Positions 1 to 64,000 of a stretch of 64,000 bases of DNA are shown one piece after another (the first letter of the stretch is position 1; each line of letters begins with the position of its first letter). Both the position numbers and the translations under genes were made by a program. Location of the stretch: the NCBI RefSeq assembly GCF_947258935.1, contig NZ_CAMYKH010000002.1:1-64000 (forward strand). Reading direction: 5' to 3'. Under the pieces are notes generated by a model, which was given only the letters and a program-made list of their open reading frames with translations, was not told where the DNA came from and searched no databases. This stretch comes from an uncultured Muriicola sp. GTDB taxonomy: Bacteria > Bacteroidota > Bacteroidia > Flavobacteriales > Flavobacteriaceae.

Positions 1-551
1 GCCAATTCGCAACTTGGATGGTGGAAAGCCCTACAGGTATCGAAGAGTCTATGCAACCGAACAACCATGGTTCCTGGTATAACGCTCAACTCATTCTTTA
101 TGCGCTCTATGGCGAAAACTTCGATCTGGCGCGCAAACAACTTGACGACATGCCTACTCGCATATTTTCCCAGGTCTTCATCGATGGACGCCAACCCCAG
201 GAGCTCATCCGCACTCGGTCGCTAAACTACAGCATTTTCAATGCCCGGGCTCTAATTACTGTGGCCCGTCTTGGTCGCCATCTCAACTACGACCTCTTTG
301 CTTATCGCAGTCTAGAAGGCCGGAGCATAAGGCTTGCAGTAGACTATATGACACCATTTATATTGGGCGAGAAAGAATGGCCTATTATGCAACTTCGGCC
401 CCACAGTAATGAAAGCGCTGCAGAGCTATATTGGAATGCAGCAAAAGGTTTTCAGGATCGCGAATACGCCAATCTGCTACGCAAACTGCCAGAATCCCCT
501 CTTCCATCGTCCATCGTGCAATTACTCGATCCACTGCCTGAAGGCTGGTAA
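1..551 (+). CDS. Alginate lyase family protein, C-terminal part (cut by window start)
   Basis: The frame is open to base 3, reading QFATW before the first ATG at 18, so this is the 3' end of a longer gene and not a 177-aa protein. The visible part resembles the C-terminal half of the alginate_lyase fold (PF05426): an NNHGSWY motif at about residues 15-21, where family members carry catalytic Asn/His residues, followed by helical segments (LILYALYGENFDLARK, LNYDLFAYR, MTPFILGEKEWP) expected of an alpha/alpha toroid. Family members cleave alginate or related polyuronates by beta-elimination, usually in the periplasm or outside the cell. The N-terminus and any signal peptide lie outside the window. 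The assignment is by motif recognition; substrate is uncertain. Confidence 0.8.
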   Translation, partial: QFATWMVESPTGIEESMQPNNHGSWYNAQLILYALYGENFDLARKQLDDMPTRIFSQVFIDGRQPQELIRTRSLNYSIFNARALITVARLGRHLNYDLFAYRSLEGRSIRLAVDYMTPFILGEKEWPIMQLRPHSNESAAELYWNAAKGFQDREYANLLRKLPESPLPSSIVQLLDPLPEGW

Positions 552-747
552 ACCCAGCCTGCCCTTCCGTGATTCTCCTCTAAGCGGGTGCGGGTCAATA
601 ATCAGATCTCCTTAGAAACCTTACTATCCCTATTTAGAGGTTCACCGCAATCGGGATATATGATTAATTGCTGATTATTTTGAATATCCTATAAATAATT
701 AATACTTTAAAAGTGTGTTTTAATCATATAATAGACATTGGTCTGTG

Positions 748-1215
748 ATGAGAAATAAAGACAACTTTGATCGGCTAAAGGCGAAATCGCATATAACATT
801 GATGCTCCTCTTTGTAATAGGAACATGCTGCAGTATGAGGCTTAATGCGCAAACGAATCCATCTATTGATGAATTGCATAATTACTTTAACAACCAGCAG
901 TTACTCCTCACATATAGGGAAGGTGAGGTTTTGTATGGGACCTATTATTTTATAGAAGTTCATTATTGCCCCAATGGGTATTATGGTTTATACGGAAATA
1001 CGGTAAAGCGAACGGTATTGGGTAATGAGCAAAAATCTAACTGGCAAGAATACGGTACCTGGAAGATCATCAACCAAAACAATATTAACGGTATCTTATA
1101 TATTCCCACCAATGGCAACCAACAGTTTTATCCCCTCTATAAATTGGCCAATGGAGATCTTTTTATTAATGAAGGGGTAACCATTGTGAATCAAGGATCG
1201 GCAATTTGTCAATAA
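748..1215 (+). CDS. Hypothetical secreted protein
   Basis: I do not recognise a family. The track starts at GTG 745, but the next codon is ATG (748), which I prefer. A charged N-terminus is followed by a hydrophobic stretch (ITLMLLFVIGTCC) and a likely signal peptidase I site near LNAQ, so the mature protein of about 120 residues should be exported. The mature part is rich in Tyr, Asn and Gly, with three Cys in total, and looks like a small beta-rich protein (YGTYYFIEVHY, YGTWKIIN, NGILYIPTNG). No neighbour suggests a function. Confidence 0.6.
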   Translation: MRNKDNFDRLKAKSHITLMLLFVIGTCCSMRLNAQTNPSIDELHNYFNNQQLLLTYREGEVLYGTYYFIEVHYCPNGYYGLYGNTVKRTVLGNEQKSNWQEYGTWKIINQNNINGILYIPTNGNQQFYPLYKLANGDLFINEGVTIVNQGSAICQ

Positions 1216-1217
1216 GC

Positions 1218-2087
1218 CTATAAACTGGCAACTAACTTCCTGCCTCCCTTATACACCAGCAGCACCAGAAAGCCGGTTAGAAGTCCGACAACAAATTCAT
1301 AGATGAGATCCGGGAGCCATGGAAAGGGGTTGTGCAAAAAAGACAGGTTATGGGCAAAGATGCCGCCCGAGACCAGCAGCAGTGCTATAGTACCAATAAC
1401 GGCCAGTGATTTGATCACCCAGGGCAGGGCATTCACAAAAAACCGCCCTATGATATCAGAAATACTGTTGTCTTCACCGTTTAATTTTATTAGTCGGGTT
1501 CCAAACTCATCCATTCTTACGATCAATGCCACAATACCATACACCCCTACCGTAGCCAGCAGCGCTATAAAGGTCACTACCAGGATCTGAGTGGTTAAGG
1601 GCTTGTTGAGAACAGTTCCTAATGCGATGATCACAATTTCGATAGACAAGATAAAATCGGTGAGGATGGCCGACTTTATCTTGGCCTTTTCCATTATAAG
1701 GATGTCCTTTTTCTCGATCGGCTTGAGATCGGCAGGAATGCGGGCATGTTCATGTGGCACAAAGAATTCGTAGATCTTTTCGGCCCCTTCATAAGCGAGA
1801 TACAGGCCGCCAAGTACCAGGATGACGATCACTGCCCAGGGTAAAAAGGCACTTAAAAGAAAGGCAATGGGCAGGATGATTATTTTATTGAGCAGCGAGC
1901 CTTTGGTGATGGCCCAAAGCACCGGAAGTTCTCGTTTGGAGGCAAAGCCGGAAGCTTTTTCTGCGTTTACGGCCAGATCATCTCCTAAAATTCCCGCCGT
2001 TTTTTCGGTGGCAACTTTGCTCATGGAGGCAACATCATCTAGCAGCGTAGCTACATCATCTAAAATTGCAAAAAATCCTGAGGCCAT
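1218..2087 (-). CDS. DUF808 family inner-membrane protein (YedI-like)
   Basis: This is an integral membrane protein of the DUF808/YedI family, whose function is unknown. It starts with the family's MASGFFAILDDVATLLDDVA signature and has the usual length (289 aa). Hydrophobic helices lie near residues 65-105, 140-185 and 215-285, and a hydrophilic stretch around 108-135 contains HEHARIP. The ATG at 2087 is preceded by a Bacteroidota-type -7 box (see 2104-2111). It appears monocistronic and converges on the small secreted protein upstream in the window. Confidence 0.85.
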   Translation of the reverse strand: MASGFFAILDDVATLLDDVASMSKVATEKTAGILGDDLAVNAEKASGFASKRELPVLWAITKGSLLNKIIILPIAFLLSAFLPWAVIVILVLGGLYLAYEGAEKIYEFFVPHEHARIPADLKPIEKKDILIMEKAKIKSAILTDFILSIEIVIIALGTVLNKPLTTQILVVTFIALLATVGVYGIVALIVRMDEFGTRLIKLNGEDNSISDIIGRFFVNALPWVIKSLAVIGTIALLLVSGGIFAHNLSFLHNPFPWLPDLIYEFVVGLLTGFLVLLVYKGGRKLVASL

Positions 2088-2103
2088 CTTTTTGTTTAAA
2101 GGT

Positions 2104-2111
2104 CAAAGATA
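2104..2111 (-). promoter_or_regulatory. Putative -7 promoter box of the DUF808 gene
   Basis: On the minus strand this reads TATCTTTG, an exact match to the Bacteroidota TAnnTTTG element, 16 nt before the ATG at 2087. The -33 position shows TTTA, not TTTG, so the box is only partly supported. Confidence 0.5.
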
Positions 2112-2162
2112 ATTCAGGATCTTTAATTAGCTAAATGCATGGAATAAAAGGTGGTAAATGTC

Positions 2163-2182
2163 AGGTCGAGCGGAGTCGAAGG
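2163..2182. repeat. Short dispersed repeat (TCGAGCGGAGTCGA type)
   Basis: The sequence GGTCGAGCGGAGTCGAAGG has TCGA arms around a GCGGAG core. The same motif is widespread between genes in many bacterial genomes. Only this single copy was noticed in the window; family membership is from memory. Confidence 0.5.
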
Positions 2183-2408
2183 GATTATTTTTTCGGGGTT
2201 TCTATTTACGGTTTCCTCAGTGATTAATAGATTTTAACATGTATGCTGAAATTTCGGTCCAGTTCTCTGTTTTATATTGATAATCAAATAGTTACTAATA
2301 TATTTTGCATCATAAAATTGCATTGCGTAAGAAAATGAGCATGAGAAGTGTCATATTTTAGGTGAAATTTCGTTTCATATATATATTCTTGGTATTAATA
2401 GAACATAT

Positions 2409-2831
2409 ATGAAAAAAATTGCATTGTTACTTTTTCTTTTGATCATTAGTTGTGGCAAAGACGATATAGAGACATCCAACATTACATGGGAGGTGAATGG
2501 ACAAGGATTATCTACTAGAATACAAGGCGGGGGATATGGGAATGAATATCAGGTATTTTTACCCTGGACCTCTAGTTTTAAAACGGCAGAAACGGATAAT
2601 TTAGGATTATTCGTAAGGCTAAATGATTCTACCCTGGCAAATGATGGCCTGGAAAGCATCATTTTAAAAATAGATGGGGAAGTTATCGTTGAAAAAACGA
2701 ATTGGATCCATTCTGCCTCTGTTACACCCGGAATGATATTACCAGATGATACGGGTTTATGGTCTTATATAGACGGAGTAGAGGGAAAAAGTTATTCCGC
2801 ACTTCCTCCAACGTCATACGCTTCAGAGTAG
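2409..2831 (+). CDS. Hypothetical lipoprotein
   Basis: This is a small lipoprotein with a classic SPII signal: MKK, a hydrophobic run, then the lipobox LIISC with Cys15 as the lipidation site, followed by GKDD. The mature part of about 125 residues starts with a beta-rich segment (ITWEVNGQG) and has no family I recognise. The negatively charged +2 to +4 residues fit retention or surface display in Bacteroidota, but this is weak evidence. It appears to be a single gene. Confidence 0.65.
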   Translation: MKKIALLLFLLIISCGKDDIETSNITWEVNGQGLSTRIQGGGYGNEYQVFLPWTSSFKTAETDNLGLFVRLNDSTLANDGLESIILKIDGEVIVEKTNWIHSASVTPGMILPDDTGLWSYIDGVEGKSYSALPPTSYASE

Positions 2832-2881
2832 ACAAGTTCTTTGTTGAGGTAGATGTAAGGTAAAATGGATAGTAATAATAT

Positions 2882-3442
2882 TCAATTCAAATTCATCTCA
2901 TGAATCGAAGAGCGTTTAAATAGCATGCTTGATAAATAAAATAGCAGCGCAAAAAATCCACTTAATAGAAAAACTCCAATGACACTGGGTGCCCATGAAA
3001 TTTCTGATGGTGGCCAAATAATTAATGCCGTGATTGGTACCATCATTTGAACAATAGAAGCAACTAATAGTGTAATGGACATTCCCTTCGCTTTAAAACG
3101 CGAAATTAAAGCACCCACTAAACCTACTACGAATACGACACCATATAGAAGGTTAGCATCCTGGTTTTCGCTACCTATTAGTCCCACTGCACCATTTACC
3201 CAAAATAACAAAAAGGCTCCCAGCAAGCCTATTATGAAAGCCATTCTATAGGTTGTCTTTTTTGATTTTCCAGCGATAAGTTCGTATGTAATTCCAATTC
3301 CGAGCAGTACAATCCCCATTAGTATGAAATCTGTTAAATCCCAGTTTACTTCATCAGTAAATTGCATGGCAACAAATGGAACTAGTAAAGCGCAAACCAC
3401 GAATACAAGCCAACCAAAAAGTCTTTTTTTGGATAAAATCAT
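2882..3442 (-). CDS. Hypothetical polytopic membrane protein
   Basis: I do not recognise the family. The 186-aa product is mostly hydrophobic, with about six predicted helices (near residues 8-28, 36-55, 66-88, 96-115, 121-143 and 150-175) and short charged loops such as AGKSKKTT and RFKAKG. The ATG at 3442 is preceded by an AT-rich leader. The VOC gene lies 84 bp upstream on the same strand, so the two could share a transcript, but nothing ties them functionally. Confidence 0.6.
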   Translation of the reverse strand: MILSKKRLFGWLVFVVCALLVPFVAMQFTDEVNWDLTDFILMGIVLLGIGITYELIAGKSKKTTYRMAFIIGLLGAFLLFWVNGAVGLIGSENQDANLLYGVVFVVGLVGALISRFKAKGMSITLLVASIVQMMVPITALIIWPPSEISWAPSVIGVFLLSGFFALLFYLSSMLFKRSSIHEMNLN

Positions 3443-3526
3443 ACTCTAATTTAATCAATTGAATTTTTTTCACAAAATCCTCAGTGTTCAGTCTACATGT
3501 GCCCAATGTTGTATGCTGGCTTTTCA

Positions 3527-3949
3527 CTATTCGTTTTCCGTCCAAGGGTCGTATGAACCAAAGTTCCATATATATTCCTCAGTATCCTTGCATGTATAGC
3601 CGCGTCCACCATATTCTTCATCTTTAATTTCTATTAGAATTTTTGCTCCCGCAGCAACGGCCTTTTCATAGTGTTCATCAATTTTCTCGACTACAATATA
3701 AGGTGCTTGAGTGTTATTTCCGTGGAGGCTTTGGGGCGTTTTTACAAGTTTTCCATATTCGTTTTCATTTTCAGAACCTAACATAATCATGGAATTACCA
3801 TATGTCAGTTGTGCGTGCGTAATGGTATTATTCTCTCCTTCCACTATGAGGTGTTTTTCAAATCCGAATGCGATGCATAGCCAATCAATTGCCGTTCGGG
3901 CATTTTTGTATCGCATTGTCGGGATAATGCATGCTTTATTTTCTTTCAT
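3527..3949 (-). CDS. VOC (glyoxalase/bleomycin resistance) superfamily protein
   Basis: A 140-aa protein of the vicinal oxygen chelate fold, of the PhnB-like type. It begins IIPTMRYKNARTAIDWLCIAFGF, which is the first beta-alpha unit of such proteins (helix of a paired beta-alpha-beta-beta-beta module). HAQLTYGNSMIMLGS follows, and the C-terminal half has VEKIDEHYEKAVAAGAKI and a GGRGYTCKDTEEYIWNFG strand pair. Members are metal-dependent lyases, dioxygenases or binding proteins; the substrate cannot be told from sequence. Confidence 0.8.
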   Translation of the reverse strand: MKENKACIIPTMRYKNARTAIDWLCIAFGFEKHLIVEGENNTITHAQLTYGNSMIMLGSENENEYGKLVKTPQSLHGNNTQAPYIVVEKIDEHYEKAVAAGAKILIEIKDEEYGGRGYTCKDTEEYIWNFGSYDPWTENE

Positions 3950-4324
3950 ATTTATTTGATTCGTTTTCTACAAGTACAAGTTACAGCAAAGTGGTTATTT
4001 TGTTCCTTATCGATTAAGGAAAGTTCGTTTTATATACGTACTAAAATAGCCTTTATCCCAAAATCATCCACAGATATGAGTTGTTATTTGGAATCTTTAC
4101 CCCATACACATAATCTAATTATGTAGAATTTATTAAAATGCTGTCCCAACCACCTGTTGGAATGGTTTAAACTCAATAACCACAAGGATTTTAAATGATT
4201 TTGCAAGATTCTACTATATATAAACTTGCCATCTTTTATAGGCCTTTTAAGGAACTATGAGATAAGTCATAGATTGCAATATATTGTAGCCTCAACTTTG
4301 TAGAAATATTTAAAATCAAGTGTT

Positions 4325-4408
4325 ATGACTTTATTTTTAACCGCAATAATGGGAATGATAGCCATAGTTTTAGTGGTCTCAATCGTAGATAGTATTTCTG
4401 ACAAATAA
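4325..4408 (+). CDS. Possible 27-aa membrane peptide
   Basis: ATG at 4325 to TAA at 4408 encodes MTLFLTAIMGMIAIVLVVSI followed by VDSISDK. This is one hydrophobic helix long enough to span a membrane plus a short polar tail. It is too short for the ORF track and has no obvious Shine-Dalgarno sequence, which is normal in Bacteroidota. It could be a real single-helix micropeptide or chance; conservation would decide. Confidence 0.3.
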   Translation: MTLFLTAIMGMIAIVLVVSIVDSISDK

Positions 4409-4547
4409 CATATAAGTAATATTCGGGACAGACACCCTGCTAGCCAGAACGTCACCTTGAGTGTCTGCGATATGTAAACATGCCATTGGTATGGGTGTCG
4501 AGATATGACATTATGTTCAGGTAAAATCTTTAAGAGTTTCACAACAA

Positions 4548-4581
4548 ATAACCCCCTGCACTTTATGGCGCAGGGGGTTAT
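4548..4581 (-). terminator. Terminator of mscL (first copy)
   Basis: A perfect 12-bp stem, ATAACCCCCTGC against GCAGGGGGTTAT, with a 10-nt loop, sits 26 bp past the mscL stop codon. It is a strong hairpin; on the minus strand it is followed by TTGTTG and not a pure T run. Confidence 0.75.
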
Positions 4582-4607
4582 CTAATTCTTCTTTTTATGT
4601 AAGAGAT

Positions 4608-5012
4608 CTATCTCTTCTTCAAAAGGTCTCGTATATCAGCCAGAAGATCTTCTTGTGAAGGTCCTGCCGGTGCCGGAGGCGGTGGTGGCGTTTTTGTTTT
4701 ATTGTATGCCTTTACGATCATAAACAACACAAAACCTACTATGATAAGGTTCACGATGGTATTCATCCATGCCCCATAACGAATGGCATTTTCTGCAACA
4801 GCACCTGCTTCTCCTGCAACACCAGAGGCCTCGGTTAACACGTACTTCAGACTTGCAAAATCTGCACCGCCGGCAAATTCCCCTACTACGGGCATAACGA
4901 TGTCGTTTACAAATCCGTTAACCACAAGCCCAACGGCCCCGGCCAAAATAACTGCGACGGCAAATTCAATTACATTGCCGGTCATGATAAAATTTTTAAA
5001 TTCTTTTAGCAT
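4608..5012 (-). CDS. mscL: Large-conductance mechanosensitive channel MscL
   Basis: MscL forms a homopentameric inner-membrane channel that opens under membrane tension to release solutes during osmotic downshock. The 134-aa length is typical. The N-terminal FKNFIMTGNVIEFAVAVILAGA gives the amphipathic S1 helix and pore-lining TM1. A periplasmic loop (about 45-75) and TM2 (about 80-103, MNTIVNLIIVGFVLFMIVKA) follow, then a proline run (PPPPPAP) and the C-terminal helix EDLLADIRDLLKKR. It is the last gene of a minus-strand group led by an ECF sigma factor and an MscS-type channel. A near-identical paralog sits at 45475-45879 (14 substitutions by eye). Confidence 0.97.
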   Translation of the reverse strand: MLKEFKNFIMTGNVIEFAVAVILAGAVGLVVNGFVNDIVMPVVGEFAGGADFASLKYVLTEASGVAGEAGAVAENAIRYGAWMNTIVNLIIVGFVLFMIVKAYNKTKTPPPPPAPAGPSQEDLLADIRDLLKKR

Positions 5013-5083
5013 TAGTTCTACTAGTTTAAATGATTAATAAAATATTTAGTTAATAAATGGAATTCTTATTTATTCTGATTTTG

Positions 5084-6010
5084 CTAGAACGCATAACTCA
5101 AGCCTACCGTCCAATAGGTTTGAAGCTCATTGTCTACCGTATCAAAAGTATCTGTGGTATTCCCCAAGGTATTGACGGAATAGTTCAAAGCTTCCTGCTT
5201 GTTGTTCCGCAATCCAAAATCGAAACCAACACCTATCATCTTCCATAAGGTATAGGAGAAGGAATTGGTCCACGTCCAGTTGCTGAGATCCCCGCTTTCA
5301 TAACTTTGAAATAAGGAGAGGTTGCTCTTAAAATTTACGGCCCCTATGCTTCTGGTGTAATCTGCCACTATCTTAGCTCCCAGGGAAGAATTGAAAATGG
5401 CGTCTTCTTTGCTAAATACAAAGTTGTAGTTCAATGGGTGGATCACCACCACAAGATCATCGCAAGGAGTCCAGGTACCCCCAACCCCAATATCGAGATA
5501 TCCGGGATCGTTAAAATTGTTCAGGATAGTTGTTCTGTACTCTCCCAGGGTAGAGATGGCAAACTTCTCGCTGATTTTTCTACCGTAGAGGGAAGTAATA
5601 TTAAAGACATCGGTGGCTTCCCTAAAACTATCATCGTCCGTAGGATCGTCCTTGTCATCAATTTTTACCCAGTTTAAATTTACGTTAGCGGCATTTCTCC
5701 AGAAGAACTTATCTTCCTTTAAATTAGCAAAGGCATTTACAGTAAATCCAATATTACCGGCCGAGTTATTCGGAAAGCCCTGAGAATACCAGTTGTTAAA
5801 ACTAGACAGGTTTACCCCAATTGTCCCAAAGGCGCCTTTTTTCCATCCCGGGAGGGCATTGATCTGACCTTGAATAGCATCTACCCGCCCCTGAATGGCG
5901 TTAATAGAGTCCTTTTTAAGTGCCTGTGTGGCTTTTAATTCAGCTGCTGTTTGGGCGTAGGTAAACACACCTCCCATCACAAAAAGAGCTAACAGTATTA
6001 ATTTTTTCAT
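5084..6010 (-). CDS. DUF3078 domain outer-membrane-type protein
   Basis: A Bacteroidota-specific DUF3078 protein of unknown function. A signal peptide (MKKLILLALFVMGGVFTYAQ) is followed by a short helical, possibly coiled segment (residues 22-55, LKATQALKKDSINAIQGRVD). The rest alternates aromatic beta strands and ends in Tyr-Ala-Phe, as outer-membrane beta-barrels do (TVGLSYAF). It contains family-like stretches such as NLSSFNNWYSQGFPNNSAG and LGEYRTTILNNFNDPGYLDIGVGGTWTP. It lies 71 bp upstream of mscL and 40 bp downstream of the DUF1508 gene on the same strand, so co-transcription is plausible. Confidence 0.85.
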   Translation of the reverse strand: MKKLILLALFVMGGVFTYAQTAAELKATQALKKDSINAIQGRVDAIQGQINALPGWKKGAFGTIGVNLSSFNNWYSQGFPNNSAGNIGFTVNAFANLKEDKFFWRNAANVNLNWVKIDDKDDPTDDDSFREATDVFNITSLYGRKISEKFAISTLGEYRTTILNNFNDPGYLDIGVGGTWTPCDDLVVVIHPLNYNFVFSKEDAIFNSSLGAKIVADYTRSIGAVNFKSNLSLFQSYESGDLSNWTWTNSFSYTLWKMIGVGFDFGLRNNKQEALNYSVNTLGNTTDTFDTVDNELQTYWTVGLSYAF

Positions 6011-6050
6011 CGTTTTTGTTTTAATAGTTATTTTAAATTGTTTTTAATTT

Positions 6051-6380
6051 CTAGGAGTTATCCTCTATAGGCGCACCAATAGCATTTTTCTTTACTGAAG
6101 CGATCCCATTTTCCATTCCGGCAGTGTTGCTATACATTTCACTGGTGCCAATGATCTGTCCGTTAGTTGCCTTTAAAGTGAAATAAGGGCTGCCATCTTT
6201 GGCTGTTTTACGATCATACCTTTTATCATCTTTGGCATTTCTTTCTACCGAGCTGATGCCTTTCTTGCAACCCGACATGGATTTGTAAGATTGGCTGCTT
6301 AAGATCACCTGTCCGTTCGAAGCTTTAAGGTCGAACTTACACAGACCCGATTTTGTTTTTTTAATTTCAAATTTTCCCAT
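6051..6380 (-). CDS. YegP-family protein, two DUF1508 repeats
   Basis: A 109-aa protein built from two DUF1508 units: KFDLKASNGQVILSSQSYKS...GISSVERNA and YFTLKATNGQIIGTSEMYSN...GIASVKKNA. Each repeat is about 48 residues and pairs to give the known beta-beta-alpha dimer-like YegP fold. The function is unknown; there is no signal peptide, so it is probably cytoplasmic. It lies between the MscS-type channel and the DUF3078 gene on the same strand. Confidence 0.9.
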   Translation of the reverse strand: MGKFEIKKTKSGLCKFDLKASNGQVILSSQSYKSMSGCKKGISSVERNAKDDKRYDRKTAKDGSPYFTLKATNGQIIGTSEMYSNTAGMENGIASVKKNAIGAPIEDNS

Positions 6381-6469
6381 TTTAATTTCTATTATTAATT
6401 ACACAAATTGTTGATTATAGTTGATCTTAACGAACGTCATGGTCCGGGCCGGCCGCTCGCTATTCCGCA

Positions 6470-7288
6470 CTATTTTATTTCTACTTTATTTTGAACCAGA
6501 TCCTTAATGGGGATCACTATCCTGGCGGTTTTGGTTTTTACCGTTACCGAGATACCGTCTATAGCTTCTATGGTACCTTCTATTTTCTTTGTTTTGATAG
6601 AATCTCCCACGGCATATGTTTTACGGGCGTAGAAGGTGGTGAGCAGGTCTGCCACCACTTCCCTGGATCCCAGACCTAAACCAATGGCAAACGCCAGGAG
6701 AAAGGCCCCTATGATCATAGTAATATTGCCGGTGATGATCTCCGTATCTATCCCGGCCTGGTTTAGCGCGGTTACCAATACAAAAATGATGATCATATAG
6801 TACACAATGCCGCTAATTATCTTTGACCCGCTCATGCCCATGGATTCGAAAATCCCGATCAATGCTTTCCGGATCAATTTGGCGGCAAACATCCCTATCA
6901 TAAAAATAACGACGGCACTAAGCAGCACAGGTAAGTAGCGCAACAGGTTTGAGATCTCGGTTGAAATAACCGTTAGGCCCATTATTTCGGCGGCTACTAT
7001 GATAAAAGTGATCCATAAGATCCCTTTTACAAAGCCTATTAATATCTTGGACACATCTACTTTTACATTGCTTTTCTCTCCAAATAATTTGGCGTCATTG
7101 ATCTTTTCAGATACGTTATCTATCCGGGCTATTCGCAAGATCTTTCTCAAAATAAACGAGGTGATCTTAATGATGATCCATGCCAGGAGCAGAACAATGA
7201 TGGCGCCTATGATTCCGGGGAGTGCAGAGACGATATCCTGAAGGATAGATTTGAGGGATTCTGATGCTAAGCTTCCAATTGTTTCCAT
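6470..7288 (-). CDS. MscS-type small-conductance mechanosensitive channel (TM_helix repeats)
   Basis: A 272-aa inner-membrane protein of the CmpX-like group. It has a first helix (IVSALPGIIGAIIVLLLAWIII) typical of the conserved TM_helix family, further helices near 85-110, 118-140, 158-180 and 188-210, and then a short MscS-like beta domain (KTYAVGDSIKTKKIEGTIEAI...IVIPIKDLV). The glycine-rich LGLGSREVVADLL segment matches the pore/beta-domain junction of MscS proteins. The C-terminal alpha/beta vestibule of classic MscS is absent. It sits 29 bp after the 62-aa gene that is coupled to the sigma factor, so it is probably part of that operon. Confidence 0.85.
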   Translation of the reverse strand: METIGSLASESLKSILQDIVSALPGIIGAIIVLLLAWIIIKITSFILRKILRIARIDNVSEKINDAKLFGEKSNVKVDVSKILIGFVKGILWITFIIVAAEIMGLTVISTEISNLLRYLPVLLSAVVIFMIGMFAAKLIRKALIGIFESMGMSGSKIISGIVYYMIIIFVLVTALNQAGIDTEIITGNITMIIGAFLLAFAIGLGLGSREVVADLLTTFYARKTYAVGDSIKTKKIEGTIEAIDGISVTVKTKTARIVIPIKDLVQNKVEIK

Positions 7289-7317
7289 AATTTTAGTGAG
7301 ATTAGATAGTTAGTTTG

Positions 7318-7506
7318 TTAGTTTTTACGACGGGTTTTAAACATGCCAGACAGCACCTCTTTAACGTTAAGGGTGAACAGGGAGGCCAGGTCCATAATAA
7401 GTTTGGCTGTGGCAACATCATTCATCACCTTTGTTTTAAGGTTAGGGGGAGCCTCCTTTATTAATTTACCCAGATCTTTAAACGGATTTTGTTTGTTATC
7501 TGCCAT
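7318..7506 (-). CDS. 62-aa protein translationally coupled to the ECF sigma factor
   Basis: The start codon overlaps the sigma-factor stop by one base (TAATG), a classic coupling arrangement. The product is MADNKQNPFKDLGKLIKEAPPNLKTKVMNDVATAKLIMDLASLFTLNVKEVLSGMFKTRRKN. It is basic at the C-terminus and lacks a clear transmembrane helix, although residues 34-58 are amphipathic. I recognise no family; it does not look like a ZAS-type anti-sigma factor. Its position between the sigma factor and an MscS-type channel suggests a regulatory or accessory role. That is inference. Confidence 0.7.
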   Translation of the reverse strand: MADNKQNPFKDLGKLIKEAPPNLKTKVMNDVATAKLIMDLASLFTLNVKEVLSGMFKTRRKN

Positions 7507-8135
7507 TATGGGGTTGCATTATAGGTTTCTATTAGTCTTAACTTCGCCCTTTTCAGTCGCATTTTTACAGCACTTTCACCAATATTCAGAATGGCACAAA
7601 GTTCTTTGATGGGAACATCATCCTGATATTTCAGCAGCAAAATGGCTTTATCTTCCGGGGCTATTTGTTCCAATACTCTTTTTAGCTTGTCTGTTCGCAT
7701 ATGAAATAAGCTTCTATCCTCTACATTTATGGACAAACTAGCATCGGTATCCTCCAGCTTTTCCCATTTCTCACTCATTTTCCGCTCTTTGTTCCTGTTC
7801 ACATAGTTGACACAAAAATTATAGGTTAAGGCATACACCCAACTAGAGAATTTAGACGCGCCTCTAAAACTTCCCATTTTAACGTATATCATAAGAAAAA
7901 CATCCTGTGTGAGATCTGCGGCCTCATCCTCCGACCTTGAAAAACCTGCACATTTAGTATAGACCTTATTTGCATACCTGTCATAAATAATACCGAATAA
8001 AAGGGTGTTTTTAGTCTCAATGATCGTTTTAACCAATTCCTCGTCCGTAAGGCTGCGATACGGATTTTCATCTGTTAAATCAGACTTATATCGATCACCG
8101 ATTAATACAAGAAACAGTTTTTTGAGTATGGTCAC
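7506..8135 (-). CDS. RNA polymerase ECF-type sigma-70 factor
   Basis: A 209-aa extracytoplasmic-function sigma factor. Region 2 is seen at about residues 45-115 (GIIYDRYANKVYTKC...EDEAADLTQDVFLMIYVKMGSFRGASKFSSWVYALTYNFCVNY). Region 4 is at about 150-205 (ILLLKYQDDVPIKELCAILNIGESAVKMRLKRAK). The start is a GTG at 8135; an in-frame TAG just upstream excludes a longer form. It is the first gene of a minus-strand set encoding two mechanosensitive channels and envelope proteins, so it may respond to envelope or osmotic stress. No transmembrane anti-sigma gene is adjacent. Confidence 0.92.
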   Translation of the reverse strand: MTILKKLFLVLIGDRYKSDLTDENPYRSLTDEELVKTIIETKNTLLFGIIYDRYANKVYTKCAGFSRSEDEAADLTQDVFLMIYVKMGSFRGASKFSSWVYALTYNFCVNYVNRNKERKMSEKWEKLEDTDASLSINVEDRSLFHMRTDKLKRVLEQIAPEDKAILLLKYQDDVPIKELCAILNIGESAVKMRLKRAKLRLIETYNATP

Positions 8136-8535
8136 CTTCTACTATGGTTTGAATCTGTTATTTGGTAAACGACAGCAATTTAATGAAACATTGAGATAAG
8201 GGTCCCCTTCGGAAATTTTTATATTTCCACAGAGACCCAAATCAACCCAACCAACTATCGTAACGTTCATCAAATTCTTTAATCGTTTTCACTGTAAGCA
8301 TTTAGTAGGTTTTCCCGAGATCTGCATAGTACTTGTAAGGGGATACAGGTACTTGCAGAGAGGGTGCCAAATAAAAAAGGCAAGTTCACGATTGTATGTT
8401 TTAAAAAGAACAAGTAATGATTCACATACTTAAGACACCATAATTTTTAAAAGGTCACTATTCGGATCAAAATCTATAAGAAATTATGACAGTTTAGGAG
8501 CCGTTTTAAGGAACAAATTTTGTGGTTTAAAAGAC

Positions 8536-8568
8536 ATGCCGTCTGCTCTGCCCCCTGCGGACAGGCAT
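8536..8568. repeat. Imperfect GC-rich palindrome
   Basis: ATGCCGTCTGC pairs imperfectly with GCGGACAGGCAT around a CTCTGCCCCCT loop, in an otherwise AT-rich region. Its GC-rich character differs from the surroundings and recalls dispersed palindromic (REP-like) elements common in Bacteroidota. Confidence 0.5.
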
Positions 8569-8600
8569 CCTATCCATTTAATGGAACTTGTATTTTTTTG

Positions 8601-8690
8601 TCAACTTTTTTATGTTGATAAATTATTAAATAACTGATAATCAGTAGTTTTAACCTTATTCTTTGTACACTTTATGATTTTTATCATAAA
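8601..8690 (+). promoter_or_regulatory. Cluster of three inverted repeats upstream of nrdJ
   Basis: Three inverted repeats lie within 90 bp. TCAAC/GTTGA is at 8601-8618, the 13-bp palindrome ACTGATAATCAGT at 8633-8645, and TTTATGAT-tttt-ATCATAAA (perfect 8-bp arms) at 8671-8690. They lie 70-160 bp ahead of the nrdJ start. A weak promoter-like string (ATTCTTTG, 8658-8665) lies between the second and third. They could be operators or leader hairpins; none matches the NrdR box I know. Confidence 0.45.
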
Positions 8691-8757
8691 ATAGTTCTTT
8701 TCTTTTTGTCTAATTTTAGAGCAGAATTACAACCTAATAAATCATACTCTTCTATAA

Positions 8758-11310
8758 ATGCAAACAACTACTTCCTCAAATCCCACTACAACATACACCC
8801 AGGATGAAGCTTTTGAAGCTTCGCTGATCTATTTTAAAGGCGATGATCTGGCCGCCCGTGTATGGGTAAACAAATATGCCCTGAAAGATTCTGACGGAAA
8901 CATCTATGAACGTACGCCAGACGATATGCACCGCAGGATCGCTCGCGAAATTGCGAGGATCGAGGTCAAGTATCCAAATCCGATGAAGGAAGAGGAAGTT
9001 TTTGATCTCATAAAGAACTTCAAATACATAGTCCCTCAGGGTAGCCCGATGGCGGGTATTGGCAACCCGTTTCAAATTGCCTCGCTTTCCAATTGCTTTG
9101 TGATAGGAACGGATGGGAAATCTGATTCCTATGGCGGTATCCTGAAGATAGACCAGGAACAGGTGCAATTGATGAAACGCAGGGGAGGTGTGGGGCACGA
9201 TTTATCTCATATTCGACCCAAGGGCTCGCCGGTAAAAAATTCTGCCCTAACCTCTACGGGATTGGTGCCTTTTATGGAACGATATTCAAATTCTACGCGT
9301 GAGGTGGCACAAGATGGAAGAAGGGGAGCCTTAATGCTATCCGTATCTATCAACCATCCCGATGCTGAGAATTTTATAGATGCCAAAATGGAACAGGGTA
9401 AAGTAACGGGCGCCAATGTTTCCGTTCGCATGGACGATGCTTTTATGAAAGCTGTTGAAAATGATGGCACCTACACCCAAAAATTCCCGATCCATAGTGC
9501 TGATCCAAAATTTAAGAAGGAGATAAAAGCGTCTGAACTATGGGGTAAAATTGTCCATAACGCCTGGAAATCGGCTGAACCGGGAATTTTGTTCTGGGAC
9601 ACCATAATCAATGAATCGGTACCAGACTGCTATGCAGATCTGGGCTATAAAACGGTCTCAACCAATCCTTGTGGCGAGATCCCTCTTTGCCCCTATGATT
9701 CTTGCCGCTTGCTGGCCATCAATCTTTTGTCTTATGTAGATGCGCCTTTTACAGATAAAGCTGCCTTTAATTTTCCGCTCTTTAAAAAACACGTAGCGGT
9801 AGCACAGCGTATTATGGACGATATCATAGACCTGGAGCTCGAAAAAGTGGACGGCATCCTAAAGAAAATTGCCGACGACCCGGAATTGGAAGACACCAAA
9901 ATGGTGGAATATAACCTTTGGCAGAACATAAAGAAAAAAGCACAGGAAGGCCGCCGTACCGGCATTGGCATCACGGCAGAAGGCGATATGCTGGCGGCAT
10001 TAGGTATGCGTTATGGCAGTGAAAAAGCAAACAGTTTTTCCATCGAGGTGCATAAGACCCTGGCCATTGAGGCTTACAGGGCATCCGTGCATACGGCACG
10101 CGACAGAGGTGCGTTCGAAATATTTAACGCAGAACGGGAGAAGGAAAACCCGTTTATTCTCCGTTTAAAGGAAGCCGATGAAAAGCTGTATTATGAAATG
10201 CTGGAATACGGCAGACGAAATATTGCCCTGTTGACCATTGCACCTACAGGGACCACAAGTTTAATGACCCAGACCTCTTCTGGCATTGAACCCGTATTTC
10301 TTCCGGTGTATAAACGCAGACGAAAAGTTAACCCTAACGATAAGGAGGCCCGCGTAGACTTTGTAGATGAGGTGGGCGACTCCTGGGAAGAATACCTGGT
10401 GTTTCATCATCAGTTTAAGGCCTGGATGAATATCAAAGGCTATGACACCGATAAAAATTACACCCAGAATGAGATCAATGCTATTGTAAAAAAATCTCCT
10501 TATTACAAGGCTACTTCCAACGATGTAGATTGGCTGAGCAAGGTGCGATTGCAAGGGGCAGTACAAAAGTGGGTAGATCATTCCATAAGCGTTACTATAA
10601 ACCTCCCCAACGATGCTACAGAAGAACTGGTAGGAAAATTATATTTGGAAGCCTGGAAGGTGGGATGTAAAGGAGTTACAGTATACAGGGATGGATCCCG
10701 TTCTGGTGTACTGATCTCTAATGAGGATAACAAAGAGGACAAACAAGAAACCTTAACCTCAGTTCCTACCAAAAGACCACAGATCCTTGAGGCAGACGTG
10801 GTGCGTTTTCAGAACAACAAGGAAAAGTGGATCGCTTTTATAGGTCGTATAGACAGTAAACCCTACGAGATCTTCACTGGTCTGGCAGATGATGACGATG
10901 GTATTTTGATACCTCGCTGGGTAGATGAAGGGGTGATCATCAAGAACAGGGACGAAGACGGTAACTCGCGCTATGATTTTCAATACAAGAACACCCGGGG
11001 GTACAAGACCACTATTGAGGGTCTTTCCCATAAGTTTGATCCCGAATATTGGAACTATGCAAAACTGATATCGAGTACGCTGCGTCATGGGATGCCGATT
11101 GATAAAATTGTGGACCTCATCAACAGTCTGCACCTGGATAGCGAACAGATTAACACCTGGAAAAATGGCGTTGTACGTGCGTTAAAAAGATATGTGGCTG
11201 ATGGTGTGGCCGCCAAAGGTCAGAAATGCAGCAATTGCAAATCTACCAATTTGATCTACCAGGAAGGTTGCCTAACCTGCACGGACTGTGGTTCGTCTAA
11301 ATGTGGTTAA
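8758..11310 (+). CDS. nrdJ: Adenosylcobalamin-dependent (class II) ribonucleotide reductase
   Basis: This enzyme reduces ribonucleotides to deoxyribonucleotides using a radical generated from adenosylcobalamin, so it needs B12 and works with or without oxygen. The 850-aa length and sequence are typical. An early SLSNCFV segment carries the first active-site Cys, RRGGVGHDLSHIRPKG marks the barrel, and NPCGEIPLCPYDSCRL (about 302-317) carries further redox Cys and the catalytic Glu. LLTIAPTGTTSLMTQTSSGIEP is a conserved late barrel motif. The C-terminus ends in a Cys-rich tail (CSNC...CLTCTDCGSSKCG) of the kind that re-reduces the active site. It is a single gene with inverted repeats in its upstream region. 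Confidence 0.97.
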   Translation: MQTTTSSNPTTTYTQDEAFEASLIYFKGDDLAARVWVNKYALKDSDGNIYERTPDDMHRRIAREIARIEVKYPNPMKEEEVFDLIKNFKYIVPQGSPMAGIGNPFQIASLSNCFVIGTDGKSDSYGGILKIDQEQVQLMKRRGGVGHDLSHIRPKGSPVKNSALTSTGLVPFMERYSNSTREVAQDGRRGALMLSVSINHPDAENFIDAKMEQGKVTGANVSVRMDDAFMKAVENDGTYTQKFPIHSADPKFKKEIKASELWGKIVHNAWKSAEPGILFWDTIINESVPDCYADLGYKTVSTNPCGEIPLCPYDSCRLLAINLLSYVDAPFTDKAAFNFPLFKKHVAVAQRIMDDIIDLELEKVDGILKKIADDPELEDTKMVEYNLWQNIKKKAQEGRRTGIGITAEGDMLAALGMRYGSEKANSFSIEVHKTLAIEAYRASVHTARDRGAFEIFNAEREKENPFILRLKEADEKLYYEMLEYGRRNIALLTIAPTGTTSLMTQTSSGIEPVFLPVYKRRRKVNPNDKEARVDFVDEVGDSWEEYLVFHHQFKAWMNIKGYDTDKNYTQNEINAIVKKSPYYKATSNDVDWLSKVRLQGAVQKWVDHSISVTINLPNDATEELVGKLYLEAWKVGCKGVTVYRDGSRSGVLISNEDNKEDKQETLTSVPTKRPQILEADVVRFQNNKEKWIAFIGRIDSKPYEIFTGLADDDDGILIPRWVDEGVIIKNRDEDGNSRYDFQYKNTRGYKTTIEGLSHKFDPEYWNYAKLISSTLRHGMPIDKIVDLINSLHLDSEQINTWKNGVVRALKRYVADGVAAKGQKCSNCKSTNLIYQEGCLTCTDCGSSKCG

Positions 11311-11407
11311 GGAGGGCCTATGTTCTCCGATTCTCAGTAGAACCTGGAAGGTCTTTACCTAGCTATTGTTTGTTCTTTATTTCCGTTTGTGACGATGGCT
11401 ATCGCTA

Positions 11408-13933
11408 CTATCGGGATGATATATGTGATCTAAACTTGTTGTACAAAAAGGAAATTAGCAACAACAAGATGCCCAGAGAGACAAAGACCACCGTTTTTGA
11501 CAGTGTGGAAAGGTCTACCAGATCGTAGAAGAACAGTTTTAAAAGCGTGATACCAAACAGTACTATAGCCGCTACCCTAAGGTGTTTTTTGCCCTTCCAG
11601 ATCCCAAATGCGCTAAGGCCAAGGGCATAGACACCCCAGAAAATAGTAAGCCCCAATTTATAGGAATCCTGTGCCCCGGACAGATCTAACCAGTGGATGA
11701 GTTCACTGCTGGCTGTCCATAGAATAACTACACTTAGGATCAGATCGAAGGGGATGGCATACTGCACTTTTGTATAGTGTTGTTTTAGATGTCTGGATGC
11801 CACTACAAGCAAGGCAGTTACAAAGGCATAAGCCAGATAACGGATGCCCAGATAGAACCAGCCGCCGGTAAAACCTTCTGTCAAATATTTATCCCGCAGT
11901 TCACTGAGTTCATACAGCCCTACGGTTAAGAAGAACAGCAGGCCAAGAGCTCCCAGGCACAAACTTAGGATACCTATTATCTTGCTTTTTATCTTGCCAT
12001 CATTGACCATCAAAAGCAGGGTGGTATAACCCACAAAATACAACATACCCCATACGGTTTTAAAGGAGAGGAAGTCGTAGTTATACTCTTTGCCATACGA
12101 ACCCGGAGTGATCTCCGTAGCAGAATCCTGAAACAGACCATCCCAGTAATAAGAAATTTCATGGGCGAAGGTAAAATAAAGTACAAGTAATAGCATGCCC
12201 GAAAGGCCCACCGATACAGCGGAAGCTGCAGTTTTATCATTCGCAAAGGCGACAGCATACTTTTTGTCATAGTGCAGGTAATTGATACCACCCAAGACCC
12301 CGCTAAAGAGAAGGGAGCTTAAAAAAGTAACATTAAGAAGCGATGGGAAGCGAGTTACTTCCTCCAAAAGGTACACATCATAATAGGTCTCGCTCCAATC
12401 CTGGAGGATGCTGAAAAAGGCAAGCACGAGCACAGGATAGGCAATTTTTTCATAAATGGGCACCTGTTTGGTTCTCCCAATCCAGAACAGCAAAGCCGCT
12501 TCCCCAAGCCATAACAGCGTTACCCAATTCCCGTCTAATTGCACAGGAATAGTGAGCGTAACAAAGACAAGGAACATCCCTGAAACCAGGTAGAAAATAG
12601 GCTTATCTACCCCCTTTTGTTGATAGATCACCAAGCCCACCACTCCATGCACCAGCGCATGGAAAAGGGTATATAATCCAAGATAGGATTCCCATTCCGG
12701 CATATCTTTTATGAGGCTATAGCCCAGGCCATAGAACACAAAGGAATTAGCCAGGACCAGGACAATATCGAGCACCTCATAGGGCTCTTTTTTTATGAGT
12801 TTATAGCCTAGAAAAGTGAGATAGAAGAGGACAAAAAAGACAAAGCCAAAGCCTAACAGTATGCTGAAATGCTCAGGAGCCTCATAGCTGGTCTCATACC
12901 AGCTAAGGACGATGAGCCAGGTGACAAAGAACGCGACCAGGTACAGGGGCTTCCAGTATTTTTTGAACGCCACTACCAAAATACCCACATTGATGATTGT
13001 CATATAGCTAAAAAGCACCAGAACCTGCCCTTTCCCCTCACTCAATAAAAATGGGATACAATAGGCACCTACCAGCCCAATATGAGCTATAAACTGTTTG
13101 TTGTAATTAAGGGCCGCCCCTACTGCGGCAATGGTAACGAGCACCATCAAGGCAAAGGCAGTGACGGGAGAAAGCATGTCATAAAAAGAGTAGGCGGCAA
13201 AGGTCATAAAATAGAAGATGGCCATGGCCCCACTGACGAGAACGGCACTAAAATTCTCATATTTTTGCTTTAGCCTTTGGCTTAATACCAACAGGGCTGC
13301 GCCTATGGTATAGCCCATGATAATGCGTACAACCGGACTGATCAGATCATTGTCTATGGAGTATTTGGCGCCAATTCCTACACCAATGACCAGCACCGCA
13401 ATACCGATCTTACTGATAAGGTTTTCCCCTATGTATTTTTCTAAGTCGACCACCGGTTTTTTAGGGGCTGTTGGCTGAGGCGCTGAGGTGCTTTGCATGG
13501 CGGGGGCTGCCATTTCCGGAGCGGATGTTTCATAAAACCCTTCCCCTATTGGGAGTGTGGCCCAAAGGAGCACATAGACCAATACGCCAATGCAGAATAG
13601 CAGGGCAAAAAGTACCCAAAGCAGTCGCATTAACGCAAGGTTCATCCCATATTTTTGGGCCATCCCGGAACAGACACCCCCTATAATCTTATTGTCCTGA
13701 ACGCGGACTAATTTGGAAGGAGCAGGGGCGGTCTTAACAGCCTTAGTTTCCTGTTTTACTTCACTTGGCGCCTGGGGAGTTTCCTGTACAGGGGCTGGGG
13801 CATGGGGAGCATTTTTAAGTTGGTTGATCTCCTCCCGCAGCTGGGTTATCTCCTCGGCAAAATGCCCGTGTACCTTTTCAAGGACGGCTAATTTTTCTAA
13901 GAGTTGATCTATTTTTTGTTGGTTGTCCTCCAT
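11408..13933 (-). CDS. PspC domain-DUF2339 fusion membrane protein
   Basis: An 841-aa protein with four parts. A coiled coil (about residues 5-41, KIDQLLEKLAVLEK...ITQLREEINQL) is followed by a Pro/Ala-rich linker. A PspC domain follows (about 73-131, RVQDNKIIGGVCSGMAQKYGMN then a transmembrane helix ending WATLPIG). From about 165 to the end is a DUF2339 multi-pass region of more than 20 helices (LISKIGIAVLVIGVGIGAKYSIDNDLIS). PspC proteins are linked to envelope stress; DUF2339 has no known role. The ATG at 13933 follows an AT-rich leader. It converges on nrdJ. Confidence 0.85.
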   Translation of the reverse strand: MEDNQQKIDQLLEKLAVLEKVHGHFAEEITQLREEINQLKNAPHAPAPVQETPQAPSEVKQETKAVKTAPAPSKLVRVQDNKIIGGVCSGMAQKYGMNLALMRLLWVLFALLFCIGVLVYVLLWATLPIGEGFYETSAPEMAAPAMQSTSAPQPTAPKKPVVDLEKYIGENLISKIGIAVLVIGVGIGAKYSIDNDLISPVVRIIMGYTIGAALLVLSQRLKQKYENFSAVLVSGAMAIFYFMTFAAYSFYDMLSPVTAFALMVLVTIAAVGAALNYNKQFIAHIGLVGAYCIPFLLSEGKGQVLVLFSYMTIINVGILVVAFKKYWKPLYLVAFFVTWLIVLSWYETSYEAPEHFSILLGFGFVFFVLFYLTFLGYKLIKKEPYEVLDIVLVLANSFVFYGLGYSLIKDMPEWESYLGLYTLFHALVHGVVGLVIYQQKGVDKPIFYLVSGMFLVFVTLTIPVQLDGNWVTLLWLGEAALLFWIGRTKQVPIYEKIAYPVLVLAFFSILQDWSETYYDVYLLEEVTRFPSLLNVTFLSSLLFSGVLGGINYLHYDKKYAVAFANDKTAASAVSVGLSGMLLLVLYFTFAHEISYYWDGLFQDSATEITPGSYGKEYNYDFLSFKTVWGMLYFVGYTTLLLMVNDGKIKSKIIGILSLCLGALGLLFFLTVGLYELSELRDKYLTEGFTGGWFYLGIRYLAYAFVTALLVVASRHLKQHYTKVQYAIPFDLILSVVILWTASSELIHWLDLSGAQDSYKLGLTIFWGVYALGLSAFGIWKGKKHLRVAAIVLFGITLLKLFFYDLVDLSTLSKTVVFVSLGILLLLISFLYNKFRSHISSR

Positions 13934-14093
13934 GGATTTGAATCAAAAACTTCCGGAGTTTGTACAGGCCTGCGGAATTTTTATTTTACCTAAAGATAGG
14001 CCTTACCGAAACATTAGAAGGCTTATATTTTTTTGAAATACTTTTTATGGAAAAAAGAAAGGGTAAATATCACTAGCTTAAATACCATCCCGA

Positions 14094-14121
14094 TCCCGAT
14101 AGCTCCCCATATTTATCGGGA
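14094..14121. repeat. Inverted repeat TCCCGATA/TATCGGGA
   Basis: Perfect 8-bp arms flank a 12-nt spacer in the 279-bp gap between the DUF2339 and NTF2-like genes. A preceding CCCGAT suggests a degraded longer array. Similar short CCCGATA/TATCGGG palindromes recur between genes in Flavobacteriaceae; a related string (CTATCGCTACTATCGGGA) lies at about 11400-11417. Confidence 0.5.
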
Positions 14122-14212
14122 AGAGACGGGACATGATAGATATTTGTTGTTTTGATTTCCTAATTTAATTCGTAATTTATTGACTGTATACTAACCAAAT
14201 AAAAATACCAGT

Positions 14213-14725
14213 ATGAAAACAAAAATGATAGTTGCACTGATTATGGTTTTTTCGATTGTGATCACTGCATGCAAACAAAAAGAGGAAGAAGTTGAAGTAG
14301 TAAAAATTGATCTTTTAAACGATGAATTTCCAGAGGCCCAGCAAGCCGTTAAAATGACCATAGATAGCATTTCACAAAGTGTGCTGGATGGAGATATAGA
14401 CAAGCTGATCTCTTTTCATGCTTATAATGAAAAGTTCACTGAATTTAAAAATGGAGAAGTACGAAACAATGGAGCGGAAAATGAAGAATTTGAAAGAAAT
14501 ACATTTGGCTCAGTTACTGAAGTGTTGAAGTTTGATATGAATGATATGAAAATTGCTGTTTTTGGTGATGTGGCCAATGTTACGCTGCACTCAGATTTTC
14601 ATTTGCAATTTGGTGAAGATCTTGCCGTGGTGAACGAGCAAATGTCGTTGTTATTTCTCAAGACCAAGAATGGATGGAGGATAGTCCATGAACATCATTC
14701 ACCTTTAGTAAAAATGGAAGAGTAA
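14213..14725 (+). CDS. SnoaL/NTF2-like lipoprotein
   Basis: A 170-aa lipoprotein: N-terminal MKTKMIVALIMVFSIVITAC gives a lipobox (ITAC) with the lipidated Cys at position 20. The mature part looks like an NTF2-like cone fold. A first helix (AVKMTIDSISQSVLDGDIDKLISFHA) resembles the SnoaL domain that starts many ketosteroid-isomerase-like proteins. Strands at the end read DVANVTLHSDFHLQF and MSLLFLKTKNGWRIVHEHHSPL, the typical terminal WRIVHEHxS hairpin. The role is unknown; ligand binding or hydrolysis is possible. It is a single gene closed by a strong terminator. Confidence 0.75.
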   Translation: MKTKMIVALIMVFSIVITACKQKEEEVEVVKIDLLNDEFPEAQQAVKMTIDSISQSVLDGDIDKLISFHAYNEKFTEFKNGEVRNNGAENEEFERNTFGSVTEVLKFDMNDMKIAVFGDVANVTLHSDFHLQFGEDLAVVNEQMSLLFLKTKNGWRIVHEHHSPLVKMEE

Positions 14726-14749
14726 AGTGCACACAAAAGGAACTTTTAA

Positions 14750-14780
14750 AAAATCCAATCTAATCCTAGATTGGATTTTT
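14750..14780 (+). terminator. Rho-independent terminator after the NTF2-like gene
   Basis: A perfect 13-bp stem, AAAATCCAATCTA against TAGATTGGATTTT, with a 4-nt loop (ATCC), ends in a T run, 25 bp after the stop codon. The A-rich left arm makes it bidirectional in principle. Confidence 0.9.
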
Positions 14781-14856
14781 AAATTCACATGCTATCTAGT
14801 TATTTCACATAACCCTCAGAAATAGTATATTTAGAACTTACATCAAAACCTCTTTT

Positions 14857-17652
14857 ATGAAGCCATTATACTGTTTCCTCTTAGTCTTACTTAGCTTTTC
14901 TGTAAGTGCCCAAAAAAAAGTATTAGATCATCCCGATCTGGCACTTTGGAATTCTATAGAGACACCGGCGATTGCGCCCAACGGGGCCTATGTGTTATAC
15001 AGTCTGGAACAAGGGGAGAAAGATCAGTTCCTTCACTTGAAAGACGCTTCAGGGAAGGAGTTGTTATCCTATGAGCGGGCCTCCAAAGGGGCCTTTACCT
15101 ATGATTCCAAACATGCCGTTTTTACCATCTCCGCCTGGAAAGACAGTGTGCTGGCTATGAAACGCAAAAAGGTAAAAAAAAAGGACATGCCTAAGGATAG
15201 CCTGGGGATCTATCATCTTACCACCGGTCAACTGGAGAGAATTGGCAATATAAAGAGCTACAAGATCCCGGAAAAATGGAGTGGCTACCTAGCGTACCAA
15301 TTAGAAGAGATTGAAGCTAAAAAAGACACTACTCAAGATAGTTCGGACACTAAAAAGACCAAGAAAAAGAAAGAAAAAAAGGTCAGCAAAAAGAACGGCT
15401 ATCACCTCCTGGTAAGAGACATTGCCACTGAACAACAAGACACCTTTAAGTTTGTCACAGACTATACCTTCGCCAAAAGAGGAAAATCCCTGGCTTGGGC
15501 CACCACAGGGGAAAATGACTCGGCCAACGCCGCCGTCTACGTCCTTAATTTTGAGAAGGGCTCCCTTACCAAAGTACACGAGGCTAAAAAGGCTACCTAT
15601 GCCCAACTCAGCCTTAGCGAGACCGGGCAACATTTAGGATTTGTGGTAGATGCAGATACTACCAAGGTACAGCTTCGGCCCAGGGAACTCTATCACTGGC
15701 AACAAGGCATGGCCACCGCCGAAAAATTGGTGGATGGGCAAAGTCTTGGCAATGACCTACGGCCTTCAGCCACCGAGGAAGTGCACTTTTCCAAAGATGA
15801 AACCAAGCTCTATTTTGGCCTGGCCAAACCACCCATCATTAAAGATACCCTGCTAACCGAAGAAGAGATCGTTAACGTGGAGGTCTGGACCTATGACGAA
15901 CCCCGTCTCTATACCGTACAGGAACTGCAATTAAAGAATGATACGGTACAAGCATATACCACCGTCATCCATTTAAACAAAAAGAAGACGTTAACTCAAC
16001 TGGCAAATGCCACCTACCCGGATTTTCAACTTACAGATAAAGGCAATGCCAACACAGTCCTGTTGAGCAACCCAACCCCCTATGCGCTGGAAAGCCAATG
16101 GACGGGAGAACGTGCGCGCGACTATGCCCTGGTGGATCTCACCACCGGATCCCGTAAAAAAGTACTTACCAAATTGGCAGGGCGGGTAACCCTCAGCCCT
16201 AAAGGTGCCTATGTCTTTGGCTATAACAATGCGGATAGTCTCTGGTTTACCTACAACATCTCAAAGGACCAATACAGAGCCCTTACCAAAGGCGAACAAT
16301 TTTACGATGAGCTGCACGATTCCCCCTCATTTCCGTCCCCTTACGGTTTTGCGGGCTGGACAGAAAAGGACGGATCTTTATTGCTGTACGACCGCTATGA
16401 TATTTGGAAATTCGATCCTGCAACCGGCTCTTCAACCCGACTCACAAAAGGCCGGGAGACCAGAACCGTGTACCGCTATATACGACTAGACTGGGAAAAA
16501 GAGTACATAGATACCTCAGAAAAAGCTTTGCTCGAAACCTTTAACGAAACAGACAAAAGTAGTGGGTTTGCGGCCTTTGATTTTAAGAGCAATACCGTAC
16601 AACCCCTCCTCAATGGTCCCTACCGATATGGGTATCCTATAAAGTCGGCTCTGGCCAACAAACTCCTATTTACCCGCCAATCTTTTACGGAATTCCCGGA
16701 TCTCTGGGTAGCCGATATGGATCTAAAATCCCCTGCCAGGATCAGTACCGCTAATCCGCAGCAGGCAGATTATAACTGGGGTAGTATTGAATTGATAACC
16801 TGGACATCCCTGGATGGAATTGAACTGACAGGGTTGCTGGTAAAGCCGGAGGATTTTGACCCGTCTAAAAAGTATCCTATGCTGGTGAATTTCTATGAAA
16901 AAAGTGCGGATGGGCTGCACCGCCATCGGGCACCCACGGCAGGCAGGTCAACCATCAACTACAGTTTTTACGCCAGCAGGGGGTACCTTATTTTTAACCC
17001 GGATATACACTACCGTATAGGCTATCCCGGGGAAAGCGCCTATAACTGTGTGATCCCGGGCGTTACCTCTCTTATAGAAAAGGGGTTTGTAGACAAGGAG
17101 AATATTGGAGTACAAGGGCATAGCTGGGGCGGCTATCAGATCGCCTACCTGGTGACCAGGACAGACATTTTTAAGGCGGCCGAGGCCGGTGCTCCGGTTC
17201 CTAACATGATCAGTGCCTATGGGGGCATCAGATGGTGGACAGGCCTGAGCCGCCAATTTCAATATGAGCATACCCAGAGCCGTATAGGGGGCACCCCCTG
17301 GGAATACCCTACGCGATACCTGGAGAACTCGCCTATCTTTACTATGGATAAGATCAATACGCCCCTGCTCATTATGCATAACGATGCGGATGGACATGTG
17401 CCATGGTACCAGGGGATAGAATTCTTTGTGAGCCTGCGACGACTTGGAAAACCTTCCTGGTTCCTGAATTACAACGGGGAACCACACTGGCCCTTAAAAC
17501 TGCAGAACCGAAAAGACTTTACTATTAGAATGGCCCAGTTCTTTGACCATTATCTAAAAGGAGATCCCAAACCTCAATGGATGGAACGTGGGGTTCCGGC
17601 CATGGAAAAGGGGATCAACCAGGGATATGAATTGGTAGAGGAGGATAAGTAG
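14857..17652 (+). CDS. S9 family serine peptidase (prolyl oligopeptidase/acylaminoacyl-peptidase type), secreted
   Basis: A 931-aa exported peptidase. A signal peptide (MKPLYCFLLVLLSFSVSAQ) is followed by a long N-terminal beta-propeller region and a C-terminal alpha/beta-hydrolase domain (about 650-915). The catalytic triad can be placed as Ser756 in GHSWGGYQ, Asp845 in HNDADGHVPW and His877 in GEPHWPL. Such enzymes cleave short peptides or peptide N-termini, here probably in the periplasm. A Lys-rich insertion at about 149-186 (KKTKKKKEKKVSKKNG) sits in the propeller region and is probably a surface loop. The start is ATG 14857. A terminator follows directly. Confidence 0.92.
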   Translation: MKPLYCFLLVLLSFSVSAQKKVLDHPDLALWNSIETPAIAPNGAYVLYSLEQGEKDQFLHLKDASGKELLSYERASKGAFTYDSKHAVFTISAWKDSVLAMKRKKVKKKDMPKDSLGIYHLTTGQLERIGNIKSYKIPEKWSGYLAYQLEEIEAKKDTTQDSSDTKKTKKKKEKKVSKKNGYHLLVRDIATEQQDTFKFVTDYTFAKRGKSLAWATTGENDSANAAVYVLNFEKGSLTKVHEAKKATYAQLSLSETGQHLGFVVDADTTKVQLRPRELYHWQQGMATAEKLVDGQSLGNDLRPSATEEVHFSKDETKLYFGLAKPPIIKDTLLTEEEIVNVEVWTYDEPRLYTVQELQLKNDTVQAYTTVIHLNKKKTLTQLANATYPDFQLTDKGNANTVLLSNPTPYALESQWTGERARDYALVDLTTGSRKKVLTKLAGRVTLSPKGAYVFGYNNADSLWFTYNISKDQYRALTKGEQFYDELHDSPSFPSPYGFAGWTEKDGSLLLYDRYDIWKFDPATGSSTRLTKGRETRTVYRYIRLDWEKEYIDTSEKALLETFNETDKSSGFAAFDFKSNTVQPLLNGPYRYGYPIKSALANKLLFTRQSFTEFPDLWVADMDLKSPARISTANPQQADYNWGSIELITWTSLDGIELTGLLVKPEDFDPSKKYPMLVNFYEKSADGLHRHRAPTAGRSTINYSFYASRGYLIFNPDIHYRIGYPGESAYNCVIPGVTSLIEKGFVDKENIGVQGHSWGGYQIAYLVTRTDIFKAAEAGAPVPNMISAYGGIRWWTGLSRQFQYEHTQSRIGGTPWEYPTRYLENSPIFTMDKINTPLLIMHNDADGHVPWYQGIEFFVSLRRLGKPSWFLNYNGEPHWPLKLQNRKDFTIRMAQFFDHYLKGDPKPQWMERGVPAMEKGINQGYELVEEDK

Positions 17653-17677
17653 AACGTATAAAGTACGAGATCATAAA

Positions 17678-17707
17678 AAAATCCGACCTGTAGAAAGATC
17701 GGATTTT
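17678..17707 (+). terminator. Rho-independent terminator after the S9 peptidase
   Basis: Perfect 9-bp arms, AAAATCCGA against TCGGATTTT, with a 12-nt loop and flanking A and T runs, 25 bp after the stop codon. It also faces the small minus-strand gene at 17749 and could serve both directions. Confidence 0.85.
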
Positions 17708-17748
17708 ACTGTGTTGTAAATATTACAATGGTACTCAAAATTAACCTC

Positions 17749-17877
17749 TTAGTTTAAGATGCCATAAAGGCCAATGATGAATCCCAAAGCGATTAGGGCA
17801 AGGACTACTTCTAGACTTACGTTTAAAACAGAAAGAATAGTATTCAAGATCGGGTGTTTGTTCGTGTATTTTTCCAT
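17749..17877 (-). CDS. 42-aa single-helix membrane protein
   Basis: The ORF track gives 69 aa from 17958, but the ATG at 17877 gives a cleaner product: MEKYTNKHPILNTILSVLNV followed by SLEVVLALIALGFIIGLYGILN. It has a charged N-terminus and one strong hydrophobic helix near residues 20-41. I do not recognise the family. It is flanked by the S9 terminator and the divergent haem-binding gene. Confidence 0.5.
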   Translation of the reverse strand: MEKYTNKHPILNTILSVLNVSLEVVLALIALGFIIGLYGILN

Positions 17878-18139
17878 AACATAGAATTTAAGATTTTCGT
17901 CTATATAAGATACAAAACATAAGAATGCTCCTACCGCCATTTGTTGTGAAAGTGCCAAAATATGTGGTGTAGACCGAAGTTATGTGCATTTAATCGATGT
18001 TTTAACAGTTTTGGGTTTTTGAGGAAAGAGGTTTATTTCTGAAATAAAAGGTAGAACGAATGTTAATTTGAAGTTATATTCATAACCAAATCCCAAAGAA
18101 TAATTTTACTTTAGCGTAACAAACCTAATTCAATATATC

Positions 18140-18649
18140 ATGATCAAAAAGATCCTTCTTGCCCTTCTGGTTATACTTGTCATAATTCAATTCTTCAGAC
18201 CGGAAAGAAATGAAAGCAATGACCTTACCTATGCTATAACTAAGAAATACGAAGTGCCTGCAGAAGTAGATGAGATCCTCAGGGTATCTTGTAATGACTG
18301 CCACTCCAACAAGACGGTCTATCCCTGGTATGCCAATGTACAGCCGGTAGCCTGGTGGCTTAATGACCACATAGAGCACGGGAAAGGTCATCTTAATTTC
18401 TCTGAGTTCACCAACAGACCAATAGCCATCCAAAACCATAAGTGGGAAGAGGTAGCGGAAATGGTTGAAAAAAAGGAAATGCCTTTAAAAGATTACACTT
18501 ATTTGGGGTTGCATTCCGAGGCTAACTTATCGGACGAGCAAAGAGAGCTGCTTATTTCCTGGGCGAAATCTCAAATGAGCTATTTAAAGGAGAATTATCC
18601 CGCAGACAGTTTGGTGATGCCCAAAAGAAAACCAGCTCCAGCGCAATAA
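18140..18649 (+). CDS. Haem-binding domain protein (Haem_bd, c-type cytochrome-like)
   Basis: A 169-aa membrane-anchored protein with an N-terminal hydrophobic helix (ILLALLVILVIIQFF, about 5-19). A haem-attachment motif CNDCHS follows (Cys51, Cys54, His55) and then the family sequence TVYPWYANVQPVAWWLNDHIEHGK. This matches the Haem_bd family (PF14376), often found near respiratory or DoxX-type genes. A conserved Met in KKEMPLKDY could be a second haem ligand. The partner is unknown; the DoxX gene converges on it. Confidence 0.88.
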   Translation: MIKKILLALLVILVIIQFFRPERNESNDLTYAITKKYEVPAEVDEILRVSCNDCHSNKTVYPWYANVQPVAWWLNDHIEHGKGHLNFSEFTNRPIAIQNHKWEEVAEMVEKKEMPLKDYTYLGLHSEANLSDEQRELLISWAKSQMSYLKENYPADSLVMPKRKPAPAQ

Positions 18650-18657
18650 ATATTCAC

Positions 18658-19080
18658 TTATTTCTGCATTTTAAGATAGTAGTCCAGGGAGTGTTTTCCG
18701 GATCCGTACAGCAGGAAGAAGATCAATACCAGAAATACCACGCACGCCTGTATAAGGTTAGCTACGACCATTACGCCCAAAAAATTGGTAAGTATGGCTC
18801 CTATAATGATAGGTATTTGTAAAACTACACACCAACGGGTCAGGAGGCCAACGATGATAAAGAATCCCCCCACAAAGTGAGCGGCTGCCACGTAATGCAT
18901 GATCATCATGCTGCCGGGCAGCTCCCTGAAGGGATCCATGACCAGGGCCATGGCCTGGGCATCCGACATAAAATCGACCCCTTTTAAAATCAGAAAGAGA
19001 CCAAGTGCAGCTCTTACTATGTCTATGAGGTAATAGGTATGGGCATTGGCCCATTTGTTTAGTGCCTTAATTCTTCCCAT
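18658..19080 (-). CDS. DoxX family membrane protein
   Basis: A 140-aa four-helix inner-membrane protein of the DoxX type. Helices lie near residues 16-35, 56-80 (HYVAAAHFVGGFFIIVGLLTR), 85-103 and 108-128. The AHFVGGFFIIVGLLTRW segment is typical of the family, whose members have been linked to quinone-associated redox and sulfur metabolism. The biochemical role here is not known. It is 73 bp downstream of msrA on the same strand, so a redox-repair unit is conceivable. Confidence 0.85.
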   Translation of the reverse strand: MGRIKALNKWANAHTYYLIDIVRAALGLFLILKGVDFMSDAQAMALVMDPFRELPGSMMIMHYVAAAHFVGGFFIIVGLLTRWCVVLQIPIIIGAILTNFLGVMVVANLIQACVVFLVLIFFLLYGSGKHSLDYYLKMQK

Positions 19081-19153
19081 AACAGTAAAATTATGATGAA
19101 TACCATGTATAAGGTACTCATAGTAAGGGAGATAACAAAATAAAGTAGCCTTA

Positions 19154-19669
19154 TTATACTTCCCCGCAAGGAAGGCGGATCTTAGTATGATCTACCCGGG
19201 AGCTATAGTTTGCAAGTAAAATACGGAGCTTTGGCGAAATCACATTTCTGCAAAAAGCCTTGTTGGGATCTCGCTGGTAATAGGACAGGTACTCCTCCGC
19301 ATTCCCCTTGAATTCTTTTAAAAAAAGGACTTTGGTTATGAGGGGTTTCTCAAATGCAGGTTGTAAGTGGACCAACATGGTTTCTACCTCTTTTTTTTGC
19401 TGTTTTGAGAACACATAGACGGCCGATCGATATTTTAAACGCATAGAATGATCCGAGGTGCAGCTATGTGTCTGTAGGTGGATCTCAACAAGGACTTTCA
19501 AGGGGATGACCTCCGCTTCATAATGCACGATGATGGCTTCTGAAAAGGTGTCTGCTTCCCTGGCGGAGATCCAACCCTGTTCAACTTTAGTTACCCCAAG
19601 GAGGGATTGAAAGATGGCCTCGGTACACCAATGGCAGCCACCGCCAAGCCCAATTTTATGGAGCGTCAT
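19154..19669 (-). CDS. msrA: Peptide-methionine (S)-S-oxide reductase MsrA
   Basis: MsrA repairs oxidised methionine (S-sulfoxide) in proteins and free Met. The catalytic Cys12 lies in GGGCHWCTEAIF; the usual GCFW Phe is replaced by His, a variant I have seen in Bacteroidota. The VEQGWISA...YEAEVIPLKVLVEIHLQTHSCTSDHS block corresponds to the conserved core. Resolving Cys residues may be C15, the Cys in HSCTS, or a Cys near the C-terminus (FCRNV, LPCGEV). There is no signal peptide, so it is cytoplasmic. Length (171 aa) is normal for a stand-alone enzyme. Confidence 0.93.
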   Translation of the reverse strand: MTLHKIGLGGGCHWCTEAIFQSLLGVTKVEQGWISAREADTFSEAIIVHYEAEVIPLKVLVEIHLQTHSCTSDHSMRLKYRSAVYVFSKQQKKEVETMLVHLQPAFEKPLITKVLFLKEFKGNAEEYLSYYQRDPNKAFCRNVISPKLRILLANYSSRVDHTKIRLPCGEV

Positions 19670-19688
19670 AATTTTTATTACAAATTAA

Positions 19689-19718
19689 AAAATCCGGCTT
19701 AGAAACAAGCCGGATTTT
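19689..19718 (-). terminator. Bidirectional-looking terminator between msrA and the 58-aa gene
   Basis: Perfect 12-bp arms, AAAATCCGGCTT against AAGCCGGATTTT, with a 6-nt loop. It lies 70 bp past the stop of the minus-strand gene at 19788, which it most likely terminates, and just upstream of msrA. Confidence 0.85.
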
Positions 19719-19787
19719 AAAGGTCTAATAGTGAATGATCTGTAAATCATGATTTCCGGGAGGTACTCATGACAAGATTGCCGGCTT

Positions 19788-19964
19788 TTATTTGACAGCC
19801 AATGAGGTGTCAAAACTTTGTAAAGAAGAAGCCATGTATAGTTCCGCATTCTTGGCTAATTCAGCAGAATACTCTTGATACATAAGAATTACTAGGGTTA
19901 CTAAAGTGATCAGTAATAACCCAGTAATCACCCTTGCTCCTAATAATTTTTCAGATTTCTCCAT
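19788..19964 (-). CDS. 58-aa single-helix membrane protein (missed by ORF track)
   Basis: ATG at 19964 to TAA at 19788 encodes 58 residues: MEKSEKLLGARVITGLLLIT, then LVTLVILMYQEYSAELAKNA and ELYMASSLQSFDTSLAVK. A charged N-terminus precedes one strong transmembrane helix (about 11-28) and an amphipathic C-terminal tail. It has its own strong downstream terminator (19689-19718), which supports it being a real transcription unit. No family is recognised. Confidence 0.6.
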   Translation of the reverse strand: MEKSEKLLGARVITGLLLITLVTLVILMYQEYSAELAKNAELYMASSLQSFDTSLAVK

Positions 19965-19980
19965 TAGCTCATTTTACTGG

Positions 19981-20013
19981 TCCCCATAATTCCCAATAAC
20001 TATTGGGAGGGGA
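19981..20013. repeat. Nested palindrome upstream of the 58-aa gene
   Basis: TCCCAATA-AC-TATTGGGA is a perfect inverted repeat with a 2-nt loop, nested inside TCCCC/GGGGA arms. Its layout parallels the TCCCGATA/TATCGGGA element at 14094. It lies between the divergent 58-aa and CotH-like genes and could be an operator or a mobile palindrome. Confidence 0.55.
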
Positions 20014-20160
20014 TTTCTTGAAGATATAAAAAAAAGAATAATTTAACAAATCCTTAACAAAAATTATTAGTAACATTTACAGCAAATTTTGGGGTGAATA
20101 AAATTTCCTGATGGCAAATATTTCACATTTAATTGTACATTTAAGGAAGAGAAGAAGACA

Positions 20161-21225
20161 ATGAAACACCATTGGATAAAGGGGATTCTACTCATTTGGA
20201 TGCTGTATCTGATGCCCCACTCTTATGCTCAGGAAAGCGATATAACAGTCATTGAAGAAGGGGTACAGCCCCTTTTCGGCAGCGAGGTTCCTTTACTTCT
20301 TCAGCTGCGGTATTCTAACAAAGCCATGAAAAGGGAAACCAATGACAGCACTTACTTACAGTCAATGATCTGGTTTAAGGAGGCCCATACTTCCTGGGAT
20401 TCCCTCCCGGTAGATCTGAGGGCCCGGGGAAATTTTAGGCGGGCCAACTGTTACTTTGCCCCCCTCAAACTCAAATTTAAAAAAAAGTACACCAAAGGCA
20501 GCTTGTTCCATGGGAGTGAAAAGATAAAATTGGTCCTTCCTTGTCTTATAGACAGGAACAGTAGTGATTATGTGCTAAAAGAATACCTGGCCTACAAACT
20601 CTACGAATGCGTAGGGACCTATCACTTTAAAACCAGGCTCACAAGGATAGAACTCTTTGAGGAAAGAGGAAAGAGAAAGGTAGAACACAATCTTCTTGGC
20701 TTTATGATAGAGGATATAGACCAGGTAGCAGAAAGATACGATGGGAAGGAAATTAAACGGATCATACATCCCCTGCAGCACGACGCTGCCGCCTCTATTC
20801 AAAATGCCTTTTTTGAATATATGATCGCCAACACAGATTATTCCACCAAGCAACAGCACAACCAAAAGATATTGTTTGCAGAAAAGAGGATCATCCCGGT
20901 GCCATTCGATTTTGATATGTGTGGCCTGGTAAATGCCCCTTACGCGGCGGTTACCAACATACAGAACCTGTCTGGTTCTATCACTCAGGTCACAGATCGT
21001 ATCTACAAAGGATATGAACGCGAGGAAGCACAGCTATACGAGGTGCGGAAATTATTCCTTGAAAAAAAGGAAGAAATGCTGAAGGAGGTTACTGTATTAG
21101 AAGACCTATTTAAGGACCAAGATCATTATAAGCAGGCTCATAACTTTATCAACACTTTCTTCAATATCCTTGAGGATGATAAAAAATTTAGTAAGAATAT
21201 TCTCAACCGACTAAGAACCCGCTAG
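20161..21225 (+). CDS. Secreted CotH-kinase-like protein (tentative)
   Basis: A 354-aa protein with a signal peptide (cleavage near SYAQ, residues 21-24). The mature part reads LPVDLRARGNFRRANCYFAPLKLKFKK, then a long helical region beginning YVLKEYLAYKLYECVG, and later IIPVPFDFDMCGLVNAPYAAV. This order recalls CotH-type kinases: an RARG-like early motif, a central helix, and a DxD metal-site-like late motif. The match is from pattern only, and the protein may instead be a structural relative of unknown function. Its 3' end overlaps the convergent mltF by 15 bp. Confidence 0.55.
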   Translation: MKHHWIKGILLIWMLYLMPHSYAQESDITVIEEGVQPLFGSEVPLLLQLRYSNKAMKRETNDSTYLQSMIWFKEAHTSWDSLPVDLRARGNFRRANCYFAPLKLKFKKKYTKGSLFHGSEKIKLVLPCLIDRNSSDYVLKEYLAYKLYECVGTYHFKTRLTRIELFEERGKRKVEHNLLGFMIEDIDQVAERYDGKEIKRIIHPLQHDAAASIQNAFFEYMIANTDYSTKQQHNQKILFAEKRIIPVPFDFDMCGLVNAPYAAVTNIQNLSGSITQVTDRIYKGYEREEAQLYEVRKLFLEKKEEMLKEVTVLEDLFKDQDHYKQAHNFINTFFNILEDDKKFSKNILNRLRTR

Positions 21226-22674
21226 AACTCCTTTCTTGGAGTCATCCAGATCAATAAACTTACAGTAATGATCATATCTTTTAAAGATCTGATCTACGTA
21301 TTCAAAAGGCTCCAGTCCCCGCACATAACCATATTTCACCACCTCATGGTTGTAGTTATTAGGGTAGCTCAAAGCCAGGATCATCTTTTCTACATGATCA
21401 TCCCAAATGGTATCGTTCAGGCCTTTGATATGGGCAAGATTTTGGGCATCCAATACATGGCTATAGCCACAATTGTAAGAGGCCATGGTAAATTTCATAC
21501 GCTGTACAGAATCGGTGATATGTTCAAACCTATCATAAAGCGTTTTTAGGTATTTGGAACCACCCCTGATCACATCTGTTGGGTCTAAGGAGGCCGTTAC
21601 CCCCATTTCTTTGGCGGTTTCCGGCATCATTTGCATAAGGCCTTTTGCTCCAGACCAGGACTCTGCCTCCGGATCGAAACGCGATTCCTGATAGATCAAT
21701 GACGCCAATAAACGCCAATCCCACCCAATATGCTTAGAATTTTCCTTTATAATAAGATCGTACTTACTGATCTGCCGTTGGTTAAGACTGTAAAAAGGAC
21801 TGTTCACCCGCCTTCTGAAACTTCTTTTGTTCTTAAAGTACTTGTTGTAGATAACGTAGTAGTCTGTTTGTTTCTTTTCTTTCTTTATCCATTTATTGGT
21901 GGCGTTTAAAAGCTTCTTGGACTCTGGCCTCAGGGCCCAGGCAATACGCTGTGAAAAGCTAAGCGGCACCCCCACATCCAGGTTTGGAAAATAAGAGGCG
22001 TTAATGGAGGCCAGGTTCTTATCCGCCAGGGTGTATTTGATAGTCCCATCCGCCACCATTTTAATAATCTCATCGGTGGCTAAATTTCCCAATAGGGTAT
22101 CAATATAGATCTCTCCCCCTATTTCTTTAGACAGGTTCTTTATTCGCTTAAAATAGGAGGAGTTCTTCCGTACGGAAATGGTATCACCAATAAGTTGGAT
22201 GGGATCTGTTATGATGGAATTTTGGATCTGATCAAGGGTCATTTGTCGCCACCCAGCAGGTTTTCTTTGCACCAGTACCTGTTCCGTGATATAAAGATAG
22301 TCGGCAAAGGCCACCTCTTTTTTTCGTTCGGAGGTGATTGCAAGCCCATGGGCCACAATATCTACATTTCCTTTCTTTAGTTCGGTAAGAAGGTCATCCA
22401 GATTCCGGGATACAGTAAGTTCTAATTCAACTCCAAGATCGTCTGCCAAACGCTTAAGTAGTTCGTATTCATAGCCCATAGGCTGCCCTCTGTACAGGAA
22501 ATAACTGGTGGCACTGTAAGCTATCAGGGCTTTGAGTTTGCCATCTTCTTTGATGTCTGCCAGGTCTCGCTTAATATTCTTAGAAGTAGCTGCAACATCC
22601 CGGCGCTGCTTAAATTCATTGCAAGAACCAAGCAGTAGCAAGAACAACAACAATGATGTAAATGATTGGCGCAT
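21211..22674 (-). CDS. mltF: Membrane-bound lytic murein transglycosylase F
   Basis: MltF cleaves peptidoglycan glycan strands with formation of 1,6-anhydro-muropeptides. An SPII signal (LLLLGSC, Cys about 18) indicates lipidation, probably to the outer membrane facing the periplasm. Residues about 45-270 form an SBP_bac_3 (periplasmic binding protein) domain (YLYITEQVLVQRKP, DIVAHGLAITSERKKEVAFAD). Residues about 305-450 form the SLT domain with catalytic Glu330 in YQESRFDPEAES and the GAKGLMQMMPETAKEMG motif. Length (487 aa) is normal. It overlaps the convergent CotH-like gene. Confidence 0.95.
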   Translation of the reverse strand: MRQSFTSLLLFLLLLGSCNEFKQRRDVAATSKNIKRDLADIKEDGKLKALIAYSATSYFLYRGQPMGYEYELLKRLADDLGVELELTVSRNLDDLLTELKKGNVDIVAHGLAITSERKKEVAFADYLYITEQVLVQRKPAGWRQMTLDQIQNSIITDPIQLIGDTISVRKNSSYFKRIKNLSKEIGGEIYIDTLLGNLATDEIIKMVADGTIKYTLADKNLASINASYFPNLDVGVPLSFSQRIAWALRPESKKLLNATNKWIKKEKKQTDYYVIYNKYFKNKRSFRRRVNSPFYSLNQRQISKYDLIIKENSKHIGWDWRLLASLIYQESRFDPEAESWSGAKGLMQMMPETAKEMGVTASLDPTDVIRGGSKYLKTLYDRFEHITDSVQRMKFTMASYNCGYSHVLDAQNLAHIKGLNDTIWDDHVEKMILALSYPNNYNHEVVKYGYVRGLEPFEYVDQIFKRYDHYCKFIDLDDSKKGVLAGS

Positions 22675-22751
22675 AACTAGGCGGTTCTAAGAAGAAACAG
22701 CTCCATGATATATTCAAAGAACGGAGTAAATTAGTAAAATTAAATGAATGC

Positions 22752-23489
22752 TTATCTAAACAGCAGGATTAAAGCACCCAGAGCGGTGAGGATAAGGATC
22801 ATTTTTCGATAGAACTGGTCCTTGATGATCTTTACTAGTCGAACCCCGCAAAACAATCCCAGGGCCACCCCGGGTAGCAATTTCGCATTAATGAGCAATG
22901 TATCCAGGGTGATGGTTTCCCATACAAAGATGTGAAAGGGCAGTTTAAAAATATTGATGATAAAAAATAACCAGGCGGCTGTGCCAATAAACTCATTCTT
23001 AGGGATACGCATTGCCAAAAAGAAAATGTTGGAAAAGGCACCGGCAAGGTTTCCTATCATGGTAGTAATCCCCGCCATGATCCCCATAAAACCGGCAAAG
23101 GTCCAATGGGTAGGCACCACCTTGGATTTTCGCATATCCCACCAGGCCATCATCACCACACTACCCAGGATCACGATGACCATACAGACCTTAAAGGTCT
23201 TTTCCGGGAGGTCGTTCCCAATGAGGACCCCCAGAACCACCCCACTCATCATCCAGGGTAAAAAACGGCGAATGTATTTCCATTGGGCGTGTTTGTTGTA
23301 GTACAGGACGGCAAAGATATCGCCTACTATAAACAAGGGAACCAGCAAGCCGGTGGAGGCTCTGGCACCAAAGGAAAGAGCCATCAGGGTAATAATTATG
23401 ACGGCGATGCCTTTGATCCCGGATTTTGAAATACCCAAAACAAAAGAGGCAACAAAGGCAAGGATCCAGGAAGTGATGGAAATTTCCAC
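22752..23489 (-). CDS. TauE/SafE family sulfite/anion exporter
   Basis: A 245-aa inner-membrane permease with 7-8 helices and the duplicated architecture of TauE/SafE proteins. The first half begins SWILAFVASFVLGISKSGIKG and the second half includes AGITTMIGNLAGAFSNIFFLAMRIPKNEFIGTAAWLFF, which matches the family's repeat motif. Members export sulfite, sulfoacetate or other organosulfur anions; substrate is unknown here. The start is a GTG at 23489, since no ATG lies nearby. It is divergent from the sodium:solute symporter gene. Confidence 0.9.
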   Translation of the reverse strand: MEISITSWILAFVASFVLGISKSGIKGIAVIIITLMALSFGARASTGLLVPLFIVGDIFAVLYYNKHAQWKYIRRFLPWMMSGVVLGVLIGNDLPEKTFKVCMVIVILGSVVMMAWWDMRKSKVVPTHWTFAGFMGIMAGITTMIGNLAGAFSNIFFLAMRIPKNEFIGTAAWLFFIINIFKLPFHIFVWETITLDTLLINAKLLPGVALGLFCGVRLVKIIKDQFYRKMILILTALGALILLFR

Positions 23490-23551
23490 TGGCGTCGGAG
23501 GATTGTTTCTAGGTCAAAGAAGACGATACTCAAAGGTATCCCAAAAAATAA

Positions 23552-23559
23552 TATCTTTA
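23552..23559 (+). promoter_or_regulatory. Putative -7 promoter box of the symporter operon
   Basis: TATCTTTA differs from TAnnTTTG in the last base and lies 24 nt ahead of the ATG at 23583. No TTG is visible at the -33 distance. Confidence 0.35.
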
Positions 23560-23582
23560 ACCACCAACCAATAGATGTATCC

Positions 23583-25394
23583 ATGGAATTAAGCACGCTC
23601 GATTATAGTTTTATCATTGTTTTCTTTTCTATAGTTCTTGCTATAGGGGTCATCGTCTCCAAAAAATCCGGGAAAAACACATCCGAATTCTTTTTATCTG
23701 GTCGTACCATGCCCTGGTGGTTATTAGGACTTTCCATGGTTGCCACTACCTTTTCAACGGATACACCCAATTTAGTAACAGATATTGTTCGGACCAATGG
23801 GGTTTCGGGGAACTGGGTCTGGTGGGCTTTTCTTATTACCGGTCTGCTTACCGTTTTTGTTTACGCAAAGCTTTGGCGGAAGTCCAATGTGAATACAGAT
23901 CTGGAATTCTATGAACTTCGTTATGGAGGTCCTGCAGCCAAGTTCTTACGGAAGTTTCGGGCAATATATCTGGGGGTTATCTTTAATGTGATCACCATGT
24001 CTGCCGTAACCCTCGCAGCCATTAAGATCGGTGGAATTATGCTGGGATTAGAACCCTGGCAAACAGTGATAAGTGCCGGATTAATAACGGTGACCTTCAG
24101 CGCCCTCGGAGGATTTAAAGGAGTTGTATATACGGATTTTCTGTTGTTCTTTGTGGCCATGGCCGGGGCAATAGGAGCAGCCTACTACCTGGTGAACATC
24201 CCGGAAGTAGGGGGTATTCAAGCCTTGATGGCTAACGAACATGTGTCAGACAAACTATCCATCTTACCAGATTTTAGTAATAAACAAGCCCTGATCACCT
24301 TATTTGTGATTCCCCTGGCGGTGCAGTGGTGGAGTTCCTGGTACCCGGGAGCTGAACCCGGTGGTGGGGGATATATCGCCCAACGGATGCTGGCCGCTAA
24401 AAATGAAAATCACGCTATAGGCGCCACCTTCTTTTTTAACATCATGCACTATGCTTTACGCCCTTGGCCATGGATCTTAGTGGCTTTGGCTTCTTTGGTT
24501 GTATATCCCGATATTGCGAGCATACAAGAGGCATTTCCAACTATTGCCAATGACAAATTGGGACACGATCTGGCCTATTCTGCCATGTTGACCAAATTGC
24601 CCAGCGGGCTCTTGGGTCTTGTGTTGGCTTCCCTGATTGCCGCCTATATGTCTACTATTTCTACCCAGCTTAACTGGGGCTCATCTTATATAGTATATGA
24701 TTTCTATAAGCAACAGATAAACCCAGATGCCTCAGAGAAAAGACTAGTGGCCGTGGGCAGGATCTCAACGGTGGTCCTTATGGTATTTAGCGCCGCTCTG
24801 GCCCTGTTTTTACAGAATGCGCTACAACTCTTTGAAGTGCTCCTGGTATTTGGCGCAGGAACGGGATTAATTTTTATTCTGCGATGGTTTTGGTGGCGTA
24901 TTAATGCCTGGAGTGAGATCACAGCCATGTTTGCCTCCGGGATCATTTCTATTCTCTTAAAATTCACTTCAATTGGCGCCTATTTTTTTGCAACGGATAC
25001 GGGTATTTTTCCGGATTGGTCCGAGTATATTTTTGTGGTACTAATAACCACTTCTATTTGGATGGTAGCTACCTTTTTAACACAACCGGAGTCTAAAGAG
25101 GTATTGCGTTCTTTTTATATGAAAATTCAGCCGGGTGGTCCGGGTTGGTCGAAGGTGGTTAGAGACGCAGAGAAGGATAAGCAAAGGATCATCACAACCG
25201 ACGAGAAATGGAGTGTCCCCGCCGGCATCTCCGCTATGCTTTTAGGCTGTGTCCTCATCTACACCTGTATGTTCGCCACCGGGTATTGGATCTATGGCTA
25301 TACCTTAAAAGCAAGTATACTTACGGGAGTTGCAATTATTTCTGGTATGTTGCTGGCCAGGGTCTGGAATAAAATGAAAGGAACCTTATTATAA
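23583..25394 (+). CDS. Sodium:solute symporter family (SSS) transporter
   Basis: A 603-aa Na+-coupled transporter of the SSF/SLC5 family with about 14-15 helices. It starts with a TM1 (YSFIIVFFSIVLAIGVIVSKKSGKNTSEFFLSGR), where FFLSGRTMPWW is the family's early signature. Later come FSALGGFKGVVYTD, GLVLASLIAAYMSTISTQLNWGSSYIVYDFYK and a LFEVLLVFGAGTGLIFILRWFWWRINAWSEI stretch. These match sugar- or amino-sugar-type SSS members. It is followed after 6 bp by the acyltransferase gene, so the two are almost certainly one operon. Confidence 0.92.
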   Translation: MELSTLDYSFIIVFFSIVLAIGVIVSKKSGKNTSEFFLSGRTMPWWLLGLSMVATTFSTDTPNLVTDIVRTNGVSGNWVWWAFLITGLLTVFVYAKLWRKSNVNTDLEFYELRYGGPAAKFLRKFRAIYLGVIFNVITMSAVTLAAIKIGGIMLGLEPWQTVISAGLITVTFSALGGFKGVVYTDFLLFFVAMAGAIGAAYYLVNIPEVGGIQALMANEHVSDKLSILPDFSNKQALITLFVIPLAVQWWSSWYPGAEPGGGGYIAQRMLAAKNENHAIGATFFFNIMHYALRPWPWILVALASLVVYPDIASIQEAFPTIANDKLGHDLAYSAMLTKLPSGLLGLVLASLIAAYMSTISTQLNWGSSYIVYDFYKQQINPDASEKRLVAVGRISTVVLMVFSAALALFLQNALQLFEVLLVFGAGTGLIFILRWFWWRINAWSEITAMFASGIISILLKFTSIGAYFFATDTGIFPDWSEYIFVVLITTSIWMVATFLTQPESKEVLRSFYMKIQPGGPGWSKVVRDAEKDKQRIITTDEKWSVPAGISAMLLGCVLIYTCMFATGYWIYGYTLKASILTGVAIISGMLLARVWNKMKGTLL

Positions 25395-25400
25395 GAAGGT

Positions 25401-26489
25401 ATGAAAGAAAGAATTGTTTCTGTTGATATTTTTAGGGGCCTGACCATCGCCCTGATGATACTAGTGAATACTCCCGGGACCTGGGAGTTTGTATACCCAC
25501 CTCTGCGCCACGCAGATTGGCATGGATATACACCAACAGACCTGGTATTCCCATTTTTCCTTTTTATAGTGGGAACCTCTATTGTCTTTGCATACAGGAA
25601 CAAAGTAGCAAATGCCGCTACCTATAAAAAAATTAGTATTCGTACCTTGAAGCTGATAGGCCTTGGCCTTTTCCTGGGGGCATTTACAATATCGTTTCCT
25701 TTTATTAATGAATTCGATCAGATCCGCTTCCCCGGAGTCTTACAACGAATTGGAGTGGTCTTCTTCTTTGCCGCGGTGCTCTTTCTCAACTTTAACTGGA
25801 AAGCACTTATAGGGATCTGCCTTGCTATTTTGGTAGGCTACTGGGTGTGGCTTGGCTTTATTCCTTTGCTGGGTGAAGTCCCAACCTTTGACAGGGCCCC
25901 GAACAACTGGGCAAATTATTTGGATGTACAGGTTTTTGGAAGTCATAACTATAAAGAAGATTACGATCCCGAAGGCTTGTTAAGCACCTTGCCATCTATT
26001 GCCTCTTCCCTGCTGGGAATTTTTACGGGGCTTATCCTTGTTTCCAAGCGGGCAAAAAAAGAGATGGTATTGGTTGGCCTGGGAGTTATAATGCTAGTCA
26101 TAGGATATCTGTGGGACATGGCCTTCCCAATCAACAAAGCAATATGGAGCAGTAGTTTTGTGTTGGTCACTGCAGGATGGGCTAATATCTTCCTGGCTCT
26201 GATCTATTTTTTAACCGATGTAAAGGGTATACAGTTTGGCAGTATTTTCCGCTATATGGGGTCTAATGCGATCACGCTTTACTTCCTTTCCAGCTTTGTG
26301 TCCAAGCTTTTTAATTCCATAAAAGTGAACAATGATAGTTCTGTACACCAATGGTTGTTTGAGAATATTTATAGACACGACTTCCTTTCGGGCGAATTCT
26401 CATCCTTATTATATGGCCTAACGGTGGTTGGGTTTTATTTGCTCATGGCCCTTGTTATGTATAGAAAGAAGATCTTTATTAAGGTGTAG
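25401..26489 (+). CDS. HGSNAT-like (DUF5009/DUF1624) membrane acyltransferase
   Basis: A 362-aa multi-pass protein resembling the catalytic part of heparan-alpha-glucosaminide N-acetyltransferase and bacterial NagX-like proteins. It starts RIVSVDIFRGLTIALMILVNTPG, the family hallmark, then HADWHGYTPTDLVFPFFLFIVGTSI with candidate active-site His37 and His41. About ten helices follow, with the typical FPGVLQRIGVVFFF and YMGSNAITLYFLSSF segments. It is predicted to acetylate glucosamine-type sugars across the membrane. It lies 6 bp after the symporter gene, which suggests an amino-sugar uptake and modification unit. Confidence 0.88.
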   Translation: MKERIVSVDIFRGLTIALMILVNTPGTWEFVYPPLRHADWHGYTPTDLVFPFFLFIVGTSIVFAYRNKVANAATYKKISIRTLKLIGLGLFLGAFTISFPFINEFDQIRFPGVLQRIGVVFFFAAVLFLNFNWKALIGICLAILVGYWVWLGFIPLLGEVPTFDRAPNNWANYLDVQVFGSHNYKEDYDPEGLLSTLPSIASSLLGIFTGLILVSKRAKKEMVLVGLGVIMLVIGYLWDMAFPINKAIWSSSFVLVTAGWANIFLALIYFLTDVKGIQFGSIFRYMGSNAITLYFLSSFVSKLFNSIKVNNDSSVHQWLFENIYRHDFLSGEFSSLLYGLTVVGFYLLMALVMYRKKIFIKV

Positions 26490-26506
26490 CCAAACAAGCA
26501 GTGGTC

Positions 26507-27340
26507 TTATTTGCGAACAGTTTCTGATACAACCGGTGTCCCAAAGGCCCATTGTAAAAATGAAGGAAAAATCCTGGCCCAGGTGGGAAGATCGTGTTTT
26601 CCACCTTCCATCTCCACATAGGTTATCTTTTCAGGGGAGTATCCTTTTAACTGCAGTTCATTAATCAGGTCGGTAGTGTCCTCAATGGCATCTATGATCC
26701 CGCTGTGGTTCCTGTCTGCTTTTTCATCAAGGGTACCACATTGAAACCAAAAGGAAAGATGAGGTGAATAGGTTCCATTCTTTACCATGTCTAGCACAAT
26801 ACGGCTTCGGTCTTTCGGATCCTTTTTGGTGTAGGCCTTCTTACGCCACCAGAAAGAACCACTAAAAACAGCGGCTTTGGCAAAAAGATGTGGATGATTA
26901 AATACAGTGTCGAAAGCGGAAAGTCCGCCCAGGGACATACCGCAATAGACCCAGGCCTCTTTTTGATGAGCTACTTTGAATTCCTTTTTTAAGAAGGGGA
27001 TAAATTCTTCGGTAATAAATTTTGCATAGAGGTTGGCTTTTTCGCCTCTTCCCTTGTAATCCGCGGTACAGGCAGTGCCGTATTCGTGCATTCTGTTTTC
27101 ATTGGTTTCCAGGGCCACATAGATAAATGGGGTTATGCTATTGTCTGTAAAGGCAGTGCTAAGAATACCTTCTAATCCCATTTTCTTGTAATCTTGTCCG
27201 TCATTCATTAATAGAACAGGGAAGGGCATATCACTGGTTCTGTAGTTAGGCGGGGCTACCAGCCTGAAGCTTACTTTTCGCCCCAGAAAACGAGACGCAA
27301 AGCTTCCTTTTAGACTAATGAATTCAATATCAAAAACCAT
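26507..27340 (-). CDS. Esterase-family alpha/beta hydrolase (first of a divergent pair)
   Basis: A 277-aa cytoplasmic hydrolase of the esterase D type. The track starts at a TTG (27343), but the next codon is ATG (27340), which I prefer. Nucleophile Ser about 136 lies in YCGMSLGGLSAF, with the probable catalytic His in the C-terminal GGKHDLPTWARIFPSFLQW. Upstream strands read VSFRLVAPPNYRTSDMPFPVLLMNDGQDY. It faces the second esterase gene, sharing a 124-bp region, and resembles it in the S- and H-motif contexts (GxSxGG, HDxPxW). It probably belongs to the same functional unit. Confidence 0.85.
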   Translation of the reverse strand: MVFDIEFISLKGSFASRFLGRKVSFRLVAPPNYRTSDMPFPVLLMNDGQDYKKMGLEGILSTAFTDNSITPFIYVALETNENRMHEYGTACTADYKGRGEKANLYAKFITEEFIPFLKKEFKVAHQKEAWVYCGMSLGGLSAFDTVFNHPHLFAKAAVFSGSFWWRKKAYTKKDPKDRSRIVLDMVKNGTYSPHLSFWFQCGTLDEKADRNHSGIIDAIEDTTDLINELQLKGYSPEKITYVEMEGGKHDLPTWARIFPSFLQWAFGTPVVSETVRK

Positions 27341-27407
27341 CAAAATTATTTAAAAGCGCAAGTATAAGGATTCCGCTGATTTTAAGCGAGATGTATGCAA
27401 AAATAAA

Positions 27408-27415
27408 TATCTTTG
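27408..27415 (+). promoter_or_regulatory. Putative -7 promoter box of the amidoligase operon
   Basis: TATCTTTG is an exact TAnnTTTG match 49 nt ahead of the esterase ATG at 27465, giving a leader of about 40 nt. The -33 region reads TTTA instead of TTTG. Confidence 0.5.
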
Positions 27416-27464
27416 CCCGTTAAATTTTTGTTTGTAAATAAAGAAAATTAGCATACATTATAAC

Positions 27465-28175
27465 ATGGCATCTATTAAACATATTCAATACTATTCTAAC
27501 ATCTTAGGACGCAATATAAATCTCGAGATCACCGGGGACTGGGGATACCCTATTCTTATGTTTCCTTCTTCCTTCGGTAGCTTTACTCAAAACAATGATT
27601 TTGGGCTAAATGGATCCGTTATGAATTTTATAAATGAGGGGCGAATTAAATTGTATAATGTTGAGACCATAGACGGACTTTCCTTCTATGCGGAGAATAT
27701 GTCTTCTGAGGCAAAGATCCACAATTATGAGATGTATATGCAGTTTCTTAAGAACGAACTGATCCCTTTTATTCAGAATGAATGTAATACACACAGGATA
27801 GGTGTGGCAGGAGTGAGCTTCGGAGGATACCATGCCGGGAATACCGCTTTTAGGTTCCCAGATCTGGTTTCGCATTTGTTTGCACTTTCTGGTGTATTTA
27901 CTATTCGTAACTTTGTGCCACTTTCCGATGATATTCGGATCTATTACAATTGTCCAGATGAATTTATGCAAAACGAAGAAGCCTGGCGATATCAGCACAT
28001 GAACATTGTCTTAAGCACTTCAGATTGGGATAGTTGTAAGCCTAAGAACGAATATATGGCAGGGATACTTCAATCCAAAGGTATTCCCTATTGGTACGAT
28101 GAAAAAAAATGGATAGAACACGATTGGCCTTTATGGAAAATGGCATTTCCGGAATATATAGGCAAGTATTTTTAA
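27465..28175 (+). CDS. Esterase-family alpha/beta hydrolase, first gene of amidoligase operon
   Basis: A 236-aa putative esterase (PF00756-like). Ser118 lies in VAGVSFGGYHAGN and the likely catalytic His219 in WIEHDWPLWKMAF; PILMFPSSFGSF near residue 30 is the oxyanion region. There is no signal peptide. It heads a run of five genes with 19-66 bp gaps or overlaps. In that setting it may hydrolyse an ester or amide intermediate, or cleave the product. That role is inferred from context. Confidence 0.85.
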   Translation: MASIKHIQYYSNILGRNINLEITGDWGYPILMFPSSFGSFTQNNDFGLNGSVMNFINEGRIKLYNVETIDGLSFYAENMSSEAKIHNYEMYMQFLKNELIPFIQNECNTHRIGVAGVSFGGYHAGNTAFRFPDLVSHLFALSGVFTIRNFVPLSDDIRIYYNCPDEFMQNEEAWRYQHMNIVLSTSDWDSCKPKNEYMAGILQSKGIPYWYDEKKWIEHDWPLWKMAFPEYIGKYF

Positions 28176-28194
28176 ACCTAAAAAGTAAACAAAC

Positions 28195-29418
28195 ATGATA
28201 AAAAAAGTAGGAATTTTATTTGGAATGGAAGATACCTTTCCTTGGGCCTTTATTGACAAGGTAAATGAATTAGGGAACGGGCAGGTAATAGCAGAGCCTG
28301 TTTTAATTGATAAAGTACAGCAGGGAATAGATTACGGCTACCATGTGATCATAGATCGTATCTCACAAGAGGTGCCATTTTACAGATCCTATCTGAAAAA
28401 TGCGGCACTAATGGGTACTGCGGTGATCAATAACCCATTTTGGTGGAGTGCAGATGAGAAGTTCTTTAACAACTGCCTTTCGCTACAGGTGGGGGTTCCT
28501 GTGCCCAAAACCATCTTATTGCCTTCTAAAGAAAGGCCGGATGATACTACAGAAAAGTCATTTCGGAATTTAAAAGGTCCTTTAGATTGGGACTATATCT
28601 TTAACTATATCGGCTTTCCTGCCTATATGAAACCACATTCTGGTGGGGGTTGGAAAAGCGTTTATAAGGTAGAATCTCCGGAAGATCTTTTTGCAAAGCA
28701 TGAAGAGACAGGTCAGCTTGTGATGATGTTACAAGAAGAGATCGTATTCGATGATTATTACAGAGTGTACTGTCTGGGTCGGAAGTATGTGCATATCATG
28801 CCATATGAACCAAGGAACGAATTTCATCTGCGCTATGTTACAGAACCTAAGACAACAGGTGCCGAGCATCAGAAGTTGATGAAGACCATCCATGATTATA
28901 CCATTAAACTAAACGAGGCGCTGGGATATGATTTTAATACAGTAGAATTCGCGGTTAGAAATGGCATTCCATACGCTATAGATTTTTGTAATCCTGCTCC
29001 GGATGCAGATATTCACTCTGTAGGAGAAGGGAATTTTAAATGGATCGTAGAGCACGCAGCAAAATTTGCAATTGAAAAGGCGAATGCTTATTCTGAGAAG
29101 CAAAATAATAGTTCCTGGGGTACTTTCCTTAGGGAAGCGGTTGCTCCAACCAAGGCAAAAGCGCCAAAGATCTCATTGAAATCGGCTGCGCAAGTAAAGA
29201 GAACTAAGGTTAAGAAGGCCGCTGTAAAGGCAACACCTAAAAAGAAGACAACAACGAAAGCCACTGCAAAGGCAGCTCCAAAAAAAGCTGCTCCGGCCCG
29301 TAAGACCGCAGTAAAGCCAGCTCCTAAAAAAGCTGCTCCTGCTCGTAAGACCACAGCAAAGGCAGCTCCAAAAAAGGCGTCTCCGGCTCGCAAGACTACC
29401 CCTAAGAAGAAAAAGTAA
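28195..29418 (+). CDS. ATP-grasp ligase with histone H1-like Lys/Ala/Pro tail
   Basis: Residues 1-315 are an ATP-grasp fold of the RimK/glutathione-synthetase kind. AYMKPHSGGGWKSV (about 143-156) is the ATP-lysine and glycine-rich loop, LQEEIVFDDYYRVYCLG is the central strand pair, and YDFNTVEFAVRN...IDFCNPAPDA has acidic Mg/ATP residues Glu251, Asp263 and Asn266. Such enzymes join a carboxylate to an amine or thiol using ATP. Residues about 318-407 form a basic low-complexity tail with three exact 15-residue units (APKKAAPARKTAVK-like). Such tails bind nucleic acids in bacterial H1-like proteins; here it could also be a ligation target. It is the second gene of the operon. Confidence 0.85.
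   Translation: MIKKVGILFGMEDTFPWAFIDKVNELGNGQVIAEPVLIDKVQQGIDYGYHVIIDRISQEVPFYRSYLKNAALMGTAVINNPFWWSADEKFFNNCLSLQVGVPVPKTILLPSKERPDDTTEKSFRNLKGPLDWDYIFNYIGFPAYMKPHSGGGWKSVYKVESPEDLFAKHEETGQLVMMLQEEIVFDDYYRVYCLGRKYVHIMPYEPRNEFHLRYVTEPKTTGAEHQKLMKTIHDYTIKLNEALGYDFNTVEFAVRNGIPYAIDFCNPAPDADIHSVGEGNFKWIVEHAAKFAIEKANAYSEKQNNSSWGTFLREAVAPTKAKAPKISLKSAAQVKRTKVKKAAVKATPKKKTTTKATAKAAPKKAAPARKTAVKPAPKKAAPARKTTAKAAPKKASPARKTTPKKKK
29272..29406 (+). repeat. Three tandem 45-bp repeats encoding the H1-like tail
   Basis: Copies lie at 29272-29316, 29317-29361 and 29362-29406, each in frame and encoding A-P-K-K-A-x-P-A-R-K-T-x-x-K type units. They differ by several synonymous and some coding changes. The repeat explains the long antisense ORFs at 29088-29444, which are shadows. 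Confidence 0.95.
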
Positions 29419-29438
29419 GCTAACACAAAGCAAACGTT

Positions 29439-30536
29439 ATGCACAAGTTCACCCTGGGTATTGAAGAGGAGTTCCAGATCCTGGATAGTGAGAGCCTTAC
29501 ATTGGTTTCACAAATGTCTAAAATATTAGAAGACGGTAAAGTGTTCTTAAAGGAACGGATCAAGGAAGAAATGCACCTGTCCGTAGTGGAGATGGGGACC
29601 AATATTTGTGAAAATATCAATGAGGCCAGGGATGAGGTATCTTATCTCAGGCAACAAGTGATAGAATTGGCCGGGAAAGAAGGATTGAAGGTTGCTGCCG
29701 CAGGGACGCATCCTTTTTCTATCTGGAGTGAACAACCCATTACGCCTAACCCCCGCTACGATCAGCTTATTGCAGAAATGAAGGATGTAGCCAGGTCTAA
29801 CCTTATTTTTGGATTGCACGTTCACGTGGGGATCCCAAGCAGGGAAGAAGGACTGCAGATCATGAATGTGGCTCGTTATTTTCTGCCGCATTTGTATGCG
29901 CTTTCTACCAACTCCCCATTCTGGGAAGGAAGAGATACCGGGTTTAAATCATTTCGATCAAAGATCTTTGATAAATTCCCGCGTACGGGCATCCCTCCTT
30001 ATTTTGCAAGTGTTGCAGAGTATGACAAATTTGTGGATATACTTGTAAAGACAAATTGCATAGATAATGGGAAGAAGATCTGGTGGGATATTCGTTTACA
30101 TCCATTTTATCCAACTGTAGAATTCAGAGTATGCGACATGGTCATGACCGTGGATGAGGTTACCTGTATTGCTGCTTTGATGCAATGTATCATTGCTAAA
30201 TTGCACAGACTTCATCAGAAGAACCAGAGCTTTAGATCGTACAGACGCGTCCTTATCAATGAAAATAAATGGCGTGCAGCCCGTTGGGGTATAGAAGCAA
30301 AGCTGATCGATTTTGGTAAGGAAGAAGAAGTGCCCTTTAAGGTCTTGATCGCTGAACTACTCGACTTTGTAGAAGATGTAGTGGATGAATTGGGATGCCG
30401 AAATGAAGTTAATTACGTGTATCAAATGTTAGAACAAGGCTCTGGAGCAGACAGGCAACTCCAGGTGTATAATGATACCAATGACCTGAAAGAAGTTGTA
30501 AAATATATTGTGGAACAAACCTCCAAAGGGTTATAA
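29439..30536 (+). CDS. YbdK-like carboxylate-amine ligase (COG2170, GCS2 family)
   Basis: A 365-aa member of the glutamate-cysteine ligase type 2 superfamily. It has the N-terminal signature FTLGIEEEFQILD (acidic ATP/Mg-binding Glu9-11), then NLIFGLHVHVGIPSREEG with the family's HVHVG motif and WWDIRLHPFYPTVEFRVCDM near residue 205, plus a helical C-terminus. Such enzymes form gamma-glutamyl or related amide bonds; the E. coli relative YbdK has weak glutamate-cysteine ligase activity. The substrates here are unknown. The gene follows the ATP-grasp gene by 20 bp. Confidence 0.93.
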   Translation: MHKFTLGIEEEFQILDSESLTLVSQMSKILEDGKVFLKERIKEEMHLSVVEMGTNICENINEARDEVSYLRQQVIELAGKEGLKVAAAGTHPFSIWSEQPITPNPRYDQLIAEMKDVARSNLIFGLHVHVGIPSREEGLQIMNVARYFLPHLYALSTNSPFWEGRDTGFKSFRSKIFDKFPRTGIPPYFASVAEYDKFVDILVKTNCIDNGKKIWWDIRLHPFYPTVEFRVCDMVMTVDEVTCIAALMQCIIAKLHRLHQKNQSFRSYRRVLINENKWRAARWGIEAKLIDFGKEEEVPFKVLIAELLDFVEDVVDELGCRNEVNYVYQMLEQGSGADRQLQVYNDTNDLKEVVKYIVEQTSKGL

Positions 30537-30602
30537 TTGAGATAACAAGGCCCTTACCGGGGTACCATCACAATGCTTCCTAGTACGAAAAGAGAATAAT
30601 AC

Positions 30603-31439
30603 ATGTACCCTACCTATAAGATAGCCATCCTTGATATGAACGCAGGCCAGCCCAATGAAGGCATGCGCTGTATAAAAATGCTGGTGGAACAGTTTTTTGA
30701 GAATGAAGATGTAAAAGGCGATTATGAGATCTTTGATGTTCGCGTTAACTATCAACTTCCTGATCTGTTAGACTATGATATTTTTATTTCTTCCGGTGGT
30801 CCGGATTCCCCAAAACCTACCGGGGAAAAATGGGAGAATAAGTACTTTAAATTCCTAGACGAGATCTACGATCACAATCTATTGGAAGAGCGAAAAAAAT
30901 ACCTTTTCCTGATTTGTCATTCGTTCCAATTGGCGTGTTTGCACTGGAAACTGGCAAAAATTAAAAGAAGAAAGTCGACCGCTTTCGGGATCATGCCGGT
31001 ACACAAGACAAAGCGTGGAAAGAAGGAGTACCTTCTCGAAGGCTTGCAGAATCCTTTTTATGCGGTAGACTCAAGGGATTATCAGGTGGTTAAACCTAAA
31101 AAGAAGCGATTAAAAAGTTTGGGCTGTACCATTTTATGTAAGGAGAAAAAGCGCCCACATGTTCCATTGGAACGCGCTGTTATGGCTATTCGTTTTTCGA
31201 AGGAGATCTTTGGGGTACAATTTCATCCCGAAGCAGATTCGGAAGGGATGATGCGCTACTTTAAAAGAGCAGACAAGCGAGACCATATCATAAGACATCA
31301 TGGAAAAAGAAAGTACCATGATATGATGATCCATTTAGACGATGATGACAAGATCCTGAAGACAAACAGGACCATCATTCCCAGATTTTTGCAACAGGCA
31401 GCAGATGCCATTGACCATCAAACACCAATTTCTGTATGA
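30603..31439 (+). CDS. Class I glutamine amidotransferase-fold protein
   Basis: A 278-aa stand-alone GATase1 domain with an intact triad: Cys105 in FLICHSFQ, His208 and Glu210 in GVQFHPEAD. The N-terminal half reads YDIFISSGGPDSPKPTGE, the oxyanion loop of such domains. A C-terminal extension (about 225-278, KRDHIIRHHGKRKYHDMM) is basic and unusual. Free-standing members either supply ammonia from glutamine or act as gamma-glutamyl peptidases (PuuD-like). Its stop overlaps the start of the next gene (ATGA), which indicates translational coupling. Confidence 0.9.
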   Translation: MYPTYKIAILDMNAGQPNEGMRCIKMLVEQFFENEDVKGDYEIFDVRVNYQLPDLLDYDIFISSGGPDSPKPTGEKWENKYFKFLDEIYDHNLLEERKKYLFLICHSFQLACLHWKLAKIKRRKSTAFGIMPVHKTKRGKKEYLLEGLQNPFYAVDSRDYQVVKPKKKRLKSLGCTILCKEKKRPHVPLERAVMAIRFSKEIFGVQFHPEADSEGMMRYFKRADKRDHIIRHHGKRKYHDMMIHLDDDDKILKTNRTIIPRFLQQAADAIDHQTPISV

Positions 31440-32632
31440 TACCCAACATTAGGGACCAGTTTAACAAAGGATTTGAGCAGACGTATTACGAAAAACTTCA
31501 AAAAGAGGTAGCAGATACCTATGGTGAGCCCTGTGCCTTCAGGATCTCTGAATCGCCCGTTTTCTTTGATAAGGCGATGAAGAAAAAGGTGTTCGACGCC
31601 TGCGATGCCATCCTGGAGCAATTAGATGCCATCGAATATGAAACGGTAAAGCACCGTTTTATGCCCAAGCATTTGCATTCGCCATCCCATTCCGGGAACC
31701 CTCATTTTTTAGGGATCGATTTTGGCTTGTGTGAAGATGAAGCCGGTAATCTAAGCCCCCAGCTGATAGAACTTCAGGCCTTTCCTTCCCTTTTCTGCTA
31801 TCAGCCATTTTTAGCAAAAGCCTATTTAAAACATTACCCCAACCTTCCAAAAGAAGGGTTCCATTACTTTTTTGACGGACATACAGAAGATAGTTATCTG
31901 AAAATACTCAAGGAAGTAATTCTTGGGAAGGAAGATCCTGAGAATGTCATTTTAATGGAGATCTTTCCTGAGAAACAAAAGACGCGGATCGACTTTTGGG
32001 CTACAAAACACGCGCTGGGAATTGAAGTTGTTTGTATGACAAAGGTCATTAAGGAAGGGAAACAGTTATTTTACGAAAAGGACGGCCGCAAGATCAGGAT
32101 ACATCGCATTTATAATCGTGTAATTTTTGATGACCTGTACCAGTTTCAGGACCTGAAGACCAATTTTAATATTTTTGACGACCTGGAGGTTACCTGGATC
32201 ACCAATCCGGATTGGTTCTTTATGATCTCTAAGTGTATTATGCCCATGCTGTCTCATGAGAGCGTTCCGGAGTCCTATTATTTAGATGAGATCCCCGAAG
32301 ACATCGATCTTCATCAATATGTGCTAAAGCCTTTGTTCTCCTTTGCGGGGAAAGGTGTAAACCTGGAACCTACCTGGGAGATGCTCAATGAGATAAAGGA
32401 CCGCAAGAACTATATGCTTCAAAAAAAGGTAACCTATGCCTCGCTTATTAAGACCAATACAGACAAGAATTCTAAGGTAGAGTTACGGATCCTTTATGTT
32501 TGGAACGAAGAAGCCGGAAAACTAAGACCGGTCATTAACCTTACCAGGATGGGGAAAGGCGGACTTATAAATGTATCGCACCTCACCAATGATACATGGA
32601 TAGGGTCTTCAATCAGTTTTTTTGAGAATTAA
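31436..32632 (+). CDS. Circularly permuted ATP-grasp-like ligase (tentative)
   Basis: A 398-aa protein that I compare to glutathionylspermidine-synthase-like ATP-grasps on motif order. It has IDFGLCEDEAGNLSPQLIELQ early, YVLKPLFSFAGKGVNLEP (about 295-311) as a possible ATP loop, then VELRILYVWNEE and LTRMGKGGLINVSHLTNDTW at the C-terminus. Such ligases form amide bonds to polyamines or peptides. The match is by eye and could be wrong in detail, but conserved acidic, Lys and Gly-rich motifs support an ATP-dependent ligase. It is the last gene of the operon, overlapping the amidotransferase gene by 4 bp. Confidence 0.6.
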   Translation: MIPNIRDQFNKGFEQTYYEKLQKEVADTYGEPCAFRISESPVFFDKAMKKKVFDACDAILEQLDAIEYETVKHRFMPKHLHSPSHSGNPHFLGIDFGLCEDEAGNLSPQLIELQAFPSLFCYQPFLAKAYLKHYPNLPKEGFHYFFDGHTEDSYLKILKEVILGKEDPENVILMEIFPEKQKTRIDFWATKHALGIEVVCMTKVIKEGKQLFYEKDGRKIRIHRIYNRVIFDDLYQFQDLKTNFNIFDDLEVTWITNPDWFFMISKCIMPMLSHESVPESYYLDEIPEDIDLHQYVLKPLFSFAGKGVNLEPTWEMLNEIKDRKNYMLQKKVTYASLIKTNTDKNSKVELRILYVWNEEAGKLRPVINLTRMGKGGLINVSHLTNDTWIGSSISFFEN

Positions 32633-32653
32633 ACCTGGCTCCTGAAGAATACC

Positions 32654-33244
32654 TTATTGGATGTTAGCCACAAGCTTGGCAACATACTTCCCAATAACGT
32701 CAAACTCCAGATTTACCCTGCTTCCTTTGGTGTATTCCTTAAAACGGGTGTGTTCATAGGTATAGGGGATAATGGCTACGCTAAAGGAATGCTGAAGAGA
32801 ATTCACCACCGTTAAGCTCACTCCATCTATGGTGATAGAACCTTTTTCAATGGTCACATGCTGCTCGTTGGGAGTATATGTAAAAGTAAAATACCAACTG
32901 CCGTCTTTTTCTTCTATATGGCTGCATGTTGCAGTTGTATCTACATGTCCCTGCACTATATGGCCATCTAAGCGTGAGCCAAGGATCATGGCCCGCTCCA
33001 GGTTTACCAAGGCTCCTTCTTTAAGGTCATTCAGCGTAGTTTTTAATAGGGTTTCTTCAACAGCGGTAACCGTATATTCATCATTTTGAATATTCACCAC
33101 AGTAAGGCACACCCCATTGTGAGCCACACTTTGATCTACCTTTAATTCAGGGGTAAGCTTGGAGGAGATGCTTAGGTGTAGATTGCCTCCATCTTTTTTA
33201 AGTCGGGTAATTTTTCCAAGGGTTTCAATGATTCCTGTAAACAT
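32654..33244 (-). CDS. ribE: Riboflavin synthase
   Basis: The enzyme dismutates two 6,7-dimethyl-8-ribityllumazine molecules into riboflavin and a pyrimidine by-product. Its 196-aa length and two tandem lumazine-binding repeats are visible: MFTGIIETLGKI...VAHNGVCLTVVN in the first half and LDGHIVQGHVDTTA...IDGVSLTVVNS in the second. It is cytoplasmic and trimeric in known enzymes. It is the only riboflavin biosynthesis gene here; the gene cluster members lie elsewhere. No FMN riboswitch is recognised ahead of it. Confidence 0.97.
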   Translation of the reverse strand: MFTGIIETLGKITRLKKDGGNLHLSISSKLTPELKVDQSVAHNGVCLTVVNIQNDEYTVTAVEETLLKTTLNDLKEGALVNLERAMILGSRLDGHIVQGHVDTTATCSHIEEKDGSWYFTFTYTPNEQHVTIEKGSITIDGVSLTVVNSLQHSFSVAIIPYTYEHTRFKEYTKGSRVNLEFDVIGKYVAKLVANIQ

Positions 33245-33419
33245 GCATCGGAAGTTTTAAGAAAAGCGATAATTTCGCAATGAATACGCGCTTTATAGCT
33301 TATTTTTGAACAACAATTCGCGTGGAAAGTGGCAGCGTAAAGAGCAATATGCAGGCACTTTTACTGCGATTATGTGCGTTCCCACCCGGGAACACAAAGT
33401 TAGTGCAAAGCACAGTTAT

Positions 33420-34475
33420 ATGAGGAATGAAAATTCAAAAATAAAAGTAGGGATCTCCGTAGGGGATTTAAACGGTATTGGTTGCGAAGTGATCTTAAAG
33501 ACCTTTGAAGATGTTAGGATGATGGAGTTGTGTACGCCGGTCATTTTCGCCTCTACAAGGACAATTTCTCAACAAAAGAACAATCTTGGTATGGAGCTTA
33601 CTTTTCACGGAATTGATAGTGCTTCCCGTGCCATAGATGGAAAGATCAATGTGGTGAATGTCTGGAAGGAAACACCGAATATAAGCTATGGAAAGGAAAC
33701 GGATGAAGCCGGCTTGTATGCCATTCGCTCCTTAAAAGCAGCCGTTGGGGCTTTAAAGAAAGGCGAGGTAGACATTTTGGTAACCGCACCGATCAATAAA
33801 AAGAACATACAGGCAGAAGATTTTAATTTCCCCGGGCATACAGATTATTTAGCTAAAGAATTGGAAGGGGAGAGTTTGATGTTTATGGTGACAGACAGTT
33901 TAAAAGTTGGACTGTTAACAGATCATGTTGCCGTAAAGGATGTGGCCCATTCTATTACCAAAAAGTTGATCCAAAACAAGGTTGGGATCATAGAGAAAAG
34001 CCTGAAGATGGATTTTGGAATTCGGAAACCAAAGATCGCCCTCTTAGGGATCAACCCCCATAGTGGAGATAATGGGGTAATTGGGAAAGAAGATGATGAG
34101 GTGCTGAAACCTACTATTACGGAAATATCCAATACAGGAAAGCTTGTTTATGGGCCATATGCGGCCGATAGTTTTTTTGGCTCGGACAACTATCGGCAGT
34201 TCGATGCCATTTTAGCGGCCTATCATGACCAGGGTCTTATCCCCTTTAAAACCCTTTCCTTTGGGCAAGGGGTGAACTACACCGCAGGTTTATCAAAAGT
34301 TAGAACCTCTCCAGATCATGGTACGGCATACGAAATAGCAGGGAAGGGAGTAGCAGATCCCGGTTCCTTTAAGGAAGCTATCTTTACGGGAATAAAGATC
34401 TTTAAGAATAGGGAAGAGTATGAGGATTTGACGAAGAACCCTCTTAGGAAGCAAAAAGTAAGAGCCTCAAGGTAA
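33420..34475 (+). CDS. pdxA: 4-hydroxythreonine-4-phosphate dehydrogenase PdxA
   Basis: PdxA oxidises 4-phosphohydroxy-L-threonine in the DXP-dependent pyridoxal phosphate pathway. The ORF track starts at a TTG (33306) giving an unlikely N-terminus; the ATG at 33420 (MRNENSKIKVGISVGDLNGIG) gives 351 aa, close to family length. Key motifs include ISVGDLNGIG, TAPINKKNI, FPGHTDYLA (metal/substrate His), a conserved HSG near PHSGDNG and AAYHDQGLIPFK. A promoter-like TATTTTTG (33301-33308) lies upstream. It is divergent from ribE. Confidence 0.95.
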   Translation: MRNENSKIKVGISVGDLNGIGCEVILKTFEDVRMMELCTPVIFASTRTISQQKNNLGMELTFHGIDSASRAIDGKINVVNVWKETPNISYGKETDEAGLYAIRSLKAAVGALKKGEVDILVTAPINKKNIQAEDFNFPGHTDYLAKELEGESLMFMVTDSLKVGLLTDHVAVKDVAHSITKKLIQNKVGIIEKSLKMDFGIRKPKIALLGINPHSGDNGVIGKEDDEVLKPTITEISNTGKLVYGPYAADSFFGSDNYRQFDAILAAYHDQGLIPFKTLSFGQGVNYTAGLSKVRTSPDHGTAYEIAGKGVADPGSFKEAIFTGIKIFKNREEYEDLTKNPLRKQKVRASR

Positions 34476-34530
34476 GCGCATTTTTCCTTTTGCTTATCCT
34501 AAATCAAAGCCGAAATAAATAGGAAATTGG

Positions 34531-34560
34531 TTTGCAATTGATAAAAATAAATTATCTTTG
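34531..34560 (+). promoter_or_regulatory. Strong Bacteroidota-type promoter ahead of the DUF177-rpmF-fab cluster
   Basis: TTTG (34531-34534), an 18-nt spacer and TATCTTTG (34553-34560) match the -33/-7 consensus of the Bacteroidota housekeeping sigma factor. The ATG of the DUF177 gene is at 34584, so the leader is short, about 15-20 nt. Confidence 0.8.
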
Positions 34561-34583
34561 CACGCCTTAAACGATTGTAAAAG

Positions 34584-35117
34584 ATGGTGACGCATAAGGA
34601 ATTTGGTATTCCTTTTTCAGGATTAAAACTAGGTGCGCATTCGTTTGAGTATCAAATTAACAATAAGTTCTTTGAATCTTTTGGGTATCATGAGTTTAAT
34701 GAAGCTGACATTTTGGTGCAGGTTCAATTTAACAAAATGACGACAGTGATGGAGTTAGACATGAGTGCCAATGGCACTGTAAATGTCGCTTGCGATCTCA
34801 CAAACGAACCTTTCGATCTGGCGGTAAAAGCCTCCCTGGAGTTAGTAATAAAGTTTGGAGAAGAGTACAATGATGAGGATGATGAAGTATTGGTCATTCC
34901 CCATGCAGAGCATCAGATCAATATAGCACAATACATTTACGAAATGCTTGTGCTGGCTGTTCCTTCTAAACGAATTCACCCCGGAGTGGAGGATGGAACA
35001 TTAGAATCTGAAGCATTGCGCAAACTTGAAGAATTGCAACCAAAAGAGACACAGAAAAACGACGATAAGACGGATCCCAGATGGGATGCATTAAAAGATT
35101 TACTAACGGATAAATAA
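34584..35117 (+). CDS. DUF177 (YceD-like) protein
   Basis: A 177-aa acidic cytoplasmic protein of the DUF177 family. In many bacteria it lies just upstream of rpmF, as here (8 bp gap), and YceD-type proteins have been linked to 23S rRNA handling. Visible features are an N-terminal beta-rich half ([20 protein letters not shown]), a [18 protein letters not shown] segment and an acidic loop [10 protein letters not shown] followed by [21 protein letters not shown], the family's C-terminal motif. It is first in a housekeeping cluster with its own strong promoter. Confidence 0.9.
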
Positions 35118-35125
35118 GTTTCAAA

Positions 35126-35323
35126 ATGGCACATCCTAAAAGGAAGATTTCCAAAACCAGAAGAGACAAAAGAAGAACACACTATAAAGCAGTGGCACCT
35201 ACCCTTGCCAAAGATCCAACTACTGGTGAGATGCACTTGTATCACAGAGCTCACTGGCATGAAGGGAAACTTTATTACAGAGGCCAGGTTCTAATTGACA
35301 AGGCGGAAGAAGCAACAGCTTAA
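35126..35323 (+). CDS. rpmF: 50S ribosomal protein L32
   Basis: A 65-aa ribosomal protein that starts [20 protein letters not shown]. The region that carries two Cys pairs for zinc in many L32 proteins has no Cys here ([22 protein letters not shown]), so it is a zinc-free (C-minus) version. It follows DUF177 by 8 bp and is closed by a strong terminator. Confidence 0.97.
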
Positions 35324-35341
35324 GTTGAAGAATATCATGAG

Positions 35342-35371
35342 ACTCCCATCATAATAGATGGGAGTTTTTTT
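35342..35371 (+). terminator. Rho-independent terminator after rpmF
   Basis: 9-bp perfect arms, ACTCCCATC against GATGGGAGT, with a 6-nt loop (ATAATA) and a run of seven Ts. It separates DUF177-rpmF from fabH, although read-through is possible. Confidence 0.9.
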
Positions 35372-35490
35372 ATGGGGTAAGCACAAAACTCTAAAAACCA
35401 TGAAATTGAGCAAAAAGTCCCAAAAAATCACTATTTTTCACAACTTTTGGAGCATTTTTGAAGGTTTCCGCTTAAAAAACCGATGTTAGT

Positions 35491-36483
35491 ATGACCAAAA
35501 TTACAGCAGCAATTACAGCTGTGGGGGCCTACGTACCCGAGTTCAGGTTAACCAATAAAATTTTGGAAACCATGATGGATACGAATGATGAATGGATTAC
35601 CACTCGTACCGGTATCAAGGAGAGAAGAATTCTCAAAGACAAGGATAAGGGGACCTCTTATTTGGCTATTAAAGCCGTTGAGGATCTTTTAAAGAAAGGC
35701 AATATAGACCCAAAAGAGATAGACCTGGTCTTATTAGGAACAGCCACACCAGATTTACCCGTTGCTTCAACCGCCGTTTACGTAGCCACAAAGATTGGAG
35801 CCGTAAATGCGTTTGCGTATGACATTCAGGCTGCATGTTGTAACTTCCTCTATGGAATGTCTACTGCTGCTCGCTATATAGAATCGGGGAAATATAAAAA
35901 GGTGCTTCTTATTGGAGCAGATAAAATGTCTTCTATCCTGGATTATACAGACAGAACTACTTGTATCATTTTTGGAGACGGTGCCGGAGCAGTACTTTTT
36001 GAACCCAATACTGACGGATTTGGATTGCAGGATGAGTATCTTAGATCTGATGGAACAGGAAGAGAGTTCCTAAAAATAGAAGCGGGAGGATCCCTTTTAC
36101 CCCCATCAGAAGAGACCGTAAAAAATAAACAGCATTACGTGTACCAGGATGGAAAATCAGTATTTAAATTTGCGGTGACCAATATGGCAGACGCAGCTGC
36201 TTTGATCATGGAAAGGAATGATCTAACCCATGATGATGTGCAATGGCTTGTGCCACATCAGGCAAACAAGAGAATTATTGATGCGACCTCTAACAGGATG
36301 AGGCTTGAACCGTCCAAGGTAATGATGAACATTCAGAAATACGGAAATACAACATCTGCTACATTGCCACTTTTATTGAGTGACTATGAGAAGCAATTAA
36401 AAAAAGGAGACAACTTGGTATTCGCAGCCTTTGGTGGCGGATTTACCTGGGGGTCAATATATTTAAAATGGGCATATAACTAA
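35491..36483 (+). CDS. fabH: Beta-ketoacyl-ACP synthase III
   Basis: FabH condenses acetyl-CoA with malonyl-ACP to start fatty-acid synthesis. The 330-aa protein shows the active site Cys116 in DIQAACCNFLYG (the usual ACSGF has here CysCys), the His in LVPHQANKRI and Asn in QKYGNTTSAT, the standard thiolase-fold triad. Other family features are YVPEFRLTN at the start and DEWITTRTGIKERR. Substrate primers in Bacteroidota often include branched acyl-CoAs; this is family knowledge. It starts a fabH-accB-accC set. Confidence 0.96.
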   Translation: MTKITAAITAVGAYVPEFRLTNKILETMMDTNDEWITTRTGIKERRILKDKDKGTSYLAIKAVEDLLKKGNIDPKEIDLVLLGTATPDLPVASTAVYVATKIGAVNAFAYDIQAACCNFLYGMSTAARYIESGKYKKVLLIGADKMSSILDYTDRTTCIIFGDGAGAVLFEPNTDGFGLQDEYLRSDGTGREFLKIEAGGSLLPPSEETVKNKQHYVYQDGKSVFKFAVTNMADAAALIMERNDLTHDDVQWLVPHQANKRIIDATSNRMRLEPSKVMMNIQKYGNTTSATLPLLLSDYEKQLKKGDNLVFAAFGGGFTWGSIYLKWAYN

Positions 36484-36509
36484 GCAAGAACTAATCAAAA
36501 ACGAATTCC

Positions 36510-36977
36510 ATGGATATTAAAGAGATTCAAAGCTTAATTAAGTTTGTGGCAAAATCAGGAGCCAGTGAAGTTAAATTGGAAACTGATGATATTAAAATCA
36601 CCATTAGAACAGGACCTGCTGATTCTGGAGGGGAGACCACATATATTCAGCAACTTCCTGCAGCACCAGCTCCGGCCCCTGTGGCCGTCGCGGCACCTGT
36701 TGAAACAGCACCGGCGAAAAAAGAAGAGGATTCCAAATTGATCACCATCAAATCCCCGATCATCGGAACCTTTTACAGGAAACCATCACCAGATAAACCC
36801 GCTTTTGTTGAAGTAGGTGATACTATTGGCGTAGGCGATGTCTTATGTGTTATTGAGGCCATGAAGCTTTTCAATGATATAGAATCTGAAGTATCCGGGA
36901 AAATTGTAAAAGTATTGGTAGAGGATTCATCTCCGGTAGAATTCGATCAGCCTTTATTCCTGGTAGATCCTTCCTAA
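36510..36977 (+). CDS. accB: Biotin carboxyl carrier protein of acetyl-CoA carboxylase
   Basis: A 155-aa BCCP subunit. The N-terminal helix region ([25 protein letters not shown]) is followed by an Ala/Pro-rich linker (about 50-75) and a C-terminal biotinyl domain in which Lys119 in [11 protein letters not shown] is the biotinylation site. It carries carboxybiotin between AccC and the carboxyltransferase. It lies 26 bp after fabH and 81 bp before accC. The alternative frame at 36544-36741 is a shadow. Confidence 0.97.
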
Positions 36978-37058
36978 GAAGAAAATAACACAGCCGGGAT
37001 TATAGTTGCTCCAATGCAGAGCAAAAATAACTTCCGCGGCCAAGAAACCCATGTAATT

Positions 37059-38414
37059 ATGTTTAAAAAAATACTCATAGCGAATAGAGGAGAAATTGCC
37101 CTTAGAATTATTCGTACTTGCAAGGAAATGGGCATCAAGACGGTAGCTGTGTACTCCAAAGCCGATGAAGAAAGTCTTCATGTGCGTTTTGCGGATGAAG
37201 CCGTTTGTATTGGACCTGCACCCAGCAGTGAATCTTACCTAAAGATCCCGAACATTATTGCGGCAGCTGAGATCACTAATGCAGATGCTATTCATCCCGG
37301 ATATGGTTTTCTATCCGAGAACTCAAAGTTTTCCAGAATTTGCGCGGAACACGACATTAAGTTTATAGGCGCAACAGGGGAACAGATAGATAGGATGGGA
37401 GATAAGGCAACAGCCAAAGAAACCATGAAGAAAGCGGGCGTTCCTATTGTACCCGGCTCAGAAGGCTTGTTAAAGGATGTGCCAGATGCTATAAAAACGG
37501 CCAAAAAAGTTGGCTATCCCGTTATGATAAAAGCCACTGCCGGTGGTGGAGGTAAAGGGATGCGTGCCGTTTGGAAGGAAGAGGATATGGAAGCTGCTTT
37601 TAACAGCGCTGTGAAAGAAGCTACCGCTGCTTTTGGCAACGGGGGCATGTACATGGAAAAGCTAATTGAAGAACCAAGACATATTGAGATACAGGTGGTA
37701 GGTGATCAATACGGAAAGGCATGTCATCTATCGGAACGCGATTGTTCCATTCAAAGAAGACATCAGAAACTAACGGAAGAGACCCCTTCTCCATTTATGA
37801 CAGATAAGCTAAGGGAGGATATGGGAATTGCCGCTATAAAAGCTGCAGAATTTATAAAATACGAAGGAGCCGGTACCATAGAATTTTTAGTTGACAAACA
37901 CAGAAAATTCTATTTTATGGAAATGAATACCCGGATCCAGGTGGAGCATCCTATTACGGAACAGGTAGTAGATTATGACCTTATCAGAGAACAGATCCTT
38001 GTTGCAGGAGGGGTACCCATTTCCGGCAAGAATTATTACCCCAAATTACACGCCATAGAATGTAGGATAAATGCTGAAGATCCATATCATGGATTTAGGC
38101 CCTCACCTGGCAAGATCACAACATTACATACGCCCGGGGGACATGGCATTAGACTAGATACACATGTATATAGTGGTTACACCATTCCGCCTAACTATGA
38201 TTCAATGATCGCCAAGCTTATTACCACAGCACAAACCAGGGAAGAAGCTATCAATAAAATGAAAAGGGCCCTGGATGAGTTTGTGATTGAAGGGATCAAA
38301 ACAACTATTCCGTTTCACAGACAACTAATGGATCATCCGGATTATTTGGCTGGAAATTATACCACTAAATTTATGGAAGGATTTAAAATGGATCCGGAAC
38401 CCGAACATAACTAA
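37059..38414 (+). CDS. accC: Biotin carboxylase subunit of acetyl-CoA carboxylase
   Basis: AccC carboxylates the biotin on AccB with bicarbonate and ATP. The track starts at 37014 (MQSKNN...), but ATG 37059 ([18 protein letters not shown]) gives 451 aa, matching the family. The ATP-grasp motif [33 protein letters not shown] and the [12 protein letters not shown] segment are all present. No accA/accD gene is in the window. A terminator follows at 38420. Confidence 0.97.
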
Positions 38415-38419
38415 AACAT

Positions 38420-38444
38420 ACTCCGGCATTGTCCGGAGTTTTTT
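38420..38444 (+). terminator. Rho-independent terminator after accC
   Basis: 7-bp arms, ACTCCGG against CCGGAGT, with a 6-nt loop and a T run, right after the accC stop codon. It separates the acetyl-CoA carboxylase genes from the next oxidoreductase gene. Confidence 0.8.
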
Positions 38445-38451
38445 ATACGCT

Positions 38452-39564
38452 ATGAATCTTAGTTACTGGGAATACAAAACGTGGTTTGAAAATGTCGACT
38501 TTACTATCATTGGGAGCGGCATTGTAGGCCTTTCTTGTGTCCTTGCACTTCGCGAAAAACATCCAAAGGCAAAGATATTGCTACTGGAAAAGGGTAGTAT
38601 GCCGCAGGGAGCTAGTACCAAGAATGCCGGGTTTGCTTGTTTCGGCAGTATTTCGGAGATACTGGATGATCTGGATCATCACAGTCCGGATGAGGTTGTA
38701 GAGTTAGTACAAAAACGCTGGAATGGCATTGAACTGCTGCGGGCTACTCTGGGAGATAAGGTCATAGATTACCAAAGAAGAGGAGGACACGAACTTTTCT
38801 TTAAAAAGAATCAAAAACTTTTTAATAAATGCCAGGAGCGGCTAGATGAGGTGAATACTTTATTAAAGCCTGTTTTTGGAAAACCTGCCTTTCGTATACA
38901 ACCAAATACATTCGGGTTTAAAAAGATCATAGATACCTATATTATTAATCCCTTTGAAGCCCAGATCAACACCGGATTCATGATGGAGGCATTATTGACA
39001 AAAGTAAAGGCGGCCGGGATACAAATACTGAATGGGATGGAGGTAGCATCCTATGAGGAAGATGCATCCGGAGTGTCTATTAGTACAAATAATTTTGAAT
39101 TTCGTTCTGGAAAAATGTTGGTGGCAACCAACGGTTTTGCTGCCGAGTGGCTGCGGGAAGATATAGTGCCTGCAAGGGCACAGGTTTTGATCACAAAGCC
39201 AATACCGGGACTTAAGATCAAAGGAACTTTTCATCTAGATAAAGGCTATTATTATTTTAGGAATGTTGAGGATCGGATCATGTTTGGTGGTGCCCGAAAC
39301 GTAGATTTTAAGACAGAAGAAACCACTTCATTTGGACTTACCTCAAATATTCAGGATAAATTAGAGGAAGTATTGCGGGAAACCATACTACCCAATACAC
39401 CATTTGAGATAGATAGGCGCTGGAGTGGCATTATGGGAACAGGTTCGCAGAAAAGACCCATTGTGATGCGCCTCACAGATAGAGTAGCCTTTGGGGTCCG
39501 CCTGGGCGGAATGGGGATCGCCATTGGCAGCCATGTTGGTAAAGAGTTGGCCCATATTGCATAA
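38452..39564 (+). CDS. FAD-dependent oxidoreductase (DAO family)
   Basis: A 370-aa flavoprotein with an N-terminal GxGxxG dinucleotide-binding motif (FTIIGSGIVGLSCVLALRE) about 17 residues in, then LLLEKGSMPQGASTKNAGFACFGS, typical of DAO-family oxidases. LVATNGFAAEWLRE and the late VAFGVRLGGMGIAIGSHVGKELA close the FAD site. Members oxidise D-amino acids, sarcosine or hydroxy acids; the substrate is not evident. It is followed by a GntP permease after about 90 bp, which may import its substrate. That link is inference. Confidence 0.88.
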   Translation: MNLSYWEYKTWFENVDFTIIGSGIVGLSCVLALREKHPKAKILLLEKGSMPQGASTKNAGFACFGSISEILDDLDHHSPDEVVELVQKRWNGIELLRATLGDKVIDYQRRGGHELFFKKNQKLFNKCQERLDEVNTLLKPVFGKPAFRIQPNTFGFKKIIDTYIINPFEAQINTGFMMEALLTKVKAAGIQILNGMEVASYEEDASGVSISTNNFEFRSGKMLVATNGFAAEWLREDIVPARAQVLITKPIPGLKIKGTFHLDKGYYYFRNVEDRIMFGGARNVDFKTEETTSFGLTSNIQDKLEEVLRETILPNTPFEIDRRWSGIMGTGSQKRPIVMRLTDRVAFGVRLGGMGIAIGSHVGKELAHIA

Positions 39565-39654
39565 CTCCTTTTTCAACTTTTTTACTCTTTAGGCTGTATC
39601 CGCAGAAATATGTAATTTCCCATAGTTCTTGAAGAACCATTGAGGGAACATCAA

Positions 39655-40989
39655 ATGGAAATTATTTATTTAATAGTTGCGGTTCTATTCATAGTGGTCC
39701 TAACCACCAAGCTTAAGGTCCATCCTTTTCTCGCCCTCTTAATTATCTCAATTGCCTATGGAATTTTTGCCGGTATGCCTTTCCAGGACATTACGACGGC
39801 AATAAATGATGGCTTTGGAGGCACCCTGGGTAAAATAGGGCTGATCATCGTTCTTGGAGTCATTATTGGAGCATTTCTGGAACACACAGGAGGAGCCCAA
39901 ACCATCGCAAAAAGCGTACTGAAACTTATTGGAAAGAAGCGAATCCCCCTGGCCATGGGGCTCATTGGGTATATTGTTTCCATCCCGGTATTTGCAGATA
40001 GTGGATTTATGCTCTTGCATCCTTTAAGTAAGGGACTGAGCAGGAAAGCGGGAGTTTCACTGGCTGGAGCCGCCATTGCCCTTGGACTGGGTCTTATGGC
40101 ATCGCATACCATGGTGCCTCCTACTCCCGGACCCATTGCGGCAGCCGGCATCCTGGAAGCCAACCTGGGATTGGTTATTGCCTTTGGTATTCCTGTAAGT
40201 TTAATTGCCCTTAGTGCGGCAGTGATCTTCGCCACTAAATTTGCTGCCAAAACCTATATTGCTCCGGATCAGGGAAATGAAGCTGTCACTGAGGAGGTGG
40301 CTGAGGCTGTTGAAGATCCTGGAATTGTACGATCTTCCATCCCCATTGTGATCCCAATAGTCCTTATTGTCCTAAAATCTGTATTCATTAAAGGAAAGGC
40401 GACCGAACTAGGACCCTTGCAAAGTCTGATCACCTTTTTGGGCGATCCTGTCATAGCGCTTCTTATTGGCGTATTCCTCTGTTTACTTCTCCCTAAAAAA
40501 CTTCATTTGGAGATGCTGTCATCCTCAGGATGGGTAGGGAAGGCTATTAAAGATGCCGCCTCCATTCTGATGATCACAGGAGCCGGGGGTATTTTTGGAA
40601 CTGTATTGCAAATGTCTGGGATAGCTGAAGTTCTTGGAAATTCCTTAAAAGACCTCAACATTGGTATTTTTCTGCCATTTTTGCTTGCGGCCGCATTAAA
40701 AACTGCACAGGGTTCTTCCACTGTTGCCCTTGTTACCACAGCCTCAATTTTGGCTCCTATGATGACATCGCTCGGTTATGAATCAGAGATACAAAAGGCC
40801 TTGGTGGTTGTAGCTATAGGAGCAGGTTCTGCCATGATCTCTCATGCCAATGACAGCTTCTTTTGGGTTGTAACTCAAATGAGTGGAATGAATGTAAAAA
40901 CAGGGTACAAATTGTTTGGATTGGGAACTGTGGTCCTGGGCACAACGGCTGCTATTGCAGTATTCATCGCCTCCTTACTTTGGACTTAG
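39655..40989 (+). CDS. GntP family permease (gluconate/sugar-acid:H+ symporter type)
   Basis: A 444-aa membrane protein with about 12-14 helices. The track starts at a TTG (39640); ATG 39655 (MEIIYLIVAVLFIVVL) is the better start, with a GAGGGA string just upstream. Family features include GLGLMASHTMVPPTPGPIAAAGIL, a conserved substrate-site motif, DDAASILMITGAGGIFGTVL-like segments and VAIGAGSAMISHANDSFFWVVTQMSG. Members import gluconate, fructuronate or related sugar acids. The 3' end overlaps the convergent ABC ATPase gene by 4 bp. Confidence 0.92.
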   Translation: MEIIYLIVAVLFIVVLTTKLKVHPFLALLIISIAYGIFAGMPFQDITTAINDGFGGTLGKIGLIIVLGVIIGAFLEHTGGAQTIAKSVLKLIGKKRIPLAMGLIGYIVSIPVFADSGFMLLHPLSKGLSRKAGVSLAGAAIALGLGLMASHTMVPPTPGPIAAAGILEANLGLVIAFGIPVSLIALSAAVIFATKFAAKTYIAPDQGNEAVTEEVAEAVEDPGIVRSSIPIVIPIVLIVLKSVFIKGKATELGPLQSLITFLGDPVIALLIGVFLCLLLPKKLHLEMLSSSGWVGKAIKDAASILMITGAGGIFGTVLQMSGIAEVLGNSLKDLNIGIFLPFLLAAALKTAQGSSTVALVTTASILAPMMTSLGYESEIQKALVVVAIGAGSAMISHANDSFFWVVTQMSGMNVKTGYKLFGLGTVVLGTTAAIAVFIASLLWT

Positions 40990-41966
40990 GGAAGATCCTT
41001 AAGTCGCTTATTGATGGTTTCAATGGAGACGTTGAGGTATACTTTGGAGTCTATTTTCAGATCCTTCTCCGAATGAAAGAAAACCTTGCCATCATCAGAT
41101 TCCCCTTCTACCAAATAATAGCTTCCCATAGGGAACGATTTCTTTACTTTGGTCCTTAATCCGGAAGAGTTGGCAACCTTAAACTCATGGGCATAGACAA
41201 TGATATTTCTCTTGGTATCTGCATAAGACTTCAACAAAGTGATAGGCAAAATATTGGCTTCCCCAAACAGACTGGCAACATAAAAATTTGGGGGTGATTC
41301 ATATACTCTCCTGGTAATGCCCTCAATGAGAATTTCTTTGTCTTTTAGGACCAGGATACGATCTGCGAAGGGGAGCACGTCCAGGTGATCATGAGTAGCT
41401 GTAAGACAGGTTATTTTTTCTTCTTTCAGGTATTGAAACAGGTTTCTTCGTAAACTACTCTTTCGAAAATTGTCAATATGGCTAAATGGCTCATCTAACA
41501 GAAGAACATCGGGTTTTTGAGCCAGTACTCTTGCCAGTGCTACTCTTTGTTGTTGACCTCCACTAAGATTCTTCACCTTTGTATGCGCAACCGATGACAT
41601 TTCTATCATTTCCAACAGCTCATCTGTTCTTGTTTTCATTTCCTCGGGGTAGAATACAGAAAGGTGTTCACTGATATTTTCAGCCACTGTGGTGAAAGGC
41701 ATCAGATCGAACTCCTGTGACAAGTATTTCATATAAGATTCGCCGGGGACTAACTTGTACAGAGGGCCTTTTATTTCTTCTTTCCCCCACAAGATATTTC
41801 CTTCTCCAGGGCTTAGGAGGCCATAAATAAGTTTTAACAAGGTGCTCTTACCACAGCCACTTTCTCCCATAACAGCAACATGTTGACCTTTCTCCACTTC
41901 AAAGGAGAGTCCTTCCAGGACATTGGAGGTTTCATAAGCAAAAGAAAGCTTATTTACTTGTAGCAT
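40986..41966 (-). CDS. ABC transporter ATP-binding protein (orphan, TOBE-like C-terminus)
   Basis: A 326-aa ATPase. Walker A is GESGCGKST (about 34-42), the signature is NLSGGQQQRVALARVLA and Walker B is DVLLLDEPFSHID; LTATHDHLDVLPFADRILVL contains the switch His. After about residue 230 comes a beta-rich regulatory extension (EANILPITLLKSYADTKRNII...), similar in position to the TOBE domains of iron- or polyamine-import ATPases. No permease or binding-protein gene is adjacent, so its partner is elsewhere. Confidence 0.88.
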   Translation of the reverse strand: MLQVNKLSFAYETSNVLEGLSFEVEKGQHVAVMGESGCGKSTLLKLIYGLLSPGEGNILWGKEEIKGPLYKLVPGESYMKYLSQEFDLMPFTTVAENISEHLSVFYPEEMKTRTDELLEMIEMSSVAHTKVKNLSGGQQQRVALARVLAQKPDVLLLDEPFSHIDNFRKSSLRRNLFQYLKEEKITCLTATHDHLDVLPFADRILVLKDKEILIEGITRRVYESPPNFYVASLFGEANILPITLLKSYADTKRNIIVYAHEFKVANSSGLRTKVKKSFPMGSYYLVEGESDDGKVFFHSEKDLKIDSKVYLNVSIETINKRLKDLP

Positions 41967-41992
41967 TGGGTTTTATCTTGCTGTTATTGAAT

Positions 41993-42024
41993 GCAAAAAT
42001 CCGCTTCTAAGAAACGGATTTTGC
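41993..42024 (-). terminator. Terminator after the prolyl oligopeptidase gene
   Basis: GCAAAAATCCG pairs with CGGATTTTGC (near-perfect, with one unpaired A) across an 11-nt loop, 17 bp past the peptidase stop codon. The A and T tracts on both sides would allow function in either direction. Confidence 0.75.
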
Positions 42025-42040
42025 ACTACTTTATTGATAG

Positions 42041-44197
42041 TTAGTCTTTAAATTCTTTTAATACCCCTTGGTTAGGTAATTTTTCATACCCCATATTGTA
42101 GAAAGTAAATGCAAAAATATCTGCATACTGTTCTATGGTTTTACTAATGGGGGTTCCGGCTCCATGTCCTGCATTTGTTTCAATGCGTATTAGGGTTGGG
42201 TTAGTACCGGTTTGCTTCTCTTGTAATGCCGCCGCAAATTTAAAACTATGAGCTGGCACTACTCTGTCATCATGATCTCCGGTGGTTACCAGGGTGGCTG
42301 GGTAAGACACTCCTTCTTTTACATTATGAACAGGGGAATATGCTTTTAAATATTCAAACATTTCCGGACTGTCATCTGCCGTACCATAATCATATGACCA
42401 ACCTGCTCCGGCCGTAAAAGTATGATACCTAAGCATGTCCATAACACCAACAGCCGGTAAGGCAACCTTTATAAGTTCTGGTCTTTGCGTCATAGTGGCC
42501 CCAACCAATAATCCTCCGTTAGATCCGCCTCGGATGGCTAAATATTCCGGAGAGGTATACTTTTCTGCGATCAAAAATTCTGCAGCTGCAATAAAATCGT
42601 CAAAGACATTTTGTTTCTTTAGTTGCGTACCGGCATCGTGCCATTTTTTTCCATACTCTCCGCCACCTCTCAAATTTGGTACAGCATAGACCCCTCCCTG
42701 TTCCATCCATATGGCATTTACAGAGCTGAATGAGGGTGTTAGACTAATATTAAATCCTCCATACCCATATAAAATGGTCGGGTTCTTGCCATTGAGAGCA
42801 ATACCTTTCTTATAGGTAATGATCATAGGTACTTTGGTTCCATCCTTTGAGGTATAAAAAACCTGTTTAGATTCATATGCGTTAGGATCAAAGTCGATCT
42901 CAGGCTTCCAATAGCTGCTATATTCTCCCGTTTTTGGTTCTAATTTATATATGGAACCTGGGGTATTGTAATTGGTAAAGGAGAAATAAAGGGTCTTAGC
43001 TTCCGGCTTACCACTAAATCCACCGGCGGTTCCGATCCCTGGTAAGTTTACTTCGCGAATTAGTTTCCCATCGTAGTTGTACTGAATCACTTTAGAGATG
43101 GCATCTACCATATATTCGGCAAAAATATAGCCACCACCGGTACTTGTGCTGAGCACATTTTCCGTTTCAGGGATAAAATCCTTCCAATTTTCAGGACTCG
43201 GCTTTAAAGCACTTACGGTGACTACTTTTTTATTTGGAGTATCCCTGTTGGTTTGAATGTATAGCGTTGCACCTTTATTGTCAATAACATAACTGTCCGA
43301 ATCTGTATCGTTGAGGACCGTAATTAAAAGTCCATTAGGATCTGTGAGATCCTGTATCAACAGTTTATTTCCGGAGGTAGTGGTTGCAGGATATAAGACA
43401 AGATAACGTTCATCTTCTGTGACACTTGCAGAAATATACCGGTGTTTTTCAGCTAGCGAACCTCCATAAACAAGTTGGTCTTTGGACTGTGCTTCTCCTA
43501 AAGTGTGATAATATACTTTATGCTGATCTGTTTTGGCAGAAAGCTCACTACCCTTGGGCTTATCATAACTTGAATAATAAAAGCCTTCATTACCCTTCCA
43601 TGCAATTCCACTGAACTTAATGTCGGTAAGGGTATCCTCTACGACGGTCATAGATGCTACATTTAGTACAATGGCCTTTCGCCAATCGCTTCCACCTTCA
43701 GATATAAGATAGGCAGCCAGAGAACCGTCCTTGCTAAAACTAAGTCCGGCCAGGGAAGTAGTGGCATCTTCAGAAAAAGTGTTTGGATCCAGAAAGATCT
43801 CTTCTTTACCACCCTCTTTTTTTCTGTAGACCACGCTTTGATTCTGTAGACCATCATTTTTATAATAATAAGTATACGCTCCTTCCTTAAATGGGGCACT
43901 TACTTTTTCATAGTTCCATAATTTCTCCATTCGGTTTTTCAGATCTTCCCTGAAGGGAATTTGTTCCAAATAACCGAAAGTAACTTTGTTCTGTTCGGTA
44001 ACCCATGCTTCAGTTTCAGAACTGCGATCATCCTCCAGCCAGCGAAATGGATCCTGGACCTCTGTGTTAAAATAAGTGTCTACGGTATCTACTTTTTCAG
44101 TAACAGGATAGTTCACGGTTAAGAGTTCTGAGGTTGATTCGTTTTTACACGCCAGAAAGGCGATACATGCGGTAAGGACAATGACAATTTTTTTCAT
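42041..44197 (-). CDS. Prolyl oligopeptidase (S9A), lipoprotein
   Basis: A 718-aa post-proline endopeptidase. An SPII signal ([19 protein letters not shown]) indicates an exported, lipid-anchored form. [22 protein letters not shown] (about 50-70) is the hallmark N-terminal S9A motif. A seven-bladed propeller precedes the alpha/beta-hydrolase domain with Ser559 in [14 protein letters not shown], followed by [21 protein letters not shown] (Asp) and [14 protein letters not shown] (His). It cleaves short proline-containing peptides, here at the periplasm or surface. It is a single gene downstream of asd, 93 bp away. Confidence 0.95.
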
Positions 44198-44290
44198 ATA
44201 TAGTGTTTCTTGATTGCCCTAAAAATACCTTAAAATATTCTGGTTAAGAAAGATGGATTGCCTTTTTAACAGAGTTTTAAACCTCCATTG

Positions 44291-45280
44291 TCAGACCAGA
44301 TTTTTACGTACAAGATACTCGGCAATTTGTATTGCATTCGTAGCAGCTCCTTTTCTCAAATTATCGGCCACGATCCACATGTTTAGCGTATTGGGATGCG
44401 ACGCATCACGGCGGATCCTTCCTACAAAGACATCGTCCTTGTCATGGGCGTATAGGGGCATGGGGTAGGTGTTGGTATCCGGATTGTCTTGTACCACTAC
44501 TCCCGGCGTGTCTCTTAAGAGTTGCCGTACAGCCTCCAGGGTAAAGTCTTTACCAAAGGTCACATTCACAGATTCTGAATGCCCACCGGCTGTTGGGATG
44601 CGCACTGCTGTTGCAGTAATGGCGAAACTGGAGTCATCTAATATCTTTTGAGGCTCCATCGCCAATTTCATTTCCTCTTTGGTGTAGCCATTTTCCAGGA
44701 AAACGTCACAATGCGGTAATGCGTTTCTATGGATAGGGTAGGGATAGGCCATTTCTGTTTTGGCACCTACCATTTCATTTTCCATTTGTTGCACAGCCTT
44801 TATCCCGGTGCCACTCACGGATTGATAAGTAGAAACCACTACGCGCTTCATAACATATGCCTTGTGAAGAGGCGCCAGTACCATAACTAGTTGTATGGTA
44901 GAGCAGTTGGGGTTCGCTATTATCTTATCTTCTTTACTTAATATATTGGCATTTATCTCCGGCACTACTAATTTGATCTCCGGATTCATTCTCCAGGCAG
45001 ATGAATTATCTATCACTGTTGTACCCACCTCGGCAAACCTTGGTGCCCACTCCAAAGAGGTGTCGCCTCCTGCAGAAAATATAGCAATATCTGGTTTGGC
45101 TTCAACGGCTTCTTGTAAACCAATAACGGTATATGGACGCTCTTTATATTGGAGTATCTTTCCTTTCGACCTTTCTGAGGCTACCAACAATAGCTCTGTT
45201 ACGGGGAAATTTCGTTCCGCCAACACTTTGAGCATCACCTCACCTACCATGCCTGTAGCACCTACGACCGCTAGTTTCAT
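44291..45280 (-). CDS. asd: Aspartate-semialdehyde dehydrogenase
   Basis: Asd makes aspartate-4-semialdehyde for Lys, Met, Thr and diaminopimelate synthesis. The 329-aa enzyme shows the NADP-binding loop MKLAVVGATGMVGEVML, active-site Cys126 in IANPNCSTIQLVMVLAPLH, SVSGTGIKAVQQ and the catalytic His in RIPTAGGHSESVNV. It has an excellent promoter (45302-45333). It is probably transcribed alone or read into the prolyl oligopeptidase gene. Confidence 0.97.
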   Translation of the reverse strand: MKLAVVGATGMVGEVMLKVLAERNFPVTELLLVASERSKGKILQYKERPYTVIGLQEAVEAKPDIAIFSAGGDTSLEWAPRFAEVGTTVIDNSSAWRMNPEIKLVVPEINANILSKEDKIIANPNCSTIQLVMVLAPLHKAYVMKRVVVSTYQSVSGTGIKAVQQMENEMVGAKTEMAYPYPIHRNALPHCDVFLENGYTKEEMKLAMEPQKILDDSSFAITATAVRIPTAGGHSESVNVTFGKDFTLEAVRQLLRDTPGVVVQDNPDTNTYPMPLYAHDKDDVFVGRIRRDASHPNTLNMWIVADNLRKGAATNAIQIAEYLVRKNLV

Positions 45281-45301
45281 ATCGATAATTTATTATGAGG
45301 C

Positions 45302-45333
45302 CAAAGGTAATCGAATGAGAATGATGCCGCAAA
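45302..45333 (-). promoter_or_regulatory. Bacteroidota-type promoter of asd
   Basis: On the minus strand it reads TTTG, a 20-nt spacer, then TACCTTTG (an exact TAnnTTTG), ending 21 nt before the ATG at 45280. Both boxes and spacing fit the consensus. Confidence 0.7.
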
Positions 45334-45387
45334 CTCTGAATAAAGTTTTATAAAAATATAACAACTTGTTATTTTTATAACAAAAAG

Positions 45388-45423
45388 AACCCCTTGTTTA
45401 GTTTTTATACCAAACAAGGGGTT
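45388..45423 (-). terminator. Rho-independent terminator of mscL (second copy)
   Basis: Perfect 12-bp arms, AACCCCTTGTTT against AAACAAGGGGTT, with a 12-nt loop; on the minus strand a TTCTTTTTG tail follows. It lies about 50 bp past the mscL stop and upstream of the asd promoter. Confidence 0.88.
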
Positions 45424-45474
45424 TAGATTGCTATTCAGTGTAGCGGCTTTCCTGACTATGCAGGAAACAACTTC

Positions 45475-45879
45475 TTATTTCTTCTTTAAAAGATCTCTGA
45501 TCTCTCCTAATAGGTCTTCCTGACTAGGTCCTGAAGGTGCCGGTGGAGGTGGAGGTGTTTTAGTTTTGTTATAAGCCTTGATGATCATAAACAACACAAA
45601 TCCTACAATAATAAGATTCACAATAGTATTGATCCATGCCCCATAGCGAATGGCATTTTCTGCAATGGCCCCTGCCTCGCCTGCTACTCCCGATGCTTCG
45701 GTTAGTACATATTTGAGATTCGCAAAGTCAACTCCACCAGAAAATTCGCCAACAATTGGCATTATGATGTCATTGACAAATCCATTGACCACCTGGCCAA
45801 CGGCCCCAGCCAAAATTACGGCAACTGCAAATTCTATGACGTTGCCGGTCATAATAAAATTCTTAAATTCTTTAAACAT
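45475..45879 (-). CDS. mscL: Large-conductance mechanosensitive channel MscL (second copy)
   Basis: A 134-aa MscL that aligns gap-free with the copy at 4608-5012, with about 14 conservative substitutions (L/Q at about residue 29 is the least conservative). TM1 (VIEFAVAVILAGAVGQ), the periplasmic loop, TM2 (INTIVNLIIVGFVLFMIIKA), PPPPPAP and the C-terminal helix DLLGEIRDLLKKK are all intact. Both copies therefore look functional. Unlike the first copy it stands alone, downstream of alr (97 bp), with its own terminator. Confidence 0.97.
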   Translation of the reverse strand: MFKEFKNFIMTGNVIEFAVAVILAGAVGQVVNGFVNDIIMPIVGEFSGGVDFANLKYVLTEASGVAGEAGAIAENAIRYGAWINTIVNLIIVGFVLFMIIKAYNKTKTPPPPPAPSGPSQEDLLGEIRDLLKKK

Positions 45880-45976
45880 TGATTGTCTGTTTTAATTAGT
45901 TAATGTTAGTGTTTGTAGTACTTGCAAGATAAGTATTTTCAACGCACCTAAAAGGGTAGAAATGAAGTAATTGGCA

Positions 45977-47080
45977 TTACTTATAAACACGTTTTACACG
46001 CGAAGAGATACTGGTAATAAGCTCATAAGAGATCGTATTTGCGTAGGCGGCAAAGACCTCTGCCGATTGCTCCTTTCCAAAAATGGTAACTTCATCTCCT
46101 TCCCTGCATTCAATGCCCGTAACATCTACCATAAGCATATCCATACATACATTGCCAATGATGGGAGCTTTTTTACCATGTATGATGACGGAAGCTCTGC
46201 CGTTCCCGTAGTGTCTGCCAATTCCATCGGCATGGCCAAGGGGAAGAGTAGCCGTGGTCCTGGATCCTTGTGAACGATAGGCCCTGTTATAACCTACACT
46301 TTCATTTGGTTCTATGGCATGTAATTGCGAAATGATAGTTCTTAAAGAAACCACTGGCTTTAATAAGGGATCAATGGCAGGGTCATTTCCATAGCCATAG
46401 AGTCCAATACCACTCCGTACCATATCCCATTGGGCCTCAGGATAGTTTAAGATCCCTGAGGTGTTAAGCAAATGTTTTATAGGGATAGGTCCGAAAGCTG
46501 CTTCGGCATCTTTTACGATCTTTTCAAATCCTGCAATTTGGCGTTGGGTAAATTCCTTTTCCGCGGCATCTTCCGATGCTGCCAAATGGGAAAATATCCC
46601 TTTGATCATTACAGCTTTAGAGCTTTTGATCTCCTTGGCGATATACTCAACATCGTTCTCGCAAAAGCCAAGTCTGTTTAATCCTGTATTAAACTTTAGA
46701 TGAATAGGATATTCATTTTGCCCCGAATTTTTCGCGGCTTGGCAGAAGGCCTTTAATATTCTTGGACTGTAAATACTCGGTTCCAGACAATACTCTATCA
46801 GCAGCTCAACATTAGCTACTTGTGGATGTAAAACAAGAATGGGTAATTGTATCCCGGCTTTACGCAATTGAACACCCTCGGCTGCATAGGCCACTGCAAG
46901 GGCATCGACCTTTAGAGCCGCTAATTTTTTTGCAATTATCAATGGATCGCTGCCGTAACCGGAGGCTTTTACTATCCCCATGAATTTGGTGGAGGAGTTG
47001 AGCTTGGAGCGAAGGAAATAGTAATTATGCTCCAGCGCACTTAGATCAATTTCCAGGACTGTCTCGTTCAACTTAGACAT
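45977..47080 (-). CDS. alr: Alanine racemase
   Basis: Alr interconverts L- and D-alanine with PLP and supplies D-Ala for peptidoglycan. The 367-aa enzyme begins EIDLSALEHNYYFLRSKL; the PLP-binding Lys lies in FMGIVKASGYGSDPL (the usual VVKANAYGHG is diverged), the catalytic Tyr in VGYNRAYRS, and IIGNVCMDMLMVDVT and DEVTIFG close the beta domain. It is cytoplasmic and lies 52 bp downstream of tdk on the same strand, so a tdk-alr(-mscL) transcript is possible. Confidence 0.95.
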   Translation of the reverse strand: MSKLNETVLEIDLSALEHNYYFLRSKLNSSTKFMGIVKASGYGSDPLIIAKKLAALKVDALAVAYAAEGVQLRKAGIQLPILVLHPQVANVELLIEYCLEPSIYSPRILKAFCQAAKNSGQNEYPIHLKFNTGLNRLGFCENDVEYIAKEIKSSKAVMIKGIFSHLAASEDAAEKEFTQRQIAGFEKIVKDAEAAFGPIPIKHLLNTSGILNYPEAQWDMVRSGIGLYGYGNDPAIDPLLKPVVSLRTIISQLHAIEPNESVGYNRAYRSQGSRTTATLPLGHADGIGRHYGNGRASVIIHGKKAPIIGNVCMDMLMVDVTGIECREGDEVTIFGKEQSAEVFAAYANTISYELITSISSRVKRVYK

Positions 47081-47132
47081 AGAAACAATTTAAACCTGGG
47101 ATAAACCTCCATAGTATTAGGGATATATGTTT

Positions 47133-47795
47133 TTATTTCTTTTTTGATTTCGTTTGTTTTTTAGCTGTAGTAATTTCAACGACTTCTGCTGCCTTTACAT
47201 TCATCATACTTACTTTTTCCTTCAACATGGCCTTATAAAAAGCAGCCCTGCTCAATGGTTCATATTCTTCGGTTTCTCCCAGTAAGACAAGATTGTCATT
47301 ATCGGATTTTCTAAAGCTGTAGTTCGCCAAATTCCCGGTGCGTGTACAAACTGCATGTACCTTGGTGACGTATTCTGCAGTAGCCATCAAAGCCGGCATA
47401 GGGCCAAAAGGATTTCCTTTAAAATCCATGTCGAGTCCCGCCACCACTACCCTAACTCCCATATTGGCCAGATCATTACAAACTGTGACGATCTCATCAT
47501 CGAAGAACTGGGCTTCATCTATCCCCACCACATCGCAGCTATCTGCCAATAGCCTAATATTGGCCGCCGCCGGCACAGGGGTAGATCTGATCTCATTTTC
47601 ATCGTGCGACACAACACGTTCATCATGATACCTTGTATCTACGATGGGCTTAAAGATCTCAACTTTTTGTTTTGCAAATTGAGCGCGTTTTAATCTTCGG
47701 ATAAGCTCCTCCGTTTTCCCTGAAAACATGGACCCGCTGATCACTTCTATCCACCCAAATTGTTCTTTATGATTAACAGTATTTTCGAGAAACAT
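47133..47795 (-). CDS. tdk: Thymidine kinase
   Basis: Tdk phosphorylates thymidine in the pyrimidine salvage pathway. The 220-aa protein has a P-loop (GSMFSGKTEELIRR, residues 21-34), the DEAQFFD Walker B-like segment, a DMDFKGNPFGPMPALMATAEYVTKVHAVCTRTG lasso/zinc region and a basic C-terminal tail (KKQTKSKKK). The second zinc Cys pair of type II kinases is not obvious, so zinc binding may be partial. It is divergent from the hypothetical gene at 47898. Confidence 0.95.
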   Translation of the reverse strand: MFLENTVNHKEQFGWIEVISGSMFSGKTEELIRRLKRAQFAKQKVEIFKPIVDTRYHDERVVSHDENEIRSTPVPAAANIRLLADSCDVVGIDEAQFFDDEIVTVCNDLANMGVRVVVAGLDMDFKGNPFGPMPALMATAEYVTKVHAVCTRTGNLANYSFRKSDNDNLVLLGETEEYEPLSRAAFYKAMLKEKVSMMNVKAAEVVEITTAKKQTKSKKK

Positions 47796-47897
47796 TTTGT
47801 AATTTTAGACGAAATATGCGATTTCCTCCGTTAGTAATATAGAAGTATAAAAGTATTAAAAAAGATAGACCTTTACAGGGCAGAAAAATAAAAAGAA

Positions 47898-48584
47898 ATG
47901 AAGCGTAAATTGAAAGAGGAATTAGTGAAGTTATCCACGGAGATCATTACTTCTCATGACATGGGTGATATTCCTGAATTGTATGAGGCTGCGAAGAATT
48001 TATATGAAAAATTGGCGGTCTTAAAATTTATTGAAGAGAAATTGAACGATGTTGAAATAGATGTTTCCAAGAATGTGATCGCCGCAAAATTTGAGAAGAT
48101 GGCTACAGCCGTTATGGATGGAAATAAAACCGTTCCCGAGAGCAACCCTCATGATGAGGATATTATTACACCAGGGATGGACACTATAAAACATATGATC
48201 TCTGAAATGCCAAATGATGCCAATATTGAACAGCTTTTTGCAGAATTTGTCGCTAAGACCGAAGTACTAAAAAATGACATGGAAGATGTTACTCCAGATA
48301 AGGAAACACTTTCAGAAAATACCAAAGGCAGATCTTTGAACGATAGCCATAGCGCAAAGGAGATGGTTGTAGGACTAAATGACCGCCTGGCATTTGTTAA
48401 ACACCTCTTCAATGATAGTACAGAAGAGTTTAACAGGGTTTTATCTCAGTTAAATACCATTGAAAGCCAGGATAGATCTACCGCATTTATCGAAAACATG
48501 GTAAAACCAGAATACAATAACTGGAAAGGCAAAGAGGAGTATGCTACTCGTTTTATGGCCTTGGTTGAGCGCAGGTTTTCGTAA
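47898..48584 (+). CDS. Conserved-looking hypothetical cytoplasmic protein
   Basis: A 228-aa hydrophilic, acidic, helical protein with no signal peptide or membrane helix. It has an N-terminal helical region (KLKEELVKLSTEIIT...LYEAAKNLYEKLAVLKFIEEKL), an acidic middle (DEDIITPGM) and a C-terminal part ending EYNNWKGKEEYATRFMALVERRF. I recall similar proteins as unnamed conserved hypotheticals in Flavobacteriaceae. It is its own unit, closed by a terminator, between the divergent tdk and downstream rsmI. Confidence 0.6.
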   Translation: MKRKLKEELVKLSTEIITSHDMGDIPELYEAAKNLYEKLAVLKFIEEKLNDVEIDVSKNVIAAKFEKMATAVMDGNKTVPESNPHDEDIITPGMDTIKHMISEMPNDANIEQLFAEFVAKTEVLKNDMEDVTPDKETLSENTKGRSLNDSHSAKEMVVGLNDRLAFVKHLFNDSTEEFNRVLSQLNTIESQDRSTAFIENMVKPEYNNWKGKEEYATRFMALVERRFS

Positions 48585-48611
48585 GTAGAAAAGACATTTA
48601 AAAAAGTATTG

Positions 48612-48650
48612 GCCGAAAGTTGAGAATCTAACTTTCGGCTTCTTATTTTT
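48612..48650 (+). terminator. Rho-independent terminator ahead of rsmI
   Basis: 10-bp perfect arms, GCCGAAAGTT against AACTTTCGGC, with an 8-nt loop and a T-rich tail (TTCTTATTTTT). It lies 27 bp past the hypothetical gene's stop and 20 bp ahead of rsmI. Confidence 0.85.
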
Positions 48651-48669
48651 AACAAACAGCAATTCGTAC

Positions 48670-49341
48670 ATGGGAACATTATATCTGGTACCCACCCCAA
48701 TAGGAAATTTGGAGGACATTACGCTAAGGGCAATTAAAGTACTTCAAGAAGCAGACCTTATTCTGGCAGAAGATACCCGTACCAGCGGGAAATTATTAAA
48801 GCACTATGAGATCGGCACGCCTATGCAGTCGCATCATATGCATAACGAGCACAAGATAGTTGGTAAAATAGTAGATAGATTAAAAGGAGGAGATACCATT
48901 GCATTGATCTCAGATGCGGGTACCCCGGGAATTTCTGATCCGGGATTTCTACTTACACGTGCATGCATTGAAGAAGGAATATCTGTTGAATGTCTGCCCG
49001 GTGCCACCGCCCTTATTCCGGCTTTAGTGAATAGTGGTCTTCCTGCAGACCGTTTTGTTTTCGAAGGCTTCCTCCCCATAAAGAAGGGAAGGCAAACCAA
49101 ATTACAGCATTTGGCAGAGGAAACTCGCACCATGATCTTCTATGAATCTCCCCACAAAATACTTAAAACCCTGGAGCAGTTCATTACTTATTTTGGGCCA
49201 GACAGGCCTGCGGCGGTGTCTAGAGAGCTTACTAAATTGTATGAGGAGACTATACGTGGTACCTTATCTGAAGTACTCGCGTATTACACCACCCATACTG
49301 TGAAGGGCGAATTTGTGTTGGTAGTTGGAGGGAAGAAATAG
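48670..49341 (+). CDS. rsmI: 16S rRNA (cytidine1402-2'-O)-methyltransferase
   Basis: RsmI methylates the 2'-OH of C1402 in 16S rRNA. The 223-aa protein has the SAM-binding start GTLYLVPTPIGNLEDITLRAI, LILAEDTRTSGKLL, SDAGTPGISDPGFLL and GATALIPALVNSGLPADRFVFEGFLP. The C-terminal TIRGTLSEVLAYYTTH...GEFVLVVGG is the family's second domain. Length is slightly shorter than E. coli RsmI, as in most Bacteroidota. Confidence 0.95.
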   Translation: MGTLYLVPTPIGNLEDITLRAIKVLQEADLILAEDTRTSGKLLKHYEIGTPMQSHHMHNEHKIVGKIVDRLKGGDTIALISDAGTPGISDPGFLLTRACIEEGISVECLPGATALIPALVNSGLPADRFVFEGFLPIKKGRQTKLQHLAEETRTMIFYESPHKILKTLEQFITYFGPDRPAAVSRELTKLYEETIRGTLSEVLAYYTTHTVKGEFVLVVGGKK

Positions 49342-49370
49342 TTGCCTTTGCTGTTGTACTTGTATTCTAA

Positions 49371-49409
49371 ATATGGCCACAGGCACCTTTTGTGGCATGC
49401 TCGCCATAT
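49371..49409. repeat. Nested inverted repeat between rsmI and the CMD gene
   Basis: ATATGGC (49371-49377) pairs with GCCATAT (49403-49409) and GCCACA (49376-49381) with TGTGGC (49391-49396), so two hairpins compete or nest. A terminator role between the convergent genes is possible, but there is no T run. Confidence 0.4.
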
Positions 49410-49449
49410 ATTTACCGGGGCACTTTCTATTTATTTAAATTAGATATTG

Positions 49450-50040
49450 CTAAAGGTGTTTCCCCTTTTCCCATCCATGTTTTCCAAGATATTGCTCCCC
49501 GCTTTCAACGGCGCCCTGTTCTATTGAGGTTCCCATGGAATCGTTCCATCTGTTGAGATAGCCAAAAAGTGAGATCACCCCTAACATCTCCACGATCTCA
49601 CCTTCATTCCAATACTTGTACAAGGTGGTTTTGATGTTCTCATCAACCATATTAGGCACTTGAGATGCTGCCAATGAGAAATTGAGTGCAGCGCGTTCTG
49701 CTTCTGAAAAGGCAGGATGAGTTCTATAGTCCCAAATATTATCTAATTGTTCCTGTTCCGCTCCGTAGCGTTCAGCCGCCCTGATGGCGTGGGCCTGACA
49801 ATACCTGCAACCTGTCGCATTGCTGCTTACCCAGGCGATCATTCTCTTTAAGGCCGAAGTAACCCTTCCCTGATTTTCCATCACAGCCTTGTTCAAATTA
49901 ATAAAGGCCTTGGAGATCGCTGGCCTGTGCTGCATGGTAAGGACAGAATTAGGACAGAACCCAAGCGTTTCATTAAAAAATGTAGCTAATTCTTTAGTTT
50001 CAGCATTGTGTTCAGGAGAAAGCGGATTGACCAGTGGCAT
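49450..50040 (-). CDS. Carboxymuconolactone decarboxylase (CMD/AhpD-like) family protein
   Basis: A 196-aa protein of the AhpD/CMD fold. The track starts at 50169, but ATG 50040 (MPLVNPLSPEHNAETKEL) gives a normal N-terminus. RMIAWVSSNATGCRYCQAHAI contains the CxxC motif (Cys...YC) and downstream His that define the AhpD-type peroxidase-reducing site. Members include alkylhydroperoxidase-related and uncharacterised proteins. It is divergent from the OsmC gene. Confidence 0.85.
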   Translation of the reverse strand: MPLVNPLSPEHNAETKELATFFNETLGFCPNSVLTMQHRPAISKAFINLNKAVMENQGRVTSALKRMIAWVSSNATGCRYCQAHAIRAAERYGAEQEQLDNIWDYRTHPAFSEAERAALNFSLAASQVPNMVDENIKTTLYKYWNEGEIVEMLGVISLFGYLNRWNDSMGTSIEQGAVESGEQYLGKHGWEKGKHL

Positions 50041-50065
50041 AGGATCTTTTTTGTAGTTATTGTTG

Positions 50066-50073
50066 TAATTTTG
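50066..50073 (+). promoter_or_regulatory. Putative -7 promoter box of the OsmC gene
   Basis: TAATTTTG fits TAnnTTTG 27 nt ahead of the ATG at 50101. A TTG is not seen at the right distance, so support is partial. Confidence 0.35.
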
Positions 50074-50100
50074 AGCTAGCAAGAAACAAAAAAAAACAGT

Positions 50101-50523
50101 ATGACAAATCAGATCACTACCAAATGGATAGGCAACATGGCTTTTGAGAGCAATAATCCATCGGGCCATGAATTTATTATGGATGCAGACGTTGAAGATG
50201 GGGGTGAAGGAAAAGGGTTTAGACCAAAAGCTTTGATGTTGTCCTCTCTGGCCGGATGTTCTGGTTTAGATGTGGCGTCACTTATCAGGAAAATGAAACT
50301 ACAGGTAGATAAATTTCATATTGAGACCATTGCAGAACTCACGGAAGAGCATCCTAAATACTACAATGAAGTAAAAGTAGAGTACCATTTTTACGGAGCC
50401 AATCTGGATCAGAAAAAACTTCAACGCGCGGTAGACCTGTCTGTAGAAAAGTACTGCGGGGTAATGGAGATGTTTCGAAAATTTGCTTCGGTCTCTACGC
50501 AAACTATTTTCCATAAGGCCTAA
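50101..50523 (+). CDS. OsmC family protein
   Basis: A 140-aa OsmC/Ohr-fold protein. ALMLSSLAGCSGLDVASLIRKMK carries the first active-site Cys, and VDLSVEKYCGVMEMF carries the second; both are conserved in peroxide-reducing members, which reduce organic hydroperoxides with thiols. It is adjacent to the AhpD-like gene on the opposite strand, and the two may form a small peroxide-defence pair. That is an inference from adjacency. Confidence 0.9.
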   Translation: MTNQITTKWIGNMAFESNNPSGHEFIMDADVEDGGEGKGFRPKALMLSSLAGCSGLDVASLIRKMKLQVDKFHIETIAELTEEHPKYYNEVKVEYHFYGANLDQKKLQRAVDLSVEKYCGVMEMFRKFASVSTQTIFHKA

Positions 50524-50606
50524 ATCAATAGTACAGTTAGGCCTTAATTCAATTTCTAACAATGAAACCAGCGCTGCATAGAATATGCATCTTCTAATAG
50601 TACCTT

Positions 50607-52325
50607 ATGAGCCCCATTGAAATTTCACAGATGCGTTGGACGTTACGACCCAAACCAGAAGAAGTTGCCGTCAAGGAATTAAGCAAGGCAATAAAAGTTA
50701 GCCCACTGGTGGCTACTCTTTTATTACAAAGAGGGATAAGCACCTATGAAGAAGCACTTCATTTTTTTCGACCTGAACTAGAAGACCTTCACGATCCCTT
50801 TCTGATGAAGGATATGGACAAAGCAGTGGATCGCATAGAACAGGCCATTAAAAAGGAACAAAACATATTGGTATACGGGGATTATGATGTTGATGGCACC
50901 ACGGCGGTGGCACTGTTATCCTCCTATCTACTGGAATCTTATCCCAGGGTTGCTACCTATATTCCGGATCGGTACGCTGAAGGTTATGGTATCTCTTACG
51001 CCGGGATCGATTTTGCAGATGATAATGAGATAGACCTTATAATTGCTCTGGATTGTGGTATTAAGGCCATTGATAAGGTGTCTTATGCGAAGGAAAAAGG
51101 GATCGATTTTATAATATGTGATCACCATAGGCCCGGAGAGCAATTGCCCGAAGCAGTGGCGGTGCTTGATCCGAAACGAGAAGATTGTACCTATCCCTAT
51201 GACGAATTGTGCGGTTGTGGTATAGGTTTTAAATTGATTCAGGCCATAGAATTTAGCAAGGGCAGATCAATAGATGGTCTGATCCCATACCTCGATCTGG
51301 TGGCGACAGCAATTGCTGCAGACATTGTTCCTATGACAGGGGAGAACAGGGTTTTGGCACATTTTGGCCTAAAGGTCATTAACGCATCTCATCGTCCAGG
51401 ATTTAAAGCCATCCTTAAGGCGCTGAAAAAGACCCTGTTAACCATCACCGATGTGGTCTTTGTCATTGCGCCAAGGATCAATGCCGCCGGAAGAATGGAA
51501 CATGGACGTTATGCCGTTGCACTTTTAACAGAGACCAATCCGGCTAAGGCCGAAGAAATGGCCAGGGAAATAGAAGTCTTTAATACAGATCGTCGTGGTT
51601 TAGATCAGGAGATAACCGCCGAAGCCTTGGTACAGATTCAGGAAAATAAAGAAGAAGAAAGATTTACTTCTGTGGTTTACAGGGAATCCTGGCATAAAGG
51701 AGTTATAGGGATAGTTGCTTCACGCCTAACGGAGACCTATTACAGACCCACGCTGGTGTTTACAAAAAGTGGAGATAAATTAGCCGCTTCCGCACGTTCG
51801 GTGAGGGGTTTTGATGTGTATAATGCCTTGGAATTGTGCCAGGATCACCTGGAGCAATTTGGAGGTCATAAATATGCGGCAGGTCTAACACTTCTTGAGA
51901 ACCAATACGACGATTTTAAGGCCCAATTTGAAAAAGTAGTAGCCAGCACAATTGACCCAATGCTGCTTACCCCTGAGATCAATATAGATGCAGAGATCAT
52001 GCTATCGGAGATAACCCCAAAACTAATGCGTATCCTTAGTCAGTTTGCTCCCTTTGGCCCGGGGAATATGAAGCCTGTATTTTTATCGCATCACCTTCAG
52101 GATACTGGCTACGCTAAAGGAGTAGGGGAAGAGAACAAGCATTTAAAACTTGCCGTTAAACAACATACCCCACAACCCATAGGAGCCATCGGTTTTGGCC
52201 TTGGGAGTAAATTAGCTGTAGTAGCAAATGGGAGTGAATTCAGTGCGGTCTATACGCTGGAGGAGAATGTCTGGAATGGCACCGTAAATTTACAATTGAA
52301 ACTCAAGGACCTTAGGGCATCCTAA
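50607..52325 (+). CDS. recJ: Single-stranded-DNA-specific exonuclease RecJ
   Basis: RecJ degrades single-stranded DNA 5' to 3' and acts in recombination and mismatch repair. The 572-aa protein has DHH motifs VYGDYDVDGTTA (motif I), LIIALDCGIKAI and FIICDHHRPGEQLPEA, plus the DHHA1 part GHKYAAGLTL. Two starts are possible, MSPIEIS or the internal M at residue 9 (MRWTLRPKP); I keep the longer. It overlaps the convergent lpxH by 4 bp. Confidence 0.96.
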   Translation: MSPIEISQMRWTLRPKPEEVAVKELSKAIKVSPLVATLLLQRGISTYEEALHFFRPELEDLHDPFLMKDMDKAVDRIEQAIKKEQNILVYGDYDVDGTTAVALLSSYLLESYPRVATYIPDRYAEGYGISYAGIDFADDNEIDLIIALDCGIKAIDKVSYAKEKGIDFIICDHHRPGEQLPEAVAVLDPKREDCTYPYDELCGCGIGFKLIQAIEFSKGRSIDGLIPYLDLVATAIAADIVPMTGENRVLAHFGLKVINASHRPGFKAILKALKKTLLTITDVVFVIAPRINAAGRMEHGRYAVALLTETNPAKAEEMAREIEVFNTDRRGLDQEITAEALVQIQENKEEERFTSVVYRESWHKGVIGIVASRLTETYYRPTLVFTKSGDKLAASARSVRGFDVYNALELCQDHLEQFGGHKYAAGLTLLENQYDDFKAQFEKVVASTIDPMLLTPEINIDAEIMLSEITPKLMRILSQFAPFGPGNMKPVFLSHHLQDTGYAKGVGEENKHLKLAVKQHTPQPIGAIGFGLGSKLAVVANGSEFSAVYTLEENVWNGTVNLQLKLKDLRAS

Positions 52326-53089
52326 GGGTTATAGTGCTCGAGCTTAAAGCTGGTTCCGTCGAGAACGCCATAGGTATAATGGCTTATCCAATCGCCTAAA
52401 TTGATATAGGTGGAATTCTCATTTAAGGCTATTTCCAGAGGTAGATGACGATGTCCAAAGACAAAGAAATCGAAATGGTCCTGGGATAATTTCCGCTTTG
52501 CATACTGAACCAGCCATTCATTTTCCTCTCCCAGGAATTCCTGGTCTTCCTCGCCTGAGATCAACTTGTTTTTTACCGAAAAATACTGGGCCACCCGTAC
52601 GCCCCAATCGGGGTGTAACCAACGAAAGAACCATTTCGCAACAGGGTTGGTAAATACCTTTTTCATTCTTTTATATCCCTTATCATGTGGGCCTAACCCA
52701 TCCCCATGCCCAATAAAGAATCGTTTTGAATTGATCTCAAATTGTTCCGGTTGATGAAATACAGGGATCCCGAGTTCTTCCTGAAAATATCCGTTCATCC
52801 ACAGATCGTGGTTGCCGGTAAAAAAAAATACAGGTATACCACTATCAGTGATCTCTGCCAGGGTGCCCAGAGTACGCACAAATCCTTTGGGGACTACGGT
52901 TTTATACTCAAACCAAAAATCAAAAAGATCTCCTAATAAAAAAATAGCTGCGGCATCTTTTTTTACGTGCCTTAGCCAAGAGACGAAGATACGCTCTCTT
53001 TCAGCACTTTTATCCCTGGTTGGAGCCCCCAGATGGTTATCGCTGGCAAAATAGATCTTCTTTCCTGGCGGTACGAGAATTTGCTTCAT
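52322..53089 (-). CDS. lpxH: UDP-2,3-diacylglucosamine diphosphatase
   Basis: LpxH cleaves UDP-2,3-diacylglucosamine to lipid X and UMP in lipid A synthesis. The 255-aa metallophosphoesterase has FASDNHLGAP, LLGDLFDFWFEYK, FTGNHDLWM and FFIGHGDGLGPHDKGYK, with FVFGHRHLPLEI at the C-terminal metal site. It is a peripheral inner-membrane enzyme. It lies 33 bp past queD on the same strand. Confidence 0.93.
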   Translation of the reverse strand: MKQILVPPGKKIYFASDNHLGAPTRDKSAERERIFVSWLRHVKKDAAAIFLLGDLFDFWFEYKTVVPKGFVRTLGTLAEITDSGIPVFFFTGNHDLWMNGYFQEELGIPVFHQPEQFEINSKRFFIGHGDGLGPHDKGYKRMKKVFTNPVAKWFFRWLHPDWGVRVAQYFSVKNKLISGEEDQEFLGEENEWLVQYAKRKLSQDHFDFFVFGHRHLPLEIALNENSTYINLGDWISHYTYGVLDGTSFKLEHYNP

Positions 53090-53096
53090 TTGGTTA

Positions 53097-53104
53097 TAAA
53101 GATA
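53097..53104 (-). promoter_or_regulatory. Possible -7 box of lpxH
   Basis: On the minus strand the sequence reads TATCTTTA, one base off TAnnTTTG, just before the lpxH ATG at 53089. The short distance would give an almost leaderless transcript; evidence is weak. Confidence 0.25.
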
Positions 53105-53122
53105 GGAAAAACGGCTAGGGGT

Positions 53123-53575
53123 TTATTTATTGTCTTCTGAGAACCATTCTGCATAGGCCGTCTCAGTTTCCCTTAGTTTTAAGGAATGAAGTTGCAGATG
53201 TTGAGGCAACCGATCTTTGATCTTATCTGCAAAATCGATCACCATATTTTCACTGGTGGGCTGATAATCAGCAAATATAACTTTGTGACCTCTTGTTTCC
53301 AGCTCTCTGGCCAATTCCAGATGCGGTGTATTTTTGTTGAATACCGTAGCATGATCGAACAGATCAACTACCTCCTCTTTTACTATTTTTTTAAGATCCC
53401 CAAAATCGATCACCATTCCCAGTTTTACCGCTTCTTTTTCAGAAACCGGAGTTCCGATGACCGTAACAGCTAACTTATAGCTATGCCCATGGACATTTTT
53501 ACATTTCCCATCGTAACCATACAAGGCGTGGCCCGTTTCAAATCTAAACTCCTTGGTTACACGTATCTTACTCAT
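53123..53575 (-). CDS. queD: 6-pyruvoyl-tetrahydropterin synthase/QueD family protein
   Basis: A 150-aa enzyme of the T-fold PTPS family. The track starts at a GTG (53581); the ATG at 53575 (MSKIRVTKEFRF) is preferred. Zinc His residues lie in FETGHALYGYDGKCKNVHGHSY, with catalytic Cys in GKCKNVHGH and FDHATVFN. ENMVIDFADKI and RETETAYAEW close the fold. QueD makes 6-carboxy-tetrahydropterin for queuosine; other family members act in tetrahydrobiopterin synthesis, and the sequence does not fully separate them. Confidence 0.9.
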   Translation of the reverse strand: MSKIRVTKEFRFETGHALYGYDGKCKNVHGHSYKLAVTVIGTPVSEKEAVKLGMVIDFGDLKKIVKEEVVDLFDHATVFNKNTPHLELARELETRGHKVIFADYQPTSENMVIDFADKIKDRLPQHLQLHSLKLRETETAYAEWFSEDNK

Positions 53576-53594
53576 TTGCACTTTCCTTAAAGGA

Positions 53595-53602
53595 CAAAGG
53601 TA
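53595..53602 (-). promoter_or_regulatory. Putative -7 promoter box of queD
   Basis: On the minus strand it reads TACCTTTG, an exact TAnnTTTG match, about 20 nt before the ATG at 53575. A clear -33 TTG is not visible. Confidence 0.45.
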
Positions 53603-53672
53603 GGAATTCTTTAAAAGGAAGGCACTTTTAAATCTATCTGGCTTTTTAAGATTTTAAATGGGTTATGGGCAA

Positions 53673-54788
53673 TTATTTAGGTTTTTTCAATCCAAAGAAA
53701 GGCCTAATGAGTCTCCATCTTCTTATACAGGTTTCATAAATGATATAGGAACCACCAAAAGTAGCGATCGTCAGGATCAGGAATTTTGGCAGGAGCCCCC
53801 AGGGCAAGTCCATAATGAAATAAGCTGTGATAATAGTAATCGTCTGATGCAGAATATAGAATGGATATACTGCTTCGTTGGAATAAGCCAATGCTTTGCT
53901 TTGCTTGTTCAAATATCGCGCAGCATAGCCAAAGAGTGCAAGGATCCATGACCATAGATTAAAGACCTTCAGAAAGGCTTCAACAAAATGCTCCCAAATA
54001 GAATCTTCAAAAGTCATTATCAGACCAAGGAATAGGGTAAACCCAACTATTCCGCAAATAAGATAAAATCTGCGATGCTCAGTTACCGTTTTCCAGAACT
54101 GTTCTTTTACAGAGATCAGCAGAAAGCCATAGAAAAATAGGGTAGCGTAATTTACTATCGCAAACCAATCGCCAATCAGGGCATGGGTGATGTTAAAAAA
54201 TGGCTCTAGCAAAGATTCGAAGAAATACAGCGGAATTATGAGCCAGAAAAGGCCATACTTACTGGCAACCTTATTTTTTATCCTCAAAAGGAATCTGTTT
54301 CCAGGATGCTTACGCAGGTAAAGAAACACAGGGAGCAAGGCCAGCGAAAAAAGTAACAAATACGGTAAGAACCAGAGGTGGTGCCAGCTCATATTCCCTT
54401 CCGGATATACACCGATAAATGCCTTCGATGGCCAAAAGTCAAAATAGGACCCAAGAAATTGCCCGGCGGAAAACTTTTCTATATATACCTGCGGAGGAAC
54501 AATTATAAGCATGCCCACCACTAAAGGAAGGAATAACCTTTTAATACGTTCCATACTGAATTGCGGTCCCGTTCTTTTGTTTAAAGCGTAATAAGTGCCC
54601 ATTCCGGAGATAACGAACAGGATGGGTAGTCGCCATTGATTAAGGAACAGCATTGGGTACCGCAGCCAAGAATATTCCACATTATTTTTAATATGCCAAC
54701 CCCATGGAACAAAGAACATACCTACGTGATAAAAGATAAGCAGTCCAAAAACCAGCACCCTTAACCAATCCAGATCATACCGTCGCAT
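53673..54788 (-). CDS. Acyltransferase family protein (OpgC/Acyl_transf_3-like)
   Basis: A 371-aa inner-membrane protein with about ten helices that starts MRRYDLDWLRVLVFGLLIFYHVGMFFV, the signature D-x-x-R and H of the Acyl_transf_3 family. It includes WRLPILFVISGMGTYYALNKR and HHLWFLPYLLLFSLALLPVF. Members O-acylate polysaccharides, glucans or lipids from acyl-CoA. It follows the LytTR gene by 96 bp on the same strand, so the two may be functionally linked. The substrate is unknown. Confidence 0.9.
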   Translation of the reverse strand: MRRYDLDWLRVLVFGLLIFYHVGMFFVPWGWHIKNNVEYSWLRYPMLFLNQWRLPILFVISGMGTYYALNKRTGPQFSMERIKRLFLPLVVGMLIIVPPQVYIEKFSAGQFLGSYFDFWPSKAFIGVYPEGNMSWHHLWFLPYLLLFSLALLPVFLYLRKHPGNRFLLRIKNKVASKYGLFWLIIPLYFFESLLEPFFNITHALIGDWFAIVNYATLFFYGFLLISVKEQFWKTVTEHRRFYLICGIVGFTLFLGLIMTFEDSIWEHFVEAFLKVFNLWSWILALFGYAARYLNKQSKALAYSNEAVYPFYILHQTITIITAYFIMDLPWGLLPKFLILTIATFGGSYIIYETCIRRWRLIRPFFGLKKPK

Positions 54789-54884
54789 ACTATTTCCTTT
54801 TACCCAAAGATATTCTTAAACCAAATGCGTTGTGATCCTTTGTGTTGAATGACAAGGATTTGTGGTGAATGACAAGGTATATTG

Positions 54885-55760
54885 CTATTGTTGTAACCTG
54901 GACTCAAATGTAGGGATCATATTTCTTGAAACCGGGATGGTACTATTCCCATGTTGTAGTGTAAGTTGGTATCCTTGGGCATTGCCTTTAACATGTTCAA
55001 GGAAAGAAAGATTAACAATATAAGACCGATGTGTTCTAACGATCTGGTCTATGACGCCTAGTTGTTTTTCAAATTCTTTGATAGTGATCCTTTTTAATAC
55101 TTGGATCAGATCATTCCCGGTATACATGTATAACATGAGGTAATTTCCTTCTGCTTTGGCAAATAGAAATTGATCTATTTCCAGATCGAACCTGTCCATT
55201 TTAACCTGTGTTTCTATGGGAACAATGCTGACACTTTTGGGTGTGTTGAATACCCTCCGTGAATGCTCCAGAATATTTGCCTCTCTCATAAAACGGGCAT
55301 TTAGCCTGTTAGAATTTACGGATACAATTATGCCAACCAGAAGGATACCCACTAAAAATGTATTGCCAACCTCTTCTCTAAAATACCCCCAGGACCAATT
55401 ATTGGGATTATCGTAAATAAGGTCTCTTATAAGGAATTGGCCTATGCCGATAAGCAAAAGATAAATACTGAGAAAAATGATATCCTTTCCAATGGTCCAA
55501 TGCTCATCAATAGAAGGTGATAAATGGATAAATGGATATATAAGAAGCAGAATCACCATGGGCATAAACGCATGTATAAAACTGATCCAGAAATAATCCA
55601 TCCTATGTTCAGCTGTATTTACATTAAATGGGGTGAAGAAGTAATTGAAAAAAAAGGCTAGTAAGAAGATGGCAAGACCAAATTGCAAAAGGGACCTGCC
55701 CCGGAAATAAAAGGGATAGGGTGTACTTAAATATTTCATGATGGATAAATTCACGGCCAT
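54885..55760 (-). CDS. Membrane-bound LytTR-type transcriptional regulator
   Basis: A 291-aa one-component regulator. About four helices (near 25-43, 55-77, 90-110 and 130-150) precede a linker and a C-terminal LytTR DNA-binding domain (about 190-288). This reads FLFAKAEGNYLMLYMYTG...VLKRITIKEFEKQLGVIDQIVRTHRSYIVNLSFLEHVKGNAQGYQLTLQHG, with the HRSYIVNL hallmark. It has no receiver domain, so it may sense the membrane directly. It lies between the enoyl-CoA hydratase and acyltransferase genes on the same strand. Targets are not known. Confidence 0.9.
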   Translation of the reverse strand: MAVNLSIMKYLSTPYPFYFRGRSLLQFGLAIFLLAFFFNYFFTPFNVNTAEHRMDYFWISFIHAFMPMVILLLIYPFIHLSPSIDEHWTIGKDIIFLSIYLLLIGIGQFLIRDLIYDNPNNWSWGYFREEVGNTFLVGILLVGIIVSVNSNRLNARFMREANILEHSRRVFNTPKSVSIVPIETQVKMDRFDLEIDQFLFAKAEGNYLMLYMYTGNDLIQVLKRITIKEFEKQLGVIDQIVRTHRSYIVNLSFLEHVKGNAQGYQLTLQHGNSTIPVSRNMIPTFESRLQQ

Positions 55761-55784
55761 GCTATCACCATATAAGAAACGATT

Positions 55785-56552
55785 TTATTTTTTAAAGGCC
55801 TCTAATGCTTTCTTGGTATGAGGCGATAGGGCCAAGCTACCTGTAATAGCCGCTCTATCTGTTAACAATTGGGCCCAATTGTCAGTGCCTTTCCACAACA
55901 CTTTTTTAAGTTCTCGAAGTGCTTGTGGGTTAATCCCTCCCAATTGGGAAGTAAAATAATCAATTTCTTTATCCATCTCCTTTATAGTGTTAAAGACTTT
56001 GGAGTACAGACCTTTATCCTTCGCCCAATATGCGTTCTTCCATTCAGTGGGGGCTAAAGACATTTCTGCCAAACCAGATACGCCTATTTTTCGTTCCACT
56101 GCAGGGGCAATAACAAGTGGGGCAATACCAATGGTCAGTTCTGAAAGTCGGACTGCGGCATCCTCAACAGCAAATACATAGTCGCAAGCTGCAATAAGTC
56201 CTACTCCCCCGCCGACGGCTTTTCCCTGAACTCTGCCTACAATTGGTTGGGAACAGCGCCGCATGGCATTCAGGACATGGGCAAACCCGCTAAAAAATCG
56301 GGTGCCTTCCTCCTCCGTAGAAACGGCCATTAGTTCATTAAAAGAGGCCCCTGCACAAAAGGCGCCATCTCCTTCAGATCGCAAAACAATAAGCGAGACC
56401 TCCTTGTTTTGTGAAAGCTCATCCAGGGTCTTGGTAAGGCGTTGAAGTAATTCAGCAACAAAAGAATTACTGGCCGGATGGCCAAATTCTACAGATGCAA
56501 CAGTATTTTGAATATTGGTGTAAAGGCTACCATTTGTTCTGGAAGTTCCCAT
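55785..56552 (-). CDS. Enoyl-CoA hydratase/isomerase family protein
   Basis: A 255-aa crotonase-fold enzyme. LRSEGDGAFCAGASFNELMA and RVQGKAVGGGVGLIAACDYVFAVEDAAVRLSELTIGIAPLVIAPAVERK are the two family motifs that shape the CoA oxyanion hole. The usual catalytic Glu pair of hydratases is not clear, so isomerase or other CoA chemistry is possible. It sits 24 bp before the LytTR gene, in a minus-strand operon. Confidence 0.9.
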   Translation of the reverse strand: MGTSRTNGSLYTNIQNTVASVEFGHPASNSFVAELLQRLTKTLDELSQNKEVSLIVLRSEGDGAFCAGASFNELMAVSTEEEGTRFFSGFAHVLNAMRRCSQPIVGRVQGKAVGGGVGLIAACDYVFAVEDAAVRLSELTIGIAPLVIAPAVERKIGVSGLAEMSLAPTEWKNAYWAKDKGLYSKVFNTIKEMDKEIDYFTSQLGGINPQALRELKKVLWKGTDNWAQLLTDRAAITGSLALSPHTKKALEAFKK

Positions 56553-56573
56553 GGATCATAGATTTTCTCAAAA

Positions 56574-57908
56574 TTACACCTTTTGCAATAGCGGACGAAA
56601 TTTTGCCCTGAACTTCCAGACCAGTGCTCCTCCTCGGATCATCATCCAAACCGTGATGGCTATCCAAATACCATACAGACCTAAATTAAAGAGATTTCCC
56701 AAATATAGCATTGGGATAAATCCCAGGAAGGTAGCCACAAGCAGCACGTTTCTTAAGTATTTCATTTCGCCAAGGCCCTTAAACAGACCATCAAATACAA
56801 ATGCCACGGTGTTTATAGGTAGGGCCAGAATAACTATAAAGAAAATGGAGTAAAAGGTTTGCAGCACAGCTGTATCATTTGAAAACAGTGCACCAAGGGG
56901 CCGGTAAAGTAGTACGCCTATTCCCATTAACACCAAACTTACGGCAACACCATAAAGAATTATTTTTTTGGCTAGTTTCCATAAGTTGGGATAGTCCTTG
57001 GCGCCAAGGAGACGCCCGCCCATAATATTGCCAGCGGCCCCATAGCCATCAATAAAAAATGCGGCAAATAACCATAAATTGATGGCAATGGTGTGGGCTC
57101 CAATAAATCGATCCCCTAAAGCGGTAGCCTCCCTTACAGCAAGGACCAAGGTTATATTAAGGGCAACGGTCCGTACAAATAGATTCAGACTCATCCCTAT
57201 CAATCTACCTAACTCAGGATGTAATGACATTGTTGGTATAAGAGAAATATTTGTTTTGGTGATTAAAAGGTACAATGCCATTACAGCCATAACACCCTGC
57301 GCAATAAGACTGGCCCAGGCAGCTCCTTCTAAATACATTGGGGCTATTATTCCCTTAATGCCATACACCAGGGCAAAATCGAGGCCAATATTAAGTACAG
57401 ATCCTACGATGGCTATCATCATGGGCCAGTAAGTATTCTGCAGCCCTCTGAAAATACCCATGATAGCAAATACGAACAGTGTGAGGGGAAATCCCCAGAC
57501 CCTGATAGAATAATAAGACACACAGAATTCCAGGATCTTGCCTTTGGCATTTAACAACATAAATATCTCTTCTACCACAAAGATGGTGGCAACCAGGATC
57601 AAAACACTTAGAAGCAAATTCAGGCATATGGCCTGAGCCGGAAGGTTGGCTACCTGTTGTAGCTTTCCTGCTCCCAGATATTGAGAAATGATGGCCGAAA
57701 TGGCACTTCGGGTCTGCCCCAATATCCAAATAAGCATAGATAGAAAGGCCCCTACAATGCCTACAGCCGCAAGAGATTCCAGCCCATTAACAGGAATGTT
57801 GCCAACAATAGCCGTATCTGTTATAGATAGGATAGGTTCTGCAATGCCGGCTATGGTGGCCGGGATGGCCAATTTGTTAATGGTCTTAAATGAGACTACG
57901 GTTTTCAA
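56574..57908 (-). CDS. MATE family efflux transporter
   Basis: A 444-aa membrane protein with 12 helices in two six-helix halves, resembling DinF-type MATE transporters that export cationic or hydrophobic compounds with Na+ or H+. It begins FKTINKLAIPATIAGIAEPILSITDTAIVGNIP, the family signature, and includes SAISAIISQYLGAG. The start is a TTG at 57908, 11 bp after the GNAT stop; no other start fits. It lies 21 bp before the enoyl-CoA hydratase gene. Confidence 0.92.
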   Translation of the reverse strand: MKTVVSFKTINKLAIPATIAGIAEPILSITDTAIVGNIPVNGLESLAAVGIVGAFLSMLIWILGQTRSAISAIISQYLGAGKLQQVANLPAQAICLNLLLSVLILVATIFVVEEIFMLLNAKGKILEFCVSYYSIRVWGFPLTLFVFAIMGIFRGLQNTYWPMMIAIVGSVLNIGLDFALVYGIKGIIAPMYLEGAAWASLIAQGVMAVMALYLLITKTNISLIPTMSLHPELGRLIGMSLNLFVRTVALNITLVLAVREATALGDRFIGAHTIAINLWLFAAFFIDGYGAAGNIMGGRLLGAKDYPNLWKLAKKIILYGVAVSLVLMGIGVLLYRPLGALFSNDTAVLQTFYSIFFIVILALPINTVAFVFDGLFKGLGEMKYLRNVLLVATFLGFIPMLYLGNLFNLGLYGIWIAITVWMMIRGGALVWKFRAKFRPLLQKV

Positions 57909-57918
57909 ATAATCAAGA

Positions 57919-58419
57919 TTATAATACTAGTTCATAACAATAAAAGGGATGAATACTTTGGTTCGGGAAATAAATAGGGCCAAGTTTTTGGTACCCACGG
58001 GCCTCATAAAAGCGCTGATTTCGTTCATTTTTACTAAAGGTATCTAAACGGATGGAAGTATACTTTTCATCAACTGCTTTCTGTTCTGCGGCATCCATTA
58101 ACAACCTGGCCTTGCCTTTACCCTGTAGTTCGGGAAGTACTGCCAAACGATGAATATAGAGATTATTATCATTTGGCGTGAGCCATTCAACAGGGACATA
58201 TTCCTCGTCCATCATGGAAGAGATGGCAATACACCCCTGGATCATGGAATGATGCTCTAGCACAAAAAGTTCTTCCCTTGCCACATCTCTCAAAAATGCC
58301 TCTTTGGAGGGATAGTGCTCATTCCATTGATATATTCCACTGCCGATCATATACTGTGCGCAGGCCTTGGTAAGACGCAAGATCTGGGGAATTTCTTCTA
58401 TCTTTGCAGGTCTAATCAT
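57919..58419 (-). CDS. GNAT family N-acetyltransferase
   Basis: A 166-aa acetyltransferase. LAVLPELQGKGKARLLMDAAEQKA is motif A with the acetyl-CoA-binding V-x-x-x-x-Q-G-K-G-x-A loop, and RLDTFSKNERNQRFYEARGYQKLG is the C-terminal motif B. The acceptor is unknown. It is the first gene of the minus-strand set leading through MATE and enoyl-CoA hydratase. Confidence 0.92.
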   Translation of the reverse strand: MIRPAKIEEIPQILRLTKACAQYMIGSGIYQWNEHYPSKEAFLRDVAREELFVLEHHSMIQGCIAISSMMDEEYVPVEWLTPNDNNLYIHRLAVLPELQGKGKARLLMDAAEQKAVDEKYTSIRLDTFSKNERNQRFYEARGYQKLGPIYFPNQSIHPFYCYELVL

Positions 58420-58469
58420 CTAATCATTCCAATTAATCCGTAAATTTATAGTATTAATCGCTAACCATT

Positions 58470-59267
58470 ATGAAGAACATATTAGTACCCATCGGAACCT
58501 CCCCAAATGCACATGAGACGCTTCAATACGCTGTAGATCTAGCGTCTAAATTTTCTTCGCAGGTGTTTGTAATGGAAGTATTTAATGTGACCAAAGGCGC
58601 GGGAAATTTAAAAGATATTTCAGCCAAAGTAGCGCAAAGTGGAAAAGAAAGGCTTAAAGAGATCATCAATAAGGTGGACGGAAAGAAAGTTGAGATCAAA
58701 ATAGCCACCTATAACGGAGATTTAATTGATGGATTAAAAGAGATCAATGATAAACTTGGGATAGATCTAATAGTAATTGCTCCAAGAAGTAATGATATTA
58801 AGGAAGAATTGTATTTAGGTCATACATCTGGAAGGATCATAAAAAGAACAGAGATCCCGACATTGATTGTGCCTAAAGGAACGAAGTTTACTCCATTTAA
58901 GATTGTCCTTGTAGGATTTAAGTCGGGTGTCTTAAAAAGAAAACGAATTCTTAATCCGTTAATAGAGATCAAGAAAAAATTTAAATCCAAGATCCATTTA
59001 TTACTCGTAAAGACTCCCGGATATATTGACAGAGACCTGCAGATAAATACAGCATTGATGGATATCAGTTCTCATTTGACGTTGGCAGAACACGCCACCA
59101 CGTATTTAGGAATTTTAGAACATATTCAGGCTGAACATCCGGATTTGCTTTGTGTATTTCGAAGGAAAAGAGGGGTGTTTACCAATTTGTGGGAAAAGAA
59201 TACGATTCATAAGGCCGAATTCTCAGCCAAGATCCCTGTATTGGTGTTAAGCGTAAAGAAAGACTAA
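58470..59267 (+). CDS. Universal stress protein (UspA family, two-domain)
   Basis: A 265-aa protein with an N-terminal UspA domain (MKNILVPIGTSPNAHETLQYAVDLASKF...LGHTSGRIIKRTEIPTLIVPKG) and a degenerate second half ending HKAEFSAKIPVLVLSVKK. The ATP-binding G-x2-G-x9-G(S/T) motif is modified in the first half (LGHTSGRIIKRTE). Such proteins are induced by stress and growth arrest. It is divergent from the GNAT gene with a 50-bp shared leader. Confidence 0.9.
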   Translation: MKNILVPIGTSPNAHETLQYAVDLASKFSSQVFVMEVFNVTKGAGNLKDISAKVAQSGKERLKEIINKVDGKKVEIKIATYNGDLIDGLKEINDKLGIDLIVIAPRSNDIKEELYLGHTSGRIIKRTEIPTLIVPKGTKFTPFKIVLVGFKSGVLKRKRILNPLIEIKKKFKSKIHLLLVKTPGYIDRDLQINTALMDISSHLTLAEHATTYLGILEHIQAEHPDLLCVFRRKRGVFTNLWEKNTIHKAEFSAKIPVLVLSVKKD

Positions 59268-59591
59268 TAAAAAACCACTACGATTGTGACGGTGCCGGTT
59301 ATGATCTCGGCATCTTTGACTGCCGCAGTTATTTATTCCATTCATGTTGTATTTACATGTAGTAAATTTCAGGAAAGTGAAAAAGCATGGCTGGATTATA
59401 GCCGTTGTTGTAAAACATTATTAATTTCTGACCTTTCCTCGTTGATTTTTTGTAATTACAAATTCCAGTAGTTGTAAAATTTTCGTGGCTTTCTCCAGGC
59501 ATTGCTTTTCCGTTTGCGAGAAGTGCTCTGGAATTAGTGGTGCCTTAGTCTAGGGGAATATTATATTTTATACTGTTCTGTTTTCTAATGG
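59268..59591. other. Intergenic region without recognised gene
   Basis: About 320 bp between the universal stress protein and the 161-aa protein. A 61-aa ORF (59286-59471) is present, but it is Cys-rich with no usual codon pattern and I treat it as noise. Nothing else is seen. Confidence 0.5.
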
Positions 59592-60077
59592 TTACTTGGC
59601 GATTATATCAAGTTGCTCTTTGTTGAGCGCTATATCTACCATAACACCGTATTCCAAGCCCATTATTTTTGGAAGGATTAATTCGAGCATAGTGGGCTTT
59701 TGAATATGATCTTCTTTAGTTTCGGGATCGGGTAAATAAACCAATCCTTTATAGGTTTCATCTTTATAATAGAGAGATACATCAAAAAAATAAAAATTCT
59801 CTGGAGGAATATAATCCGACCAATCTATGTTCTTAAAAAAATATTTTGGCTTCTTTATTTTATAGGAGCAAGGAGAAATATCTAAATTGATGGTACCCAT
59901 GAAATAGTTGCTCAAATCAAGACCTCGTTCAAGAAAATGTTGAAACTGTTGTTTTAAAGTCCCTTCCGGATATCGCTCATCCTTGCCTTTACCAGAGGCA
60001 ACTCCATAACCCGACTGTATTTCACCGCGAACTAGAGTGTATTCTATAGATCCCGTCTTATTATTTTTCTTATCCAT
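59592..60077 (-). CDS. 161-aa protein resembling archaeal-type CTP-dependent riboflavin kinase (tentative)
   Basis: I do not recognise an annotated bacterial family, but the layout recalls RibK. Near the start is LVRGEIQSGYGVASGKGKDE, like the RibK G-x-V-x-SG-x-G loop. Then QQFQHFLERGLDLSNYFMGTINLDIS resembles the P-x-x-GTLN segment. Near the end, DHIQKPTMLELILPKIMGLEYGVMVDIALN resembles its conserved His/Glu-Leu-Ile region and dGD-x-V strand. The match is by eye only. It is a single minus-strand gene upstream of no related genes. Confidence 0.4.
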   Translation of the reverse strand: MDKKNNKTGSIEYTLVRGEIQSGYGVASGKGKDERYPEGTLKQQFQHFLERGLDLSNYFMGTINLDISPCSYKIKKPKYFFKNIDWSDYIPPENFYFFDVSLYYKDETYKGLVYLPDPETKEDHIQKPTMLELILPKIMGLEYGVMVDIALNKEQLDIIAK

Positions 60078-60258
60078 AACTTAAATATGAGATTTTAACT
60101 AGTTCGTTCAATAGGATGTGAACTACTGTTGTCACTAGTTGCAAACTAACGGTAGGGGGGGAGACATCTCAAAGTATTTCTCCAAAACAAATAATTCTAT
60201 TTTTCTTCATTAATATTTAACCCTTTTTTTTAAACAAAACTCCATGTTTATCATTCGT

Positions 60259-61869
60259 TCAACCAGTAGTTTTGTTTGCTTCATCAAGTCGTCGTTGCTC
60301 TAATGTCGAAGTTATCTCACCCATTTTTTTCTTTGTTAGAGGATAAAACAGCATTATTCCTGCCCCAATTACCGCAACAATACCAGGCACCCAACTCATT
60401 AACATTTTTATACCGGGAATTGCGCCTTCAATAGAAGTAGTGTCCTGACCATTATAGTGGAAGGCACCTAAAATCAATCCTATGATAGCACCTGCAATAC
60501 CTCCTCCAAATTTAGTTGCAAACGATCCTGCTGAATAAACCAAGCCCGTAGCTCTACGATTATTTTTCCATTCTGAATAATCCGCAGCATCACCTAACAT
60601 CACAAAGAATAAGCAGGAAAAAAAGGCTCCAATGAGTTCTGAAAGCAACCCAATTGTAAAAATAAGGACAACAGCAGTTGAATCGCAGAATATTAAAAGG
60701 GATATAACAGCTCCAGAAATAAGCAAAGAATAAATAAACATTTTCCGTTTTCCATATTTATTACTTAATGGCGTCATTAAAATTGCACCTACAATAGAAA
60801 CCAACATTAACCCTACAAGATAAGACGCAGCCAATAATTGATCGTGTAAATAATGAGTGAAATATATAATTATAATACCTTGTTTGATGGCATTATAGGA
60901 ACTTGAAAATATCCCAGTAATAAGCAATGTCCACCATGGCCTATTGTTAACCAAATCCTTAAAATCTTGTTTTAGATTGGCTTTCTGATCCTTTGGAGGT
61001 AGTATCCGTTCTCTTGTAGTATAGAAGGTGATAAACATTAAAATCGCAAGAACAACTGCCATTGAACGCATAGAGTAACTATAACCCCTCTTTTGATCAA
61101 TAATTCTCAGATTTTCTGAAGTTAAATTAGATTCTCCTGCGACTATAAAGGAATACGTTTTTCCAGATTCCATGTTAAAGCTCTTACCGACAGTAGGCGT
61201 ATTTTCCAAATTACGGTCATCGTTCCATTTAAAAGTGGCGATTCCATCCTCGGTTTTTATATTAGTATTCTCTACATCTCTTGTGGCGGCAATGTCAACT
61301 TGATACGTATTGTTCTCCAGTTTTGAGACCTCTACCGAAGGATCTACATTTCCGAAATAGGCAATAAGAAAGAGCAGTGCTCCCTGAACAAGAATTCCTC
61401 CACCAAATGCACCTACCATTCTATAGGCCCCAATACTTGTACGTTCTTTGTCATCTCCGGACATAACGGCCATCAACGCACCATATGGTACGTTATTGGC
61501 TGTGTACATGAGCGTAAAAAAGAGGTAAGTGATATAAGCATAAATGATTTTCCCAGAGGCGCTAAAGTCTGGGCTAGAAAAAAGTAGAATTAAACTAATT
61601 GCTAAGGGAATCGCAGTCCAGAGGATCCATGGTCGAAATTTGCCGTATTTTGATTTGGTACGATCACCAATAACACCCATCACGACATCACTGATACCAT
61701 CGCTCAAACGTGCTGTTAAAAACAGGACACCTACTGTCACTGGATCTAATCCAAACACGTCGGTATAGAATATGAACAAAAACGTTCCTACTCCTCGCCA
61801 GCCAATATTAGCTGCTGCATCTCCTAATCCGTAGCCTATTTTCTCCTTAACCGAAACTTTATTGCTCAT
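60259..61869 (-). CDS. GPH family sugar:cation symporter with large loop insertion
   Basis: A 536-aa MFS/GPH (MelB-like) transporter. The start VSVKEKIGYGLGDAAANIGW and DRTKSKYGKFRPWILW, TANNVPYGALMAVMSGDDKERTSIGAYR and LFFVMLGDAADYSEWKNNRRATGLVYSAGSFATKFGGGIAGAIIG are all typical GPH motifs. Residues about 173-260 form a hydrophilic insertion of about 85 residues between TM5 and TM6, which most family members lack. It is co-transcribed with the GH3 gene (14 bp gap) and probably imports the sugar that enzyme cleaves. Confidence 0.9.
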   Translation of the reverse strand: MSNKVSVKEKIGYGLGDAAANIGWRGVGTFLFIFYTDVFGLDPVTVGVLFLTARLSDGISDVVMGVIGDRTKSKYGKFRPWILWTAIPLAISLILLFSSPDFSASGKIIYAYITYLFFTLMYTANNVPYGALMAVMSGDDKERTSIGAYRMVGAFGGGILVQGALLFLIAYFGNVDPSVEVSKLENNTYQVDIAATRDVENTNIKTEDGIATFKWNDDRNLENTPTVGKSFNMESGKTYSFIVAGESNLTSENLRIIDQKRGYSYSMRSMAVVLAILMFITFYTTRERILPPKDQKANLKQDFKDLVNNRPWWTLLITGIFSSSYNAIKQGIIIIYFTHYLHDQLLAASYLVGLMLVSIVGAILMTPLSNKYGKRKMFIYSLLISGAVISLLIFCDSTAVVLIFTIGLLSELIGAFFSCLFFVMLGDAADYSEWKNNRRATGLVYSAGSFATKFGGGIAGAIIGLILGAFHYNGQDTTSIEGAIPGIKMLMSWVPGIVAVIGAGIMLFYPLTKKKMGEITSTLEQRRLDEANKTTG

Positions 61870-61883
61870 AATTGAATAATTGT

Positions 61884-63956
61884 TTATTGGACTATTTCAA
61901 GTAGACCTTTTGCTAAAATATTATTAGAAGCAGATCCTACAAGTATTTCAAATTGCCCTGGCTCAACTATCCAATTTTCTGTTTTTACATCCCAAAATGC
62001 AAAGTCTCTTTCCGTTAATGTAAAATGCAAGGTTTTTTTAACTCCTGCATTTAACTGTACTTTCTGAAAATCTTTCAACTCTTTTAAAGGACGTTCCACA
62101 GAAGATTCTATATCACGAACATATATTTGGACTATTTCCTGTCCATCCATTGCTCCAGCGTTCTTAATATCAATTTTAAAACTTACGGATGAGCCTGCTT
62201 TGATTGATGCTTGTTCAATCTTCAAATTGCTGTATTCATATGTTGTATAAGACAAGCCAAAGCCAAAGTTATAAAGTGGCTCAATTTCTTTATGCTCGTA
62301 CCAACGGTAACCAACAAATATGCTTTCGTCATATTTCACATCAATTATTGGATCTATAATCTTATGATCTTCTTGCCAACCTGTGTATAATGCTGCACCT
62401 TTAGGGATGTAACCGTATCCTGGTGAATCTTTAAATGTTTTCTCTATAGTGATAGGTAACTTTCCAGATGGATTAGTACTACCAGCTACTATTTCAGCAA
62501 AAGCTTTAAACCCAATTTGTCCTGGATACCAGCTGTAAATTAAGCCTGCAATTTCATTGCTCCATTCGGTCATATTCATGCCACTACCAGAGCTCACAGC
62601 TACAATAGTATTCTTATTTAGTAACGCTATGTTTTTAATGGCTTTATTAACAGTTTCTGGAAAATCAAACGATTTATCCCACCCTTCAGAATCAAATGTT
62701 CCAGCACTATATATCACATAATCAGCATTTTTTATAGTTTGATTATCGGGCTTTTCCTGGTAAGTGACTTTGGTCCCATATACCTCTTTTAGCGCTGCAA
62801 GCATGGTTATAGTATCATAACCTTTAACTTCTGCAGCACCTCCACCACAAGGAATTTTTTCCGAATATTCTCCAGTAAGTAAAATTGAAATATCTGCTGA
62901 TTTAGGTATGGGTAAAACACCATTGTTTTTGAGAAGTACCATACTTTCACGCGCTGTTTGTAAGGCGACCTCAATATGATCATCGAAATTTTCGAAATAG
63001 CTAGTATCTTTTACGGGACGTTCAAGGAGACCCATCGCTATTTGTGTGGTTAATATGTTAGTTACCATTCTATCGATGTCTGCTTCTTCCACTTTTCCAT
63101 CTTCAAGAAGCGATTGTGCGGAAGAACGTAAAAAGAATTTATCTTTTTTCATATAAGCAGGATATTCTTCTCTAGGTTCACCAGGCATATCCAGATCAAG
63201 TCCGGATTTTATCACTTTTTCGGAATCAAAAACCGACCACCAATCGCTCATAACCAACCACTTAAAACCTAGATTCTCACGTAAAAGACCTGTAATAACA
63301 TCTTTGTTTTGGCCTGCATACTCACCATTTACCAAATTATAGGAAGTCATAACAGCCATTGCCCCTGCATTAACACCTGCTTCAAACGCTGGCATATAAA
63401 TTTCACGTAATGCTCTATCATCAACTATAGAATTTGATGTTCTTCTTTTGTAGTCTGTATTATTGGCAATAAAATGCTTTAAAGTAGCCATAGTACCTGT
63501 TTCTTGCATACCTACTACATAATTTTCTACCATACGCGCGGCCAAATACGGATCTTCGCCAAAGTATTCAAAGTTTCTACCGTTTTGAGATATTCTATAA
63601 ATGTTCATTCCTGGCCCTAAAAGCACCGCAATTTCCCCAGCTCTACATTCTTCGCCAATAGATTTTGCATAATTACTTGACAACTCCTTATTCCAAGTAC
63701 TTGCTAAGGCTATTGGACTTGGGAAAGCAACCGATTTTTCAAGTTGGTTAGGAAGCTCTGGTCGTATGTTAACACCTTGTGTGGCATCGGATAAATACAG
63801 CGCCGGTATATTAAACTTTTCAAACCCTTTTGTGTAAAACATGTTGTAACCACCTATTATTGAGATTTTCTCATCGATGGTCATTTGATTAAGGATTTCT
63901 ATGGCTTGTTTTTTTGCATCATTATATGCAATAGGAGGACTAAAAGGTTTGAACAT
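61884..63956 (-). CDS. Glycoside hydrolase family 3 protein (beta-glucosidase type), cytoplasmic
   Basis: A 690-aa GH3 enzyme. N-terminal (alpha/beta)8 domain: RISQNGRNFEYFGEDPYLAARM, TLKHFIANNTDYKRR and FKWLVMSDWWSVFD, where Asp238 is the predicted nucleophile. The C-terminal alpha/beta sandwich includes VLLKNNGVLPIPKSADI and a fibronectin type III-like domain (SIKAGSSVSFKIDIKNAGAMDGQEIVQIYV). There is no signal peptide, so it acts inside the cell, probably on sugars imported by the adjacent GPH symporter. The window ends about 44 bp upstream, so further operon genes could exist. Confidence 0.95.
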   Translation of the reverse strand: MFKPFSPPIAYNDAKKQAIEILNQMTIDEKISIIGGYNMFYTKGFEKFNIPALYLSDATQGVNIRPELPNQLEKSVAFPSPIALASTWNKELSSNYAKSIGEECRAGEIAVLLGPGMNIYRISQNGRNFEYFGEDPYLAARMVENYVVGMQETGTMATLKHFIANNTDYKRRTSNSIVDDRALREIYMPAFEAGVNAGAMAVMTSYNLVNGEYAGQNKDVITGLLRENLGFKWLVMSDWWSVFDSEKVIKSGLDLDMPGEPREEYPAYMKKDKFFLRSSAQSLLEDGKVEEADIDRMVTNILTTQIAMGLLERPVKDTSYFENFDDHIEVALQTARESMVLLKNNGVLPIPKSADISILLTGEYSEKIPCGGGAAEVKGYDTITMLAALKEVYGTKVTYQEKPDNQTIKNADYVIYSAGTFDSEGWDKSFDFPETVNKAIKNIALLNKNTIVAVSSGSGMNMTEWSNEIAGLIYSWYPGQIGFKAFAEIVAGSTNPSGKLPITIEKTFKDSPGYGYIPKGAALYTGWQEDHKIIDPIIDVKYDESIFVGYRWYEHKEIEPLYNFGFGLSYTTYEYSNLKIEQASIKAGSSVSFKIDIKNAGAMDGQEIVQIYVRDIESSVERPLKELKDFQKVQLNAGVKKTLHFTLTERDFAFWDVKTENWIVEPGQFEILVGSASNNILAKGLLEIVQ

Positions 63957-64000
63957 GGTGTCTGTTTTATATTCTTGGACAATGGGTTTGTTTCATACAA

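Follow-up and report, generated by a model that had tools for sequence, protein, structure and literature searches.

A conserved locus of putative amide ligases and hydrolases

The window, i.e. the whole stretch of 64,000 nucleotides analysed here, derives from a 2.9-Mb assembly of 155 contigs and contains six intact open reading frames between positions 26507 and 32632 (Table 1). An ORF check reproduced the genes, coordinates, strands and spacings given in an initial annotation of the DNA: E2, AG1, GCS2, GAT and AG2 follow one another at distances of 19, 20, 66 and −4 bp, and E1 is divided from E2 by a divergent gap of 121 bp. The families named there were likewise recovered by profile searches for both esterases (PF00756), GCS2 (PF04107) and GAT (PF00117). 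The operon gaps leave no room for a precursor-peptide gene, and no such linked gene, the criterion for a graspetide RiPP, was found within them. The intergenic region between E1 and E2 holds the sequence TATCTTTG, which is conserved in the aligned gap of six relatives and matches TAnnTTTG, the Bacteroidota −7 promoter motif, making it a candidate promoter of the E2-AG2 operon.

Just upstream of E1, genes for a distant SSF symporter (window positions 23583-25394; 21% identical to the symporter of locus L048 described below) and an HGSNAT/DUF5009-like membrane protein (25401-26489) were observed, a position that is kept in Eudoraea/Muriicola-type loci.

Table 1 Features of the locus, with positions in the window.
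Feature	Position	Strand	Assignment	Supporting match
E1	26507..27343	-	cytosolic alpha/beta-hydrolase of the esterase family, divergent	PF00756, 4.7e-25
Divergent intergenic region	27344..27464	.	holds conserved TATCTTTG (27408-27415)	
E2	27465..28175	+	alpha/beta-hydrolase of the esterase family, encoded by the first gene of the operon	PF00756, 5.9e-9
AG1	28195..29418	+	putative ATP-grasp, RimK/D-Ala-D-Ala-ligase-like	TIGR00768, 5.4e-6
GCS2	29439..30536	+	YbdK/COG2170-type carboxylate-amine ligase (PRK13515 family)	PF04107, 4.3e-67
GAT	30603..31439	+	class-I GATase-fold protein	PF00117, 2.9e-9
AG2	31436..32632	+	permuted ATP-grasp, glutathione-synthetase/GspS/YgiC superfamily	fold search and profile match to YgiC

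Assignment of the three putative ligases

GCS2 scored above the curated cut-offs of both PF04107 (226.9 bits versus 21) and NF010039/PRK13515 (545.8 versus 371), and profile comparison with the YbdK structure 1r8g yielded a match along the full length (1.5e-47). Residues E9, E10, E11, E44, E51, H127, H129, R219, E228 and R230 are conserved among 37 sequences, and the conserved Glu, His and Arg positions align with those of YbdK.

AG1 was matched weakly by the RimK-like model listed in Table 1 and by a profile of D-Ala-D-Ala ligase (3r23; 0.0011), matches that weakly indicate a distant RimK/Ddl-like ATP-grasp; K146, E181, R190, E251, D263 and N266 are invariant in an alignment of 25 sequences. 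Assignment to the R2K clade was rejected (E 0.28, below the cut-off). From residue ~310 (window about 29125-29415) the protein continues into a Lys/Ala/Pro-rich, histone-H1-like C-terminal tail that is present only in some lineages and missing from Chryseobacterium and several others. Within family f24, in which the genes are scattered (loci L111-L114, L119 and L120), AG1 is followed by a gene for an aromatic amino acid lyase (PF00221).

For AG2, neither a Pfam nor an NCBIfam model reached its cut-off, and neither GSP_synth nor any other ATP-grasp domain of Pfam was matched at E ≤ 1. The sole sequence-profile match in the PDB was E. coli YgiC (0.0026, 73 profile positions aligned). Fold searches with a low-confidence AlphaFold model (six input sequences, pLDDT 58.7, pTM 0.59) returned 29 PDB matches at E ≤ 0.001, all 29 of which fall into the glutathione-synthetase/GspS/YgiC superfamily with TM-scores of 0.3-0.43, comprising glutathione synthetases and their relatives, GspS, trypanothione synthetase, YgiC, YjfC and Cp1B. 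In addition, D95, E112, Q114 and K298 are invariant in 31 sequences, and the resulting order, with the metal-binding D...E-x-N/Q ahead of the ATP-loop Lys, fits a circularly permuted layout. The KP(L/I)FS loop aligns between AG2 and YgiC, while in place of the Glu found in the glycine-rich loop of YgiC (KPIFSREGANV) AG2 has Ala (27/31) or Ser (4/31), which identifies it as a divergent branch. These results support the placement of AG2, as modelled, within the glutathione-synthetase/GspS/YgiC superfamily, among its circularly permuted ATP-grasps, in line with the initial annotation of the last gene as a likely permuted ATP-grasp. Structure prediction, which had been proposed there for both ATP-grasps, was thus informative for AG2 but not for AG1, whose AF2 model (pLDDT 44) was too poor for use in fold assignment.

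The nearest relatives of AG2 stem from Eudoraea, Muriicola and other Flavobacteriaceae. In genome G125, a sodium:solute symporter (PF00474) and AG2 form an in-frame fusion (L065:8137-10740); in G273, which belongs to the same genus, the reading frame of the symporter is broken and AG2 continues from its C-terminal part (L126:3273-5950), and in G133 the two genes are separate and lie 18 bp apart (L048:8790-11369). This fusion or adjacency suggests a transported compound as the substrate of the ligase. An Amidohydro_3 (YtcJ-like) gene immediately precedes AG2 in families f24 and f27 (L041-L045, L073, L074, L076, L079 and L080), and the two often overlap by 4 bp.

Putative hydrolases

Both esterases retain catalytic residues, with S137, D206 and H250 conserved among 14 homologues of E1 and S118 and H219 among 25 homologues of E2. 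The nearest curated relatives of E1 are enterochelin esterase-like (6.7e-16; 58 bits versus a cut-off of 222), and its gene diverges from E2 or AG1 in close relatives as well as in several distant loci.

GAT exceeded the PF00117 cut-off (37.3 bits versus 22.8), and the intact C105-H208-E210 triad read from the DNA at the outset proved to be invariant in 24 homologues. The canonical G-x-C-x-G nucleophile elbow is missing, and L/F-I-C-H-S-F-Q stands in its place in 23-24 of the 24. As the catalytic residues of GCS2, AG1 and AG2, the GAT triad and the esterase nucleophile and histidine are all conserved, the six enzymes are probably active, judging from the alignments.

Co-inheritance of the gene set in Bacteroidota

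Profile searches of 297 Bacteroidota genomes, with AG1 counted as strong at E < 1e-60, revealed AG2 in 92, AG1 (strong) in 108, GCS2 in 103 and GAT in 70 genomes. AG1 accompanied AG2 in 89 of the 92 AG2 genomes and was missing from three, GCS2 was found in 87 of them, and 69 of the 70 GAT genomes possessed AG1. Fisher tests of co-occurrence gave p-values down to 2e-52, which ignore phylogeny; single families (f1, f16 and f34) nevertheless include genomes with and without the set, and the genes come and go together. Co-occurrence is kept in several families in which the set is split across contigs or lies apart, whereas the clustered order E2-AG1-GCS2-GAT-AG2 recurs in several others, often with E1 divergent. 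Chryseobacterium/Kaistella-type loci additionally carry genes for a third ligase, of the ATP-grasp_4 type, and for an M17 aminopeptidase; a search for this third ATP-grasp (AG3) in the source genome returned nothing beyond a 1.3e-4 match. Across the loci compared, no neighbouring gene outside the set was conserved between families. GCS2 homologues were also detected in nine genomes without AG1 and AG2, where their identity to the query does not exceed 43%, and on plasmids, where they occur in unrelated gene contexts; plasmid-borne copies of AG1, AG2 and GAT were not found.

The recurring gene order and the genome-wide co-occurrence confirm that the gene set is real and linked far beyond chance. 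The grouping into a pathway, originally drawn from a single locus, is therefore supported by the survey of 297 genomes: the set exists in many other genomes, in the same order in several families, and the active-site residues of all three ligases are invariant in the alignments. Both conditions under which the initial annotation would have abandoned this reading were checked in this way, and neither spoke against it. Approximately one in three of the Bacteroidota genomes sampled has the pathway, which is acquired or lost as a whole and so makes something useful. Ligases that Pfam and NCBIfam models miss (AG2) or match only weakly (AG1) belong to this set.

Two displacement pairs suggest a core

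AG1 and GAT occur without AG2 in 15 genomes, in which a gene for a CP_ATPgrasp_2-type permuted ATP-grasp, d1, is located between AG1 and GAT. A d1 profile matched exactly these 15 genomes at E < 1e-200; the one further match, weaker at 1e-108, came from a genome that has AG2 but lacks GAT. Consequently, each of the 70 GAT genomes has either AG2 or d1, and none has both. Profile comparison was not significant for AG2 with d1 (probability 14%) or with AG1 (0.2%), and nothing beyond the general layout links AG2 to d1 in this comparison; AG2 and d1 thus displace each other rather than being recognisable orthologues.

A second exchange was observed at the GAT position: in loci L066, L095, L097 and L098 the gene found there encodes an M29 metallopeptidase, and these four genomes are devoid of GAT altogether. 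GAT and M29 displace each other as well. Together with the non-canonical elbow, this exchange makes GAT a probable bond-cleaving enzyme. Amide hydrolysis, for example of a gamma-glutamyl bond, appears likelier for GAT than ammonia supply, since the elbow is missing, no ammonia-using synthase is linked and a peptidase can take its place.

Both patterns suggest a core consisting of one classical ATP-grasp, AG1, and one permuted ATP-grasp, and they suggest that the GAT slot represents a bond-breaking step. GCS2 and GAT are dispensable in some lineages. Five AG2 genomes and 8 of the 15 d1 genomes lack GCS2, so the core does not depend on a gamma-glutamyl bond.

Proposed pathway and alternative readings

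Based on these findings, we propose, with a probability of about one half, that the genes encode a cytosolic, non-ribosomal amide-bond pathway leading to a small gamma-glutamyl-type peptide or peptide-amine and equipped with its own hydrolases. GCS2, a member of the gamma-glutamyl-ligase superfamily, would activate a gamma-carboxylate, probably of Glu, as acyl phosphate and join it to an amine, AG1 as a RimK/Ddl-like enzyme may add or supply another amino acid, and AG2 could attach an amino acid or polyamine as a cap to the growing carboxyl end. The Cys-His-Glu triad of GAT would hydrolyse a (gamma-glutamyl) amide of the product or an intermediate, a task that the M29 metallopeptidase might assume in some genomes, and E1 and E2 are candidates for the cleavage of (thio)ester adducts of the product. 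YgiC and YjfC act as peptide-spermidine ligases and Cp1B couples an acid with an amino acid (PMC12568646), while operonic pairs of ATP-grasp and other amide ligases often perform successive ligations (PMC4431377). As relatives of AG2 cap carboxylates and operonic ligases act successively, a small product of this type is favoured. The data themselves show the linkage and joint inheritance of the genes, their families, the preserved catalytic residues and the two displacement pairs, whereas the reaction order, the substrates and a product that is a free small molecule, not a modified protein, are inferred. Counting against the proposal are the genomes that lack GCS2, the near-universal BshC described below, the exchanged loop Glu of AG2, the weak AF2 models of AG1 and AG2 and the non-canonical GAT elbow. 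The evidence for a real pathway is solid, and that for the product proposed is weak.

A more specific version of this proposal, put forward tentatively, is an undescribed primary metabolite of Bacteroidota, either a glutathione-like gamma-glutamyl peptide or a peptide-polyamine, that would be made by AG1 together with AG2 or d1, recycled by GAT or M29, and coexist with bacillithiol. BshC was detected in 292 of the 297 genomes, the source genome included, and the product is therefore not a bacillithiol replacement; an anticorrelation between BshC and the gene set cannot be shown for a gene that is nearly universal in the phylum. Replacement of bacillithiol or glutathione was accordingly rejected as an explanation, with canonical GshB scoring below the cut-off in the source genome.

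The same enzymes could instead tag and untag a protein, with AG1 and the permuted ATP-grasp adding amino acids and GAT or M29 removing them. RimK is a protein glutamate ligase, peptidases are found in the clusters, and linked ATP-grasp ligases have been proposed as protein modifiers, according to the summary in PMC4431377 that cites Iyer et al. 2009. We nonetheless consider this reading rather doubtful, as the set is not linked to any conserved target gene or peptide, outside neighbours vary across families, and two cytosolic esterases alongside a YbdK-type ligase are better suited to a small molecule.

A PuuA/PuuD-like route for the utilisation or detoxification of amines or polyamines, in which GCS2 gamma-glutamylates the amine, the ATP-grasps extend it and GAT releases it, would account for a GATase-class hydrolase beside a gamma-glutamyl-type ligase, for the sequence proximity of AG2 to the peptide-spermidine ligase YgiC and for the joining of AG2 to a sodium:solute symporter in one lineage. 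It appears unlikely, given that no oxidase or dehydrogenase is conserved with the set, that three ligases exceed the needs of protection by glutamylation, and that the symporter fusion is confined to one genus, plus an adjacent gene in one related genome.

Siderophore- or antibiotic-like natural product biosynthesis with E1 and E2 as release esterases recalls the distant enterochelin esterase-like matches of E1 and the fact that some siderophores are made by ATP-grasp ligases (PMC4431377), but is highly improbable, as the set is not accompanied across families by any conserved receptor, exporter, acyltransferase or tailoring enzyme, and its broad occurrence and scattered loci point to primary metabolism. 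A defence function was dismissed after PADLOC returned no matches.

Comparison with known systems

Multi-ligase amidoligase neighbourhoods are already a known kind of gene cluster. They were surveyed by Iyer, Abhiman, Burroughs and Aravind in 2009 (Mol Biosyst 5:1636) and, as summarised in PMC4431377, include operons that mix unrelated amide ligases of the ATP-grasp and COOH-NH2/GS-like types, for which successive ligation was proposed. We found no description of the exact gene set in the literature searched, a coverage outside which this survey lies, and the survey may already list E2-AG1-GCS2-GAT-AG2. The figures on co-inheritance, like the displacement pairs AG2/d1 and GAT/M29, come from the present analysis.

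The overall composition resembles glutathione synthesis and turnover, with a GCS-superfamily ligase (cf. gamma-glutamylcysteine ligase), a permuted ATP-grasp of the glutathione-synthetase fold (cf. eukaryote-type glutathione synthetase), a GATase-fold hydrolase (cf. gamma-glutamyl peptidase), PF00756 esterases (cf. S-formylglutathione hydrolase) and, in some relatives of the operon, aminopeptidases. The operon differs in its additional third ligase, AG1, and in the subfamilies throughout, and the source genome has a bacillithiol synthesis gene and no canonical GshB above the cut-off. Once identified, the product will probably turn out to be a new small peptide, thiol or polyamine conjugate.

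Among individual enzymes, GCS2 corresponds to E. coli YbdK along its length, conserved residues included, but belongs to the PRK13515 subfamily; to our knowledge, YbdK is not part of such an operon. AG2 shares its predicted fold with E. coli YgiC/YjfC and GspS and is nearest to YgiC in sequence, including the aligned KP(L/I)FS loop, yet it departs from these enzymes in the short profile alignment, the missing Pfam GSP_synth match and the exchange of the loop Glu for Ala or Ser. Knowledge of the product would also assign functions to the largely obscure YbdK-type and YgiC-type enzymes.

Follow-up and report, generated by a model that had tools for sequence, protein, structure and literature searches.

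A putative ATP-grasp ligase encoded in the window, the whole 64,000-nucleotide stretch of DNA analysed here, carries a histone H1-like C-terminal tail with a history of repeated gain or loss among its orthologs across Bacteroidota, and tail-less orthologs retain the same operon. The tail is probably an accessory feature and not part of the enzyme chemistry, and there is about an even prospect that it acts as a disordered polycationic tether to a cellular polyanion. The gene and its parts are as follows.

28195..29418, + strand: ATP-grasp ligase gene with a C-terminal Lys/Ala/Pro tail (open reading frame, 407 aa)
28195..29127, + strand: enzyme core, residues 1-311, with the conserved WGTF motif at its end (alignments, AlphaFold)
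29128..29415, + strand: H1-like Lys/Ala/Pro/Thr/Arg tail, residues 312-407 (composition, charge, low pLDDT)
29176..29205, + strand: conserved tail motif LKSAAQVKRT, residues 328-337 (present in related tails, low pN/pS)
29260..29394, + strand: three in-frame 45-bp (15-aa) tandem repeats (Tandem Repeats Finder, codon comparison)

The 96 residues of the tail include 34 Lys or Arg and a single Asp or Glu (net charge +33, pI 12), and they bring the net charge from -9 for the core alone to +24 for the whole protein. The open reading frame, this composition and charge, and the ATP-grasp-like fold of the core bear out an earlier note on this DNA, which had described a Lys/Ala/Pro/Arg/Thr tail resembling histone H1 on an ATP-grasp enzyme. 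The tail does lie at the 29149-29418 given there, but that start omits its first seven residues; likewise, the three 45-bp repeats said to encode the tail are present but account for only half of it (45 of 96 aa). Tandem Repeats Finder reports a 45-bp unit in 3.0 copies at 29261-29396, with 82% matches and 0 indels. In frame, the copies are KKAAPARK-type 15-mers (ATAKAAPKKAAPARK, TAVKPAPKKAAPARK and TTAKAAPKKASPARK) that differ from one another at 7-9 nucleotides, and codon comparison reveals that the nonsynonymous differences exchange Ala, Thr, Pro, Val and Ser. The tail is predicted to be intrinsically disordered and is without structure in the AlphaFold model, where pLDDT falls below 50 at residues 318-332 and 334-407 and is about 30 over the repeats. 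It thus displays the features by which tails of the AlgP, PhaF and HC2 kind are recognized, namely disorder, richness in Lys, Ala and Pro, and repeats. The tail sequence itself returned no Pfam or PDB matches; the Pfam HC2 (histone H1-like) model did not match the window's own tail, and it matched two related tails weakly, at E=1.5e-6 and 2.6e-4, neither of which reaches the curated cut-off. An assembly artefact is ruled out, as comparable tails occur in close orthologs from independently sequenced isolates of Muriicola marianensis (L022), Zeaxanthinibacter enoshimensis (L029) and Aureibaculum luteum (L028).

The enzyme core is modelled with a pLDDT of about 60-96, mostly 70-96. No Pfam family matches the window's ATP-grasp protein, and the NCBIfam model rimK_fam matches it weakly (E=5e-6). 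A Foldseek search with the core model retrieves D-Ala-D-Ala ligases, LysX/ArgX and graspetide ligases (E ~1e-12, 12-16% identity), with a TM-score by target of up to 0.74 against LysX/ArgX (5k2m), and the predicted fold of the core is a RimK/LysX/Ddl-like ATP-grasp. The residues expected to bind nucleotide and Mg in this fold (K89, K146, GGG150-152, E181, R190, E251, D263 and N266) are kept in at least 41 of 45 relatives, making the core very likely active. In the R2K clade of ATP-grasp enzymes the linker lysine is absent and a second Lys or Arg is found in the RAGNYA domain instead (PMC4431377). Among the relatives studied here, Lys or Arg occupies position 154 in 42 of 45, and 41 of 45 also retain K89, a candidate for the linker lysine; the Pfam model R2K_2 matches only below its cut-off (20.5 bits vs 26.2), and such sub-threshold R2K_2 matches (E<=0.01) are seen in 10 of the 45.

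The ATP-grasp gene belongs to a tight same-strand cluster at 27465-32632, comprised of an esterase, the ATP-grasp protein, a GCS2/YbdK ligase, a GATase-like protein and a permuted ATP-grasp. Its neighbours are listed below.

26507..27343, - strand: divergent second esterase (PF00756, E=5e-25)
27465..28175, + strand: esterase-like alpha/beta hydrolase, first gene of the operon (Pfam PF00756, E=6e-9)
29439..30536, + strand: YbdK/GCS2-type carboxylate-amine ligase (PF04107, E=4e-67; NF010039, 546 bits)
30603..31439, + strand: class I glutamine-amidotransferase-like protein (PF00117, E=3e-9; CHSFQ and HPE motifs)
31436..32632, + strand: circularly permuted ATP-grasp of the glutathione synthetase/YgiC type (AlphaFold, Foldseek)

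The cluster is apparently a Bacteroidota-wide, uncharacterised operon; a literature search found no description of it or of its product, which may reasonably be taken to be a peptide-like or polyamine-amide metabolite. Most orthologs have the esterase gene as the upstream neighbour of the ATP-grasp gene, and in the tailed clade of Flavobacteriaceae the divergent second esterase also keeps its upstream place. The CHSFQ and HPE motifs of the GATase-like protein both occur in 90 of 94 relatives. The protein encoded at 31436-32632 is modelled with a pLDDT of 86.8, and Foldseek matches the model (E about 1e-13 to 1e-11) to glutathione synthetase, GspS and YgiC, with PF03738/PF04174 found in some of its relatives. 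A carrier protein for a LysX-like reaction was considered and rejected, since the gaps between the operon genes (about 20-67 bp) are too short to hold its gene.

The orthologs of the ATP-grasp protein are spread across Bacteroidota, with matches in 110 of 297 phylum-level, 62 of 298 order-level and 19 of 201 family-level genomes, counts that include some weak paralog-level matches. With a tail defined by minima of 20 aa in length, 50% for Lys, Ala, Pro, Arg and Thr combined, and 20% for Lys or Arg, Lys-rich tails of 20-129 aa are present on 42 of the 110 cores compared. A tree of these cores requires at least 10 gains or losses, at least 7 being forced by well-supported branches; the tree is the product of a quick search in which some distant rows are long-branched, and the minimum change count lumps gains with losses. 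The 121-aa tail of locus L012, for instance, is nested among the tail-less L011 and L013-L017, and in the protein's own clade (Eudoraea, Muriicola, Zeaxanthinibacter, Maribacter, Pricia and Aureibaculum) all intact members are tailed, with lengths of 46-129 aa. Maribacter antarcticus (L032) was excluded from the tree because its ATP-grasp gene (L032:7001-8131) contains an internal stop; conserved core residues are also changed and the downstream tail is open; either the gene is decaying or the sequence contains an error. In Weeksellaceae (Chryseobacterium, Elizabethkingia, Kaistella and others), the protein ends 4-8 aa past the WGxF motif and the core is 76-80% identical, and the order of esterase, ATP-grasp, GCS2, GATase and second ligase is common to these tail-less proteins and to the tailed orthologs; the core reaction therefore cannot depend on the tail. 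This comparison of tail length and presence, proposed in the earlier note, thus yields tail-less orthologs in an identical operon context, the genomic half of what the note had named as counting against its reading. The many gains or losses of the tail suggest that it is probably an accessory anchor.

When the tails of eight close ortholog pairs are compared codon by codon, 194 differences are nonsynonymous and 147 synonymous, corresponding to a pN/pS of roughly 0.5 that is far above that of the core and below 1. The nonsynonymous changes remain within Lys, Arg, Ala, Pro, Thr, Ser, Val and Gly in 149 of 194 cases (77%), compared to an expected ~56% (binomial p about 1e-9, approximate); repeat alignment can inflate this figure, and the nearly equal-length pair L003/L022 agrees with it (16/20). 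Between the core and the repeats lies the motif LK[ST]A[AS][EQ]xKK (LKSAAQVKRT in the window), which is present in 16 of 18 related tails, located 16 residues after WGxF in nearly all of them, and occurs in shuffled tails at 0.0008 per tail. With synonymous sites saturated, its pN/pS is 0.22, compared to 0.73 for the preceding linker and 0.14 for the last 60 core codons, ratios by which the motif is judged to be under purifying selection. Given composition-preserving substitutions and a selected motif, the tail does not appear to drift freely: by these comparisons, one part is a real conserved element and the remainder is held to composition. Neither the motif nor the repeated gain and loss of the tail figured in the earlier note. 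A separate tail protein beginning at an internal TTG start at 29176 is rejected, because this Leu codon varies in orthologs (TTA, CTA, CTT, CTG). The motif pattern has 7 matches in the same genome vs 2 in a reversed control; of three that were opened, one, LKSAAEIT, sits at the extreme C-terminal end of an open frame of 343 residues and the others fall within short frames, and no second tailed protein was found in the genome by this pattern.

Such stretches are rare elsewhere, and the one found here is more than a chance occurrence. Within the window, the ATP-grasp protein is the only one of 59 ORFs with a Lys/Ala/Pro stretch, and a search of its own genome with the tail matched nothing but the protein itself. 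A 400-kb sample of that genome held weaker, acid-mixed stretches in 2 of 349 ORFs, ribosomal proteins S2 (plus helix-hairpin-helix; L208:14414-15604) and L17 (L197:13078-13707), whose Lys/Ala/Glu/Pro extensions mix acidic and basic residues. The collected loci contributed about 1,510 flanking ORFs, which together with the 400-kb sample served as the proteome background. The single real gene flagged in these loci besides the ATP-grasp encodes an RNase R-like exonuclease; all other flags fall on the ATP-grasp or on ORFs in GC-rich DNA that are probably spurious. A general Lys/Ala/Pro enrichment of the proteome is ruled out by the own-genome search and the 400-kb sample, and the near absence of these stretches from other ORFs makes the tail a property of the ATP-grasp family; the few other carriers handle RNA. 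A literature search for ATP-grasp enzymes with lysine-rich tails in Bacteroidetes gave no match.

In the favoured explanation, the core would catalyse formation of a peptide-like amide within a pathway for a small molecule or a peptide, alongside the co-transcribed GCS2-type ligase, the GATase-like protein and the glutathione-synthetase-like ligase, and the tail would bind a polyanion, most likely RNA or the ribosome or nucleoid DNA, possibly polyphosphate. Such binding would concentrate or position the enzyme, adding location or local concentration and not chemistry. Repeat slippage may gain or lose the tail with the operon unchanged, and in the tailed clade a specific partner may dock at the short motif that lies between the core and the repeats. 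The shift in net charge, the unstructured tail in the model, the proportion of tailed orthologs and the number of changes on the tree all favour a tether, as do the identity of the other carriers (RNase R-like, S2 and L17), the weak HC2 matches and the preserved composition. Against it, nearly any tail of this kind would be expected to bind polyanions, and such binding reveals little of what the tail is for; the operon points to small-molecule chemistry without an evident nucleic-acid step; and the Weeksellaceae manage without a tail. A bolder version, in which a pathway of several ligases is anchored to the ribosome or nucleoid by H1-like tails repeatedly acquired in Bacteroidota and a partner docks at the LK[ST]A motif, is quite improbable; if true, a convergently evolved polycationic tail would spatially organise the synthesis of a peptide-like metabolite.

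A possible, if doubtful, alternative to the tether is that the tail is a weakly constrained low-complexity extension with little or no function, produced by loss of the original stop and slippage of Lys/Ala/Pro codon repeats, and tolerated thereafter. The range of tail lengths within the tailed clade (46 to 129 aa), repeat units that differ by genome (15, 16, 18, 20-21, 45 and 72 bp), the many tail-less orthologs with the same operon, and a tail pN/pS well above that of the core would all fit this origin. Composition preserved beyond expectation does not, nor does a motif under apparent purifying selection, and tails recur in the ATP-grasp family yet are nearly absent from neighbouring genes. 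That motif, present in 16 of 18 relatives at a nearly constant position, also figures in a further proposal, which is unlikely: LK[ST]A would dock a pathway protein and the cationic tail would hold an acidic partner, an acidic carrier or a (poly)glutamyl product, with channelling or processivity between the operon ligases as the equally unlikely outcome. In its favour, the model of the core resembles LysX/ArgX, enzymes that work on an acidic carrier; the GCS2 protein and the second ligase are both acidic, each with a net charge of -10; and one operon holds several amide-forming enzymes. Against it, the operon has no carrier gene, and all of the partners are kept beside tail-less orthologs.

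The tail may also be itself a substrate, its lysines amide-linked in an auto- or cross-reaction by the ATP-grasp or by the GCS2 and permuted ATP-grasp ligases. In favour of this proposal, RimK-type ligases do modify proteins. Auto-modification has also been proposed for the R2K ATP-grasp CDC123 (PMC4431377), with the sub-threshold R2K_2 matches noted above in its favour. The proposal is nonetheless very improbable and the least likely of the rivals, as most sampled orthologs are tail-less and many of those have the same operon. Neither the sequence nor the length of the tail is conserved, and its terminal residue is Lys, unlike the acceptors of RimK and LysX, which end in Glu. The suggestion in the earlier note of the tail as an amide-bond target for neighbouring ligases is accordingly weakened, while its other suggestion, a tether to nucleic acid, is still the best reading, by analogy only; its interpretation is thus supported in part.

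The tether finds its closest parallels in tails on other proteins. In AlgP and PhaF, KPAA tails serve in DNA binding or in localisation to granules (PMC9239181). These Pseudomonas proteins likewise bear a long disordered C-terminal Lys/Ala/Pro tandem-repeat tail with variable repeats and H1-like composition, but they are DNA- or granule-associated organisers and non-enzymes, their unit is KPAA compared to KKAAPARK here, and homology to the ATP-grasp protein is limited to low complexity. Actinobacterial topoisomerase I resembles the present protein in being a catalytic enzyme whose C-terminal tail is Lys-rich and lineage-specific, and the Lys-repeat tails of TopA hold DNA, raising processivity (PMC7398561). 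There, the substrate is DNA itself and the tail helps catalysis directly, whereas the substrate of the ATP-grasp is presumably small. The LysX/ArgX, RimK, Ddl and graspetide ligases share the fold and the ATP-grasp residues of the core at only about 12-16% identity, and unlike the LysX and graspetide systems the operon has no LysW carrier or precursor peptide gene. To our knowledge, these ligase families are without such tails, and bacterial polycationic H1-like tails are known mainly from DNA-, RNA- or granule-binding proteins. The kind of appendage is already known, and it is the host protein, a conserved amide ligase, that is unusual. Repeated tails on one highly conserved, uncharacterised ligase, for which orthologs lacking a tail within the same operon serve as natural controls, constitute a clean comparative system in which to ask what polycationic tails do for a metabolic enzyme.

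These tails also draw attention to the Bacteroidota-wide operon of esterase, two ATP-grasps, GCS2 and GATase. The protein at 31436-32632 shares its predicted fold with the YgiC/glutathionylspermidine synthetase family at about 16% sequence identity, and YgiC and YjfC are reported, in work cited in PMC12568646, as peptide-polyamine ligases. In the more distant orthologs (L159, L162-L167), no operon partners were detected, and in L166 the ATP-grasp gene immediately precedes a gene resembling histidine ammonia-lyase. In some distant relatives (L173, and apparently loci of the L170 and L179-L181 type), a 471-aa CP_ATPgrasp_2 protein (L173:8643-10058; PF14403, checked in L173 only) occupies the usual place of GCS2 between the ATP-grasp and GATase genes.
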